Positions 1 to 64,000 of a DNA stretch of 64,000 nt are shown here, one piece after another. The position numbers and the translations under genes are program-made. The DNA is from Antedon mediterranea (taxonomy: Eukaryota; Echinodermata; Crinoidea; Comatulida; Antedonidae): contig NC_092673.1 of NCBI RefSeq assembly GCF_964355755.1, positions 10,485,001 through 10,549,000 of the forward strand. Direction: 5' to 3'. The first letter of the stretch is position 1, and the number at the start of each line of letters is the position of its first letter. The notes under the pieces were generated by a model. That model did not search any database. It saw only the letters and a program-made list of their open reading frames with translations, and was not told where the DNA came from.

Positions 1-3000
1 TCTCTCTCGCTGATCTATCACTCTCTCGCTGATCTATCTCTCTCTCGCTGATCTATCTCTCTCTAGCTGATCTATCTCTCTCTCGCTGATCTATCTCTCT
101 CTCGCTGATCTATCACTCTCTCTCGCTGATCTATCTCTCTCTCTCTCGCTGATCTATCTCTCTCTCTCGCTGATCTATCTCTCTCTCGCTGATCTATCTC
201 TCTCGCTGATCTATCTCTCTCTCGCTGATCTATCTCTCTCACTCTCCCGCTGATCTATCTCTCTCTCGCTGATCTATCCCTCTCTCGCAGATCCATCTCT
301 CTCTCGCTGATCTATCTATCTCTCGCTGATCTATCTCCCTCGCTGTTCTATCTCTCTAGTTGATCTATCTCTCTCTCGCTGATCTATCTCTCTCTCGCTG
401 ATCTATCTCTCTCTCTCTCGCTGATCTATCTCTCTCTCGCTGATCTATCTCTCTCTCTTGCTGATCTATCACTCTCTCTCGCTGATCTATCTCTCTCTCG
501 CGCTGATCTATCTCTCTCTCTCTCGCTGATCTATCTCTATATCTCACTGATCTATCTCTCTCTCTCGCTGATCTATCTCTCTCTCCCGCTGATCTATCTC
601 TAGCTCTCTGTCGCTGATCTTTCTCTAGCTCTCTCTCGCTGATCTATCTCTCTCTGTCGCTGATCTATCTCCCTCTGTCGCTGATCTATCTCTCTCTGTC
701 GCTGATCTATCTCTCTTTGTCGCTGATCTATCTCTCTATCTCTCTCTCGCTGATCTATCTCTCTCGCTGATCTATCTTTCTCTCGCTGATCTATCTCTCT
801 CTCGCTGATTTATCTCCCTCTGTCGCTGATCTATTTCTCTCTCGCTGATCTATCTCTCTCTCGCTGATCTATCTCTCTCGCTGATCTATCTCTCTCTCTC
901 GCTGATCTATCCCATTCTCGCTGATCTAACTCTCTCGCTGATCTAACTCTCTCTCGCTGATCTATCTCTTTCTCGCTGATCTATCTCTCTCTCGCTGATC
1001 TATCTCTCTCTCGCTGATCTATCTCTCTCTCGCTGATCTATCTCTCTCTCGCTGATCTATCTCTCTCTCTCTCGCTGATCTATCACTCTCTCTCGCTGAT
1101 CTATCTCTCTCACTCGCTGATCTATCTCTCTCTCGCTGATCTATCTCTCTCGCTGATCTATCTCTCTCTCTCGCTGATCTATCTCTCTCTCTCTCTCGCT
1201 GATCTATCTCTCTCTCGCTGATCTATCTCTCTCTCGCTGATCTATCTCTCTCTCGCTGATCTATCTCTCTCTCGCTGATCTATCTCTCTCTCTCTCGCTG
1301 ATCTATCACTCTCTCTCTCGCTGATCTATCTCTCTCTCTCTCGCTGATCTATCTCTCTCTCTCGCTGATCTATCTCTCTCTCGCTGATCTATCTCTCTCG
1401 CTGATCTATCTCTCTCTCGCTGATCTATCTCTCTCTCTCTCGCTTATCTATCTCTCTCTCGCTGATCTATCTCTCTCTCGCTGATCTATCTCTCTCTCGC
1501 CGAACTGTCTCTCTCTCGCTGATCTATCTCTCTCTCGCTGATCTATCTCTCTCTCGCTGATCTATCTCTCTCTCGCTGATCTATCTCTGTCTCGCTTATC
1601 TATCTCTCTCTCGCTGATCTACCTCTCTCTCGCTGATCTATCTCTCTCTCGCTGATCTATCTCTCTCTCGCTGATATATCTCTCTCTCGCTGATCTAACT
1701 CTCTCGCTGATCTATCTCTCTCTCGCTGATCTATCTCTTTCTCGCTGATCTATCTCTCTCTCGCTGATCTATCTCTCTCTCGCTGATCTATCTCTCTCTC
1801 GCTGATCTATCTCTCTCTCGCTGATCTATCTCTCTCTCTCTCGCTGATCTATCACTCTCTCTCGCTGATCTATCTCTCTCTCTCTCGCTGATCTATCTCT
1901 CTCTCTCTCGCTGATCTATCTCTCTCTCGCTGATCTATCTCTCTCGCTGATCTATCTCTCTCTCTCGCTGATCTATCTCTCTCTCTCTCTCGCTGATCTA
2001 TCTCTCTCTCGCTGATCTATCTCTCTCTCGCTGATCTATCTCTCTCTCGCTGATATGTCTCTCTCTCGCTGATCTATCTCTCTCTCGCTGATCTAACTCT
2101 CCCCCGCTGATCTATCTCTCTCTCGCTAATCTATCTCTCTCTCTCGCTGATCTATCTCTCTCTCTCGCTGATCTATCTCTCTCGCTGATCTATCTCTCTC
2201 TCGCTGATCTATCTCTCTCTCGCTGATCTATCTCTCTCTCGCTGAATTATCTCTCTCTCGCTGATCTATCTCTTTCTCGCTGATCTCTCTCTCTCTCGCT
2301 GATCTATCTCTCTCTCGCTGATCTATCTCTCTCTTGCTGATCTATCTCTCTCTCGCTGATCTATCTCTCTCTCGCAGATCTATCACTCTCTCTCGCTGAT
2401 CTATCTCTCTCTCTCGCTGATCTATCTCTCTCTCTCGCTGATATATCTCTCTCTCGCTGATCTATCTCTCTCGCTGATCTATCTCTCTCTCGCTGATCTA
2501 TCTCTCTCTCTCTCTCTCTCGCTGATCTATCTCTCTCTCGCTGATCTATCTCTCTCTCGCTGATCTATCTCTCTCTCTCGCTGATCTATATCTCTCTGGC
2601 TGATCTATCTCTCTCTCGCTGATCTTTCTCTCTCTCTGGCTGATCTATCTCTCTCTCGCTGATCTATCTCTCTCGCTGATCTATCTCTCTCTCGCTGATC
2701 TATCTCTCTCTCTCGCTGATCTATCTCTCTCTCGCTGATCTATATTTCTCTCGCTGATCTATCTCTCTCTCACGCTGATCTATCTCTCTCTCGCTGATCT
2801 ATCTCTTTCTTGCAGATCCATCTCTCTCTCGCTGATCTATCTCTCTCTCGCTGATATATCTCCCTCGCTGTTCTATCTCTCTGTAGTTGATCTGTCTCTC
2901 TCTGGCTAATCTATCTCTCTCTCGCTGATCTATCTCTCTCTCTCTCGCTGATCTATCTCTCTCTCTCGCTGATCTATCTCTCTCTCGCTGATCTATCTCT

Positions 3001-6000
3001 CTCTCTCGCTGATCTATCTCTCTCGCTGATCTATCTCTCTCTCGCTGATCTATCTCTATCTCGCTGATCTATCTCTCTCTCGCTGATCTATCTCTCTCGC
3101 TGATCTATCTCTCTCTCTCGCTGATCTATCACTCTCTCTCGCTGATCTATCTCTCTCTCTCGCTGATCTATCTCTCTCTCTCGCTGATCTATCTCTCTCT
3201 CGCTGATCTATCTCTCTCGCTGATCTATCTCTCTCTCTCTCTCGCTGATCTATCTCTCTCTCGCTGATCTATCTCTCTCTCGCTGATCTATCTCTCTCTC
3301 GCTGATCTGTCTCTCTCTCGCTGATCTATCTCTCTCTCGCTGATCTATCTCTCTCTCGCTGATCTATCTCTCTCTCGCTGATCTATCTCTCTCTCGCTTA
3401 TCTATCTCTCTCTCGCTGATCTACCTCTCTCTCGCTGATCTATCTCTCTCTCTCACTATTCTATCTCTCTCTCGCTGATATATCTCTCTCTCGCTGATCT
3501 AACTCTCTCGCTGATCTATCTCTCTCTCGCTGATCTATCTCTTTCTCGCTGATCTATCTCTCTCTCGCTGATCTATCACTCTCTCGCTGATCTATCTCTC
3601 TCTCGCTGATCTATCTCTCTCTCTCTCGCTGATCTATCTCTCTCTCTCGCTGATCTATCTCTCTCTCGCTGATCTATCTCTCTCGCTGATCTATCTCTCT
3701 CTCGCTGATCTATCTCTCTCACTCTCGCGCTGATCTATCTCTCTCTCGCTGATCTATCCCTCTCTCGCAGATCCATCTCTCTCTCGCTGATCTATCTATC
3801 TCTCGCTGATCTATCTCCCTCGCTGTTCTATCTCTCTAGTTGATCTATCTCTCTCTCGCTGATCTATCTCTCTCTCGCTGATCTATCTCTCTCTCTCTCT
3901 CGCTGATCTATCTCTCTCTCGCTGATCTATCTCTCTCTCTTGCTGATCTATCACTCTCTCTCGCTGATCTATCTCTCTCTCGCGCTGATCTATCTCTCTC
4001 TCTCTCTCTCGCTGATCTATCTCTATATCTCACTGATCTATCTCTCTCTCTCGCTGATCTATCTCTCTCTCCCGCTGATCTATCTCTAGCTCTCTGTCGC
4101 TGATCTATCTCTAGCTCTCTCTCGCTGATCTATCTCTCTCTGTCGCTGATCTATCTCCCTCTGTCGCTGATCTATCTCTCTCTGTCGCTGATCTATCTCT
4201 CTCTGTCGCTGATCTATCTCTCTATCTCTCTCTTGCTGATCTATCTCTCTCGCTGATCTATCTCTCTCTCGCTGATCTATCTCTCTCTTGCTGATCTATC
4301 TCCCTCTGTCGCTGATCTATTTCTCTCTCGCTGATCTATCTCTCTCTCGCTGATCTATCTCTCTCGCTGATCTATCTCTCTCTCTCGCTGATCTATCTCA
4401 TTCTCGCTGATCTATCTCTCTCTCGCTGATCTATCTCTCACTCGCTGATCTATCTCTCTCTCGCTGATCTATCTCTCTCTCTCTCTCTCGCTGATCTCTC
4501 TCTCTCGCTGATCTATCTCTCTCTCGCTGATCTATCTCTCTCTCGCTGATCTATCTCTCTCTCGCTGATCTATCTCTCTCGCTGATCTATCTCTCTCTCG
4601 CTGATCTATCTCTCTCTCGCTGATCTATCTCTCTCTCGCTGATCTATCTCTCTCTCTCGCTGATCTATCACTCTCTCTCGCTGATCTATCTCTCTCTCTC
4701 TCGCTGATCTATCTCTCTCTCTCGCTGATCTATCTCTCTCTCGCTGATCTATCTCTCTCTCTCTCGCTTATCTATCTCTCTCTCGCTGATCTATCTCTCT
4801 CTCGCTGATCTATCTCTCTCTCGCCGAACTGTCTCTCTCTCGCTGATCTATCTCTCTCTCGCTGATCTATCTCTCTCTCGCTGATCTATCTCTCTCTCGC
4901 TGATCTTTCTCTCTCTCGCTTATCTATCTCTTTCTCTCGCTGATCTACCTCTCTCTCGCTGATCTATCTCTCTCTCGCTGATCTATCTCTCTCTCGCTGA
5001 TCTATCTCTCTCTCTCTCTCTCTCGCTGATCTATCAGAGAGAGATAGATCAGCGAGAGAGAAATAGATCAGCGACAGAGGGAGATAGATCGCTGATCTAT
5101 CTCTCTCTCGCTGATCTATCTCTCTCTCGCTGATCTATATCTCTCTCGCTGATCTATCTCTCTCTCGCTGATCTTTCTCTCTCTCTGGCTGATCTATCTT
5201 TCTCTCGCTGATCTATCTCTCTCGCTGATCTATCTCTCTCTCGCTTATCTATCTCTCTCTGTCACTGATCTATCTCTCTCTCGCTGATCTATCTTTCTCT
5301 CGCTGATCTATCTCTCTCTCTCTCGCGCGCTGATCTATCTCTCTCTCTCGCTGATCTATCTCTCTCTCGCAGATCCATCTCTCTCTCGCTGATCTATCTT
5401 TCTCTCGCTGATCTATCTCTCTCTCTCTCTCGCGCTGATCTATCTCTCTCTCGCTGATCTATCTCTCTCTCGCAGATCCATCTCTCTCTCGCTGATCTAT
5501 CTCTCTCTCGCTGATCTATCTCCCTCGCTGTTCTATCTCTCTCTAGTTGATCTATCTCTCTCTCGCTGATCTATCTCTCTCTCGCTGATCTATCTCTCTC
5601 TCTCTCGCGCTGATCTATCTCTCTCTCGCGCTGATCTATCTCTCTCTCGCTGATCTATCCCTCTCTCGCAGATCCATCTCTCTCTCGCTGATCTATCTAT
5701 CTCTCGCTGATCTATCTCCCTCGCTGTTCTATCTCTCTAGTTGATCTATCTCTCTCTCGCTGATCTATCTCTCTCTCGCTGATCTATCTCTCTCTCTCTC
5801 GCTGATCTATCTCTCTCTCGCTGATCTATCTCTCTCGCTGATTTATCTCTCTCTCGCTGATCTATCTCTCTCTCTCGCTGATCTATCTCTCTCTCGCTGA
5901 TCTATATTTCTCTCGCTGATCTATCTCTCTCTCTCGCGCTGATCTATCTCTCTCTCGCTGATCTATCTCTCTCTCGCAGATCCATCTCTCTCTCGCTGAT

Positions 6001-9000
6001 CTATCTCTCTCTCGCTGATCTATCTCCCTCGCTGTTCTGTCTCTCTCTAGTTGATCTATCTCTCTCTCGCTGATCTATCTCTCTCTCGCTGATCTATCTC
6101 TCTCTCTCTCGCTGATCTATCTCTCTCTCTCGCTGATCTATCTCTCTCTCTCGCTGATCTATCTCTCTCTCTCGCTGATCTATCTCTCTCGCTGATCTAT
6201 CTCTCTCTCGCTGATCTACCTCTCTCTCGCTGATCTATCTCTCTCTCTCGCTGATCTATCTCTCTCTCGCTGATATATCTCTCTCTCGCTGATCTAACTC
6301 TCTCGCTGATCTATCTCTCTCTCGCTGATCTATCTCTTTCTCGCTGATCTATCTCTCTCTCGCTGATCTATCACTCTCTCGCTGATCTATCCTATCTCTC
6401 TCTCGCTGATCTATATCTCTCTCGCTGATCTATCTCTCTCTCTCGCTGATCTTTCTCTCTCTCTGGCTGATCTATCTCTCTCTCTCGCTGATCTATCTCT
6501 CTCTCTCTCGCTGATCTATCTCTCTCTCTCGCTGATCTATCTCTCTCTCGCTGATCTATCTCTCTCGCTGATCTATCTCTCTCTCGCTGATCTATCTCTC
6601 TCTCTCTCTCTCGCTGATCTATCTCTCTCTTGCTGATCTATGTCTCTCTCTCGCTGATCTATCTCTCTCTCGCTGATCTATATCTCTCTCGCTGATCTAT
6701 CTCTCTCTCGCTGATCTATCTCTCTCTCTCGCTGATCTATCACTCTCTCTCGCTGATCTATCTCTCTCTCTCTCGCTGATCTATCTCTCTCTCTCTCGCT
6801 GATCTATCTCTCTCTCTCGCTGATCTATCTCTCTCGCTGATCTATCTCTCTCTCGCTGATCTATCGCTCTCTCTCGCTTATCTATCTCTCTCTCGCTGAT
6901 CTATCTCTCTCTCGCAGATCCATCTCTCTCTCGCTGATCTATCTCTCTCGCGCTGATCTATCTCTCTCTCGCTGATCTATCTCTCTCTCGCAGATCCATC
7001 TCTCTCTCGCTGATCTATCTCTCTCTCGCTGATCTATCTCCCTCGCTGTTCTATCTCTCTCTAGTTGATCTATCTCTCTCTCGCTGATCTATCTCTCTCT
7101 CGCTGATCTATCTCTCTCTCTCTCTCTCGCTGATCTTTCTCTCTCTCTGGCTGATCTATCTTTCTCTCGCTGATCTATCTCTCTCGCTGATCTATCTCTC
7201 TCTCGCTGATCTATCTCTCTCTCTCGCTGATCTATCTCTCTCTCGCTGATCTATCTCTCTCTCGCTGATCTATCTCTCTCTCTCGCTGATCTATCTCTCT
7301 CTCGCTGATCTATCTTTCTCTCGCTGATCTATCTCTCTCTCTCTCGCGCTGATCTATCTCTCTCTCTCGCTGATCTATCTCTCTCTCGCAGATCCATCTC
7401 TCTCTAGTTGATCTATCTCTCTCTCGCTGATCTCTCTCTCTCTCTCGCTGATCTATCTCTCTCTCTCTCGCTGATCTATCTCTCTCTCGCTGATCTATCT
7501 CTCTCTCTTGCTGATCTATCACTCTCTCTCGCTGATCTATCTCTCTCTCGCGCTGATCTATCTCTCTCTCTCGCTGATCTATCTCTATCTCTCATTGATC
7601 TATCTCTCTCTCTCGCTGATCTATCTCTCTCTCGCTGATCTATCTCTAGCTCTCTGTCGCTGATCTATCTCTAGCTCTCTCTCGCTGATCTATCTCTCTC
7701 TGTCGCTGATCTATCTCTCTCTGTCGCTGATCTATCTCTCTCTGTCGCAGATCTATCTCTCTCTGTCGCTGATCTATCTTCCTCTGTCGCTGATCTATCT
7801 CTCTCTGTCGCTGATCTATCTCTCTCTGTCGCTGATCTATCTCTCTATCTCTCTCTCGCTGATCTATCTCTCTCGCTGATCTATCTCTCTCTCGCTGATC
7901 TATCTCTCTCTCGCTGATCTATCTCCCTCTCGCTGATCTATTTCTCTCTCGCTGATCTATCTATCTCTCGCTGATCTATCTCTCTCTCTTGCTGATCTAT
8001 CACTCTCTCTCGCTGATCTATCTCTCTCTCGCGCTGATCTATCTCTCTCTCTCGCTGATCTATCTCTATCTCTCATTGATCTATCTCTCTCTCTCGCTGA
8101 TCTATCTCTATCTCGCTGATCTATCTCTAGCTCTCTGTCGCTGATCTATCTCTAGCTCTCTCTCGCTGATCTATCTCTCTCTGTCGCTGATCTATCTCTC
8201 TCTGTCGCTGATCTATCTCTCTCTGTCGCTGATCTATCTCTCTCTGTCGCTGATCTATCTTCCTCTGTCGCTGATCTATCTCTCTGTCGCTGATCTATCT
8301 CTCTATCTCTCTCTCGTGTGATCTATCTCTCTCGCTGATCTATCTCTCTATCGCTGATCTATCTCTCTCTCGCTGATCTATCTCCCTCTCGCTGATCTAT
8401 TTCTCTCTCGCTGTACTATCTCTCTCTCGCTGATCTATTCCTCTCGCTGATCTATCTCTCTCTCACTGATCTATCTCTCTCTCGCTGATCTATCTCTCTC
8501 TCGCTGATCTATCTCTCTCGCTGATCTATCTCTCACTCGCTGATCTATCTCTCTCTCGCTGATCTATCTCTCTCTCGCTGATCTATCTCTCTCTCGCTGA
8601 TCTATCTCTCTCTCGCTGATCTATCTCTCTCTGGCAGATCTATCTCTCTCTCGCTGATCTATCTCTCTCTCGCTGATCTATCTCTCTCTCTCTCGCTGAT
8701 TTATCTCTCTCTAGCTGATCTATCTCTCTCGCTGATCTATCTCTCTCTCTGATTTATCTCTCTCTCGCTTATCTATCTCTCTCTCGCTGATCTACCTCTC
8801 TCTCGCTGATCTATCTCTCTCTCTCGCTGATCTATCTCTCTCTCGCTGATCTATCTCTCTCTCGCTGATCTAACTCTCTCGCTGATCTATCTCTCTCACG
8901 CTGATCTATCTCTTTCTCGCTGATCTATCTCTCTCGCTGATCTATCTCTCTCTCGCTGATCTATCTCTCTCTCGCTGATCTATCTCTCACTCGCTGATCT

Positions 9001-9036
9001 ATCTCTCACTCTCTGATCTATCTCTATCTCGCTGAT
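1..9036. repeat. Satellite block A, (TC)n-GCTGATCTA unit
   Basis: A continuous tandem array in which each unit is a short TC run followed by GCTGATCTA. Spacing between GCTGATC cores is usually 19 bp but moves in 2-bp steps (about 15 to 25), as expected when the TC run gains or loses dinucleotides. Marked variants (TCTAGCTCTCTGTCGC, CCCTCGCTGTTCTA, TAGTTGATC, CGCAGATCCATC) recur in the same order, so higher-order cassettes exist. For example about 110-410 matches 3590-3890 at an offset of 3480 almost base for base. The plus strand is nearly all pyrimidine outside the core. Open frames in it (repeats of IDQRERE or DLSLSLA) are by-products of the unit and not genes. Confidence 0.98.
5035..5089 (-). 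repeat. Inverted satellite segment inside block A
   Basis: About 55 bp where the array switches strand: the plus strand reads AGAGAGAGATAGATCAGCGA with three GATAGATC cores, then returns abruptly to the usual orientation at 5090. It is the only strand switch I found in about 22 kb of array. Both junctions fall at a GATC core, which is self-complementary and could pair with either orientation. Confidence 0.9.
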
Positions 9037-9043
9037 CTATCTC
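9037..9043. repeat. Probable left target-site duplication of the SINE
   Basis: CTATCTC here is repeated at 9317-9323 on the other side of the SINE. The host is satellite, so the match is weak evidence alone, but its position at both element edges fits. Confidence 0.5.
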
Positions 9044-9316
9044 CTAGTTCCTAGTTCTGGTGGTGGAACAAGTCTTCTCGGATAAGGACTATAAACCGTA
9101 GGTCCAGTGTACACAGTTATAACCTGTGTGTACTTTAAAGAACCCAGTTCATTATTCGAAAAATAGTAGGGGGTTACCCCGGTGAACTGGTTCACACAAT
9201 AGCCCCTGTATCAGGGGGATTACCACCTATCTGATAGGACAGTGATTAATTCACTGTTGGTAATCCTTGGCCACATTGCCTAAAGACATAAAATAAAATA
9301 AAATAAATAAATAAAT
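9044..9316 (+). mobile_element. SINE inserted in satellite
   Basis: A 273-bp non-satellite insert ending in TAAAGACATAAAATAAAATA and an AAAT-rich tail, the typical end of a SINE copied by a LINE. The body contains TTTAAAGAACCCAGTTCA and GGTTCACAC, the latter resembling a weak pol III B box. A second, 5'-truncated and diverged copy lies at 51813-51965 and shares the TTTAAAGAACCCAGTTCAT block, the CCTAATAGGACAGT-like block and the TCTAAAGACATAAAATA end. The head is not clearly tRNA-like, so the class of the 5' module is unresolved. Confidence 0.8.
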
Positions 9317-9397
9317 CTATCTCTCTCGTTGATCTATCTCTCTCTCGCTGATCTATCTCTCTCTCGCTGATCTATCTCTCTCTCGCTGATCTATCTC
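9317..9397. repeat. Satellite remnant between SINE and AT-rich island
   Basis: About four units of the same (TC)n-GCTGATCTA satellite, continuous in register with block A before the SINE went in. It ends at CACACTCACGTCATATT, where single-copy AT-rich DNA begins. Confidence 0.9.
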
Positions 9398-10593
9398 ACA
9401 CTCACGTCATATTGCGAATTTTGGACAAAAAGTGTTTTGAGAGCGCTTTTGATTTATATATTAGCGCGAGCCTATCTTTACCGCTGAGAATTGTATTGAG
9501 AAACCCGAAGACTTCACGCGAGCGAGACGAACTGACTAAGAACATTATTACTATAGATTTTCACTTCATACACGCTTATTATTGAACAATAGTTAGTATA
9601 AATAACTGCTAGTTAATTAGAGACATTCGATGTTACTAAGAATACTAAAGAAATTACCTATAATACAAATTTAAAAGATTTATAACGATTCTAGTTTAGG
9701 TAACATTCGCCCATTAACAATCAAAACAAACAAATCCTGCGTAGGAAATCGCGGATCTCTAAAAAGTTTGTTTTGATATCACGCTAAAATTGTTTCCGAA
9801 TTTTTAAATACATATTTGTAAATTTTATGTTAAATTTCAATATCTTTACTTTTAATCCTCAAAAAATCAAAATGTTAATATTTTTTAAAAGAATTTTATG
9901 ATCATTTGAAATCGGGTATATTTACTATCGATCGCGCTCCGCCGGTGCCCGAGTAGGTGTGTACGCGTCGCTTTTGCTGGCTCTATTCCCAGTAGCGAGT
10001 TTCGGTCGCGCTAACATAAGCAATGTTTTCTACATTTACATGCATTAGGGGTAAATTATGTTTAATTGTTTTTACCGCATACCAAAATTCCCAAATTTAT
10101 TTCTTTTCTTGCCTAACCGTTTCTGTCACCCTAAAATCAAATACTTTAACTGCATAATTTTAAGCGACAATAACATACAAATAGGCCTACTATAATTTGA
10201 TCACTTCTGCGCAATACTTTAAAGTTGTTGTATACAATTATTTTAAGAATATAAATAAAAACACACAGAAACTAATAAAATGGCAACTAATTGAAAAGTC
10301 AAACTCATTTATTTTATCAATTAAATATTTGAAAAAAATCAAATCAAGTAAGGTACTGCTGTGTAGGCCTTAAATATGATTACTGTATTTTTTAGTTTTA
10401 ATTTGTATAATGGCCTAGGCCTAATAATATAGTACTAACAACATGTTTATTTCTAAAGGCAAGAATAACAAACAGCTTTATTTATTTACCTTCAATATTA
10501 AATCTATGAGAAACCTCAATTATGAGAATCATTTAAATTTCTGTCACCGTACATTTCATTATAATGAAAACCTTTAATTTAAAAGACATTTAA

Positions 10594-10685
10594 TTAATAA
10601 GAGCTGGTCAAATATTTTTGAATGTCAACATGCTGTCCATAAATAGCCGCTTTCAAGTGATGCAAATGTTTTCTGGAGTCAGATC
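10594..10685 (-). CDS. Candidate microprotein gene, exon 2 with stop
   Basis: Preceded on the minus strand by a T-rich tract and TATAG acceptor. In the phase left by exon 1 it encodes GSDSRKHLHHLKAAIYGQ and on to YLTSSY and TAA. The helix-like stretch KHLHHLKAAIYGQHVDIQKYL faintly recalls half an ankyrin repeat, but there is far too little to claim one. The intron would be 609 bp. An alternative acceptor (CTCCAG) 14 bp inside the exon keeps a different upstream frame open, so the exact structure is not settled. Confidence 0.4.
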
Positions 10686-11294
10686 CTATAAAAATATAGA
10701 AATATAAAAAGTATGTTAATTTAAATATGTATTTGAAAGATGGGCTAGAGGTATACTGCATGATAAATTAGGCTGAAAAACCTAGCATGTAGTCCTAGGA
10801 CTACTACAAGGCCTAGCTTAATGTTTTAAATCCCATAAAACGTTTGAATTTAATACAAGTACAAAATCTAATTTATATAGAGTTGTAAAGTGTGGTACAT
10901 TCAGTACATTAATTAAAATAAATGCGAATGGGGCCTAATATTAATAAATAAACATGTAAAAAAATTGGCCTAAACGACTACGTGTGTATCTTATACGCAT
11001 TGATTAACACGCAGTACGCGTTGGACCATCAAGGCTAGGCCCAGCTTCGCACAAACCACCGTTATACATGTGATTTGTTTACCTATTTCAATCGCCATTT
11101 AAAAAATACATGAAAATATCAACATGCCCATTTTTTGTCAAACGAATATTTACATTACATAGTAACTTTTTATTTAGTCACTCGTTTACTCAAAAATTGA
11201 GGAATTTTTTTATGGTCTCGTAAAAATGTACAATATTATTATTGATAAAAACCGTATAAAATCTAACAAAAAGAAGAGCAAATTCAATGATTAC

Positions 11295-11340
11295 CTGACA
11301 CGATCATAACTGCTATCCTGTTCCAAAAACCGAGTAACAT
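11295..11340 (-). CDS. Candidate microprotein gene, exon 1
   Basis: On the minus strand an ATG at 11340 (A at -3, in-frame TGA three codons upstream) opens 15 codons, MLLGFWNRIAVMIVS, a hydrophobic stretch that could be a membrane or targeting segment. It ends with a consensus donor CAG|GTAATC. The leftover G joins in phase to the exon at 10594-10685, giving a 45-residue protein. I do not recognise the family. The support is the consensus splice sites, phase agreement and protein-like composition. The weakness is its shortness. Confidence 0.4.
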
Positions 11341-11504
11341 GCTTCTTCAACCCTTGCTTTAATTATTCTCATGAATTATTCATAAGGAACTATAATTTAA
11401 GGCTTTCAATTGGTTAAAAGAGTTTAACCCTATTAAAATTTTAAATTCACATCATTTCCGGGTGATGTTGTCGCGCTTGGATGAATCTCAGAAATCACAA
11501 ATGA

Positions 11505-11516
11505 CCGCTAGAGGGC
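11505..11516 (+). promoter_or_regulatory. CTCF-like motif beside satellite border
   Basis: CCGCTAGAGGGC agrees with the common CTCF core at most positions and lies about 35 bp from where satellite block B starts and about 165 bp upstream of the microprotein ATG. A single motif match of this length has weak predictive value. Confidence 0.2.
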
Positions 11517-11549
11517 TCACTACTTTTTGTCTAGTCTAAATGAATGTGA

Positions 11550-14500
11550 TCTCTCTCTCTCGCTGATCTATCTCTCTCTCGCTGATCTATCTCTCTCTCG
11601 CTGATCTATCTCTCTCTCGCCGATCTATCTCTCTCTCGCTGATCTATCTCTCTCTCGCTGATCTATATCTCTCTCGCTGATCTATCTCTCTCTCGCTGAT
11701 CTTTCTCTCTCTCTGGCTGATCTATCTCTCTCTCTCGCTGATCTATCTCTCTCGCTGATCTATCTCTCTCTCGCTGATCTATCTCTCTCTCTCTCGCTGG
11801 TCTATCTCTCTCGCTGATCTATCTTTCTCTCGCTGATCTCTCTCTCTCTCTCTCTCGCGCTGATCTATCTCTCTCTCGCTGATCTATCTCTCTCTCGCAG
11901 ATCCATCTCTCTCTCGCTGATCTATCTCTCTCTCGCTAATCTATCTCCCTCGCTGTTCTATCTCTCTCTAGTTGATCTATCTCTTTCTCGCTGATCTATC
12001 TCTCTCTCGCTGATCTATCTCTCTCTCGCTGATCTATCTCTCTCTCTCGCTGATCTATCTCTCTCTCGCTGATCTATCTCTCTCTCTTGCTGATCTATCA
12101 CTCTCTCTCGCTGATCTATCTCTCTCGCGCTGATCTATCTCTCTCTCTCTCTCTCTCGCTGATCTATCTCTATCTCTCACTGATCTATCTCTCTCTCTCG
12201 CTGATCTATCTCTCTCTCTCGCTGATCTATCTCTAGCTCTCTGTCGCTGATCTATCTCTAGCTCTCTGTCGCTGATCTATCTCTAGCTCTCTCTCGCTGA
12301 TCTATCTCTCTCTGTCGCTGATCTATCTCTCTCTGTCGCTGATCTATCTCTCTCTGTCGCTGATCTATCTCTCTCTGTCGCTGATCTATCTCCCTCTGTC
12401 GCTGATCTATCTCTCTCTGTCGCTGATCTATCTCTCTCTGTCGCTGATCTATCTCTCTATCTCTCTCTCGCTGATCTATCTCTCTCGCTGATCTATCTCT
12501 CTCTCGCTGATCTATCTCTCTCTCGCTGATCTATCTCCCTCTCGCTGATCTTTTTCTCTCTCGCTGATCTATCTCTCTCTCGCTGATCTATCTCTCTCGC
12601 TGATCTATCTCTCTCTCTCGCTGATCTATCTCTCTCTCGCTGATCTATCTCTCTCTCGCTTATCTATCTCTCTCTCGCTGATCTATCTCTCACTCGCTGA
12701 TCTATCTCTCTCTCGCTGATCTATCTCTCTCTAGCTGATCTATCTCTCTCTCGCTGATCTATCTCTCTCTCGCTGATCTATCTCTCTCTCGCAGATATAT
12801 CTCTCTCTCGCTGATCTATCTCTCTCTCACTGATCTATCTCTCTCTCTCTCGCTGATTTATCGCTCTCTCGCTGATCTATCTCTCTCACTGATCTATCTC
12901 TCTCTCTCTGATTTATCTCTCTCGCTGATCAATCTCTCTCGCTGATCTAACTCTCTCGCTGATCTATCTCTCTCTCGCTGATCTATCTCTTTCTCGCTGA
13001 TCTATCTCTCTCTCGCTGATCTATCTCTCTCTCGCTGATCTATCTCTCTCTCGCTGATCTATCTCTCACTCGCTGATCTATCTCTCACTCGCTGATCTAT
13101 CTCTCTCTCGCTGATCTATCTCTCTCTCGCTGATCTATCTCTCTCGTTGATCTATCTCTCTCTCGCTGATCTATCTCTCTCTCGCTGATCTATCTCTCTC
13201 TCGCTGATCTATCTCTCTCTCGCAGATCTATCTCTCTCTCTCTGATCTATCTCTCTCTCTCAATGATTTATATCTCTCTCGCTGATCTATCTCTCTCGCT
13301 GATCTATCTCTCTCTCTGATTTATCTCTCTCTCGCTTATCTATCTCTCTCTCGCTGATCTACCTCTCTCTCGCTGATCTATCTCTCTCGCTGATCTATCT
13401 CTCTCTCGCTGATCTATCTCTCTCTCGCTGATCTAACTCTCTCGCTGATCTATCTCTCTCTCTCGCTGATCTATCTCTTTCTCGCTGATCTATCTCTCTC
13501 GCTGATCTATCTCTCTCTCTCTCGCTGATCTATCTCTCTCTCGCTGATCTATCTCTCACTCGCTGATCTATCTCTCACTCTCTGATCTATCTCTCTCTCG
13601 CTGATCTATCTCTCTCTCGCTGATCTATCTCTCTCGTTGATCTATATCTCTCTCGCTGATCTATCTCTCTCTCTCTTGCTGATCTATCTCTCTCGCTGAT
13701 CTATCTCTCTCTCGCTGATCTATCTCTCTCTCGCTTATCTATCTCTCTCTCTCGCTGATCTATCTCTCTCTCGCTGATCTATCTCTCTCTCTCGCTGATC
13801 TATCTCTCTCTCGCTGATCTATCTCTCTCTCGCCGATCTATCTCTCTCTCGCTGATCTATCTCTCTGTCGCTGATCTATATCTCTCTCGCTGATCTATCT
13901 CTCTTTCGCTGATCTTTCTCTCTCTCTGGCTGATCTATCTCTCTCTCTCGCTGATCTATCTCTCTCGCTGATCTATCTCTCTCTCGCTGATCTATCTCTC
14001 TCGCTGATCTATCTTTCTCTCGCTGATCTATCTCTCTCTCTCTCGCGCTGATCTATCTCTCTCTCGCTGATCTATCTCTCTCTCGCAGATCCATCTCTCT
14101 CTCGCTGATCTATCTCTCTCTCGCTGATCTATCTCCCTCGCTGTTCTATCTCTCTCTAGTTGATCTATCTCTCTCTCGCTGATCTATCTCTCTCTCGCTG
14201 ATCTATCTCTCTCTCGCTGATCTATCTCTCTCTCTCTCACTGATCTATCTCTCTCTCGCTGATCTATCTCTCTCTCTTGCTGATCTATCACTCTCTCTCG
14301 CTGATCTATCTCTCTCTCGCGCTGATCTATCTCTCTCTCTCTCGCTGATCTATCTCTCTCTCGCTGATCTATCTCTCTCTCGCTGATCTATCTCTCTCTC
14401 GCTGATCTATCTCTCACTCGCTTATCTATCTCTCTCTCGCTGATCTATCTCTCTCTAGCTGATCTATCTCTCTCTCGCTGATCTATCTCTCTCTCGCTGA

Positions 14501-15588
14501 TCTATCTCTCTCTCGCAGATATATCTCTCTCTCGCTGATCTATCTCTCTCTCGCTGATCTATCTCTCTCTCTCTCGCTAATTTATCGCTCTCTCGCTGAT
14601 CTATCTCTCTCACTGATCTATCTCTCTCTCTCTGATTTATCTCTCTCGCTGATCAATCTCTCTCGCTGATCTAACTCTCTCGCTGATCTATCTCTCTCTC
14701 TCTCTCGCTGATCTATCTCTTTCTCGCTGATCTATCTCTCTCTCGCTGATCTATCTCTCTCTCGCTGATCTATCTCTCTCTCGCTGATCTATCTCTCACT
14801 CGCTGATCTATCTCTCACTCGCTGATCTATCTCTCTCTCGCTGATCTATCTCTCTCTCGCTGATCTATCTCTCTCGTTGATCTATCTCTCTCTCTCGCTG
14901 ATCTATCTCTCTCTCGCTGATCTATCTCTCTCTTGCTGATCTATCTCTCTCTCGCAGATCTATCTCTCTCTCGCTGATCTATCTCTCTCTCGCTGATTTA
15001 TATCTCTCTCGCTGATCTATCTCTCTCGCTGATCTATCTCTCTCTCTGATTTATCTCTCTCTCGCTTATCTATCTCTCTCTCGCTTATCTACCTCTCTCT
15101 CGCTGATCTATCTCTCTCTCGCTGATCTATCTCTCTCTCGCTGATATATCTCTCTCTCGCTGATCTAACTCTCTCGCTGATCTATCTCTCTCTCTCGCTG
15201 ATCTATCTCTTTCTCGCTGATCTATCTCTCTCGCTGATCTATCTCTCTCTCTCGCTGATCTATCTCTCTCTAGCTGATCTATCTCTCACTCGCTGATCTA
15301 TCTCTCACTCTCTGATCTATCTCTCTCTCGCTGATCTATCTCTCTCTCGCTGATCTATCTCTCTCGTTGATCTATCTCTCTCTCGCTGATCTATCTCTCT
15401 CTCGCTGATCTATCTCTCTCGCTGATCTATCTCTCTCTCGCTGATCTATCTCTCTCTCGCGCTGATCTATCTCTCTCTCTCTCGCTGATCTATCTCTATC
15501 TCTCACTGATGTATCTCTCTCTCTCGCTGATCTATCTCTCTCTCTCGCTGATCTATCTCTAGCTCTCTGTCGCTGATCTATCTCTCAC
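11550..15588. repeat. Satellite block B
   Basis: Same unit and same marked variants as block A, in the same strand orientation. Two long cassettes carrying the CCCTCGCTGTTCTA then TAGTTGATC markers occur at about 11940-11975 and 14130-14162, so the local higher-order spacing here is about 2.2 kb. It ends at a T-rich stretch (CACGTTTTTTTTTCAG) at 15588-15600. Confidence 0.97.
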
Positions 15589-16344
15589 GTTTTTTTTTCA
15601 GTACAAACATTATACGTCTGTGTAGATTCAATAAAATCGACCTTTACTTTAATTTTGGCCATTCATTGCTAAAATGTATACAAAATCATAAAATATGCAT
15701 ATTTTGATTTTTATCGATTTCAATATTATCAAAATACTACAATTTAGCGATAACAAACATTTCCTCTTATAATTATTTTTATTTACATAAACTTGCCGTA
15801 TAATTTGTTTTGTTTTATATTTTGATTTTAGTAACGCTGAGAAATTAATAAACAAAACCTTGTTTTATATAAATGTATACATCGACATTAACTAGTTTAA
15901 TATAATGTATAATGAAACATAAATATATCAACTTACTTTGCCGATAAACTATAATATTGATTGAATAATTGTTTTTTTTTCTGTTTTATTAGTTTGGATG
16001 ATATGTTTTTATTTGTAGTTGAAAAAGGCAATTCTTTTTTGTTTTCATTTATGATAATGAGATAAAAGCTAGCTGAGTTTTAAAAACTATTTTTATAAAT
16101 GAATGTATTAATCCATGCATTTGTTGGCAGAGCTAGCTGCACTTCGATTATCATACACAAAACACTTTGGTGTAATTACCAGTAGTAGCGGCCCATGTCC
16201 ACTCAGCTCTAAAGCTTAGTATTAATAGCTCCTAACCACCTTATACTCGGTAATAATATATTAGATTCAACAAAGAAGTTATAAAGTGATGGGCTATATA
16301 CAGCAGATAACAGCGTGTATTATTCGAGCGACATGGTAGCTGCC
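15589..16344. other. Non-coding AT-rich DNA
   Basis: Poly-T-rich junction and AT-rich DNA with no ORF of interest. The one open frame here (15649-15855, minus) has low-complexity Lys/Ile/Asn composition typical of AT-rich non-coding DNA. Confidence 0.6.
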
Positions 16345-16730
16345 TATTGACTATTTTCACATAAGTCATAATATTTATGACATTAATTTAGCAGTCATTA
16401 GGTCATAACATTTATGACAATTTAAAGGTACATGTTAAGTCTCGGAATACGCTAGTCATAGTGTATAGTACAGGAAGCACTAATTTCGGGGCTTCCTGGT
16501 ACAGTATTGACTATTTTCACATAAGTCATAATATTTATGACATTAATTTAGCAGTCATTAGGTCATAAAATTTATGACAATTTAAAACTACATGTTATGT
16601 CTCGGAATACGCTGGTTATAGTACATGAGGCTGTGATTTCCGGGCTTCAAGGTATTGATTATTTTCACATAAGTCATAATATTTATGACATGATTGTGAA
16701 GCTGCCATTAGGTCATAAAATTTATGACTT
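16345..16730. repeat. Tandem array of about 150 bp units with GTCATAA palindromes
   Basis: Three head-to-tail units start at 16345, 16505 and 16653 (the last truncated), each opening with TATTGACTATTTTCACATAA or a close variant. Every unit carries two 17-bp palindromes of the form GTCATAANATTTATGAC, at 16365, 16402, 16525, 16562, 16673 and 16712. The first unit also has a CAGGAAGC...GCTTCCTG hairpin. The array lies about 580 bp beyond the stop codon of the minus-strand gene. Confidence 0.9.
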
Positions 16731-16796
16731 CAGAAATACAAGAATTTCTCTGTAAAAATAATTAGTAGACAAAGTTTTAGTGTGCTATACAAGCTT

Positions 16797-16802
16797 TTTA
16801 TT
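16797..16802 (-). terminator. Candidate poly(A) signal of gene 1
   Basis: AATAAA on the minus strand about 500 bp past the stop codon at 17307. It is the first canonical hexamer I noticed in the right orientation. AT-rich DNA makes chance hits likely. Confidence 0.3.
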
Positions 16803-17306
16803 AATGACAAAACATGAACACACTCAAGGTGTTTTTTCTCAGCCGTACATCAAAGAATTAAAGAACTGATAAATTTTAACTATTTATTCACTAACACTGG
16901 TTATTAATTTATGAATTAAACTCGGCTTCTAGTAAAATAAGTATTGTATGCATTACTAACTATTTATACGTGATTGTAGTAGAAAATATTTAAAAGATAT
17001 ATACATTTCACAGGCACAGAATAATTCGAAAGCGCCCAGTGAAATTTAATTATTTAATTTTAAACGATAAAGATGAGGAAATCAGTGAGAATGCCCAATC
17101 CAAGATCCGAACCCGGAACATTCTGCTTGATATGCAGATGACCATTAGACCACTGTTGTAGTACGGCGGAACAGTACTAGTCTCTCAATTGTATATACAG
17201 TATATATATAAACATCACAAGGCACAAATAAAATTTTATAAATTAATTTGAAAAGTTATATAAAATGTGATTGCAAGGCATGTGTCCAGTATCATGAATG
17301 CTATTT

Positions 17307-17389
17307 TCACCCCGGAAATGTGTAGTCGTCCTCCTCATTTGCCATCTCCGCATTATCTTCAACCTCCTCATCTGTACTGTCGTCCTCAT
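17307..17389 (-). CDS. Gene 1 exon J, acidic tail and stop
   Basis: Acceptor CATTTCAG|ATGAGG. It encodes an acidic tail starting DEDDSTDEEVEDNAEMANEE and ending TFPG before TGA at 17307-17309. Acidic tails of this kind are common in chromatin-associated proteins. This one has no recognised motif. Confidence 0.75.
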
Positions 17390-20300
17390 CTGAAATGATG
17401 AATAAACCAAGGCCCTATTATTTAATAGACCTCTAAATAGTTGTATCATTTTTTTAGAAGCTCTGTGTAAACAAAATTTTAAAATAGAGCATCTTGTTTT
17501 TTCTTTTTAATTTGCATTACTATATGTTTCAAATTGGGTCAGAAATTGATTATGGGTATTTTGAATTTTTATTAAAAATTAAATGCATGGGCTGTGTTTA
17601 TACAAGTTTACAATACAGATAGCATAGTATGCCGTCCAAGTTATGAGAATACAGCTTAATATGCCGTTTTAAAATTCCTGAACAAAAAGTAGCAGTATAT
17701 TGCTCTACAAACATCAAATTATCAGCATTGCGACTTGAATGTATACAATATCGCTTGTATATTGTTCTTCGTATTAGCATCCATGACAATAGATAAACAA
17801 TAAAGTTAATTTAACTTAAACTTACCATCCGATTGGGCTCCATTTTCAAGCTGAATGCTGTTTTCAATTTCTTCTTTGAAACGAACTAATCTGGATCTTA
17901 ATTCAGATTTCCCATCATTCTCGAGCAAGGTTATACAATTGCGCCGTTGCAAAATTATTTCCTTGAACACTGTAATTATAATAACAATAAAATAGATTTC
18001 AATTGAATATTAAATTATTTTGTTAGTTCATTAATGTCGTTTGTACAAACGACAATAGTAATGACTCAAAGAACAAGAATTTTTCCCATTTGATTGCGCG
18101 ACATGCCCAATTGTCACGCAGTATGTTTTTGGTTAACATCAATTAATGATTATTATGAGTTATGGTATAAATGTATTATTTACCATTCCATCCTAGGCAA
18201 TTTACAACTAAGTGACCTTCTCTGCTATGCCTTGTCACTAGTTGCTTAATTAGCAGTTCTAGTGACTTAGCCTTAATGACGCCACCAATTCCATTCATCA
18301 TGCGTTCGTGTTGAGGGCTTACTAATAACGTGCGAATGGTGTCTAAAAAAATAGGAATCATCATTAAACTGTAGGCCTACATACTTACATTAACTTTCCT
18401 GTATATTTGAATATAATAATAATAATATCAATGGTACATTTCTTTTTTTTCTTTTATTAGACACAAGAAGAAATAACCCCATTACCCCACCATCCACCTC
18501 ATACCAAAAAGCAGTTAGTATTGCAAATTTGTGAACATTTTTTAGTAGACTGCCAATCAATGATTGGCCTATATTTATAATTGAATAAAAACGACTGAAC
18601 TATATTTGTAAATACAATAACAAACTGGGTATACCTTGTTCTTCGCAGTACCAATACTGTACTTGCATGACTCTATCGTTGTCTTTTAAAATAGTCATAT
18701 TGTATAGCAGGTCCTCGTCATTGCAAACAACTACGATGACATCAGAAATCAGCATTTCTTTTTCACATTTCTAAAAAAAAAAGGATAGAAAAAATAATAT
18801 AATAAGAAGAACAACAATAACAAAACCAGTAACAAAACCAGTGCAGTCTCAATGTTACTGTGTTATGCGAAAATTGCATGTGCCAGGCTTCGGGGGGTCA
18901 GTTAGAATGGGTAGAATTTTTGAATATTGTTCGGCTGTATAATCTCTAAAAATAGTTTGAATAATTGTTCTGTTGTTTATATAAATCTATTAAAATCTTT
19001 CTTAGTAAAGCCACATTGATAGGCCGTAAAAAACAATTTAGTTTCAAATTTGAAAAAACCTCACTATAGAATGAATTACAAATATACAAAACAATATAAA
19101 ATATTTAAAATATATCAAACCTCTGTCAGTACGAGCAGGCCACGATGTAACCCCATATTACTGGAATTGGCAATATCTGTCAATTTTCTGCCAATAAACG
19201 GCCCAGACATAACTTGACACTTTGATCTTGTTCCATCTTCTGTTAAAATATCAACTGTTGACGCTTGAGGGTGACTTTGCTTTTGTTCCTCCCAAAACAG
19301 AGCATCTTGACAATGCATGAATAAACCTGGTGGAATTTCGCTTTTAGATAACTTCCCTTTCAAAAGAAATGTATTAAAATGTTTTTATTATTATTTATTC
19401 AATATTTTAATTTCTATAAGGGATAGTAGTTTTGTGCGAATAAAGTACCTTTGCATCGAACTGCATAATATTAAATTGTTTCAATTTTGTACGAATTTTT
19501 AAAATCTGACAGAGTGGGACTTGGTTTTAGAAATATAGCACAAATACAGCTACTGAATTCTATTAGTAACATAGTAACCTTACTTGTTGTTAAAAAAGGC
19601 CGAAGAGCAGAATCGGTCGTGTGCTCCGGAAATCTGTCGGTCGCTTCCTTCCATGTCAGTACTTTAATAGTTGTCAAAAATTTTCCTCTGGTCACCTTTA
19701 TCTGCTTGATCGACCGTGCTTTATTTTCAACCTCTTTAATGGACATTGTTCCGTCTGTTACAGATGACAGCATATTAAACTTGTCTTCTTCCGACAGGCC
19801 TTGTAGTGTCATGAAGAACTATAGAATTGTAAAAAAAATGTTTAGTCACAATACTGATAACAAATAATAAAGCGTTCCAATAGGGGTTCAAGAGGTTCAG
19901 TATACACATTTCTCTCGTGTGGATAACAATTGAAAAAAACAAAACAATTGTTAATGCACGTCATATCATTTTTGAATAGGCCATTTTTTAGTTTTAACAA
20001 AGTTATTCACACCCCCCCCCCCCCCTTTAGAAAAAACAGGCCTATTTTAAAATGTTTAAATAACTTAGGCCTAATTTGAATACATTTTTATAGTTTGTTA
20101 TGTTTAGATTTAACCTGTTAGTGGCAGTTTCATAGCTGTTGGTTGACAACTGTATAAAATAAATAAATCAATAAATAATAGATTGTTTTTTACAAAGTTA
20201 TTAGGCCTAACCCTTTGAATTAAGACGCGTTGTTTCTACCGCAAGTGACTGAGACTAATAATTAACTGATTGTGTTTCTTGCTTGTTTGTTTTTGCCAAA

Positions 20301-23300
20301 AAAAAAGCATACACCAGTAATTGCTATCTATTGAGAGAATAAATGTGACAGAAAATAAAGGTAAGAAACCTACCGACTGCTTCAATTGCTTTCCGGGTTT
20401 GGAATCCTTTACCGTTCCTGCATTATACTGGGCAAACAGCTTGGTAACCTTTGTGTAGCATCGGTCCGTATACAATGATACTTGGAACATCGGTTCCATG
20501 GACGATATTATCTGCAATACAAAGTTATTATTTATTATTACTATCCTTATTTATTATTATCGTTATTAGCCTTTTATTATTGTTAATATCCTTATTATTA
20601 TTATTATTAATTACAACATTATTATTAATTATATCACCATTACATTAATAATTACAACTTTATATATTAGAGTCCTAAATAACTTGTTTAAATAATATTA
20701 ATAATACCTTTTTTTCGAACGATTGTTTGCCAATTGCCTCTGTACACTTTCTCCTCCATGTCGAAGTAGTTTTTGCATCTTTGTCATTGTAATCTTGCAA
20801 AATGTTGCGGCATACTGCAACGTTGTCTTCAAAAGTTGCTTGGTGAGTATTACCTGTGACGAAATTATGTCGAGATGCCACACGTAGTGATTCAGTTTTT
20901 GTTAGATCAAAATAGACTGCCACTTCTAATTGTTTAAATATATTCTCACTCATTGTTGATAGTGCTGTTCTTAAATGATTTCCGCCAAGTGAATAAAAAA
21001 TACACTTCTCGTATTCTTGTTTGTTAAAGAAATCGTTATGTTCTTTATTAAGCAATACAGGTAGTACCGTGTTCACCAGACCGTCCTTTGTAAGCGTTTC
21101 TTGAATTTTTTAAACAAAATCTTGGTCGATCTTGCGAAGTAGTAAGTCCGATGGCGGCGCTACTATCGAACTTCTTGGCACAGCAACTAGACCTAGAAAC
21201 GTAAAATGACAGTTTGTTAAATATTACATCTTATGATTATACAATAAGGAAGTATTCTCCCCAGGATTTAGATCAAGCATCGTAGTAATCTTATGTCCTG
21301 GCTAATCTGGGTGTCGGTGACTAATAATGTCAGCCTACTACTACAATTTAGTGAAATCATTTACCTGTATTTCACAATTCTAATATGAAACAACTTAATA
21401 TAAATATGTCATTGTATTATTATTATGATAGGATTTTCATATTTAATAAACCCATTTTATTTTTTACTCTCTAAAATGGGGAATTCCACAGTAATTGCAA
21501 GTTGCGACATCAGTAAAAACATTTTTAAAAATTGTTTTACATACAAAGTTGGACATTTTCAGAAAAAGGATACATTATTGAATTATATGAATTACAAAAA
21601 ATGATTGACGTTATATTTTAATATTAGTTTTATTTTTTAAATAACAATAAATATCCTAAAAATGTAACGTTGCCATACAGTATAGGCCGTTTAGTCTAGG
21701 CCTAGGTCAGGACATCAACACCCCCTGTCTGCTTGAGTGCATGGAGATCACCCTGCACATGTTATTTTTTATATTTTAGTTAATTTTGAATTTATATAGT
21801 TATTTTGCACAATATCTAGGAGGTTAGGTCTAGTGTATGTTAGCATCCGGGCTAGGTCTGGGTTTGCAAGGCTAGTAGTAGTCATGTGAAAGACAATTAA
21901 TTGTCCAATCGAATGACCGGAATCTATTTATGCGTTTTATAATAACTGTTTGAAACTTAAATAACAATAAAACAAATAGAAAATAGAGTAACTATAAGAA
22001 GTTAAAACCTGTGTTAAAAATATCTTTAGTTCGTTCATCTTCGAAAAATGTGTTCATCCGCTTTATATTTTAATAGGCCTAGTACGTATAATTACTTATC
22101 TAGCCAGATTATACTAATTTAACGTAACGAATTGTAGATACATTAAATCTAATCATGGTTAGGCCTATAGTTATTGTGAGTTATGTTTAAAATTACAGTT
22201 TTTGTTATCCAAGATCAAAGTGAATAACTATTATGTGACATATTCAACAAAACATTTGAAAAATATAAAACAGTAACGTTTGTTTAATTGTAAACTACAG
22301 TAAGACAAAAGCAGATAATATGCTTGTCTATGGGGCATGGTACAGTATGTAACTTCAATAACAAATGTTTCATATACTAACCAATGATCTTTTCTTTGAT
22401 TGTTTCGCCGATTGTCTTTATGTTAATTCTTGTTCTCTTTGTAGTTACGTTTTCAGCATCTTGAGCTTTTCGCTTTCGTAATGTTTGCAATGTTTTGGTA
22501 AGGTCGTCAATTGTCTTGCATTTGCAAAATGGGCAATTTTCGTCCGGTTTGAATTTGCTCCACAATACTTTGGTTGCAGCAAGCGTACTACTACAGTCGC
22601 TTTCTTCTGTAACAATCTATAGTATTGCAAATTTGTTTTTGATTAAATAAATAACTAAACATAGAAATTTATATTTATATAGTTGTTAAGTGTACACACG
22701 GGATATGACCGGTTGGGCCGCCGACAAGTTGAGCCGCCGGTGATTTCTATGACACGCCCAGTGCATGCGTCTTTTACGACATTTCGCGTAGTGATTAGGA
22801 TGGTGTCCTAGTAGCCTACACAAGTTCATGGTCTTGGTTTATTGGTCATGAAAATAAATAACATATAATTATATATTACAATTAACAACACAGCAAAAGA
22901 AAGTAGTAATATTTAATAATTTAATTGTTTTAATCTTTCGAGGAAAAAATTCAATGCACTCATAATTTTTCTCGCGTGTAGGCCTATTACCACGTAAAGC
23001 TTTACGTGGTAGTAGGCCTACACGCGAGAAAAATTAAGTCACGTTGTCTCTCAGGACTAATTAATAGAGTTTTAATATTCTTCGAATGAGGTTAAATAAA
23101 TATTATTTTTTATTTACTAATCTTTTAATATAATATTTTATTGAATTTTACAATGTTAATACACAAAATATTTTACTAAAAAACGTGATTTTATGTAATT
23201 GTTTTACCGAAAAATGGAGTAGGCCTAGCCTAGTTCATACAACTGCCGACTGAGGGGCAACATGTTTACGTCATTTTTGGCTAAAAACGATCACTTTCGG

Positions 23301-26300
23301 TGATGTTTTATATTTTGGAATCTACAAGCAAGATTTCCATAATTATTTAAATATAATATTTAATAATATACATACTAAAAACCATGATATATAAACTTTT
23401 GAATGTACATCGTTATCCCTAATATAAATAGAACGAGCACCGGCGAAAGTTAGCATTTGGCGTTCCATAGAAAATAACGTTTTTCTGGCGGTGGCTCAAC
23501 TTGTCGGCGGCTCAACTAGGCCTAATCCGTACACACTACACCCTATTATTCAGGGTTTACAGCCGAAACGGCCGCCAACTGAAACGGCCGCCAATTGAAA
23601 CGCAATTAAATGTATGAAACGCCGCGTGTGCCGTTTGTCATACAAAACGACGTGTGGTTTAATACAATTGTTTTACTTTTTTTTCAGATTGAAATGACTT
23701 TAGACGTATGTGACTTAATAAATATTAAACAGATAGATGTTTTTTAATTATTTATGTATTATTATGTTTATCGTATAATAATGAATGTTGTGTAAACATA
23801 GTTGGGTTTTTTATATATTTTTTAAATGTAGGCCTATACAGTAAAAGTGTAAGGAAAAGAATTGGAATTTGACAAAATAAATGATAAATAATTACTATTA
23901 TTATATTAAAATCTAAATTCTTCCTAGTACTAGTTAGATAATTTAATATTTATTGACGATTAAATCGAATTTATGATTTTCCCCGAATAGAGGTGGTTTT
24001 CACAAATAGTCCAGATCCCTATGTCAAAAAAAGTGCCTTCGTGTGCAGATCATGGGGAAAGTGTAAACATTGTGTTTTATGAATAATTGAATCATGCTGG
24101 TTATAAAAACCCATGTTGTCAAATTTCTAAAGTTCATCTTTGACCTCTGACCTCAATTTGAATGTTTTGACCCATTGAAAACAAAATGGTCATATCTTTG
24201 CAACGCTTATTTTAAATGAAATAATTTTAGTGTCAAATTATTTGGGAGATGCATATTAATATTCTTTCTAATGGAAAAGTTTGTCCAAAAATGGCCGGAA
24301 GTATGATTTTTGGCATTTTTGACCTTTGACCTACATATCATATAACTCCGTAACTAACAGTTGGACAAACTTTAAATAGGGCTCAAATTAATCTGAAGGT
24401 ATATATTTCTATTCAGTCTAATAAGAACTTTTTTGAGAAAATGACCCAAAATCTTCTTATTGACCTTTGACCTGTACAGGTAGTACACATTCCTACAGTC
24501 TTAAAAACTATTGGCCGTAAAAGGTTTTTTTTTGTGAAATTGTTCGAAAAATTTACATTTATATGTTGTATAATAACAATATTTTATAGAAATGTAAAAG
24601 AATTCTATTTATGATAACTAACTTTGTAATATATTAACATCATTAGCATTTGTTAAAATATTAAAATGTGTTATATTTGCTGATTTTAAGCACTTCACAT
24701 GAATTTATCAGAATTACGTGTATTTAAATATAAAGTTTTATTTTTTTGACATAAAGAAAATTTAATTATCTATCAAATAAGACTATTTTCAAATTATTAT
24801 GGCTAAATCTTAATTAGATACAGGCAAAAAGGTGTATTTTTTTTACTTGTGTGAACAGCGCCCTCAATCTTCATTTTCCCCTAAAAAATACCACATTTTT
24901 ATGTGGTTTCATAAACTTAGCGGGTTGTAACTTTTTAAAAGATTTGTTGTCAGTGAAGTGTAACTCACATACCCCTTCTACCACATACTAAGTAAGTTTC
25001 TGAGATAAAATGAAAAAAATATTTTTATTGCTTGATATTTTTCTTAAGGTTTTTACATGGTACACGCTAAAAAAGATTTTGATTTTGTGCTAAAAATCCA
25101 TGTTTTTAGTTCAGTACAACAATCTTGTACAGACATTCTTACACAAACAGCATATTTTATTGGAAAGGTAATCATAATATCTATCCAATAAAAATTTTAT
25201 GAATTTTGTGTATTAATATCTGCTAGATAGCTTTTATTAAACCAAAAAGATGGACTTTTAGCTCAAATCTAAAATATTTTTTGGTGTGTATCATGTAATA
25301 ACCTCAACAAAAATATCAAGCTATCAAAATATTTTTCTCATTTTTTTTCAGAAACTGACCTAGTACGTTATAAAAGTGATATGTAAATTACAGGTTACTG
25401 TAAATAATCTTTAAAGCAAAGTTATAACCTGTTAAATTTATGAAACCACATAAAAATGTGGTATTTTGAGGGAAAAATTAAGATTGAGGGCGCTGTTCAC
25501 ACAAGTAAAAAAATACACCTTTTTGCCTGTATCAAATTAAGTTTTAGCCATAATAATTTGAAAATAGTCTTATTTGATAGATAATTAAATTTTCTTTATG
25601 TCAAAAAAATAAAACTTTATATTTAAATACACGTAATTCTGATAAATTCATGTGAAGTGCTTAAAATCAGCAAATATAACACATTTTAATATTTTAACAA
25701 ATGCTAGTGATGTTAATATATTACAAAGTTAGTGATCATAAATAGAATTCTTTTACATTTCTATAAAATATTGTTATTATACAACATATAAATGTAAATT
25801 TTTCGAACAATTTCACAAAAAAAAACCTTTTACGGCCAATAGTTTTTAAGACTGTAGGAATGTGTACTACCTGTACAGGTCAAAGGTCAATAAGAAGATT
25901 TTGGGTCATTTTCTCGAAAAAGTTCTTATTAGACTGAATAGAAATATATATCTTCAGATTAATTTGAGCCCTATTTAAAGTTTGTCCAACTGTTAGTTAC
26001 GGAGTTATTTGATATGTAGGTCAAAGGTCAAAATTGCCAAAAATCATACTTCCGGCCATTTTTGGACAAACTTTTCCATTAGAACGAATATTAATATGCA
26101 TCTCCCAAATAATTTGACACTAAAATTATTTCATTTAAAATAAGCGTTGCAAAGATATGACCATTTTGTTTTCAATGGGTCGAAACATTCAAATTGAGGT
26201 CAGAGGTCAAAGATGAATTTTAGAAATTTGACAACATGGGTTTTTATAACCAGCGTGATTCAAATATTCATAAAACACAATGTTTACACTTTCCCCATGA

Positions 26301-29300
26301 TCTGCACACAAAAATACATAGGGATCTGGACTAAAATTGTTTTACATTATATTATAAACATATACACGTTGTAGTGATGTATCGTTACATGTGCTGTACT
26401 ATTTCAATCGACTAGGACGGTGATAGTTTCAACAAAGTATTACATCGCAATGTTTTACTGTGTTTAGTGGTATATTATTTGTAAAACATGAAAGCAATTA
26501 ATATTTCGTTACTAAATGGATAAAGAATATATTTTAACATTGTTCCTCTTTGCACCCATCCTCTTCCCCATCCCTCAACCCTAATGTTACATACAAAACA
26601 CAAATTAAGTTTGTTTAAATTTTACTTAAACAATTGGTCTTATTTTGTGACAAGTTTCTCTTTCGGAAGTAATAGGGTGCTAATTTTAGTTGAGTACATA
26701 AATCACAGTGTCTATTTATTCGTTCCTGTACACGACATGTATTATTGTCCTGCGGTACGTACATTTGAAATCGCCAGTTTTTTAACGCTGAAATTATTAT
26801 GTATTCGAGAACCATCTGTGGGCACGACCTAGATGGTACGCGAGCGAAGCGAGCGTACCATCTAGTGTTGATAATTTGATAACAAGTAATGTTCAATTGG
26901 AAAAAACTCCATTTTAAAGGAAAACGCAAGCACCAAAAAGTGCGTGGCATTTCTGTGCAAATAATAGATTATTGTCTTTATGTAATGTTAGATGACGCCG
27001 ATACGCGGAGCTCCACAGATAATGTGACTAGGCGCGGTTAATGCGCTAACATCTAACATAAATTCAAAACAATTAGCCCCGCGAAGGTGTTGTTGATACA
27101 CATAATAGTAAAACAATAGGACACAACTTCATTTAAAGTGCTTTATTTGCACGTTAGAATGTTTGAATATTATTCCACAATTTCATATGTTATTGAATTT
27201 ACTATAGACCTAATAAGTAACAATATAAATAGCTTTACTACATAACATATATTAATATTATTACAGTACATTTGTATTTGTTTTGCCTATTTCAACTTCA
27301 ATAATTGATACAGTATTTGTTTGAATACGTTAAATAAATTTATATTGCGCTTAGAATGGTGAATTATTATAACTAGATGGTACGCTCGCTTCGCTCGCGT
27401 ACCATCTAGGTCGTGCCCACAGATGGTTCTCGAATACACAGTAATTTCAGCGTAACAAAACTGGCGATTTCAAATGTACGTGCCGCAGGACTATTGTCGT
27501 TTACAGAAACGAATAAATAGACACGATGATTTATGTAGTCAACTAAAATTAGCACCCCGGGAATTACTTCCGAAGGAGAAACTTATCACAAAATGAGTCC
27601 AAATTTTTGATTTGGACTCATTTAAAGAAACCCAATTTGTGTTTTGTATGGGTTTTTTTTATATTAGGGTTGAGGGATGGGAAAGCGGATAGGTACAAAG
27701 AGGAACAATTTTTAAATATATTCTTTATCCACTCAGTAACGAAATATTGTTTTCGTGTTTTATAGGCCTATAAATAATATACCTCTAAATACAGTAAAAC
27801 ATTTGCGATTTAATACTTTGTTAAAACTGTCACTGTCATAATCGATTGAAATATTAAAGTACATGTCACGATACACCACTACGACGTTTATTTTATTGGT
27901 AATTATTAATTAATACAAACGTTGAGAAGGAACTGTCAGTATAAAGTTTATTTGTATATAATAATGTGTTTATATATCTAACAGTAGATCCTATCCACAA
28001 TCTCAGTAATAAAGTTTATCTGTATATATTTTTACAGTACGAACATTCACAGTAAGAAATGTTCGATTCAAATGAGGACTAAAAATAGTTACAGTATTGT
28101 CAAAGTATTGCAAGTTTATTCTCAAAGGGCCCATATATTTACCTACCGTATGTGTTAAATCAAGGGCTCATAAATTTACCTACTTGTGCTAAACCAAACT
28201 CTGGCAGACTGAGAGATTGGGATGTTCCATTCATCGCAAATCAATACATTTGTATAATCATATATTAAATCTATCAAAATAGTATTTTTTAAAGAAAATC
28301 GGCCTGTCTTCAACATTATGATGGTGTACTCTAGCTGTTCAACCGGTTTTCAGCTATTAAAAACAATTATCGTAGGAGGAGATAGGAAAATGCGAAGCCT
28401 CCTCGCATTTTTGTGGCGGGTATTTTTCAAGATGGACATCCATTAGACAGTGTATACCACGATCGGAAAACACCCCGATTTGGGGCAAATCGTTGAACCT
28501 AAATTCGTTTTAATCGTCAATAACTAATTATCTAACTTAATTTAATTAGTAAACAGGGTTACATCAGGTGGTTAAAATCAGTACCGAAAGTACGAACCAA
28601 CTTTATATACCATCGAGTAAAAATTCTAGAAGTAAGGCGCGATTTACCGAATTTTGCCCTTACGTAAATTTATATATAGATAAACATTATTTTTATAAAA
28701 ACTTAACTAAAAAATACGTTTATTCTTTGATTTTATTCTTAAACATATATTGGTTGGTTTCATTTATTTTTTTTCTCCATCATGGTTTCATAGGCTTTAC
28801 TGTACGTTTATAATACTGCATTGGCTTGTTGTAGCTGCGGCGGTATTGGCGTCCCATAGAAAATGTTGGCGGCCGTTTCAGTCGGCGGCCGTTTCGGTCA
28901 CACACCTTATTCAGTGTTGGTGCTCTTGATGAAAATGCATTTTTTAAATCATATATAAAACTGTAATGTTAAAAAAATGGTCAACAAAATTAGTATCAAT
29001 GGTCCTATAGTAAAGTTATATTACAATTTAGTTTTAGGCCTGAAACAACATTTCAATTAATTAGATGAAATAAATAATCGAATAAATCATAATATATATT
29101 AAAGTCAGAAGCCTATAAAATCCAAATATAATAGGCCTATTAAACAGCTGAAGATTGTGCCCCTGGGAAAATACTAATAAAACTAATAATTGCGTGGCTT
29201 AAAACACTTTTTAAAACTGCAAAATGGAAAATAAAACATCTTTATAAAGTAATAAGACTGGTGAAGAATGGTTCCCTAAAAACATTAAAAGAAAATTATA

Positions 29301-29609
29301 TTATTTAGAAGAACACAACAATCTTACCTTAAGCCAGTTTTTGCCTTTAGTTGTTTTGGTAAATTTTATAACCTTGCCTAACTGTTCACCGTCAGAATGC
29401 TTTATTGCCCTAGTGTTATTAATTATTAGATAAGCAATGTTGTCTTCCTCTACACAAAACCTCCAGTCCATTTTATCAAATGCGATAACGAAGTGATCAC
29501 AAACAATGTTGGGCGACGAGTGACGCGCTTTCACACTGTTACGATCTTTTATTTGGGCCAGGGAGTTATTAGTCAACTCCCTGTTTGGGCATTGTCCACA
29601 TTGTTTATA
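17307..29609 (-). CDS. Gene 1: uncharacterised protein with degenerate methyltransferase-like C terminus
   Basis: Ten exons on the minus strand, all joined by GT-AG introns with matching phases, total 2133 nt or 711 codons including the stop. The 5' start is not visible, because the first exon found opens after an acceptor. Order: a CxxC-bearing N-terminal region; a Cys-rich patch (CPFCKCK) and basic helix; a middle region; and a C-terminal part with the layout of N6-adenine/N4-cytosine DNA methyltransferases. There, an IVVVCNDEDLL strand and a VQYWYCEEQ segment are followed by EGHLVVNCLGWN, which sits where the AdoMet motif (DPFCGSG type) would be, and a final acidic tail ending YTFPG. The catalytic DPPW-type motif is not visible and motif I is changed, so enzyme activity is doubtful. 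The methyltransferase link is my inference from pattern; similar unnamed invertebrate proteins are recalled, not checked. Codon 200 of the model is TAA (21110-21112), so this copy may be a pseudogene or carry an allele or assembly error. TIR elements fill its first intron. Confidence 0.75.
17826..17969 (-). CDS. Gene 1 exon I
   Basis: Acceptor ATTACAG|TGTTCAAG and donor CGGATG|GTAAGT. It encodes VFKEIILQRRNCITLLENDG followed by the charged helix KSELRSRLVRFKEEIENSIQ. An RNCI-strand with an acidic residue a little later is what follows motif I in this enzyme class. Confidence 0.75.
18184..18342 (-). CDS. Gene 1 exon H
   Basis: Acceptor TTTTTTAG|ACACCATT and donor GGAATG|GTAAAT. It encodes TIRTLLVSPQHERMMNGIGG, then a helix LELLIKQLVTRHSREGH and strand LVVNCLGWN. 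The helix plus strand plus Gly-containing turn resembles the region leading to AdoMet motif I, here with NCLGWN in place of a DPFxGSG loop. Confidence 0.75.
18635..18770 (-). CDS. Gene 1 exon G
   Basis: Acceptor TTTTTTTTAG|AAATGT and donor GAACAAG|GTATAC. It encodes EKEMLISDVIVVVCNDEDLL followed by DRVMQVQYWYCEEQ. The hydrophobic strand followed by an aromatic WY segment matches the strand and target-entry layout of N6-adenine methyltransferases. The assignment is inferred. Confidence 0.75.
19121..19356 (-). CDS. Gene 1 exon F
   Basis: Acceptor TTGAAAG|GGAAG and donor ACAGAG|GTTTGA. It encodes KSEIPPGLFMHCQDALFWEE, then VDILTEDGTRSKCQVMSGPF and a closing GLHRGLLVLTE. In methyltransferases of the Dam-like type the catalytic DPPW loop would be expected in about this region; none is seen. 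Confidence 0.75.
19584..19818 (-). CDS. Gene 1 exon E
   Basis: Acceptor CTATAG|TTCTTC and donor ACAACAA|GTAAGG. It encodes a helical, charged segment (GLSEEDKFNMLSSVTDGTMS, then IKEVENKARSIKQIKVTRGK) ending in WKEATDRFPEHTTDSALRPF. Helix-rich composition suggests a linker or adaptor region. It ends with one base that exon F completes to an Arg codon. Confidence 0.75.
20012..20025 (+). repeat. Poly-C run in gene 1 intron
   Basis: Fourteen consecutive C residues, unusual in this AT-rich intron and prone to length error. Confidence 0.8.
20374..20511 (-). CDS. Gene 1 exon D (46 codons)
   Basis: Acceptor TTGCAG|ATAATATC and donor CAGTCG|GTAGGT. Phase 0 at both ends. It encodes IISSMEPMFQVSLYTDRCYT followed by VTKLFAQYNAGTVKDSKPGK, likely part of the same middle domain as exons C and E. 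Confidence 0.75.
20520..20660 (+). repeat. TTA-rich simple repeat in gene 1 intron
   Basis: Imperfect TTA/TTAT microsatellite between exons C and D. The Leu/Ile-rich open frame here is a product of the repeat and not a gene. Confidence 0.8.
20708..21192 (-). CDS. Gene 1 exon C, carries premature stop
   Basis: Acceptor TTCTAG|GTCTAG and donor AAAAAAG|GTATTA. It encodes a Pro/Ser-containing start (VAVPRSSIVAPPS), then a 130-residue block with FFNKQEYEKCIFYSLGGNHL, DLTKTESLRVASRHNFVTGN and RRKCTEAIGKQSFEKK. The TAA at 21110-21112 splits it. Downstream of the stop the frame stays open and protein-like to the end of the gene. Confidence 0.75.
21110..21112 (-). other. In-frame TAA in gene 1 exon C
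   Basis: The codon context on the minus strand is GTT TAA AAA ATT in a run of A residues. All other codons of the 711-codon model are sense until the natural stop. A single base change or a miscalled A run would both explain it. Without reads it cannot be told whether the gene is dead. Confidence 0.8.
21193..22381. other. Gene 1 intron, nothing seen
   Basis: AT-rich intron between exons B and C with scattered AGGCCTA words. No ORF, repeat array or mobile-element end recognised. Confidence 0.5.
22382..22616 (-). CDS. Gene 1 exon B
   Basis: Acceptor CTATAG|ATTGTTAC and donor ATTG|GTTAGT. It continues in phase from exon A with IVTEESDCSSTLAATKVLWS, then a CPFCKCK cluster that may bind zinc, a TLQTLRKRKAQ helix, and a basic KRTRINIK stretch that could act as a nuclear localisation signal. 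It ends one base into a codon, which exon C completes. Confidence 0.75.
22692..22699. repeat. Left 8-bp target-site duplication GTACACAC
   Basis: GTACACAC at 22692-22699 is repeated exactly at 23529-23536, on either side of a TIR element. Confidence 0.85.
22700..23528. mobile_element. 829-bp MITE with GCCGCC-type terminal inverted repeats
   Basis: The left end GGGATATGACCGGTTGGGCC and the reverse complement of the right end GGATTAGGCCTAGTTGAGCC align, followed on both sides by two copies of a GTTGAGCCGCCG-like word and then a TTTCTATG subterminal motif. It is bounded by a perfect 8-bp duplication. There is no ORF, so it is non-autonomous. 8-bp duplications are used by hAT, P, Merlin, KDZ and others, so the superfamily is open. 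It sits in the first visible intron of gene 1, 25 bp from the start of a larger element with similar ends. Confidence 0.85.
22963..23036. repeat. 74-bp near-perfect palindrome inside the MITE
   Basis: Two 37-base arms meeting at AAGCTTT, with one mismatch (TATTACC against TACTACC). Each arm includes CGCGTGTAGGCCTA and CCACGTAAAG. It would extrude as a long hairpin, and each arm carries CACGT, an E-box-like word. Confidence 0.9.
24141..24154 (-). promoter_or_regulatory. DR1 nuclear-receptor-like site, left arm 1
   Basis: TGACCTCTGACCTC, two AGGTCA half-sites as a direct repeat with one-base spacing on the minus strand. Confidence 0.5.
24320..24332 (-). promoter_or_regulatory. DR1 site, left arm 2
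   Basis: TGACCTTTGACCT is a perfect AGGTCA-A-AGGTCA direct repeat on the minus strand, the consensus for RXR, HNF4 and COUP-TF type receptors. Occupancy is unknown. Confidence 0.5.
24461..24473 (-). promoter_or_regulatory. DR1 site, left arm 3
   Basis: A second perfect TGACCTTTGACCT in the left arm, next to the inverted word CCTGTACAGG. Confidence 0.5.
25877..25889 (+). promoter_or_regulatory. DR1 site, right arm 3
   Basis: AGGTCAAAGGTCA, the mirror of the site at 24461. Confidence 0.5.
26018..26030 (+). promoter_or_regulatory. DR1 site, right arm 2
   Basis: AGGTCAAAGGTCA, the mirror of the site at 24320. Confidence 0.5.
26197..26209 (+). promoter_or_regulatory. DR1 site, right arm 1
   Basis: AGGTCAGAGGTCA, the mirror of the site at 24141. 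Confidence 0.5.
26829..26865. repeat. 37-bp hairpin at inner end of palindrome 2, left
   Basis: CTAGATGGTACGC...GCGTACCATCTAG with a GAGCGAAGCGAGC centre, a perfect hairpin at the junction of left arm and loop. Confidence 0.9.
27373..27409. repeat. 37-bp hairpin at inner end of palindrome 2, right
   Basis: The inverted copy of the hairpin at 26829-26865, at the junction of loop and right arm. The two may be terminal structures of a smaller insert that forms the loop. Confidence 0.9.
29328..29609 (-). CDS. Gene 1 exon A (94 codons)
   Basis: Acceptor TTTAG|TATAAAC and donor CTTAAG|GTAAGA. It encodes YKQCGQCPNRELTNNSLAQI, then KDRNSVKARHSSPN and a strand-rich block HFVIAFDKMDWRFC followed by EEDNIAYLIINNTRA. 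The KARHS...DHFVIAFDK pattern looks like a conserved folded domain that I cannot name. The exon starts and ends in phase 0, so at least one further 5' exon with the start codon should lie upstream; I could not find it. Confidence 0.75.
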
Positions 29610-30960
29610 CTAAAGCTACAGATCAGCAGGAAGAAAAACTCAAGTGCAAATCGTATTTCATATCGATAACGAGTTTTATTTGCACGATAGAGATCGATAA
29701 AATCTGCAAGTAATATATAATCATTTTCATAGAGTAACTTATATATTTTAATCTACTTATACTGTAGTAAAATAATTTTTACCATTTCCAACTAATTCAT
29801 ATTGGGCTCCCGTAATTTCACCTATGCTACACTGCATATATATATATCAACTATGTAAATACTTTATTTGCACATAACATAATAACAACATGATATAAAA
29901 AACATATGACCAAAAAATAAATAAATCATATATTCAAAAGTTTAGCGCCTCTAAAGGAAACATCAAATTGAAGTAAGAAATCCTGATATTTTAACTAAAT
30001 TAAAATTCTTGAATTAAATTCCTTTTTTATAAGCAGTTGTATATTGTTTTGTATAATTGTAAATTTATATTATATTTATAAAATAAGAAATTTCGGTTAC
30101 AAATATGCTTTTTTTTAAATACAGTATTACAGAGATGTTTTATTATTTGAAGTTTAGGTTGTTGGTGGGGTAGCCAATGAACATAAAATTATTGTATTTT
30201 GACTATTTCCATTTTGATTGGTCAATTTTGTCGTTAAAAACACGTCCGTATAAATTGTGCGTCTCTTTTGAATAACCTACTGTGTAATATTGAAGCTGTT
30301 TATAATTGTTTACTATGAATCATTAAAATATAAACATACGCCTATTTAAAATGAACTTAGAATAGTTATTAAATACATAAGACAAGCTAGTGATCAATAC
30401 TTTATTTTCTTGTAAAAAAATATGAATGTGATGATTATATCGCGTATTATAAGATAAAAGCGTTGATAGTATTCCAGATATCAACTTGAAAAATATAGAA
30501 CAAAAAAAAACAATTTTAAGCATTCATTGATCTAAACAAAAATTGTCCACTTTTTATGTACAAAAAAACAAAAGTCATATCGGATAGACCATCATCAAAT
30601 GTTCACGTATCTCTGAAATATTGTGTCGAACGAAAAGATTATTTCAATTTCAAAGTTGGCCTGTCAAACTAGGCGTTAGAAAAATAAATTAAACTAATAT
30701 TTTCATAAAATTATATTGGACAAATAAATGATATGCACATTTAATAATACAATTTACTTTTTGCATGCGCATGATATTATTATATAATGAATTTTTCAAT
30801 TGTGTAGCCAAGTCACACCTGTGATACATTGGGTTAACTTTCACAATTCTTATTTGTTTTTTTTTTCTTTTCTTCCATAATAGTGTGGTTCTATAATGGT
30901 TATAGTAGGTCACCCCATGAATAAAGATGCAATAGTATGATATATAACATGGTTTTATCA
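29610..30960. other. AT-rich DNA upstream of gene 1 exon A
   Basis: The promoter and first coding exon of gene 1 should lie here or further right, but I could not identify them. Open frames on the minus strand (30323-30523, 30689-30961) are AT-driven and have no protein-like pattern. Confidence 0.5.
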
Positions 30961-31028
30961 AAGTGCCGTTAAAATGAATTATTATAAAATATTATTATAA
31001 TATATCAAAGAAAAGCCACATTAAATCT

Positions 31029-31594
31029 TATTTAATTAGGATAATATACGGGCAACACTAGCCCTATATCAGTGGAAGTGCTTTTACAAAATTGAGAGTA
31101 TGAATATTTTACATCCATTTCAAAAGCTTCATTATTATTGCGATCTTTTAGACATTATGTGAGTTAAAAAACAGAAAATTAAAAAAACATTTAAATATAA
31201 ATTCACTAGCCCTTTATAAGTGAAAGGACAAAATTGAGAATATGAAGCAAACAAGCACTGCCTGAGTGAACTGGTTTAAAGAAATAAAAACAAAGGATCG
31301 AGGCACAAGCTGAAAACAATGAAGATAGCTTGGTAGATATAAACAATTAGGAATGTATTTAAAAAAAAACAACTCAAATGGTGGTTAATATTGAACCTTA
31401 AACTTAGGTAGTCGATGGAATAATTTTACCGATCTGGGAGTATGTTAATGTTTTGTGGCTTTAAGTAGTAATTCCAAGTTTTTTTTTGTCTTTTGACAAC
31501 CTAATATGTTCGTGTCATTGATATAAGATATTACACGAATGCGACATGTCTTTTGAATGCAATACATTGAACGTTCTTTGCGGTTTCTGCAAGT
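31029..31594 (+). repeat. Dispersed repeat R, copy 1
   Basis: About 565 bp closely matched in the same orientation at 32738-33331. Shared words include GGAAGTGCTTTTACAAAATT, AAGCACTGCCTGAGTGAACT and GGTAGTCGATGGAATAATTT. Copy 1 lacks two short segments present in copy 2. There is no coding frame. Confidence 0.85.
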
Positions 31595-32737
31595 ATCAGT
31601 ATTATTCATTTATATCATTCAGATTAGATATAATATTCAGAACCGGAGCAACGTTTTTGAAATTTAGTGGTAATTTAAGGTTGTGTATATTTGGAAGTCC
31701 AAACCCACGTCAGCTCGACTATGATTGGGACTAATGGTTAGAGCATTTTTAGGAATTCGGAGTTCTGTGCTGTTTCTGCGATTATCCCTTTATATCACAT
31801 TAGATAAAAAAAAAACAATGATATGTTATTGATATAAGGGTTTATATCTGTCACGGAAATTAGGCATTAATAACGTCAAGGACATTACAATTTTGTCGCA
31901 ATTGCCAACCCCAAAAACAACTATCACTCAAATCATGCTTGAAAAAGGCACAACTTTATACACCCTTTATACTACAATGATAGTTTTCAGTAATTACTTC
32001 TTATATGCATCATGCACACTAATTAATCAGTTTTGTCTTCTATATATAAATTTTGATAATGAAATTGTTTGCAACATCAATATAAACACTTCCAAAAGTG
32101 GCATACAGGGTCGGAGCCCCATGCCATTAGCTACCCATGATCATCATGTAGGCGTAGTGCCGTTAAAATGAATTATTATAAAATATTATTATTAAGCAAA
32201 GGTATAAATGTGTAATTTTATGAAAGCATTTTGTGTCTCACAGTGTAGATAGATCGCTTAATTATGGATTATTTAACCCTTTTTACCCTGGTGGTGTTTA
32301 TTTCTTTCTAATAAAAAGTCTAACCTGAAGTTTAAATCAATGAATAAAGAGTAACAGTGACCGTACCATGCATATAGGCTCAATAGAATTATAAATGTCA
32401 AAGAGTTTTGTTAAATGTTTATAATTTATCAAAGTATAGCCACATTAAATCTTTAAAACAAGTTAATCTAAACTTTTAATTCTATCTTCAAACAATTTCC
32501 TGTATGATCAAATCACCTTTTATGTATATAATTTTCAGAAATGAATACTGTACCTTGTAATAATAATATAATAATATTTATTTGGAGCAACACATATTTA
32601 ACAGTGGCACACATACAACATTTAAGCATATCAAAATATGTTTATACCTCCATGATTTAAGCAACACAATTACTTTAAAAAAAAACTATACAAAAACAAT
32701 AGAAAATAAAAACTGAAACTACCTGTACAACTTGTCA
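31595..32737. other. Repeat-derived spacer between R copies
   Basis: Contains a GGTTAGAGCATTT...TTAGGAAT block (about 31690-31770) matched in inverted orientation at about 35395-35465, a CAGGGTCGGAG...TAGCTACCC block (about 32108) matched inverted near 35530, and a second GCCGTTAAAATGAATTATTA word at 32160 also present at 30964. All are consistent with rearranged pieces of one element family. Confidence 0.6.
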
Positions 32738-33331
32738 TATTTAATTAATAGGATAATATACTATATCAGTGGAAGTGCTTTTACAAAATTGAGAATATGA
32801 ATATTTTACATCCATTTCAAAAGCTTCATTATTATTGCGATCTTTTAGACATTATGTGAGTTAAACAACAGAAATTTAAAAAAAACATTAAATATAAATT
32901 CACTAGCCCTTTATAAGTGACAGGACAAAATTGAGAATATGAAGCAAACAAGCACTGCCTGAGTGAACTGGAATAAAGAAATAAAAACAAAGGATCGAGG
33001 CACAAGCTGAAAACAATGAAGATAGCTTGGTAGATATAAACAATTAGGAATGTATCTAAAAAAAACAACTCAAATGGTGGTTAATATTGAACCTTAAACT
33101 TAGGTAGTCGATGGAATAATTTTTACGATCTGGGAGTATGTTAATGTTAAGATCAAACAGTTTTGTGGCTTTAAGTAGTAATTCCAAGTTTTTTTTTGTC
33201 TTTGCGAGTTTTGTCGCTCCATTTGACAACCTAATATGTTCGTGTCATTGATATAAGATATTAAACGATTGCGACATGACTTTTGAAAGCAACAAGACTA
33301 CATTAAAAGTCCTGTGCGATTTCTGCAAGTA
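32738..33331 (+). repeat. Dispersed repeat R, copy 2
   Basis: A close match to 31029-31594 with extra segments around 33150 (AAGATCAAACAG) and 33205 (CGAGTTTTGTCGCTCC). The minus-strand open frame across it (32832-33068) is not kept in copy 1. Confidence 0.85.
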
Positions 33332-35909
33332 GATTGAATTAACATTTCGGTTACAGAAAAATTAATGTTTTTTATAGCTGATCTGTGTGTCATTCTAATA
33401 CACAGAGTGTTTTGGTTTCTACCACTCACTACAAATATTACAGTGTATGATATAAATGACATTTTTGGTTAGACAATTAATTGGTTATGATTTTCTATGA
33501 AGCAACAAGCTAAGCCAATTTAAGCACGTATTGGAAAAGTGTTGGCATATAGGCTAATATAATAATAATTTGTTTTACACGTGCATGATTAATTATACTG
33601 TACTTTTTAATTCGAGTCTTTGTTGTTAATTCATTAAACCAATCACTTTATAATATAGGCCCACTAAATTTTGTAATAATAATTCGTTTAGGCCTTAAAA
33701 CATTCTCAACTAAATTTGGAACAAATAAGTCACCTCTGTGATTGAAGTTCGCTTTTTGATAGCTCGGTTATGTCAGGTAGGCCTACTAATAGCTGAATGC
33801 GATATCTAGAAGCAAAACGAAGACAGCCGACCTGATACCGCTGAGATACGATAGCCAGTTTTATAAAGATGTTGTCTGAGAGAGGGAATCAACATACGAG
33901 TTCATCATAATAAATTTGTTCGACCGACATAAAAGTCATTCGAGATTTTTGACTCCGAAACTAAGACAAATGTGACGATTTTTTTTTTTAAACAGATGCA
34001 AAGCACACAACGAGACACATTTAAAAGCTGAACCTATAACAACACCGTGCTCTATATTCTTAGCTTAATTGACTATTTAAAATACATGGAAAGTACTTAG
34101 TAAAGTATACAAAAAAACACTTCGAAGTTTGCATTGCGAAATTAATAATTATGTTGAATGATGAAGTACGGGCTTGTATTTAATAGGTAACATACATACA
34201 AAATTGCCTTTAGTGACTATATCTTAGTCATACAGAAGAACTTTGAACTTCGATAGGGAATAGGCAATAACTTGTATTGTCATTATTCGAGTGATTTATA
34301 TTAATATATACACTAGGCCTACAGTATATAATTACGAAATTATTTTGGTGCTAGATTGCCTGGTTTCCATCTAAGGGACAACACACAATAAGTTTTGATG
34401 CCTAAATAGGAGATGAAAATTAAAAGTTTTAAAAGTATTTTAATTTTCTAACGGATTAGGTCTATAAGAAACGTATGGTATATGGTTGCCATTTAAAAGA
34501 GCTTTCATTTACAATCACCAGCATAACTTTTAATGTATGATACTTTGATGAAAATTCATGTCGCAATCGTGTAATATCAATGACACGAATATAGGTATTT
34601 ACGATCAAATTAAAATAGTTTAAAGCGTGTAGACTAAATGGGATTCAAACAACTTCTAAAGTGTATTGTTCGTTACATTTTTCATAACTGTAATTCTATC
34701 CTATAGCACTCAACCCGAACAATTATTTACTTCTTGATTTTTAGCAATATATCCTAATATTACGTAATATATGATACGAATTCAATTAGATAAACAATCT
34801 CAGTATAACCAGACTATGTTCAGAAGGTTCAAAAGTACGGAAAGTAAAAAGGGATGTGTTCGTTAATATAGATAAATACTGCCAGTGTTAATATAAAACG
34901 TATTTATAGAATCGGACACAGCATCATAAAATCGAGAGACGACAAAACTTTTTTCAGGAATATAGACCAGGCAATGCACTCTTACTTTTAGCTAACATTA
35001 TTTTTGAGAGGATTAAAAATCCGGAATGTCTGAATAAAAGTATAGGTAGGCCTATAGGTAAAATTAAGATTATCGAAGAAACGGTACATTAGACTACTTT
35101 ACATCTTGTCTATAGTTTTCACTTTTATTTGCACCCCTAAACAAATAATATTGCTAAATTTAGTTTTCCTTGGCATTTAATGTATGAACTAAAAATTATT
35201 GTAAATGAAAAGTTTTTTAAACGGAAACAAATCCAATACGTTTTTGGGATGGATTCCTATAGTTTTACCTAGTTTTACTCTAGAGGGCATGTCCAGTCCT
35301 ATCTATTTATTGCTTGAAACTATAATCAGCGGTTTTTTAAAACTTTAAACTTATCTGTGATATTATCAAGAGTTAATAGTGGAATTGCTAGCAATCTAAG
35401 CTATGTCCATATTCCTAACAAATGCTCTAACCAACCCCATGGTCGGGCTGAGGTGGTATTAGACTAAAGTATCTGAACATTATATTAGTAATTTGAACGT
35501 TATTATTATTATTATTTTCCGTCCAAATGGGGTAGCTAATTACATTATAGTGACTCCGACCCTGACAATTCGGAAGTAGACTTTTGTTTTATATTCAGAT
35601 GAATATAAGGAATAATTGATAATTATAGAAACATTTTAATACAAATCAGGTAGGCCCCTATTTACAATCACATTAATTTAAAAAAAGTTCAAGCGTTAAT
35701 TAAAATGTTTCATAGACTCATATTTCATAGTTTATATTTAACTTTGGTTATACTGTATATGATTTTTAGCAATAAATCCTAATATCACGTAAAAACAAGA
35801 TATGAAAGTCACAGTCCAATTCAGTGGCAACAGGCATTTGATATGGTCGTCCAAAACTCCGTTTAAAAGATGTTAGTAAGCGTGATCGGTTTTCTTTTAA
35901 TATTCCCAC
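33332..35909. other. AT-rich DNA with scattered pieces of repeat R
   Basis: No gene recognised. An inverted piece of R lies near 34555-34610 (CGTGTAATATCAATGACACG). A direct repeat GATTTTTAGCAATA(A/T)ATCCTAATAT occurs at about 34737 and 35761, roughly 1 kb apart. Confidence 0.5.
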
Positions 35910-36362
35910 TGGTTCTTGGGAAATGTAAACATTATACAGTAACGGATACATGATTCCACCCTGTCGCACTCCGTTTCTTACATAGAACCATCGGGAGATA
36001 GATCTTCCCCATTTAATACAAAACTGTTGCTGTGAGTACCAACACGATAACAATTTTACAATTGCGGTTGGCATCTTTCTGTTTAACAATTTTTAAAAAA
36101 GAGTCCAGTTATTTAATCTGTCATATGCCTTAGAGGCATCAAGAAAGCAAGCATATACAGGGATATTTTGCCGAGTATAAAATGCAACAACTTGTTTTAA
36201 GACTAATATACATGTATCTGTGGAGTGACCCGATTTAAACGCAAACTGATGGTCAGATGACTTAAGGCTATCTCCGGACAATTTAATTAATACAAATTCT
36301 AGTACCTTAGATACCACACTAGCTAAAGCTATAGGCCTAATTGCTTTTACTCGTAATATCAC
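35910..36362 (-). pseudogene. Non-LTR retrotransposon reverse transcriptase fragment
   Basis: The minus-strand frame contains IRPIALASVVSKVLE, the palm motif A region FLDASKAYDR and motif B NGVRQGG, in the right order and spacing for a LINE-type reverse transcriptase. The YADD motif C is missing because similarity stops soon after LLYNVYIS. An in-frame stop at 36093-36095 also breaks it. It is a dead fragment of the fingers and palm. The clade cannot be fixed from this much. Confidence 0.8.
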
Positions 36363-36669
36363 CTGATTTAGATTTTAAAATCGGAACAATTTATCACTAG
36401 ATAAATCTTTAATAATGCCCGCTACCTGTTGGACATTTACCTCACAACCACAATCATCATTACAATTAACAAGTATACTGTGAACATAATCCTCCGTCAT
36501 GAAATAACCTCTCAACTGCATACTGCATAATTTTCAGATAATCAACCAAACGTGTTTTTGTTATCATCCGGAATGAACAATAATTGCAAGTAATTGAAAA
36601 TCCGAATGCACCACAAGGTGTATCATTCCCTAAATTGCCCAAAAAGCTTTTATAAAATGTGTCAATTGA

Positions 36670-36960
36670 GACGTTCTTTCACGAAAAAAACCACTTGGAA
36701 TTACTACTTAAAACCACGAAATATTTTGACTTAACATTAGGAACATATTCCCAGATCGGTAAAATTATTCCATCGACTACCTAAATTTAATGTTTCAATA
36801 TTAACCACCATTTGAGTTGATTTTTAATTCAATTTCTAAATTGTTTATATATACCAAGCTATCTTTATTGTTTTCTAATCTCACTCTTTTCACCAGCATT
36901 ATGCCTCTTTTGTTTTATTTCTTTTATTCCAGTCCACTCAGGCAGCGCTTGATTTCTACA
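36670..36960 (-). repeat. Dispersed repeat R, copy 3 (inverted)
   Basis: Reverse complement of the 31240-31480 part of copy 1 (CCACTTGGAATTACTACTTA, CCATCGACTACCTAAATTTA, AGTCCACTCAGGCAGCGCTT), more diverged. Its orientation matches the reverse transcriptase fragment next to it, so R may be part of that LINE or of a Penelope-like element. Confidence 0.8.
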
Positions 36961-37019
36961 CACTGATGAAGAGCTAGTTTTGCCCGAAAGCTCTGCTAAT
37001 TTTGTCTAGTTGTTTAAAT

Positions 37020-38482
37020 TGTATCGTTTAGATTTAGCTTTTTGATTATATTATTTTGTATCTTTATTAAGATCAAGCCACTGATACCCACAGTCACACT
37101 GATACCCACAGCATTGTCTTTTTTTCAGTAATTTGGATTTATATTGAAAATTATCTATTTTTTTCAACCCACTAAGGCTGTCTCTCTCTCTCTCTAATTC
37201 TGTTAATATTATATATAAATGAACTTACAAAAGATTTCAAAGAGAAAGAGATTAATATTTTTTATTGATAAAAAGACTCATTCTTGGCCGACGATATAAT
37301 TCTCATTGGAAATAGTGAAAATGATCTACAATCATTATTGAAAGCATCAATTTAGAACCAAATTTAAAATGTTATAATTTTGAAAAATAATATGCAGGCC
37401 TGATTGTAACCAACCACCAACGCATTAACAATCAAATGAAATAGCCAATCGGTAACAAATTCATAGACGAAGCCAACATGTATAGCATGCACACAGAAAT
37501 TACAAAAACACAAGCCATATAGATGAAGGAAAAGGATCGAACAGAATTATTTTATTAAATTTTCATGCAGTCAAACAACGCAACAAAGCAACCTGGGGAT
37601 TTCCTTTCTTGAGTGCTAAGCACTATCGAATTGGTTATCTATACTGCATTTCAATCGTAAAACAATAAAAATACATAAGATATAATAAATTGTGTGAACA
37701 ATCATTTAAATATACAGATAACATGGTTCGTGTGTACAGACAATTAAAGATGATATACGATAAAATTAGGAATATCTTGCCAAACATGGGGACAATTTTT
37801 ATACAAGGAATAATTAAAAGAATTGGTTCTTTAATATTATTAATTATTCTTTAACAATTGTGTTCTGTTTATGTAGTTATCTGTATGAAAAAAAGCGCCA
37901 TCTATAGCGGACGTATAAGTAGCGATAATTTTGACCAATCAAATTGGGATTCTTTCAAACTCATTGTTTCCTAAAAAAAATCCCAAGCTCTGAACTTACC
38001 ACTCATCGTATTACTATAAGGATATTCATTTCTGAAAAATAGGCCAAGTTTACATGAAGGATGATTTGATCATAATAGGGGAAGTGGTTTGATGATAGAA
38101 TCTAAAGTTTATATAAACTTTTTTTTTAAGATTTAATGTGGCGTACAGTTAATTATGTTATGAATTTTTTTGTATCTCTTTATCAAAAGCACAGTCTCAA
38201 TGAGGGAGATGTGCAACAAGAGTAAATAAACATAATTATATTTTTAAAAAAATATACATAAAAACCATTAAAAAAAATATTTAAAAAGTATAATTTGTCA
38301 TGACAAACCACTGACAAATTTGATATCTTCAAATATAAAACAAAACGTAAAAAAACAAAGCATTATTAAAAGTAAACTGAGAAAGATTAAAAACTAGAAA
38401 TGTTACTGTTACTCTATATTCATGCACTACGCATATTTTAGTTTACATTTCTATGGCTTTAGGTTAAATCAGGGATCAACCC
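37020..38482. other. AT-rich DNA, no gene seen
   Basis: Contains a block around 37061-37165 (GCCACTGATACCCACA, duplicated locally) that matches a block at about 40290-40380, and otherwise nothing I can name. Confidence 0.5.
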
Positions 38483-39064
38483 AAGTTTTCGGCATGTATT
38501 GAATATAGGACTATTCCATTATTATTTATAGGGGTGTTAGTCAATATGTTGGGTTAGGTGTGCCAGGCTTGTTGAGGCTTCTATTGTTCGTGTCATTGTG
38601 CCAATTGTTTTGTATTTCACTGTGTTTGATAAAAACAAACAAAAAACTGCTGCTGTAGTTAGCCTATAGCTTTTATTATGTGTCTGTAAATTATATCGTA
38701 TTTTACACTATATACAGTAGCCTATAGGCCCTAACATGTTTTTTTACTCAACAGTTAAATCAAGTAGCCTCTACAAATAACAAGAAAAGATCAAGAAAAA
38801 GATTCATATACATTTTAATCTTATTTAATTTATGTTTTAATTTATATAAAATATCCAATTTATGTTTTAATTTATATAAATACATCCATGTTTGGTTTTT
38901 TTTCTCAACAGTTGCAAATAGCCTCTACAAACAACAAGAAAAAAATCGATAGATCGAAAGATACATTCTTCAAACTTTATTCAAATATAAGGCACAAGAA
39001 CTTTAACATTATTTAATAAGGCACAAGGAACATATACTATTTTAACTTACTTAATCTGTTTAAT

Positions 39065-39297
39065 TTATATTATGCCATATCTTTCTCGCCACATAAATTC
39101 GTCAAGGTATTCCGGTAACCATTCCCGTTTACACCTATTCTTTTTAACTTTAATTTTTCACGATTCCAGTAGGATTCTATGTTTTGAGTGTGGACTCCTG
39201 TTATTGGATCAACAACATTCTTACTGTGGTTTACTGTTAAGTGTCCATCTACCACATCCAGGTCCTGTACTCTGGAATAAACCTTCCATTTATTTGA
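39065..39297 (-). pseudogene. ISXO2-like (IS1595/Merlin) transposase fragment, frameshifted
   Basis: The minus strand encodes WKVYSRV, then GHLTVNHSKNVVDPITGVHT and QNIESYWNREKLKLKRI. The VNHS...FVDP.TG.HT..IES.W pattern marks ISXO2-like DDE transposases, which in animals are Merlin elements. Near 39115-39122 an indel shifts the frame: the family-typical tail LPEYLDEFMWRERYG is in the next frame. The N-terminal part is missing beyond an in-frame TGA just upstream. Only the C-terminal third of the catalytic domain remains. Confidence 0.85.
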
Positions 39298-39409
39298 TGG
39301 TCATTTTAATATAAGGCATGAAATAAGATTATTGGCATGTATTTATTTTGTTTGTATGGTATTTATATTTTTGTAATATTTTGTTTGGTTGGAATTCACT
39401 GAATCTTTT

Positions 39410-39893
39410 ACAGTAATTTATTAATAACGGTACCTGTGATTTTACATTACCATTGACCATTGAAATCGACAGTAATTTTAATGTAGTTTTACAGTTATTT
39501 ATCAACATTATTCTACATTAATGGTAGACCACTTCCTTTGAAATCGACAGTAATTTTACGTAGTTTTATGGTACCCGTGATTTTACGTTATTGTTGACAA
39601 ACAGACTTTCAGATTAACAGTAATTATACTGTAGTAATTTATTAGAAACGGTACCTGTGATTTTACGTTATAGTTGACATCCGACTTTCAAGTTAACAGT
39701 AATTTGTAGTTTTACAGTAATTTATTTTCAACAGTACCTGTGATTCTACATTACGGTAGACAACCGAGTTTATGACCAACAGTAATAATTTACTGTAGTT
39801 TTACAGTAATTTATTTTCAACAGTACCTGTAATTCTACATTACGGTAAATTACTGGCGTCCAGATTGCCAGTAATTTACAGTTTTTTTATAAG
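39410..39893. repeat. Degenerate minisatellite in the Merlin relic
   Basis: Five or so imperfect copies of a unit built on ACAGTAATTTATT...GGTACCTGTGATTTTAC and a TAC(A)GTTGACA-like link. It lies in the middle of the inverted-arm element, in place of most of its coding region. Confidence 0.8.
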
Positions 39894-40849
39894 AATTTTT
39901 TTAACAGTGTAGGCCCTATATATCCTGTACTGGGGAAGGGTTAGTGTGTGTTGCATGAGAGAAAGTTCTGCAATTTTATTTCTGACTATTTTAGTTTTTG
40001 TGTCAGGATCAGCTGGAGAGAGAACCTCACGAACATTGCTAACTCATTGAGTTGAACCAAACATGACACTACTAAATAACACTTAAAACTGGGTCGATGA
40101 AATAAAACATATATACCTTCAATTAAATATGTTACACAATGTATGTTTTGCTTAATCTTATGCCTTTAAGTGTACTGAATTTGTTAAAGTCATAAACTGT
40201 TGAGAAAAAAACAAACATGGATGTATTTATATAAATTGTTTTTCTGGCTGTTTTACTTTATCGTTTTGATTGAGCTTTTCGCTTTTTTTTTTGTATCTCT
40301 ATTGAGATCCAGCCACTGATACCCACATCATTGTCGTTGTTTCATTAATTTTCCTTTGGATTTATATAAATTAAAACATAAATTAAATAAGTTGTATATG
40401 TTTTCTCCTTATTGTGAATAACGTTTGAATGTATTTTTTCTTGTTATTTGTAAGAGGCTATATAACTTGATTCGGCTGTTGAGAAAAAAAAAACATATAA
40501 TAATATTACATGAAATGTAAAATAAAACATGATAATATGATTTAACTGTTGACGGTAAAAAACATGTTAGGGCCTATAGGCTATATAAATATAGTGTAAA
40601 ATACGATATAATTTACAGACACATAGGCTAACTATAGCAGCAGTTTTTTGTTTGTTTTATCAAACACAGTGAAATACAAAACAATTGGCACAATGACACG
40701 AACAATAGAAGCCTCAACAAGCCTGACACACCCAACCCAACATATTGACTAACACCCCTATAAATAATAATGGAATAGTCCTATATTCAATACATGCCGA
40801 AAACTCAGGTTTAAAGTAGTACAGTATTGTAATTGCATTGGACGTTGAC

Positions 40850-40857
40850 GACGTCAC
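40850..40857 (+). promoter_or_regulatory. CRE-like GACGTCAC in gene 2 promoter
   Basis: The word lies within GTTGACGACGTCACATG, about 130 bp before the candidate start codon of gene 2 and 25 bp before a CCAAT box, a common core-promoter arrangement. Confidence 0.4.
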
Positions 40858-40881
40858 ATGAAATATAACGTTGATCAGCAG

Positions 40882-40886
40882 CCAAT
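40882..40886 (+). promoter_or_regulatory. CCAAT box upstream of gene 2
   Basis: CAGCCAATCAAA, the form bound by NF-Y, about 100 bp upstream of the ATG at 40985. Together with the CRE-like word it marks a likely promoter immediately outside the Merlin relic. Confidence 0.4.
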
Positions 40887-40984
40887 CAAATTCGTTCGCG
40901 CTTTTTCCAAAGATTAGATGCGAATGACGGTTAAATGAACATAAAACCGTATATTGTTCATTTCTGTTATCAATTTGTTAAATC

Positions 40985-41242
40985 ATGAACATGATAAGCG
41001 ACTCTGAGCTAATGCTTCAATACTCAAGCGAAGACGATGCATATTTCTACGATAATAACATTATGAATATCACATTTTCTGATGATGGCACGACAGAACA
41101 CCCTGTTCCAACTGCTGAGCGTATGCTATACTATTTTTCAAGTGAAGACGATGAAGAAGGCCTAGGCCTAGTCCTAGGAGTAGATGATACAGAAGGGTCG
41201 CCTACTGGGATTAGGCCTACAACAATGAATGTTCATACCTAG
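40985..41242 (+). CDS. Gene 2 candidate exon 1 (acidic)
   Basis: The ATG opens 85 codons, beginning MNMISDSELMLQYSSEDDAY, with a stop immediately before the LTR. Its second half (ERMLYYFSSEDDEEGLGL and VDDTEGSPTGI) duplicates exon 2. A promoter-like region is upstream. The true donor is not clear: the phase needed by exon 2 is met by A|GTGAAG inside SSED, while the GT at the exon end lies in the LTR target site. Alternatively translation starts in exon 2. Confidence 0.5.
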   Translation: MNMISDSELMLQYSSEDDAYFYDNNIMNITFSDDGTTEHPVPTAERMLYYFSSEDDEEGLGLVLGVDDTEGSPTGIRPTTMNVHT

Positions 41243-44200
41243 GTAGTGTTGTGAACGGCGCCCGCTGGGTAAACAGACCACCCCGCCGACCGAACGAGGG
41301 CGTCGCCCCGATAGCTTGATTTGCATACAGGGGGTATGTAAATGTTAACGTGGGACCTCGACGCCGCCCGAGCTGGGCTATTCGAAGCAGGAACCAATGA
41401 GAAACGGACACAACCGGAATTGACCAAGATATTTGGATTTACTGCTTACGGATACCTGTGTGATTTAGGACAAGCGGGACTGTTAAGGTAAGCCTAGTAG
41501 CTTTCATTACCAGGCCATTCCAGCACCGACCTAAAATCACAACATTGGCGCTGCGAGCAAAAGCTCGGAAATCTTTTTTTTTGGTGGGGAGGCGGGTGCC
41601 TTGATTGCCAGCTGGCATTCTTAACGTGATCGGGTTGATTGCGAGGTATTTCGTCCTCTGCTGAAACTATTAACTTATTGTACTTACGGTGCATTTGTTA
41701 GTTTATTGAAGTTGGTATATTTATTGAAGGTACAACATACCGGTAAAGTTAATCACGCAGTATTGTGGCATTTGGATACTTGCTGATTAGCGTATCGACG
41801 GGGTAGTCGATGCATACCGGGAGTTGTATTTATTTTGCTATAGTTGAAGGATTAGTGGGCAGTTTACTAGGCCGTATCACCTGGTGGGATACTAGGCGTG
41901 GCCGTTGAACTGAGTGGCACCACTAATTTTAAATTTGATTGTTTTTTATTGATAACATCTTTTTCGTCCGTCAGTCAGGTTTTTCATCTTGAGAAATTAT
42001 ATTGGCTGTGCGTATTATTGTGTTAACCTCAGAGTGGCATTATCGCTCTCCTTTCTTTGCATCGGGGGAAGGTTTAGTGGTAAGTGTTGTTAAACTGTAT
42101 TGACGTCTTTTTGAATAATCTAGTTGTTTCTCATTGCAGGTTTGCTGGTGAAATATTTTATTATAATGATTTGCATCTCCAACAACCATTTTGCAATATT
42201 GTGTGTGTGTTACTGCATTGACGATATTTTATTCTATTGTTGGGCCTGTAATTTTTATTACGTCTGGCGGTATTTTAATTTGTATCGTACTCTTTGCTTG
42301 ATAACATCTGTTATCTCACACTGCAGCTAGTTTTACCATACTGAAGATCGTAAAGTGTTACTACAACTTTTATTCCGTGCCAGTCTGTTTTCTTCTGGAA
42401 AGCTTGAAGACTGTTCACGTGATTTGTGACTTCAACTTCACACGCTGATTTTCACTGCCTTTCTGTGGAGGGGAGTGGTCTGGTGATCAGTGTTCGTTGA
42501 GCATTACCAAGATCTGGATTTGAAGTATCGTCATCATTTGAATGCTGTGCAATTGGTGAATGTATCACAAATGTTTTAATAGTTTTATGCCCATTTTAAT
42601 ATTCCAGGCATTGGTATTGTATGGCATTTTACATTCCTAGTTTATACACAGTATTCATCTTAAACCGGACAATTACTAGTGGCACAACATACCTTTAGAT
42701 ACATTTTAATGAAAGTCTTTGACCTCTGGCAATACTTTTATACTTTTTAAGTGTATCGTATGTTTTAAAGGATGCCTCATGTTGCAATAAATTTCTGGAC
42801 AGAGCCAGATCTTGTCCATCTACTAGGAAAGAGAGCTAGGAAAATTACTGATTGGAGGTCCAAATTTGGAAATATTAGAGCCTGTGACTTAGAATATTTA
42901 ACTGGAATCAAGTGCTTGTCATCCAAAACGACTCGCTGGGATTTCACACCGAATCCTCAATTAGTGAGTAGTTGGGTTCAGAACACTAGCACTCCTCAGC
43001 TGTTCCATGCAGCACAAGTTCCATTTGGAACTTATTCCGGTGATTTACCTGGTGGTAGTTTCTCATGGAGACACACCAGTACCAACCAACCTAGTTCTGA
43101 CCACAGAGAAAAGACAGATTCAGGTTGTAGGAATACTCACTATAGGTATGCAACCAAAGCAGAATGTCAACCAATATCTGAACTGTTAGCTTTAGACTCT
43201 AGTCTTAATGTACGGGGTCACCATTGCACTAAAGGTAGTAAAACCTCAAAAACTAGATCTGTGTCTAAGCTTTGTAGATTACTGACAGAGGATTGTTTCA
43301 GTGACTCTTCTAGTAGCTCTAGTCTTATGGACTCCAGTTCTAGTAATGATGAGAGTTGTACAAGTGACGAAGATAGTGATCAGGATAGGGCTTATGGTAA
43401 ATATTCTACGAGTGTTCAATCTAAAAGACGACACTCGCATAGGCATTCCCAACGATCACAAAAACTATTGAGACAAAAAGACATTCCCACGTCTCTAACT
43501 TTTAATGGCTGGGATGATGACTGGTATCTTTTTAAGAAACGGTTCAGATCTTTCGCAAAGGCGCAGAACCTTACCACCGGGGATAGTAAAAATGCCCTTT
43601 TTTGGTGTATGGAGGGACCTGCGGCAAAGTTCTTAACCAATCTTTTAAGGATGGAGCCAACATTAGACTTCAAAGAGATGATGGATGTCCTCAGTGTACG
43701 TTTCGGAGACGGTGAGCGGTTTCTAAAACAAGAACTAATAACCAGCCTATCCTGGTGGGGTCAACCCTGCATTTCAACCAGCTGATTTACATGCAAATGA
43801 GCAAACTGGACAGGATATTCAAGCGTGAGACCCCTTTCACAACACACCTCCCCATTCTAAAAGGGAAGCATTCCACCTTTCTCACACTAGCTTGAATACA
43901 CCGAGGAAACTCCCTGAAATGTGGGTTCTGTACGTCTTCTTCTACATCATCATGGTAAGTGTGAAGCTCAGGAGGCAATGTGATGTACATTTGTTGAACT
44001 CAGGTTGATCTCGGAAGTTGCTGCAGATGGTAGGTATAGTGATGCAGGAGCTGATATCTGTACATCAGTATGCCTCCTGAGCTTCACACTTACCATGATG
44101 ATGTAGAAGAAGACGTACAGAACCCACATTTCAGGGAGTTTCCTCGGTGTATTCAAGCTAGTGTGAGAAAGGTGGAATGCTTCCCTTTTAGAATGGGGAG

Positions 44201-47200
44201 GTGTGTTGTGAAAGGGGTCTCACGCTTGAATATCCTGTCCAGTTTGCTCATTTGCATGTAAATCAGCTGGTTGAAATGCAGGGTTGACCCCACCAGGATA
44301 GGCTGGTTATTAGTTCTTGTTTTTTTCAGGTGCAGCAGAAATAAGACGGTGGTTTTAAATCATGACAAGCTGGCTGATTTTAATTTACCTCCTCTTTCTT
44401 CACCTACAGATCCGGATGCAGGACCGTTGTATTGTCTATGTCGCCAGCCCTGGGCCGGCTCGTTTATGATACAATGTGACTATTGCGAGGTGTGGTACCA
44501 CGGTGCATGTGTGAATATTGCACTATCTGAGGCCTGGGACATTGACTTATATCGATGTGCGGACTGCAAGTCCTCAGTTAACAATTAAGTACTCACGTTT
44601 ACCTTCTCTTCTTCCTCAGATATGGATCAGTTACCGTTTGCTGACGGAAGTGATACGGAGATTTCCGAGATGGAGGAGGATGTGTTCTTGGCTAGTCCGG
44701 GGGTACAGGAGGAACTGACGGTGGCTGGGAATACGGGAGGGGCTTGCCCGGCGGCGAGCACCCCAGCCAAGGGGAAACCAATCTGCCATCTGATGACCCC
44801 GAAAGAAGAGGCAGCGGCTGGGGATACGAGAGGGGCTTGCCCGGTGGTGAGCACCCCAGCCGAGCGGAAACTAAAATGCCATCTGGGATGTGGTCCAGTG
44901 AGCAACATACGGGTCCACGTCACGAAGACGCATGCCCCGGCATGTTTCCGGCCACTGGAACGGAGTTCTTGGCGGAGGGCACGAGTGCAGTGGCGGGCAC
45001 TCACCAGTTTGGCAGCGGAGGGCCTTGGTAAAGGCAGAACACCAGAGGACCTGAGATGTCTCCTGAACGCCCAGCACCTTATGGGGGATGGCACTGATGT
45101 CCTACCCCCGGATAGGAAAACTCGTAGTGCCATCTTTATGCTGACACGGGTGATTGGGGGAAAGAGGCCCCCGCCTCTCACAATAGCTCCGGTTATCAGT
45201 CACCCGTCGGCTCTCATACACTGGCGCTGTGTGATCGCTCTCATCGCCTCTTTTGGTGAGGAGTTGGTGAAGGAGTGTGGTCGTCGGGCTGAGGAGGAGG
45301 AGCCGGCAGTGGACCAGATCGTCAAAAAGTCGACAAAGAGAAGGGCGGCAGAGGGAGAACATGGAGAGCGACCGACCAAGCGCGATGCCCCGGCACCGAA
45401 GGATGGTAGATCAGTGGCGGCGCCACCGATTGTGCGGGGTACATCGGCTTCGCTTGGTTCGGCACCCAAAGTGTTCGATGCTTGTTTTCACCTGGACCGG
45501 TTGCAGAGGGACCTGCAGCTTTCCAGACGAGCGGACCTCTGGGACGTGGAGCGAGCGGTGCGGGTGAGGAGTAGAACACAGCCTGTGGAAGTGGTAGGCG
45601 GGATTGCCCTGTTTGGCGATCCAACCACTTACCCCACCGAGCGGGAGATTGGTGGACTGGCGAGGAACGGCTGTGCGGTGGGCTTGGGAGTGGCTCCTGG
45701 CTACTCGCCGACAACGGTCCAATTCGATAGGCTCCTGGCCTTAGCCCGAACTCGAGATGTTCGAGTAATCGGGAGAGTGGGATTGGACCATTCGGCCCCG
45801 CCTACAGATTGGCCGAGACAAGATCTGCTGCTAAAGAGGGTGTTGGGTCGTTGCTTGGACGGCCGCCACCACCGCATCCTGTGTCTTGAAGTCTCTGGAG
45901 TTCAAGGCGATGTCACTGGGGAGGAGTGCCACTATCGCGTCTTGGACATCTTGCGTCTAAGTCGTGTGTCGAAGGAACAGCGTCTGCTTCTGGCAGACTA
46001 CGCTTCCACGGAAGCCGTAGCCACCGCCTACCTTCGACATTTCCCCAGGACATACTTAATTAGTGTGACCAGTCGAGTGACGGGCTTTACGGCCGATCAA
46101 CGCAAGGGCCTGCGTTTCATCGCTACCAATGAAGATCGGCGATTGCTGATGGGGTCAAACGGACCGGATTATCCTCCTGCCGGATACCCAGTTGGAGCAC
46201 CTCATCTGCTGTGGGCGACCGCCGTCGCCGTGGGACAGGTGCTCGACCGGAGCCCCGGGCAGGTCACTGATCTGACATGGAAGAACGGTCGAGATCTCCT
46301 TTGAGCCCCTGGCTCACCCACAACCAGAAGTTTTCAGTTTTCCAGAAGTTTTCCGTTTCAAAAGAACATGGTTCTGTTTTACATTTATTTTCATTTATAT
46401 CTTTCAGGTATCTAGGGAAGCGGAGGACGGTGCTACAGGCATGTCCCACGGCTAGTGACTACCTGAAGGGATCGTTGGAAGCGGTCTACACAGCTACGGG
46501 TATTGGGTATTTTTTCACGTACGAAAATCACCCGGTTTACCCCCGAGGTGGATCCAGGACGGGGTGCCCGCTTTTCAAACACGGGAGGAGTGTTGTGAAC
46601 GGCGCCCGCTGGGTAAACAGACCACCCCGCCGACCGAACGAGGGCGTCGCCCCGATAGCTTGATTTGCATACAGGGGGTATGTAAATGTTAACGTGGGAC
46701 CTCGACGCCGCCCGAGCTGGGCTATTCGAAGCAGGAACCAAGGAGAAACGGACACAACCGGAATTGACCAAGATATTTGGATTTACTGCTTACGGATACC
46801 TATGTGATTTAGGACAAGCGGGACTGTTAAGGTAAGCCTAGTAGCTTTCATTACCAGGCCATTCCAGCACCGACCTAAAATCACAACAGTAGGCCTAGGC
46901 CTAGAGACCTAGTTATTTACTACTAGTACTAGGCCCTAGGCCTGGGCCTAGTAAATATTACTTATTACTAAGCCTAGCTAGAGATAGGCTCTAGCCTAGG
47001 CCTATTCCTATGAGAATTTTAGTATGTAGTACTGTACTGTGTTTGGGATAGAAAAAACTTAATAGGGGTAATCAACCATTTGCCAGGTACACTCAAAATG
47101 TGTGCCGGCCCCCTTAATAGGCCTATATCCACTTGTTTATGGGAAAGGGTGTCCCAAAGAAGAGATCAAACATACACATTTTCAATAATATTTTACCATG

Positions 47201-50200
47201 TGTGGCATATAATTAATTATTTAAAATAACGATAGTGAGGCATTTGATGAATAGGCGTCACGCTTGCCATATGATTGTTTGTTGCCTACATTCCTTGTTG
47301 TTTTATCATGCTAATTACTTCCTCATTTACATACAACCTGTCCTATTGGTATATAAGTACTCTAAGCCTAGGCGTTGTTTTCTGTTCTGGTGGAAGATGA
47401 GAATAGTTTCTCAAAACATATCAATTTTTAGGCAGTTTGCCTATTCATATGCTTCACTATCATTATTTTAACTCAAAATTTCGGTGGAATCATTCTTGAT
47501 TTAATATCTAATTAATTATGTATGATAATAATTTAATCAAATTGCAAATTTTCTGATTACTATACAGAATCTGTTTGTCAAGTAACATCAACACACAGCA
47601 CTGCTTATCCAACTGAGCGTATGCTTTACTATTCTTCAAGTGAAGATGATGAAGTAGGCCTAATTGTACGTGGGAACGGTTCAATTCAATCAATCAATAA
47701 TGGATGTTCTGCTGTTGATGATACAGAAGGGTCACCTACTGGGATTTCGACTACCGAAGTTCCTCCAGCAGCAAAGAGAAAAGCATGGGAGGTTTCTACA
47801 ACAGATGTCGATACTTCTGATGATGACATACCTACAGAGTCAGCAGGTCAGTAACTTTAACAATACAATGACATGTTATGTAGTTATTTACTAGGTTAGA
47901 GTAGAGGCCGCCTCTAGGCCTATCCCTATGTTTTTATGGGCCCGATCTGGGAGGTAACAATATCGTATTCGATTGGGACATTTATCGTTGAGTATAGTTT
48001 TGTTTTTGTTGATTTACCTTTCCGTACTTATAACACAATTGTGTGCGTTGAGATTGTTCTTAACAAAGAAGTTTGCATTGTTAACGTTTTCTATTTCACT
48101 GGACCACCTCTAGTTACGTTCAGTATAACCCCTATTAAGGCTTCAGGAACAAAATAATGTCCCCTTGGCAGGGGTTTTTTACTGGAAAAAAAAAATTATT
48201 TTGATATGTAAAATAAATAATTGATCTGGAATCATAAAATTAAAAATTGAAATTAGCAGTCCCTTTTAAACAATAAATGTATCTAATTATTTCTATGATA
48301 ATAGTTTAAATTGCACATTTTCTGATTACAACATAGACTCTGTTTGTCTAGTAACAACTACCAAAGTTCCTCCAGCAGCAGAGAGAAAAGCATGGGAGGT
48401 TTCTACAACAGATGTCGATACTTCCGATGTCGATACTTCCGATGATGACATATCAGCAGGTCAGTAGCAATAACATTAACCATGAGCTTTTGCTAACCTT
48501 TCTTAGTAGGGCTCCTACCAACTTTATACAAAACTTCATCTAGGCTTGGGTAGGGAATTACCTTTTAAGCAGCCAGCCTAATAATACTACTACTACTACT
48601 ACTACTAGCCAGTAGATATTAGTATCCTCTATAGAGGCTAGTTTATTTATTTAGATTTACTTCCCTACTACACCTTTAAATCATTAGCATACTTAATAAT
48701 TACAAAGGTGCATTCTTCAGAAATAACAAAATACAACAAAAACCTCATTATTAATAACGATGAGAATAATGGTGAAAAAAAAGGATAAATGGTAATAACC
48801 TCCCATAAAGCCTATAGCTCCTCGATCAAAATATTATCTTCCACTATCCAAAATTTGAAAATGTCTGCTATCAATCACCAGTTACCCCAAATGAAGAATT
48901 ACTGTACATGTATGTTGCATAGGCTGCTATAAATATTAAACTACTATATTTTTATTTAGCCTGCAAGGAGGCCTAGAGACTGTAGAAACTAATTACCTTA
49001 ATTCATCTGGATCAAGTGATGATGAGATTAAAATCTCTAATCACACAAGTAAGCGTAGTGGTAAGTTTGATATGTCATTAATTTTTAAAACTACTTTTAT
49101 TAAATAGTGCTTGATGTTGATGGTTGTGCTGTACCTAAAAGATATGGAAATTGCTGGTTGTTTCCATTTGTGTCTGATTCTATGGTCAGGTTCTAATGTT
49201 ATGTCTGTATGGTATGTAAATAGGTACGACTGTCCAATGAACAAGGCACCTGCACAACCTGTAATTGAACACTCGAAAAGTGAAATTGAATTATCTGAAC
49301 CGAAAAAAAAATTGTTTGTCAAAGAATTAAAAGTATCTATATATTAATGCGAATTAGTCACCTAGTTTTACGTAACCTCCAAAACTTCTGAAACCGTATT
49401 GACTGATCACATTTTCTGCAATTGGTACCATATAATTGTTATTTTGTTTGTTTGTTTTTTTTGCCAATGGATAATGTAAGTTTATTCTTTCTGTAGAAAA
49501 AAGGAAAAGGAATCACCTACAGCCAATACACAACTTGTATTTGACCTGCTGTTGTGCATTAATGTGCATTGGTATGCTAAATTTTAGAGAAATAAAACAA
49601 ACAAGGAAAGCTTTTCAAGCAATGACCGAATATGAACAACGCTGTTGGATCCTTAAATATTTCAATGAACATCTCAGCACATCCGGAGGTGCCACCAAAA
49701 TCGGTCTACTAGTTGGTGCTAACAAAGTTTGTGCAAAAGCATGGATGTTAGTAAATGGTATTGGCCGGTCAACTTTTTACAAAATAAGGAAGCAAGCTAT
49801 TGGTAATTAATTGTTTAGTTTTACAGTACATTTTACATTATTTAATTTTACATGCTGTTAATATTACTTTTAATGTATGTGTTTTAATGTTGCTGAAACG
49901 GAAAGATTACTGTGACTGTGTGAAGATTACTTTCCATTATACTTATAGTCGTATTATACAGGGCCATAGCCAGGATCTGACGAGGAGTGGAGAATAACTT
50001 TTTTTTAAATGAATAGAATGCATTTGATTATTGTTTAATTATTTTTACACAATAAAATCAATATGCTTAACACTATGTTAGAAAGATAATGCAAAATGAT
50101 CATAAGTCATTAATCAATGGATTAAACCAAACAATAATAAAATAGTACAGTATTTGAAATTCCTAATATTTGAAATTTACATTTTATTTCTTTTCAGAAG

Positions 50201-53200
50201 GATGCTGTTATCTTTTACCACCCAACTTCACCAGAAAGATGGTATATAGCAATTCAACTCAACAGTGTCGGGCTTGGTTTATTAAATTTTGTAATGAATA
50301 CGGTGATCAAATGCCAACTAATGGACAAATCCATCTACCATCAACGCTTACCAAACATGATGTGTACATGCATATGAAAGATGAGTTTGAGCTAAGAAAT
50401 GAAGATGTGTGTGCATTAGCGACATTCTACAAGTTTTGGTGTGTTGAATTCAAGCATATTGTAATACCCGAGGTATGTTTACGTTTTTACACTTATTATC
50501 GTTTGTACCAACAAATACCATTCACTTCAATGGACAAAATCCATGTCATCTTCATTGACTGAAGTATTTTTTAACGTATTTTTATAAATTCACTTCAATG
50601 TTATGCAGAAAGTCCTGTAGGTTCAATTTTCATTCATAATAAAATACTGGAAAAACATACTGTACAATCCAGATGCATGTATGATGGGCCTCACAACTCC
50701 TTCCATACATTCACTATATTGAATGCAAAATTTGTTTAATTTTATATTTTTACGTGCTGTATTTTTTCAATTTTTTTTAATAGGAAAATCGTTTTGCAAA
50801 ATGCAGCAAATGCACCAGAATTAAATTTGAGCTGCACAAGACAAATCAAAAGCAAAAACGGCAAATACTAATGATGAAGAGAGAGAAACATTTACGAAAA
50901 CAAAAGTAAGTATGCCTACCTATTTTGTGTACAAAACCAGTAGGTTAAACCTTTCAACAAGAAATTCTGTTGAACTTGTATACCCGGTATTACCATAGAT
51001 AGGAAAAATAATTATTGCTTCCACTGTATACCTCCTCTATAGTATTATTAGTGTTTTTAAAAATAATTCTAACTTAATAAAATTAAGAGTGATTGAAATA
51101 AAACAGAAAATAACTGGGGAAAAATGGTAGAAAATGAAAATAATTATTGTGTATGAACAATGAATGAATAAAAGTGGTTGTAAACAAAAAAAGAGAAAAG
51201 ATAAACAAAATCATTATTATACAAAAAACCTTTACATTTAATCAATAATTGTAATAGATTAGAAGTAAAGCATTGTCTCATCTTGTCATCGGCTAATAGA
51301 TAACATATAACTAAACAAAACAAAAATTTATTATTAAATGCAAAATAAAACTATAAACATATGATTTGAATTTTTCAGTATTGAACGTCAAAAGTACTAT
51401 AAACATATGCAGAAAGCAAGACAGAATCCCACCAAGTATTTGTCAATAATTATCGATGGAATGGACCAAAGCAAGACTGATTTACCATCTTTTGCTTGCG
51501 AATCAAAAGAAACGTCGAAGATGTGGAAACTAGCCACACATGTAACTGGTGTTCTGGTACATGGGCGACATGGGCACTGCTTCATTGACCTAAAGCAGTT
51601 TCCACATGACTCAAACCTAACCTGCAACATTATACTGAAGGTGCTGTCAGAGATACAACCTCTACCACCAGTCTTATATCTGCAGTTGGACAATAGCGGA
51701 AAGGATAATAAAAACAGATTTGTTTTTGCCCTATGTGCTCTTCTTGTAGAGTTAAAGATTTTTCGAAAGGTAAATGACTATAAATTTATAAATGATATAT
51801 AAATAATAAAACAGTATACACAGTGCACTTTAAAGAACCCAGTTCATCATTCATTTACCCTGTTCTTGTTCACCACAAAATATCCCCTGTGTTGGGTGAT
51901 TTCCACCTGCCTAATAGGACAGTAAATAATTTACTATTGGTAATTATCTAAAGACATAAAATATTCAATAACATTCTAGTCTAACTAGATGAGGAAAAAA
52001 TGGAAATATACTAAAAATGTATTTTTTTTATGTTGCTTTGAAAAGTTTTAATTTTAAATCATTACTTCTTTTACTCTTTCAGATAAAGATTGGGTTTTTA
52101 ATGGTGGGTCACACTCACGAGGATATTGACCAATTATTTTCATGTGTGGCCAAATACCTGAACAAATATAGAGCATCTACACTTGATCATCTTCGAAGTG
52201 CTGTTGAAAACTCGTACAAAAAGTTGCCGATTACATCAAGTATCATTTCCTATCTGCATGACATTAAGAACTGGTTAGTACCATACATGCAAGACATACG
52301 TTACCACAGCAAACCACACCAGTTTAAGTTTGTTTTGGCTCAAACCGGAAAATGCATCATGTCCTATAAGAACTGGTCAACGGATTGTACTTGGTGTGAA
52401 TGTGCAAGAGAAATGGACACACTTCCATATTTGCTCAAGGAAAGCCCTGCTGATATACCAGTGTTGTGTACTCCTGATTTTAGTAATGCAGATATACCAA
52501 AGTTAAAAAAAAGTCTGGCGTCTGTTGCAAATTTTTTGCGAATAGAAGAACGTGACTGGTGGGAGGAATTTTTAAATAATATAGAAGACATCACAGAAGG
52601 TATGTACTGTACTACATTGCATGTGTGTTGTTTCACCATTTTACACATATATTTTTTGGTTAACAAGAGAATTTTGATTTTAGTATAGATTCAGCAGCTA
52701 TAACAAAATTCAAAATACTCCACACAACTATGTTGGGTCACATTCACCAATGCATGCTTCCACTGATCATTTTATGTGAGAACCTAAAATTATCAAATAA
52801 CATGAACGATATCTAGTGGAGTACACTGGAGAAACATGCCTCCTGATTAATTCATAAGATAAAATCAATCAATCAGCATCTGATTAGCATGGTGCGCAAT
52901 GTATTGGCCCAGCTTTTATGCAACAAACACCTCGGCATAAATATATCATGAATGTATATTATTTACTTTTTAAAACTAATACGTACTCTTTTTTTTTAAG
53001 GAAATGAACAGCGATTTTTGCTCCATGACATCATTTTTAATGACAACAATGCAAGCCCTATCAGGGAGGAATCTGATGGAAACGAGACAGACATTAGTGA
53101 CTCAGATAATGAAAATGAAATAAGACCGGTATGATAAAGATATTATAGATTTTCAAAATTACATCTTTGAAACATGTAATGCAACTTAGTTTAAAGCAGT

Positions 53201-53651
53201 GCTTATATTTGGAATATGATCTCATAATCGCATCAAGCAAATGCATCAACGAAAATTCTATATTTTTAGGGTTGTAAGAAAAATGATTATGACTTTTCTA
53301 TGCTTTCTCCCACACTACAAGGTACACATTGGTAAATTTTCGAAGCGTAAGCCACCACAGCAACTCGATGTTGGTGCTATGGTAGCAACAGCTTTAAGGA
53401 GATATCCCACAGAATGGCCTCAGATAGGCAAAATATTCAGCATAAATAACAATGAGGTAGAAGTAGTGTGGTACACTGGAACGTATACTTCCCGGTTTGT
53501 TCTGTGTGAAAAAGATGGACAAGAATGGCGAGAAATAATATCGAAGGAGGAGGTGATAAGTATATTTAATTTAACACCAACTAGTAGATTGCCTACCAAT
53601 GTTATTGTTAAATTAAAAGAATTAAGAGATGACTTTTTAAATGAAAGTTAA
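40985..53651 (+). CDS. Gene 2: domesticated-transposase-like protein (DUF7869-like)
   Basis: About eleven exons on the plus strand with consensus GT-AG introns and agreeing phases. Exons 2-11 add up to 853 codons plus stop with no internal stop. Layout: acidic, Ser/Asp-rich N terminus with repeated exons; a helical region with GANKVCAKAWMLVNGIG; a CxxC zinc-like motif (FAKCSKC); an RNase H-like core with IIIDGMDQ, LYLQLDNSGKDNKN and MVGHTHEDIDQLFS; a Cys-containing region; an acidic linker; and a C-terminal SH3/chromo-like module (IGKIFSINNNEVEVVWYTGT). From memory the core matches proteins annotated DUF7869 or close relatives, likely DDE-type transposases. Acidic residues are retained at all three expected places. 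Many introns, apparently one copy and no TIRs around it suggest host domestication. An LTR retrotransposon lies between exons 1 and 2. Confidence 0.8.
41243..41246. repeat. Left 4-bp target duplication GTAG of LTR element
   Basis: GTAG here and at 46889-46892. Removing the element restores CCTAG-GTAG-GCCTAGG, a plausible unbroken locus. Confidence 0.8.
41247..41544 (+). repeat. 5' LTR
   Basis: Begins TGTTGTGAACGG and ends AAAATCACAACA, so the ends TGTTGTGA/TCACAACA form an 8-bp inverted repeat. It contains ATTTGCATA (octamer-like) and a strong splice donor TGTTAAG|GTAAGC at 41487/41488. Nearly identical to 46591-46888. Confidence 0.95.
41487..41490 (+). promoter_or_regulatory. Splice donor in LTR leader
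   Basis: AAG|GTAAGC, close to the ideal donor, placed about 57 bp before the end of the LTR. It could join a common leader to the acceptors at 44329, 44409, 44619 and 46407. Confidence 0.55.
41546..41557 (+). promoter_or_regulatory. Primer binding site
   Basis: TGGCGCTGCGAG starts one base after the LTR, beginning with the TGG expected from a tRNA CCA end. The tRNA cannot be named from sequence alone. Confidence 0.7.
41558..42771 (+). other. Leader region of LTR element
   Basis: 1.2 kb between PBS and Gag-like ORF with only one short open frame (42124-42330) of hydrophobic low-quality composition. It probably acts as a long 5' UTR or packaging region. Several TTTTNCAG-like tracts are present, but no clear module. 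Confidence 0.6.
42772..43785 (+). CDS. Gag-like protein, C-terminally truncated
   Basis: 337 codons from ATG at 42772. An N-terminal 180 residues of unknown type (starts MPHVAINFWTEPD) is followed by a Ser/Asp-rich stretch (about 180-215), a basic His/Arg segment (KRRHSHRHSQRSQK), then from about residue 242 a retrotransposon Gag fold: FNGWDDDWYLFKKRFRSFAK, ALFWCMEGPAAKFL and LSVRFGDGERF. There is no CCHC zinc knuckle. The frame ends soon after it enters the left arm of an inverted repeat at 43725, so the normal C terminus seems lost. Confidence 0.75.
   Translation: MPHVAINFWTEPDLVHLLGKRARKITDWRSKFGNIRACDLEYLTGIKCLSSKTTRWDFTPNPQLVSSWVQNTSTPQLFHAAQVPFGTYSGDLPGGSFSWRHTSTNQPSSDHREKTDSGCRNTHYRYATKAECQPISELLALDSSLNVRGHHCTKGSKTSKTRSVSKLCRLLTEDCFSDSSSSSSLMDSSSSNDESCTSDEDSDQDRAYGKYSTSVQSKRRHSHRHSQRSQKLLRQKDIPTSLTFNGWDDDWYLFKKRFRSFAKAQNLTTGDSKNALFWCMEGPAAKFLTNLLRMEPTLDFKEMMDVLSVRFGDGERFLKQELITSLSWWGQPCISTS
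43725..43989. repeat. Inverted repeat, left arm (265 bp)
   Basis: Identical by eye, as reverse complement, to 44059-44323 except for a few bases at the inner end. It includes ACATGCAAATGAGC, an octamer word. The near identity means a recent event or ongoing correction. Confidence 0.95.
44059..44323. repeat. Inverted repeat, right arm (265 bp)
   Basis: Partner of 43725-43989 across a 69-bp spacer. The plus-strand frame in this arm (44070-44261, starts MPPELHTYHDDVEEDVQNPH) also exists on the minus strand of the left arm. It has no match I recognise and may just be what the duplicated sequence encodes. Confidence 0.95.
44329..44330 (+). promoter_or_regulatory. Splice acceptor (a)
   Basis: TTGTTTTTTTCAG|GTGCAGCAG immediately after the right inverted arm. 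Strong pyrimidine tract. Confidence 0.5.
44409..44410 (+). promoter_or_regulatory. Splice acceptor (b) before PHD coding block
   Basis: CTCTTTCTTCACCTACAG|ATCCGG, directly at the start of the PHD-coding block. Confidence 0.5.
44410..44588 (+). CDS. PHD finger protein encoded in LTR element
   Basis: An open frame runs from 44271, but the recognisable domain begins after acceptor (b): DPDAGPLYCLCRQPWAGSFM, IQCDYCEVWYHGACVNI and DLYRCADC, stop TAA at 44586-44588. All eight C4HC3 zinc ligands are present (CxC, CxxC, H, C, CxxC), as is the W of the WYH motif that lines the methyl-lysine pocket. PHD fingers of this type read histone H3 tails; in a mobile element this could tether the product or steer integration to chromatin. 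No other domain is joined in this frame, so the protein is small unless spliced to an upstream exon. Confidence 0.8.
44619..44620 (+). promoter_or_regulatory. Splice acceptor (c) before TatD-like ORF
   Basis: TTCTCTTCTTCCTCAG|ATATGGATC, two bases before the ATG of the TatD-like ORF. This is the best acceptor in the element and fits expression from a spliced RNA. Confidence 0.6.
44622..46304 (+). CDS. TatD-like (TATDN2-type) protein with degenerate active site
   Basis: 560 codons from ATG just after a splice acceptor. Residues 1-80 are acidic with two similar GACPxxSTPA segments. A zinc-finger-like CHLGCG...HVTKTHAPACF sits at about 86-107, a helical region and a basic KKSTKRRAAEGEH stretch follow, and from about 285 to the end there is a TatD-family hydrolase barrel. 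Landmarks are FDACFHLDR, GIALFGDPTTYP, RVGLDHSAPPTDWPRQ, LCLEVSGVQG, FPRTYLISVTSRVTGF, GSNGPDYPPAG and WKNGRDLL. In the family, metals are bound by HxH, a Glu before GLD, two His and an Asp in ETDAPY. Here these read CxH, Arg, Glu, Asp and Asn, so most ligands are gone and nuclease activity is unlikely unless rebuilt. Codon use is GC-rich, unlike the host genes. The family assignment is from motif order and not a search. Confidence 0.75.
   Translation: MDQLPFADGSDTEISEMEEDVFLASPGVQEELTVAGNTGGACPAASTPAKGKPICHLMTPKEEAAAGDTRGACPVVSTPAERKLKCHLGCGPVSNIRVHVTKTHAPACFRPLERSSWRRARVQWRALTSLAAEGLGKGRTPEDLRCLLNAQHLMGDGTDVLPPDRKTRSAIFMLTRVIGGKRPPPLTIAPVISHPSALIHWRCVIALIASFGEELVKECGRRAEEEEPAVDQIVKKSTKRRAAEGEHGERPTKRDAPAPKDGRSVAAPPIVRGTSASLGSAPKVFDACFHLDRLQRDLQLSRRADLWDVERAVRVRSRTQPVEVVGGIALFGDPTTYPTEREIGGLARNGCAVGLGVAPGYSPTTVQFDRLLALARTRDVRVIGRVGLDHSAPPTDWPRQDLLLKRVLGRCLDGRHHRILCLEVSGVQGDVTGEECHYRVLDILRLSRVSKEQRLLLADYASTEAVATAYLRHFPRTYLISVTSRVTGFTADQRKGLRFIATNEDRRLLMGSNGPDYPPAGYPVGAPHLLWATAVAVGQVLDRSPGQVTDLTWKNGRDLL
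46407..46408 (+). promoter_or_regulatory. Splice acceptor (d) before 3' ORF
   Basis: TTTATATCTTTCAG|GTATCTAGG, about 100 bp after the TatD-like stop. Confidence 0.45.
46408..46663 (+). CDS. Small 3' ORF of LTR element
   Basis: An open frame beginning YLGKRRTVLQACPTASDYLK, then GSLEAVYTATGIGYFFTYEN and HPVYPRGGSRTGCPLFKHGR, running into the 3' LTR. The same frame is open upstream to 46277. I do not recognise it. It is less low-complexity than chance frames nearby and follows an acceptor, which is the only reason to list it. Confidence 0.3.
46583..46590 (+). promoter_or_regulatory. Polypurine tract
   Basis: GGGAGGAG directly abuts the 3' LTR, the expected plus-strand primer. Confidence 0.75.
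46591..46888 (+). repeat. 3' LTR
   Basis: 298 bp, TGTTGTGAACGG to AAAATCACAACA, two differences from the 5' LTR. Followed by the GTAG duplication at 46889-46892. Confidence 0.95.
46889..47010. repeat. CCTAGG/AGGCCT-rich cluster in gene 2 intron 1
   Basis: About 120 bp of interleaved CCTAGG, AGGCCTAG and CTAGTA words directly beside the LTR insertion, the densest patch of the TAGGCCTA-type words found all over the non-satellite part of the window. Confidence 0.7.
47011..47567. other. Gene 2 intron 1, distal part
   Basis: Unremarkable AT-rich intron DNA, no element ends seen. Confidence 0.5.
47568..47846 (+). CDS. Gene 2 exon 2 (acidic repeat)
   Basis: Acceptor TATACAG|AATCTG and donor GCAG|GTCAGT. 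It encodes SVCQVTSTHSTAYPTERMLY, then SSSEDDEVGL, VDDTEGSPTG and VPPAAKRKAWEVSTTDVDTS, ending in DDDIPTESA. The first in-frame ATG (47621) is an alternative start. KRKAWEV is a small basic patch in an otherwise acidic exon. Confidence 0.75.
48337..48459 (+). CDS. Gene 2 exon 3, shortened duplicate of exon 2
   Basis: Acceptor AACATAG|ACTCTG and donor GCAG|GTCAGT, the same borders as exon 2. It encodes SVCLVTTTKVPPAAERKAWE and VSTTDVDTSDVDTSDDDISA, that is exon 2 with the middle removed and DVDTS doubled. The introns before both exons share TTCTGATTAC, so the duplication included intron sequence. Confidence 0.75.
48586..48608 (+). repeat. ACT trinucleotide microsatellite
   Basis: Seven to eight ACT units in gene 2 intron 3. 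Confidence 0.85.
48968..49060 (+). CDS. Gene 2 exon 4
   Basis: Acceptor CTGCAAG|GAGGCC (the earlier TTTAG would give a stop) and donor AGTG|GTAAGT. It encodes GGLETVETNYLNSSGSSDDE and IKISNHTSKRS, still part of the disordered acidic N terminus. Confidence 0.6.
49107..49195 (+). pseudogene. Possible decayed or alternative exon in gene 2 intron 4
   Basis: After TTAAATAG a frame reads LDVDGCAVPKRYGNCWLFPF and VSDSMVRF before a stop. It looks like folded protein and would join exon 4 in phase, but no donor restores the phase of exon 5. It may be an abandoned exon or a poison exon. Confidence 0.35.
49497..49802 (+). CDS. Gene 2 exon 5, helical region
   Basis: Acceptor TTCTGTAG|AAAAAAGG and donor ATTG|GTAATT. 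It encodes a basic KRKRNH start, then TRKAFQAMTEYEQRCWILKY, GGATKIGLLVGANKVCAKAW and MLVNGIGRSTFYKIRKQAI. The GxxxVCxxAWxxxxGIGxSTxYKIRK pattern looks like a helix-turn-helix type DNA-binding segment as found N-terminal to this transposase core. Confidence 0.75.
50198..50472 (+). CDS. Gene 2 exon 6
   Basis: Acceptor TTTTCAG|AAGGATG and donor CCCGAG|GTATGT. It encodes NFTRKMVYSNSTQQCRAWFI, QMPTNGQIHLPSTLTKHDVY and EDVCALATFYKFWCVEFKHI. The aromatic- and His-rich composition and the FxxxWxxxF pattern are typical of the block before the catalytic core in this family. Confidence 0.75.
50784..50905 (+). CDS. Gene 2 exon 7, zinc-knuckle-like and basic helix
   Basis: Acceptor TTAATAG|GAAAATC and donor CAAAA|GTAAGT. 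It encodes ENRFAKCSKCTRIKFELHKT followed by a long basic helix (QKQKRQILMMKREKHLRKQ). CxxC plus a nearby His could form half of a zinc site. Confidence 0.75.
51379..51769 (+). CDS. Gene 2 exon 8, RNase H-like core part 1
   Basis: Acceptor TTTTTCAG|TATTGA and donor CGAAAG|GTAAAT. It encodes KYLSIIIDGMDQSKTDLPSF with the first predicted catalytic Asp, THVTGVLVHGRHGHCFIDLK, and PPVLYLQLDNSGKDNKNRFV with the second Asp. Strand order and the LDN..KDNKN motif agree with the DDE-transposase fold. Confidence 0.8.
51813..51965 (+). mobile_element. 5'-truncated SINE copy in gene 2 intron 8
   Basis: A diverged partner of the SINE at 9044-9316: CACTTTAAAGAACCCAGTTC, TAATAGGACAGTAAATAATT and TATCTAAAGACATAAAATAT are shared in order. 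It lacks the first 60-70 bp and the long tail, so it is older. Confidence 0.8.
52083..52599 (+). CDS. Gene 2 exon 9, RNase H-like core part 2
   Basis: Acceptor CTCTTTCAG|ATAAAG and donor GAAG|GTATGT. It encodes IKIGFLMVGHTHEDIDQLFS, the signature motif with the likely third acidic residue, then a helical region, CTWCECAREM and a conserved-looking WWEEFLNNIED near the end. Confidence 0.8.
53001..53128 (+). CDS. Gene 2 exon 10, acidic linker
   Basis: Acceptor TTTTTAAG|GAAATG and donor AGACCG|GTATGA. It encodes QRFLLHDIIFNDNNASPIRE followed by ESDGNETDISDSDNENEIRP, a disordered acidic link between catalytic core and C-terminal module. Confidence 0.75.
53322..53651 (+). CDS. Gene 2 exon 11, SH3/chromo-like module and stop
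   Basis: Acceptor CTACAAG|GTACAC. It encodes a basic KFSKRKPPQQLDVGAMVATA, then YPTEWPQIGKIFSINNNEVE, VVWYTGTYTSRFVLCE and a final helix, stop TAA at 53649-53651. The V(G)KI.SI....V.V.WYTG pattern is that of small beta-barrels that close many transposon-derived proteins. Confidence 0.75.
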   Translation, partial: VHIGKFSKRKPPQQLDVGAMVATALRRYPTEWPQIGKIFSINNNEVEVVWYTGTYTSRFVLCEKDGQEWREIISKEEVISIFNLTPTSRLPTNVIVKLKELRDDFLNES

Positions 53652-53763
53652 TGCAGGGAGCTTTACAACTCACTGGTTGTCACAATAGGGTGCACATTAA
53701 TGGAATTTTACATGTATAATGAATCTAAAAAAATTATTTAATTTTCAACCAATTTCATAATTG

Positions 53764-54205
53764 TATATAACAGTAGCTCAACCATATAATGTAGTCAAGT
53801 TTATGACCATGTAGTTTATATAACAATAGCTCAACCATATACTGTAGTCATAAAGCTTATGACCATGTAGTTTATATAACAATAGCTCAACCATATACTG
53901 TAGTCATAAAGTTTATGACCATGTACTTTTTATAACAATAGCTCAACCATATACTGTAGTCATAAAGTTTATGACCATGTAGTTTATATAACAATAGCTC
54001 AATCATATACTGTAGTCATAAAGTTTATGACCATGTAGTTTATATAACAATAGCTCAACCATTATTATACTGTAGTCATAAAGTTTATGACCATGTAGTT
54101 TTTATAACAATAGCTCAACCATATACTGTAGTCAAGTTTATGACCATGTAGTTTTTATAACAATAGCTCAACCATATACTGTAGTCATAATGTTTATGAC
54201 CATGC
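53764..54205. repeat. 57-bp minisatellite, eight copies, downstream of gene 2
   Basis: Unit: ATAACAATAGCTCAACCATA, then TACTGTAGTCATAAAGTTTATGACCATG split over about 57 bp. Five copies carry the 17-bp palindrome GTCATAAAGTTTATGAC or a one-base variant, one carries GTCATAATGTTTATGAC, and two have a 3-bp deletion in it. The array begins about 110 bp after the gene 2 stop, probably inside the 3' UTR. Confidence 0.95.
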
Positions 54206-54367
54206 AGATGAACTTTATAGTAAAGTTGTATTAAAACAATGAATGATTAAAAATTAAAAATATTCTGCAGTTATTAAAATTTGTTTTCTTTGCTTTGTGT
54301 GTACTTCGCGAAAAAAAATGGACATTATAAAGATTTTTTTGGCCCATACCATTTATTTTTTTTATTA

Positions 54368-54373
54368 AATAAA
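54368..54373 (+). terminator. Candidate poly(A) signal of gene 2
   Basis: AATAAA about 720 bp past the stop, beyond the minisatellite. No closer canonical hexamer was noticed. Confidence 0.35.
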
Positions 54374-54786
54374 GCAGTTTCTGCACATTAAACCTAGTTT
54401 AAATAAGAAGCTAATAATCCGAACAAAACTCATTGTGTAATGTCTATTGATGTTTTGGAAAACGGACAGTATATTTTAACCTAAAAAAGCTAGTATGTTT
54501 TTTTCTATAATTATGAAAATGATAGCGAATTATAAATTTATAGAATAACCAAGGATTTGCATATTGTCGATCTATTTTATTGATCTTTTTCTATCTCTAA
54601 AATATTCACCATTATAGACATTATGGCTGACATTATCAAACTGTATGCTTTCTCAATAATTAAACAAATCTTACAACCACATCTGTTTTTTCAAATAATA
54701 TTTTTAATTCTAATGATAGCTTTTTTTTAGGAAAATTCTATAAATAATACGGATTGTAGAAATCCGTTATGGCACAAAATCGTGTT
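54374..54786. other. AT-rich spacer before satellite block C
   Basis: Nothing recognised. Changes to satellite abruptly after GGCACAAAATCGTGTTC. Confidence 0.5.
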
Positions 54787-57700
54787 CTCTCTCTCTCGCT
54801 GGTCTATCTCTCTCTCGCTGATCTATCTCTCTCTCGCTGATCTATCTCTCACTCGCTGATCTATCTCTCTCTCGCTGATCTATCTCTCTCCCTCTCGCTG
54901 ATCTATCTCTCTCTGTCGCTGATCTATCTCTCTCTGTCGCTGATCTATCTCTCTCTGTCGCTGATCTATCTCTCTCTGTCGCTGATCTATCTCCCTCTGT
55001 CGCTGATCTATCTCTCTCTGTCGCTGATCTATCTCTCTCTGTCGCTGATCTATCTCTCTATCTCTCTCTCGTTGATCTATCTCTCTCGCTGATCTATCTC
55101 TCTCTCGCTGATCTATCTCTCTCTCGCTGATCTATTTCCCTCTCGCTGATCTATTTCTCTCTCGCTGATCTATCTCACTCTCGCTGATCTATCTCACTCT
55201 CGCTGATCTATCTCTCTCTCTCGCTGATCTATCTCTCTCTCTCGCTGATCTATCTCTCTCTCGCTGATCTATCTCTCACTCGCTGATCTATCTCTCTCTC
55301 GCTGATCTATCTCTCTCTAGCTGATCTATCTCTCTCTCGCTGATCTATCTCTCTCTCGCTGATCTATCTCTCTCGCAGATATATCTCTCTCTCACTGATC
55401 TATCTCTCTCTCGCTGATCTACCTCTCTCTCGCTGATCTATCTCTCTCTCGCTGATCTATCTCTCTCTCGCTGATCTATCTCTCTCTCGCTGATCTAACT
55501 CTCTCGCTGATCTATCTCTCTCTCGCTGATCTATCTCTTTCTCGCTGATCTATCTCTCTCTCGCTGATCTATCTCTCTCTCGCTGATCTATCTCTCTCTC
55601 GCTGATCTATCTCTCACTCGCTGATCTATCTCTCACTCTCTGATCTATCTCTCTCTCGCTGATCTATTTCTCTCTCGCTGATCTATCTCTCTCGTTGATC
55701 TGTCTCTCTCTCACTGATCTATCTCTCTCTCTCGCTGATCTATCTCGCTCGCTGATCTATCTCTCTCTCGCTGATCTATCTCTCTCTCGCTGATCTATCT
55801 CTCTCTCTCGCTGATCTATCTCTCTCTCGCTGATCTATCTCTCTCTCGCTGATCTATCTCTCTCTCGCTGATCTATCTCTCTCTCGCCGATCTATTTCTC
55901 TCTCGCTGATCTATCTCTCTCTCGCTGATCTATATCTCTCTCGCTGATCTATCTCTCTCTCGCTGATCTTTCTCTCTCTCTGGCTGATCTATCTCTCTCT
56001 CTCGCTGATCTATCTCTCTCGCTGATCTATCTCTCTCTCGCTGATCTATCTCTCTCTCTCGCTGATCTATCTCTCTCGCTGATCTATCTTTCTCTCGCTG
56101 ATCTATCTCTCTCTCTCTCGCGCTGATCTATCTCTCTCTCGCTGATCTATCTCTCTCTCGCTGATCTATCTCTCTCTCGCTGATCTATCTCCCTCGCTGT
56201 TCTATCTCTCTCTAGTTGATCTATCTCTCTCTCGCTGATCTATCTCTCTCTCACTGATCTATCTCTCTCTCGCTGATCTATCTCTCTCTCGCTGATCTAT
56301 CTCTCTCTCGCTGATCTTTCTCTCTCTCTTGCTGATCTATCACTCTCTCTCTCTCGCTGATCTATCTCTCTCTCGCGCTGATCTATCTCTCTCTCTCTCT
56401 CGCTGATCTATCTCTATCTCTCACTGATGTATCTCTCTCTCTCGCTGATCTATCTCTCTCTCTCGCTGATCTATCTCTAGCTCTCTGTCGCTGATCTATC
56501 TCTAGCTCTCTCTCGCTGATCTATCTCTCTCGGTCGCTGATCTATCTCTCTCTGTCGCTGATCTATCTCTCTCTGTCGCTGATCTATCTCTCTCTGTCGC
56601 TGATCTATCTCCCTCTGTCGCTGATCTATCTCTCTCTGTCGCTGATCTATCTCTCTCTGTCGCTGATCTATCTCTCTATCTCTCCATCGCTGATCTATCT
56701 CTCTCGCTGATCTATCTCTCTCGCTGATCTATCTCTCTCTCGCTGACCTATCTCTCTCTCGCTGATCTAGCTCCCTCTCGCTGATCTATTTCTCTCTCGC
56801 TGATCTATCTCTCTCTCGCTGATCTATCTCTCTCGCTGATCTATCTCTCTCTCGCTGATCTATCTCTCTCTCTCGCTGATCTATCTCTCTCTCGCTGATC
56901 TATCTCTCACTCGCTGATCTATCTCTCTCTCGCTGATCTATCTCTCTCTCTCTCTCGCTGATCTATCTCTCTCTCGCTGATCTATCTCTCTCTGTCGCTG
57001 ATATATCTCTCTCTGTCGCTGATCTATCTCTCTCTGTCGCTGATCTATCTCTCTCTGTCGCTGATCTATCTCCCTCTGTCGCTGATCTATCTCTCTCTGT
57101 CGCTGATCTATCTCTCTCTTTCGCTGATCTATCTCTCTATCTCTCTATCGCTGATCTATCTCTCTCGCTGATCTATCTCTCTCTCTCTCGCTGATCTATC
57201 TCTCTCTCGCTGATCTATCTCCCTCTCGCTGATCTATTTCTCTCTCGCTGATCTATCTCTCTCTCGCTGATCTATCTCTCTCGCTGATCTATCTCTCTCT
57301 CTCGCTGATCTATCTCTCTCTCGCTGATCTATCTCTCTCTCGCAGATATATCTCTCTCTCGCTGATCTATCTCTCTCTCGCTGATCTATCTCTCTCTCTT
57401 TCGCTGATTTATGTCTCTCGCTGATCTATCTCTCTCGCTGATCTATCTCTCTCTCTCTGATTTATCTCTCTCGCTGATCAATCTCTCTCGCTGATCTAAC
57501 TCTCTCGCTGATCTATCTCTCTCTCGCTGATCTATCTCTTTCTCGCTGATCTATCTCTCTCTCGCTGATCTATCTCTCTCTCACTGATCTATCTCTCTCT
57601 CGCTGATCTATCTCTCACTCGCTGATCTATCTCTCACTCGCTGATCTATCTCTCTCTCGCTGATCTATCTCTTTCTCGCTGATCTATCTCTCTCGTTGAT

Positions 57701-60700
57701 CTATCTCTCTCGCTGATCTATCTCTCTCTCGCTGATCTATCTCTCTCTCGCTGATCTATCTCTCTCTCGCAGATCTATCTCTCTCTCGCTGATCTATCTC
57801 TTTCTCGCTGATCTATCTCTCTCTCTCGCTGATTTATCTCTCTCTCGCTGATCTATCTCCCTCGCTGATCTATCTCTGTCTCTCTCTCTGATTTATCTCT
57901 CTCTCGATTATCTATCTCTCTCTCGCTGATCTACCTCTCTCTCGCTGATCTATCTCTCTCTCTGGCTGATCTATCTCTCTCTCGCTGATCTATCTCTCTC
58001 TCTCTTATCTAACTCTCTCGCTGATCTATCTCTATCTCGCTGATCTATCTCTTTCTCGCTGATCTATCTCTCTCTCGCTGATCTATCTCTCTCTCGCTGA
58101 TCTATCTCTCTCTCGCTGATCTATCTCTCACTCGCTGATCTATCTCTCACTCTCTGATCTATCTCTCTCTCGCTGATCTATCTCTCTCTCGCTGATCTAT
58201 CTCTCTCGTTGATCTATCTCTCTCTCGCTGATCTATCTCTCTCTCGCTGATCTATCTCTCTCGCTGATCTATCTCTCTCTCGCTGATCTATCTCTCTCTC
58301 TCGCTGATCTATCTCACTCTCGCTGATCTATCTCTCTCTCGCTGATCTATCTCTCTCTCTCGCTGATCTATCTCTCTCTCGCCGATCTATCTCTCTCTCG
58401 CTGATCTATCTCTCTCTCGCTGATCTATATCTCTCTCGCTGATCTATCTCTCTCTCGCTGATCTTTCTCTCTCTGTGGCTGATCTATCTCTCTCTCTCTC
58501 GCTGATCTATCTCTCTCGCTGATCTATCTCTCTCTCGCTGATCTATCTCTCTCTCTCACTGATCTATCTCTCTCGCTGATCTATCTTTCTCTCGCTGATC
58601 TATCTCTCTCTCTCTCGCGCTGATCTATCTCTCTCTCGCTGATCTATCCCTCTCTCGCAGATCCATCTCTCTCTCGCTGATCTATCTCTCTCTCGCTGAT
58701 CTATCTCCCTCGCTGTTCTATCTCTCTCTAGTTGATCTATCTCTCTCTCGCTGATCTATCTCTCTCTCGCTTATCTATCTCTCTCTCGCTGATCTATCTC
58801 TCTCTCTCGCTGATCTATCTCTCTCTCGCTGATCTATCTCTCTCTCTTGCTGATCTATCACTCTCTCTCGCTGATCTATCTCTCTCTCGCACTGATCTAT
58901 CTCTCTCTCTCTCGCTGATCTATCTCTATCTGTCGCTGATCTATCTCTCTCTGTCGCTGATCTATCTCTCTCTGTCGCTGATCTATCTCTCTCTGTCGCT
59001 GATCTATCTCCCTCTGTCGCTGATCTATCTCTCTCTGTCGCTGATCTATCTCTCTCTTTCGCTGATCTATCTCTCTATCTCTCTCTCGCTGATCTATCTC
59101 TCTCGCTGATCTATGTCTCTCTCTCGCTGATCTATCTCTTTCTCGCTGATCTATCTCCCTCTCGCTGATCTATTTCTCTCTCGCTGATCTATCTCTCTCT
59201 CGCTGATCTATCTCTCTCGCTGATCTATCTCTCTCTCTCGCTGATCTATCTCTCTCTCGCTTATCTATCTCTCTCTCGCAGATATATCTCTCTCTCGCTG
59301 ATCTATCTCTCTCTCGCTGATCTATCTCTCTCTCTCGCTGATTTGTCTCTCTCTCGCTGATCTATCTCTCTCTCTCTCTGATTTATCTCTCTCGCTGATC
59401 AATCTCTCTCGCTGATCTAACTCTCTCGCTGATCTATCTCTCTCTCGCTGATCTATCTCTTTCTCGCTGATCTATCTCTCTCTCGCTGATCTATCTCTCT
59501 CTCTCACTGATCTATCTCTCTCTCGCTGATCTATCTCTCACTCGCTGATCTATCTCTCACTCGCTGATCTATCTCTCTCTCGCTGATCTATCTCTCTCTC
59601 GCTGATCTATCTCTCTCGTTGATCTATCTCTCTCGCTGATCTATCTCTCTCTCGCTGATCTATCTCTCTCGCAGATCTATCTCTCTCTCGCTGATCTATC
59701 TCTCTCTCGCTGATCTATCTCTCTCTCTCGCTGATTTATCTCTCTCTCGCTGATCTATCTCTCTCGCTGATCTATCTCTCTCTCTCTCTGATTTATCTCT
59801 CTCTCGATTATCTATCTCTCTCTCGCTGATCTACCTCTCTCTCGCTGATCTATCTCTCTCTCTCGCTGATCTATCTCTCTCTCGCTGATCTATCTCTCTC
59901 TCTCTGATCTAACTCTCTCGCTGACCTATCTCTATCTCGCTGATCTATCTCTTTCTCGCTGATCTATATCTCTCTCGCTGATCTATCTCTCTCTCGCTGA
60001 TCTATTTCGCTCTCGCTGATCTATCTCTCACTTGCTGATCTATCTCTCACTCTCTGATCTATCTCTCTCTCGCTGATCTATCTCTCTCTCGCTGATCTAT
60101 CTCTCTCGTTGATCTATCTCTCTCTCGCTGATCTATCTCTCTCTCGCTGATCTATCTCTCTCGCTGATCTATCTCTCTCTCGCTGATCTATCTCTCTCTC
60201 TCGCTGATCTATCTCACTCTCGCTGATCTATCTCTCTCGCTGATCTATCTCTCTCTCGCTGATCTATCTCTCTCTCGCCGATCTATCTCTCTCTCGCTGA
60301 TCTATCTCTCTCTTGCTGATCTATATCTCTCTCGCTGATCTATCTCTCTCTCGCTGATCTTTCTCTCTCTCTGGCTGATCTATCTCTCTCTCTCGCTGAT
60401 CTATCTCTCTCGCTGATCTATCTCTCTCTCGCTGATCTATCTCTCTCTCTCGCTGATCTATCTCTCTCGCTGATCTATCTTTCTCTCGCTGATCTATCTC
60501 TCTCTCTCTCGCGCTGATCTATCTCTCTCTCGCTGATCTATCCCTCTCTCGCAGATCCATCTCTCTCTCGCTGATCTATCTCTCTCTCTCGCTGATCTAT
60601 CTCCCTCGCTGTTCTATCTCTCTCTAGTTGATCTATCTCTCTCTCGCTGATCTATCTCTCTCTCGCTGATCTATCTCTCTCTTGCTGATCTATCTCTCTC

Positions 60701-63700
60701 TCTCGCTGATCTATCTCTCTCTCGCTGATCTATCTCTCTCTCTTGCTGATCTATCACTCTCTCTCGCTGATCTATCTCTCTCTCTCGCACTGATCTATCT
60801 CTCTCTCTCTCGCTGATCTATCTCTATCTCTCACTGATCTATCTCTCTCTCTCGCTGATCTATCTCTCTCTCTCGCTGATCTATCTCTAGTTCTCTGTCG
60901 CTGATCTGTCTCTAGCTCTCTCTCGCTGATCTATCTCTCTCTGTCGCTGATCTATCTCTCTCTGTTCGTTATCTATCTCTCTCTGTCGCTGATCTATATC
61001 TCTCTGTCGCTGATCTATCTCCCTCTGTCGCTGATCTATCTCTCTCTGTCGCTGATCTATCTCTCTCTGTCGCTGATCTATCTCTCTATCTCTCTCTCGC
61101 TGATCTATCTCTCTCGCTGATCTATCTCTCTCTCGCTGATCTATCTCCCTCTCGCTGATCTATTTCTCTCTCGCTGATCTATCTCTCTCTCGCTGATCTA
61201 TCTATCTCGCTGATCTATCTCTCTCTCTCTCGCTGATCTATCTCTCTCTCGCTGATCTATCTCTCTCTCGCTGATCTATCTGTCACTCGTTGATCTATCT
61301 CTCTCTCGCTGATCTATCTCTCTCTCTCTCTCGCTGATCTATCTCTCTCTCGCTGATCTATCTCTCTCTCGCTGATCTATCTCTCTCTCGCTGATCTATC
61401 TCTTTCTCTCGCTGATCTATCTCTCTCGCTGATCTATCTCTCTCTCGCTGATCTATCTCTCTCTCTCGCTGATCTATCTCTCTCTCGCTGATCTATCTCT
61501 CTCTCGCTGATCTATCTCTCTCTCTCGCTGATCTATCACTCTCTCTCGCTGATCTATCTCTCTCTCTCTCACTGATCTATCTCTCTCTCTCGCTGATCTA
61601 TCTCTCTCTCGCTGATCTATCTCTCTCGCTGATCTATCTCTCTCTCGCTGATCTATCTCTCTCTCGCTGATCTATCTCTCTCTCGCTGATCTATCTCTCT
61701 CTCGCTGATCTATCTCTCTCTCGCTGATCTGTCTCTCTCTCGCTGATCTATCTCTCTCTCGCTGATCTATCTCTCTCTCTCTCGCTGATCTATCTCTCTC
61801 TCGCTGATCTATCTCTCTCTCGCTGATCTATCTGTCACTCGTTGATCTATCTCTCTCTCGCTGATCTATCTCTCTCTCTCTCTCGCTGATCTATCTCTCT
61901 CTCGCTGATCTATCTCTCTCTCGCTGATCTATCTCTCTCTCGCTGATCTATCTCTTTCTCTCGCTGATCTATCTCTCTCGCTGATCTATCTCTCTCTCGC
62001 TGATCTATCTCTCTCTCTCGCTGATCTATCTCTCTCTCGCTGATCTATCTCTCTCTCGCTGATCTATCTCTCTCTCTCGCTGATCTATCACTCTCTCTCG
62101 CTGATCTATCTCTCTCTCTCTCACTGATCTATCTCTCTCTCTCGCTGATCTATCTCTCTCTCGCTGATCTATCTCTCTCGCTGATCTATCTCTCTCTCGC
62201 TGATCTATCTCTCTCTCGCTGATCTATCTCTCTCTCGCTGATCTATCTCTCTCTCGCTGATCTATCTCTCTCTCGCTGATCTGTCTCTCTCTCGCTGATC
62301 TATCTCTCTCTCGCTGATCTATCTCTCTCTCGCCAATCTATCTCTCTCTCGCTGATCTATCTCTCTCTCGCTTATCTATCTCTCTCTCGCTGATCTACCT
62401 CTCTCTCGCTGATATATCTCTCTCTCTTGCTGATCTATCTCTCTCTCGCTGATATATCTCTATCTCGCTGATCTAACTCTCTCGCTGATCTATCTCTCTC
62501 TCGCTGATATATCTCTTTCTCGCTGATCTATCTCTCTCTCGCTTATCTATCTCTCTCTCGCTGATCTATCTCTCTCTCGCTGATCTATCTCTTTCTCGCT
62601 GATCTATCTCTCTCTCTCGCTGATATATCACTCTCTCTCGCTGATCTATCTCTCTCTCTCGCTGATCTATCTCTCTCTCTCTCGCTGATCTATCTCTCTC
62701 TCGCTGATCTATCTCTCTCGCTGATCTATCTCTCTCTCTCGCTGATCTATCTCTCTCTCTCGCTGATCTATCTCTTTCTCGCTGATCTATCTCTCTCTCT
62801 CGCTGATCTATCTCTCTCTCGCTGATCTGTCTCTCTCTCGCTGATCTATCTCTCTCTCGCTGATATAACTCTCCCCCGCTGATCTATCTCTCTCTCGCTA
62901 ATCTATCTCTCTCTCACTGATCTATCTCTCTCTCTTGCTGATCTATCTCTCTCGCTGATCTATCTCTCTCTCGCTGATCTATCTCTCTCTCGCTGAAATA
63001 TCTCTCTCTCGCTGATCTATCTCTCTCTCGCTGATCTATCTCTCTCTCTCTCGCTGATCTATCACTCTCTCTCGCTGATCTATCTCTCTCTCTCGCTGAT
63101 CTATCTCTCTCTCTCGCTGATCTATCTCTCTCTCGCTGATCTATCTCTCTCGCTGATCTATCTCTCTCTCGCTGATCTATCTCTCTCTCTCTCTCGCTGA
63201 TCTATCTCTCTCTCGCTGAGCTATCTCTCTCTTGCTGATCTATCTCTCTCTCTCGCTGATCTGTCTCTCTCTCGCTGATCTATCTCTCTCTCGCTGATCT
63301 ATCTCTCTCTCGCTGATCTATCTCTCTCTCGTTGATCTATCTCTCTCTCGCTTATCTATCTCTCTCTCGCTGATCTACCTCTCTCCCGCTGATCTATCTC
63401 TCTCTCTCTCGCTGATCTATCTCTCTCTCGCTGATATATCTCTCTCTCGCTGATCTAACTCTCTCGCTGATCTATCTCTCTCTCGCTGATCTATCTCTTT
63501 CTCGCTGATCTATCTCTCTCTCGCTGATCTATCTCTCTCTCGCTGATCTATCTCTCTCTCGCTGATCTATCTCTCTCTCGCTGATCTATCTCTCTCTCGC
63601 TGATCTATCTCTCTCTCGCTGATCTATCTCTCTCTCTCGCTGATCTACCTCTCTCTTGCTGATCTATCTCTCTCTCTCTCGCTGATCTATCTCTCTCTCG

Positions 63701-64000
63701 CTGATATATCTCTCTCTCGCTGATCTAACTCTCTCGCTGATCTATCTCTCTCTCGCTGATCTATCTCTTTCTCGCTGATCTATCTCTCTCTCGCTGATCT
63801 ATCTCTCTCTCGCTGATCTATCTCTCTCTCGCTGATCTATCTCTTTCTCGCTGATCTATCTCTCTCTCGCTGATCTATCTCTCTCTCGCTGATCTATCAC
63901 TCTCTCTCGATGATCTATCTCTCTCTCTCTCGCTGATCTATCTCTCTTTCTCGCTGATCTATCTCTCTCTCGCTGATCTATCTCTCTCGCTGATCTATCT
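54787..64000. repeat. Satellite block C, continues past window end
   Basis: Same unit, variants and strand orientation as blocks A and B, which lie 39 kb away. Cassettes with CCCTCGCTGTTCTA then TAGTTGATC recur at about 56190, 58708 and 60603, spaced about 2.5 and 1.9 kb. Open frames such as 58732-59109 are products of the unit. Confidence 0.97.
61281..62384. repeat. Recent tandem duplication of 552 bp in block C
   Basis: The rare variant TGTCACTCGTTGATC at 61281 recurs at 61833 and the flanking series of TC-run lengths repeats in the same order for several hundred bases, showing a two-copy duplication of many units at once. Confidence 0.75.

Follow-up and report, generated by a model that had tools for sequence, protein, structure and literature searches.

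The 64,000-nt window analyzed here (Antedon mediterranea, contig NC_092673.1, positions 10,485,001 to 10,549,000) contains an LTR retrotransposon at 41247..46888. This copy is probably a rearranged, recently inserted member of a pol-less Gag′-ORF3 group within a Ty3/Gypsy-type lineage, which would be mobilized in trans and whose ORF3 would be spliced and encode a TatD pseudoenzyme.

Structure of the Element

The LTRs end in TG...CA and the element is flanked by the 4-bp target-site duplication GTAG/GTAG. The following features were annotated:

41243..41246, no strand: target-site duplication GTAG (left)
41247..41544, + strand: 5′ LTR, 298 bp (K = 0.0067 vs. the 3′ LTR)
41485..41494, + strand: splice-donor-like AAG/GTAAGCC in the 5′ LTR, 57 nt from the LTR end (consensus match only)
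41545..41559, + strand: PBS-like TTGGCGCTGCGAGCA, directly 3′ of the 5′ LTR
42772..43785, + strand: truncated Gag-type ORF, 337 aa (818 aa open in L009, L010 and L011)
43725..43989, − strand: inverted extra copy of 44059-44323, occupying the site of ~1.67 kb in L009
44262..44588, + strand: 3′ end of a deleted pol with the C-terminal tail of the integrase and the PHD finger (44433-44567), matching L013 Pol
44594..44619, + strand: pyrimidine-rich splice-acceptor-like stretch, last letters CTTCTTCCTCAG (read by eye)
44622..46304, + strand: ORF3, 560 aa from ATG, with an N-terminal zinc-finger-like module and a C-terminal TatD-fold domain (~45474-46298)
46581..46590, + strand: polypurine tract (PPT) ACGGGAGGAG, directly 5′ of the 3′ LTR
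46591..46888, + strand: 3′ LTR, 298 bp
46889..46892, no strand: target-site duplication GTAG (right)

The two LTRs (41247-41544 and 46591-46888) differ by one transition and one transversion over 298 aligned bases (K = 0.0067). The near-identical LTRs, PBS, PPT and 4-bp duplication of the original prediction were confirmed. A tblastn search with the full Pol of two relatives matched only the C-terminal tail of Pol and revealed no reverse transcriptase or integrase core inside the element, as had been predicted. The order PR-RT-RH-IN is missing from the window copy and present in the relatives L013 and L035, so that the copy was classified as a pol-less derivative of Ty3/Gypsy.

The predicted Gag-like ORF (42772-43785) is present but is a truncated form of an ORF that extends over 818 aa without interruption in L009, L010 and L011. 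In the profile search, it gave only a sub-threshold match (DUF1759, E 0.017). The 265-nt inverted duplication of the window copy (43725-43989/44059-44323) was found in none of the five other pol-less loci compared (L009-L012, L022).

Pol-Less Copies and Their Pol-Bearing Relatives

The Gag′-ORF3 group comprises at least nine loci as identified by Gag′, copy counts in the genome being lower bounds, and pol was absent in all six members checked. The 818-aa Gag′ is open without a stop codon in three of the nine loci (L009, L010, L011), and the window copy lacks an intact Gag of its own. The five other pol-less loci compared share the PHD together with the whole or a part of the TatD ORF. Not all other copies carry pol in place of the supposed cargo.

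For the pol-less copies with both LTRs, K was 0.0067 (window copy), 0.0034 (L009) and 0 (L010 and L011). These four copies are located at separate sites and have exact 4-bp duplications (GTAG, CAAA, CTAT and GTAG, in the same order). Both the LTR divergence of the window copy and its lack of pol support the proposed young, non-autonomous element. Among all 13 elements with both LTRs, an exact 4-bp duplication was found in nine, including the window copy, and the PBS was identical in 12, the exception being L019.

Relatives with pol, the search for which had been suggested, were found in the genome, e.g., the complete Ty3/Gypsy-type elements L013 and L035. The complete relatives are organized as LTR-Gag-Pol(PR-RT-RH-IN-PHD)-LTR, with ORF3 behind Pol present or absent. 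L035 combines Gag, Pol-PHD and TatD ORF3 in one element (LTR K = 0.0033, target-site duplication GTAC); its LTR is 307 bp long and its PBS has the same letters as that of the window copy. In L021, gag, pol, PHD and TatD are all present with broken frames. The TatD ORF3 follows a broken or deleted Pol frame in L021 and L028; in L035, the Pol frame ahead of it is open.

In a tree of 16 LTRs including those of Pol-bearing copies, the LTRs of six pol-less copies formed one group (86/91). LTRs, PBS and PPT of the pol-less group are common to Pol-bearing copies, and since this applies to LTR and PBS, the window copy presumably moved in trans. The earlier suggestion of a partner supplying pol is therefore probably right. 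The group shows features of semi-autonomous or non-autonomous partner elements of the Quinta type, namely the lack of pol, LTR, PBS and PPT shared with a Pol-bearing family, and several insertions. At Gag-only loci, a Gypsy-type pol was not seen in three downstream stretches (ORF lists read by eye). A search of viral contigs with the ORF3 and the Pol tail of L035 yielded no relatives.

Elements of the L013 type have no TatD ORF, yet six of eight have LTRs without differences, which indicates that ORF3 is not needed in cis. Of ORF3, L013 retains ~30 nt, with the ATG missing, together with the acceptor-like site; it has thus lost TatD.

The PHD Finger Corresponds to the End of Pol

The PHD finger was detected above the Pfam cut-off (PF00628, 1.6e-9, 38.1 bits, cut-off 24), but its frame, proposed earlier as an intact ORF, lacks an ATG ahead of the finger and forms the C-terminus of Pol. 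The product of 44262..44588 corresponds to positions 1313-1322 and 1324-1419 in the 1,419-aa Pol of L013 (tblastn). According to this alignment, the PHD of the window copy is the final ~107 residues of a deleted Pol and not captured cargo. The agreement with the Pol C-terminus of complete relatives refutes the independent PHD cargo of the original prediction and rules out capture of the PHD from a host gene. A Pol with terminal PHD was identified in L013, L035 and L021 as well as in the further families L046 and L047.

The best match among solved PHD structures was PHF8 (4.3e-16), followed by PHF2, JHDM1D and BPTF. The Y, M and W columns of the element PHD, which we take to make up the methyl-lysine cage, agree with the PHF8 row in the alignment. 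The sequence likeness to these solved fingers, which are of the H3K4me3-reading type, suggests that the element PHD may read such marks. No chromodomain was found in the Pol of L013 or L035 at E ≤ 0.1.

ORF3 Encodes a TatD-Fold Domain With Replaced Metal Ligands

The TatD domain of the window copy, predicted earlier, was recovered by PF01026 (1.8e-8, 34.5 bits, cut-off 27); the match of L035 reached 70.6 bits. The metal ligands of TatD proteins are HxH, E, H, H and D. After the E, H, H and D columns were lined up with YcfH, five of the six ligands were found to be replaced in the window copy, with only the second H of HxH retained. The first H of HxH is a C in all 11 copies covered. E is changed to R (9/11) or G (2/11), the following H to E (9/10) or D (1/10), the next H to A (11/11) and D to N (10/10). 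All six ligands are kept in L035, L036, L037 and L041. The window copy would thus have no active site, so that an active nuclease was rejected and the nuclease role of the predicted cargo does not hold for this copy. Nor is the TatD ORF, present as predicted, peculiar to pol-less copies, as it also occurs in the Pol-bearing L021, L028/L040 and L035.

The identity between the altered TatD lineage and two ligand-keeping families is 43.9% and 37.1%, and that between these two families is 42.9%. ORF3 of the two further PHD-Pol families (L046, L047) gave no TatD match, which makes TatD an optional module; the N-termini of ORF3 are homologous across families. For the TatD domain of the window copy, neither a PDB sequence match (E ≤ 1) nor an NCBIfam match (E ≤ 0.1) was obtained, and its structure model, computed without an alignment, had a pLDDT of 40 and was not usable. 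The last ~45 codons of the L035 ORF3 cannot be aligned with L037 and are apparently out of frame.

Splice-Like Signals

A splice-donor-like site is located at a like place in L035, 54 nt before the end of its LTR. Acceptor-like stretches also precede ORF3 in L009, L021, L028, L035 and L047 (by eye). A reading frame within the LTR that runs to the donor comprises 48–50 codons in the window copy, L009 and L013, with an overhang out of phase with ORF3. The short LTR frame of L035 (11 codons) is in phase with ORF3, which is weak evidence (phase determined by hand).

Apparent Constraint on ORF3

For the analysis of constraint, TatD-domain codons that are uniform within each group were compared for synonymous and non-synonymous differences between groups. 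Between the five pol-less copies and L021, L028, L030 and L031 (at least three present), 11 synonymous and three non-synonymous differences were counted (p = 4e-5). The comparison with L021 alone resulted in 24 and 10 (p = 8e-8), and that with L029, another locus, which has the Gag′ type of the pol-less copies, in 14 and two (p = 5e-7). With L029 placed on the pol-less side, the contrast was weaker (six and three, p = 0.011). An alternative grouping of the pol-less copies, L021 and L029 against L028/L030/L031/L032 left 0 and 0 uniform differences in the domain and one and two in the ORF. Between the window copy and L009, five synonymous and eight non-synonymous differences were found in the ORF (p = 0.23) and two and four in the domain (p = 0.50). 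The changes among the young pol-less copies are too few to show constraint, so ORF3 may be relaxed now. With the uniform differences from the older Pol-bearing copies being mainly synonymous, the TatD of the window copy looks like a constrained pseudoenzyme.

Proposed Mechanism and Alternative Explanations

The pol-less copies would have moved after the loss of pol, with reverse transcriptase and integrase coming in trans from Pol-bearing relatives whose LTRs are nearly identical to theirs. The PHD of the helper integrase may read H3K4me3-type marks and guide insertion; with this function placed on the helpers, the PHD of the window copy would be an untranslated relic. ORF3 may be produced from a transcript in which the LTR donor is joined to the acceptor in front of ORF3, and in this sub-lineage its product would be a TatD pseudoenzyme that is retained because it binds nucleic acid or a partner protein and not as a cutting enzyme. 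Tentatively, and as a possibility rather than a probability, these elements may belong to a Ty3/Gypsy-type clade with an H3K4me3-type PHD reader at the end of the integrase and a zinc-finger ORF3 expressed by splicing. In one branch ORF3 would have a TatD nuclease domain that turned into a constrained pseudoenzyme, and the working population of this branch would now be split into TatD-less suppliers of Pol and pol-less Gag′/TatD copies.

Taken alone, the window copy with its PHD and TatD frames and no pol could be read as a non-autonomous element with two captured host genes as its cargo. This is very improbable and already largely refuted by the sequences of the Pol-PHD-TatD relatives: the PHD can be aligned with the Pol terminus of complete elements, the TatD ORF3 also lies behind Pol (open in L035, broken or deleted in L021 and L028), and the ORF3 N-termini are homologous across families. 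ORF3 could also be a passenger that decays neutrally, its open frame reflecting only the recent insertion. The ratio for the ORF among the window copy, L009, L010 and L022 (0.46–0.60, not significant in six of six pairs), the loss of five TatD ligands and the thriving of L013-type elements without ORF3 are in line with this. Against this, most of the uniform differences from older copies are synonymous, though the older copies share the ligand changes, and the altered lineage is about as far from the two ligand-keeping families as those are from each other. We consider neutral decay unlikely.

A two-component system, in which L013-type elements supply Gag-Pol-PHD and pol-less copies supply Gag′ and ORF3 in mutual help, appears unlikely as well. 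Both groups are young, their LTRs are similar and they have PBS and PPT in common; in all three examined copies with pol and this type of TatD (L021, L028/L040, L031), frames are broken or deleted, and the remnant of the acceptor-like site and ORF3 start in L013 shows TatD loss. There is, however, no sign that L013-type elements need ORF3, and simple parasitism on the part of the pol-less group is a sufficient explanation.

Comparison With Known Systems

Chromoviruses are Ty3/Gypsy elements with a histone-reading module at the integrase C-terminus. In contrast, the reader found here is a PHD finger, and the Pol of L013 and L035 gave no chromodomain match. PHD fingers are also described in the ORF1 of CR1/L2 LINEs (PMC4120745) and in the Ginger1-9_HM transposase (PMC2836005). 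According to the available text, these are mobile-element proteins, but not the C-terminus of an LTR-element integrase. The PHD mentioned in PMC3286476 belongs to a neighboring host gene.

The wheat elements RLG_Cereba/RLG_Quinta and RLG_Wilma/Sabrina/WHAM consist of a Pol-bearing element and a pol-less, Gag-making partner, and the Cereba integrase carries a CR domain (PMC11302176, PMC9744471). As far as the accessible sections describe them, the pol-less partner shares LTR motifs, PBS and PPT with the Pol-bearing one, as in the present family, whereas here a PHD takes the place of the CR domain and the pol-less partner also has a TatD-fold ORF3. In LTR elements of bdelloid rotifers, ORF3 encodes a DEDDy exonuclease or GDSL esterase and is reported to be expressed from spliced messages; the catalytic residues are reported to be largely conserved (DEDD to DEED) and no significant departure from neutrality is given in the available text (PMC5408684). 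Both these elements and the present family have an enzyme-fold ORF3 behind pol; here, in contrast, the fold is TatD, the ligands are lost and the differences between groups are mostly synonymous. A TatD-bearing LTR element or a PHD-ended LTR integrase was not found in the accessible text of the open-licence PMC literature.

If this reading is true, the family parallels the pol-less wheat partners that make their own Gag. A constrained ORF3 without active site would separate a binding from a catalytic role of accessory ORFs, and a PHF8-like PHD on the integrase would be a natural case in which to test whether chromatin guides integration into active promoters.

Structure of the element and its relatives without pol

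The following element of the window is a bona fide LTR element.

41247-46888: LTR element with 298-bp LTRs (two differences; LTR-LTR divergence K=0.0067), a GTAG duplication, PBS and PPT

The original prediction of a PHD finger and a TatD-like protein was confirmed by HMM matches of 38.1 bits (PHD) and 34.5 bits (TatD_DNase, cut-off 27) in its frames. For the predicted Gag, a weak match was found, but it was below the cut-off.

The LTR was searched against the genome (354 Mb, 18 contigs), resulting in at least 40 matches (40 scored among 61 candidates), and 14 of these loci were fetched and compared. Five of them (L009-L012 and L022) resemble the window copy, with a Gag-type ORF followed by PHD and ORF3 and no pol; in L011 and L012, part of ORF3 is missing. 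Two features distinguish the window copy from these five: a 265-nt inverted duplication, which replaces approximately 1.67 kb, and a shortened Gag frame. The Gag-type ORF of this group (818 aa) is open in three of the five (L009, L010, L011) and broken in the other two (L012, L022); its dN/dS against L009 was 0.44-0.51 in all five comparisons. A genome search with this ORF revealed nine loci (identity ≥94%), three of which are open over 818 aa without a stop; six of the nine were checked for pol, and all six lack it.

Two further features were observed in the window.

38478-38645 and 40644-40811: pair of inverted repeats (168 nt each, 95% complementarity) spaced by about 2 kb
51993-52688: ORF of 231 aa with a DUF7869 match (8.3e-33)

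Pol-bearing relatives and the origin of the PHD finger

Eight loci (L013-L020, here L013-type) hold elements of 7.8-9.8 kb with Gag and Pol, in which the ORF3 body is absent. Their Gag is 29-38% identical to that of the window-like loci. The Pol of L013 comprises 1419 aa in the order protease, RT, RNase H, integrase, PHD. A tblastn search with two Pol proteins matched the window copy and its five relatives solely in the tail of Pol, which starts at residue ~1307-1313 and runs to the C-terminus, with no other Pol match at E<0.1. The original observation that reverse transcriptase and integrase motifs are absent is borne out, whereas the PHD finger is not carried cargo: judged by this comparison, it is a remnant of Pol.

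PHD and TatD also recur without pol in the five similar loci, which carry PHD and a whole or partial ORF3. This does not set them apart from Pol-bearing relatives, since L021 and L035 also have TatD. The older L021 (9.5 kb, K=0.0285) combines gag, pol, PHD and TatD, with its frames broken. L035, found by the genome search with ORF3, is a member of a second family (9.65 kb between the outer LTR ends, 307-bp LTRs, K=0.0033, target-site duplication GTAC). Its frames are gag (692 aa), pol with PHD at the end (1455 aa) and ORF3 (563 aa; TatD score 70.6 bits), of which the final ~45 codons look out of frame compared to L037. TatD scores 77.5 bits in L041, a third locus, which is rearranged.

The Gag N-terminus of L013 and L035 is helix-hairpin-helix-like (HHH_3, under the curated cut-off). 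Long related Gag ORFs (663-763 aa) are located at C2:40543407, C7:14816874, C8:28112804, C3:20214437 and C3:20905023; in the stretches downstream of three such ORFs (L043, L044, L045), inspection by eye revealed no Gypsy-type pol.

ORF3 and its TatD domain

In the Pol-tail search (150 scored among 365 candidates), further Pol genes extending into PHD were found at 51-56% identity among the candidates scored, and three further Pol loci (L046, L047, L048) were read. For L046 and L047, Pfam confirmed the PHD. The ORF3 frames following it (592 and 434 aa, respectively) had no Pfam match at E≤1. A profile of the N-terminal ORF3 parts of the window copy and L035 matched L047 at 26.6 bits, compared to a best score of 7.3 among 500 shuffles of L047. 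The L046 ORF3 had no direct profile match and matches L047 at 8.6e-17. Based on these matches, ORF3 looks like one family, in which TatD would be an optional C-terminal module.

An acceptor-like AG preceded by pyrimidines is located directly before ORF3 in the window copy, L009, L021, L028, L035 and L047, and a donor-like GTAAGCC was present in all seven LTRs read, two of which are the window's own. The L013-type elements have lost TatD: in L013, the acceptor-like site is still followed by ~30 nt of ORF3, lacking the ATG, after which the sequence jumps to the 3′ region, as it does in all eight loci. A 64-bp piece of TatD sequence adjoins L019 outside the element.

When the whole genome was scanned with the TatD model, 13 matches were obtained among 23 candidates scored. 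Of these, 11 coincide with places matched by the ORF3 protein search; the other two are C10:1388563 and C4:1319912. The metal ligands HxH, E, H, H and D are all intact in L035, L036, L037 and L041. Among the pol-less and L021-like copies covering each position, the first H of HxH is C (11/11) and the second is kept (11/11), E is replaced by R (9/11) or G (2/11), the following H by E (9/10) or D (1/10), the next H by A (11/11) and D by N (10/10).

According to PMC12754012, human TATDN2 degrades the RNA of R-loops, from which binding of an RNA:DNA hybrid would be a reasonable guess for the function of ORF3. In the Hox cluster of the giant squid, a gene with the name TATDN2 is shown next to transposon-like genes (PMC6962438) and might be an ORF3 relative.

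Probable constraint on the TatD domain

Pairwise dN/dS of the domain between the window copy and L021, L028, L029, L030, L031 and L032 was 0.18, 0.26, 0.11, 0.17, 0.25 and 0.36, respectively. In addition, codons uniform within each of two groups were counted, with L011 and L032 excluded from the main count. The pol-less side comprised the window copy, L009, L010, L012 and L022.

Synonymous and non-synonymous differences between the pol-less side and other copies (p against neutrality)
L021, L028, L030, L031 (at least three present; 160 codons): 11 and 3, p=4e-5
The same, L029 counted as pol-less: 6 and 3, p=0.011
L021 alone: 24 and 10, p=8e-8
L029 alone: 14 and 2, p=5e-7

The grouping is based on pol pieces upstream of L028 and integrase pieces in L031; L030 was placed with them, less surely, by a pol piece that lies between LTR matches at a distance of ~15 kb, and L029 sits in a locus bearing the Gag-type ORF of the pol-less group. 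The tree among these TatD copies is not resolved, because another grouping (pol-less, L021 and L029 against L028, L030, L031 and L032) gave almost no uniform differences (0 and 0 in the domain, 1 and 2 in the ORF). Within the window copy, L009, L010 and L022 (six pairs), the numbers are too small, with ORF ratios of 0.46-0.60 (p 0.20-0.26) and 0-2 synonymous and 2-6 non-synonymous differences in the domain.

Age, movement and known systems

For the 13 elements with both LTRs, window copy included, K was 0 in eight, 0.0034-0.0068 in four and 0.0285 in L021. Exact 4-bp duplications flank nine of them (not L015, L019, L020 and L021), and the PBS is identical in all except L019. In a tree of 16 LTRs, in which only one of 13 inner branches was well supported, the six pol-less copies form one group (support 86/91).

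Enzymatic ORF3s are described for rotifers (PMC5408684), and PHD fingers for LINE ORF1 (PMC4120745) and a Ginger transposase (PMC2836005); the PHD of PHF2 is described to bind H3K4me3 nucleosomes (PMC11790891). Searches of the open-licence PMC literature revealed no description of a TatD-bearing ORF3, nor of a PHD at the integrase end of an LTR element.

Four pol-less copies with fresh LTRs are located at separate sites, which suggests that these copies moved after the loss of pol, and hence in trans. Gag-making, pol-less elements beside Pol-bearing ones are a known kind, described as partner pairs in wheat (PMC11302176, PMC9744471).
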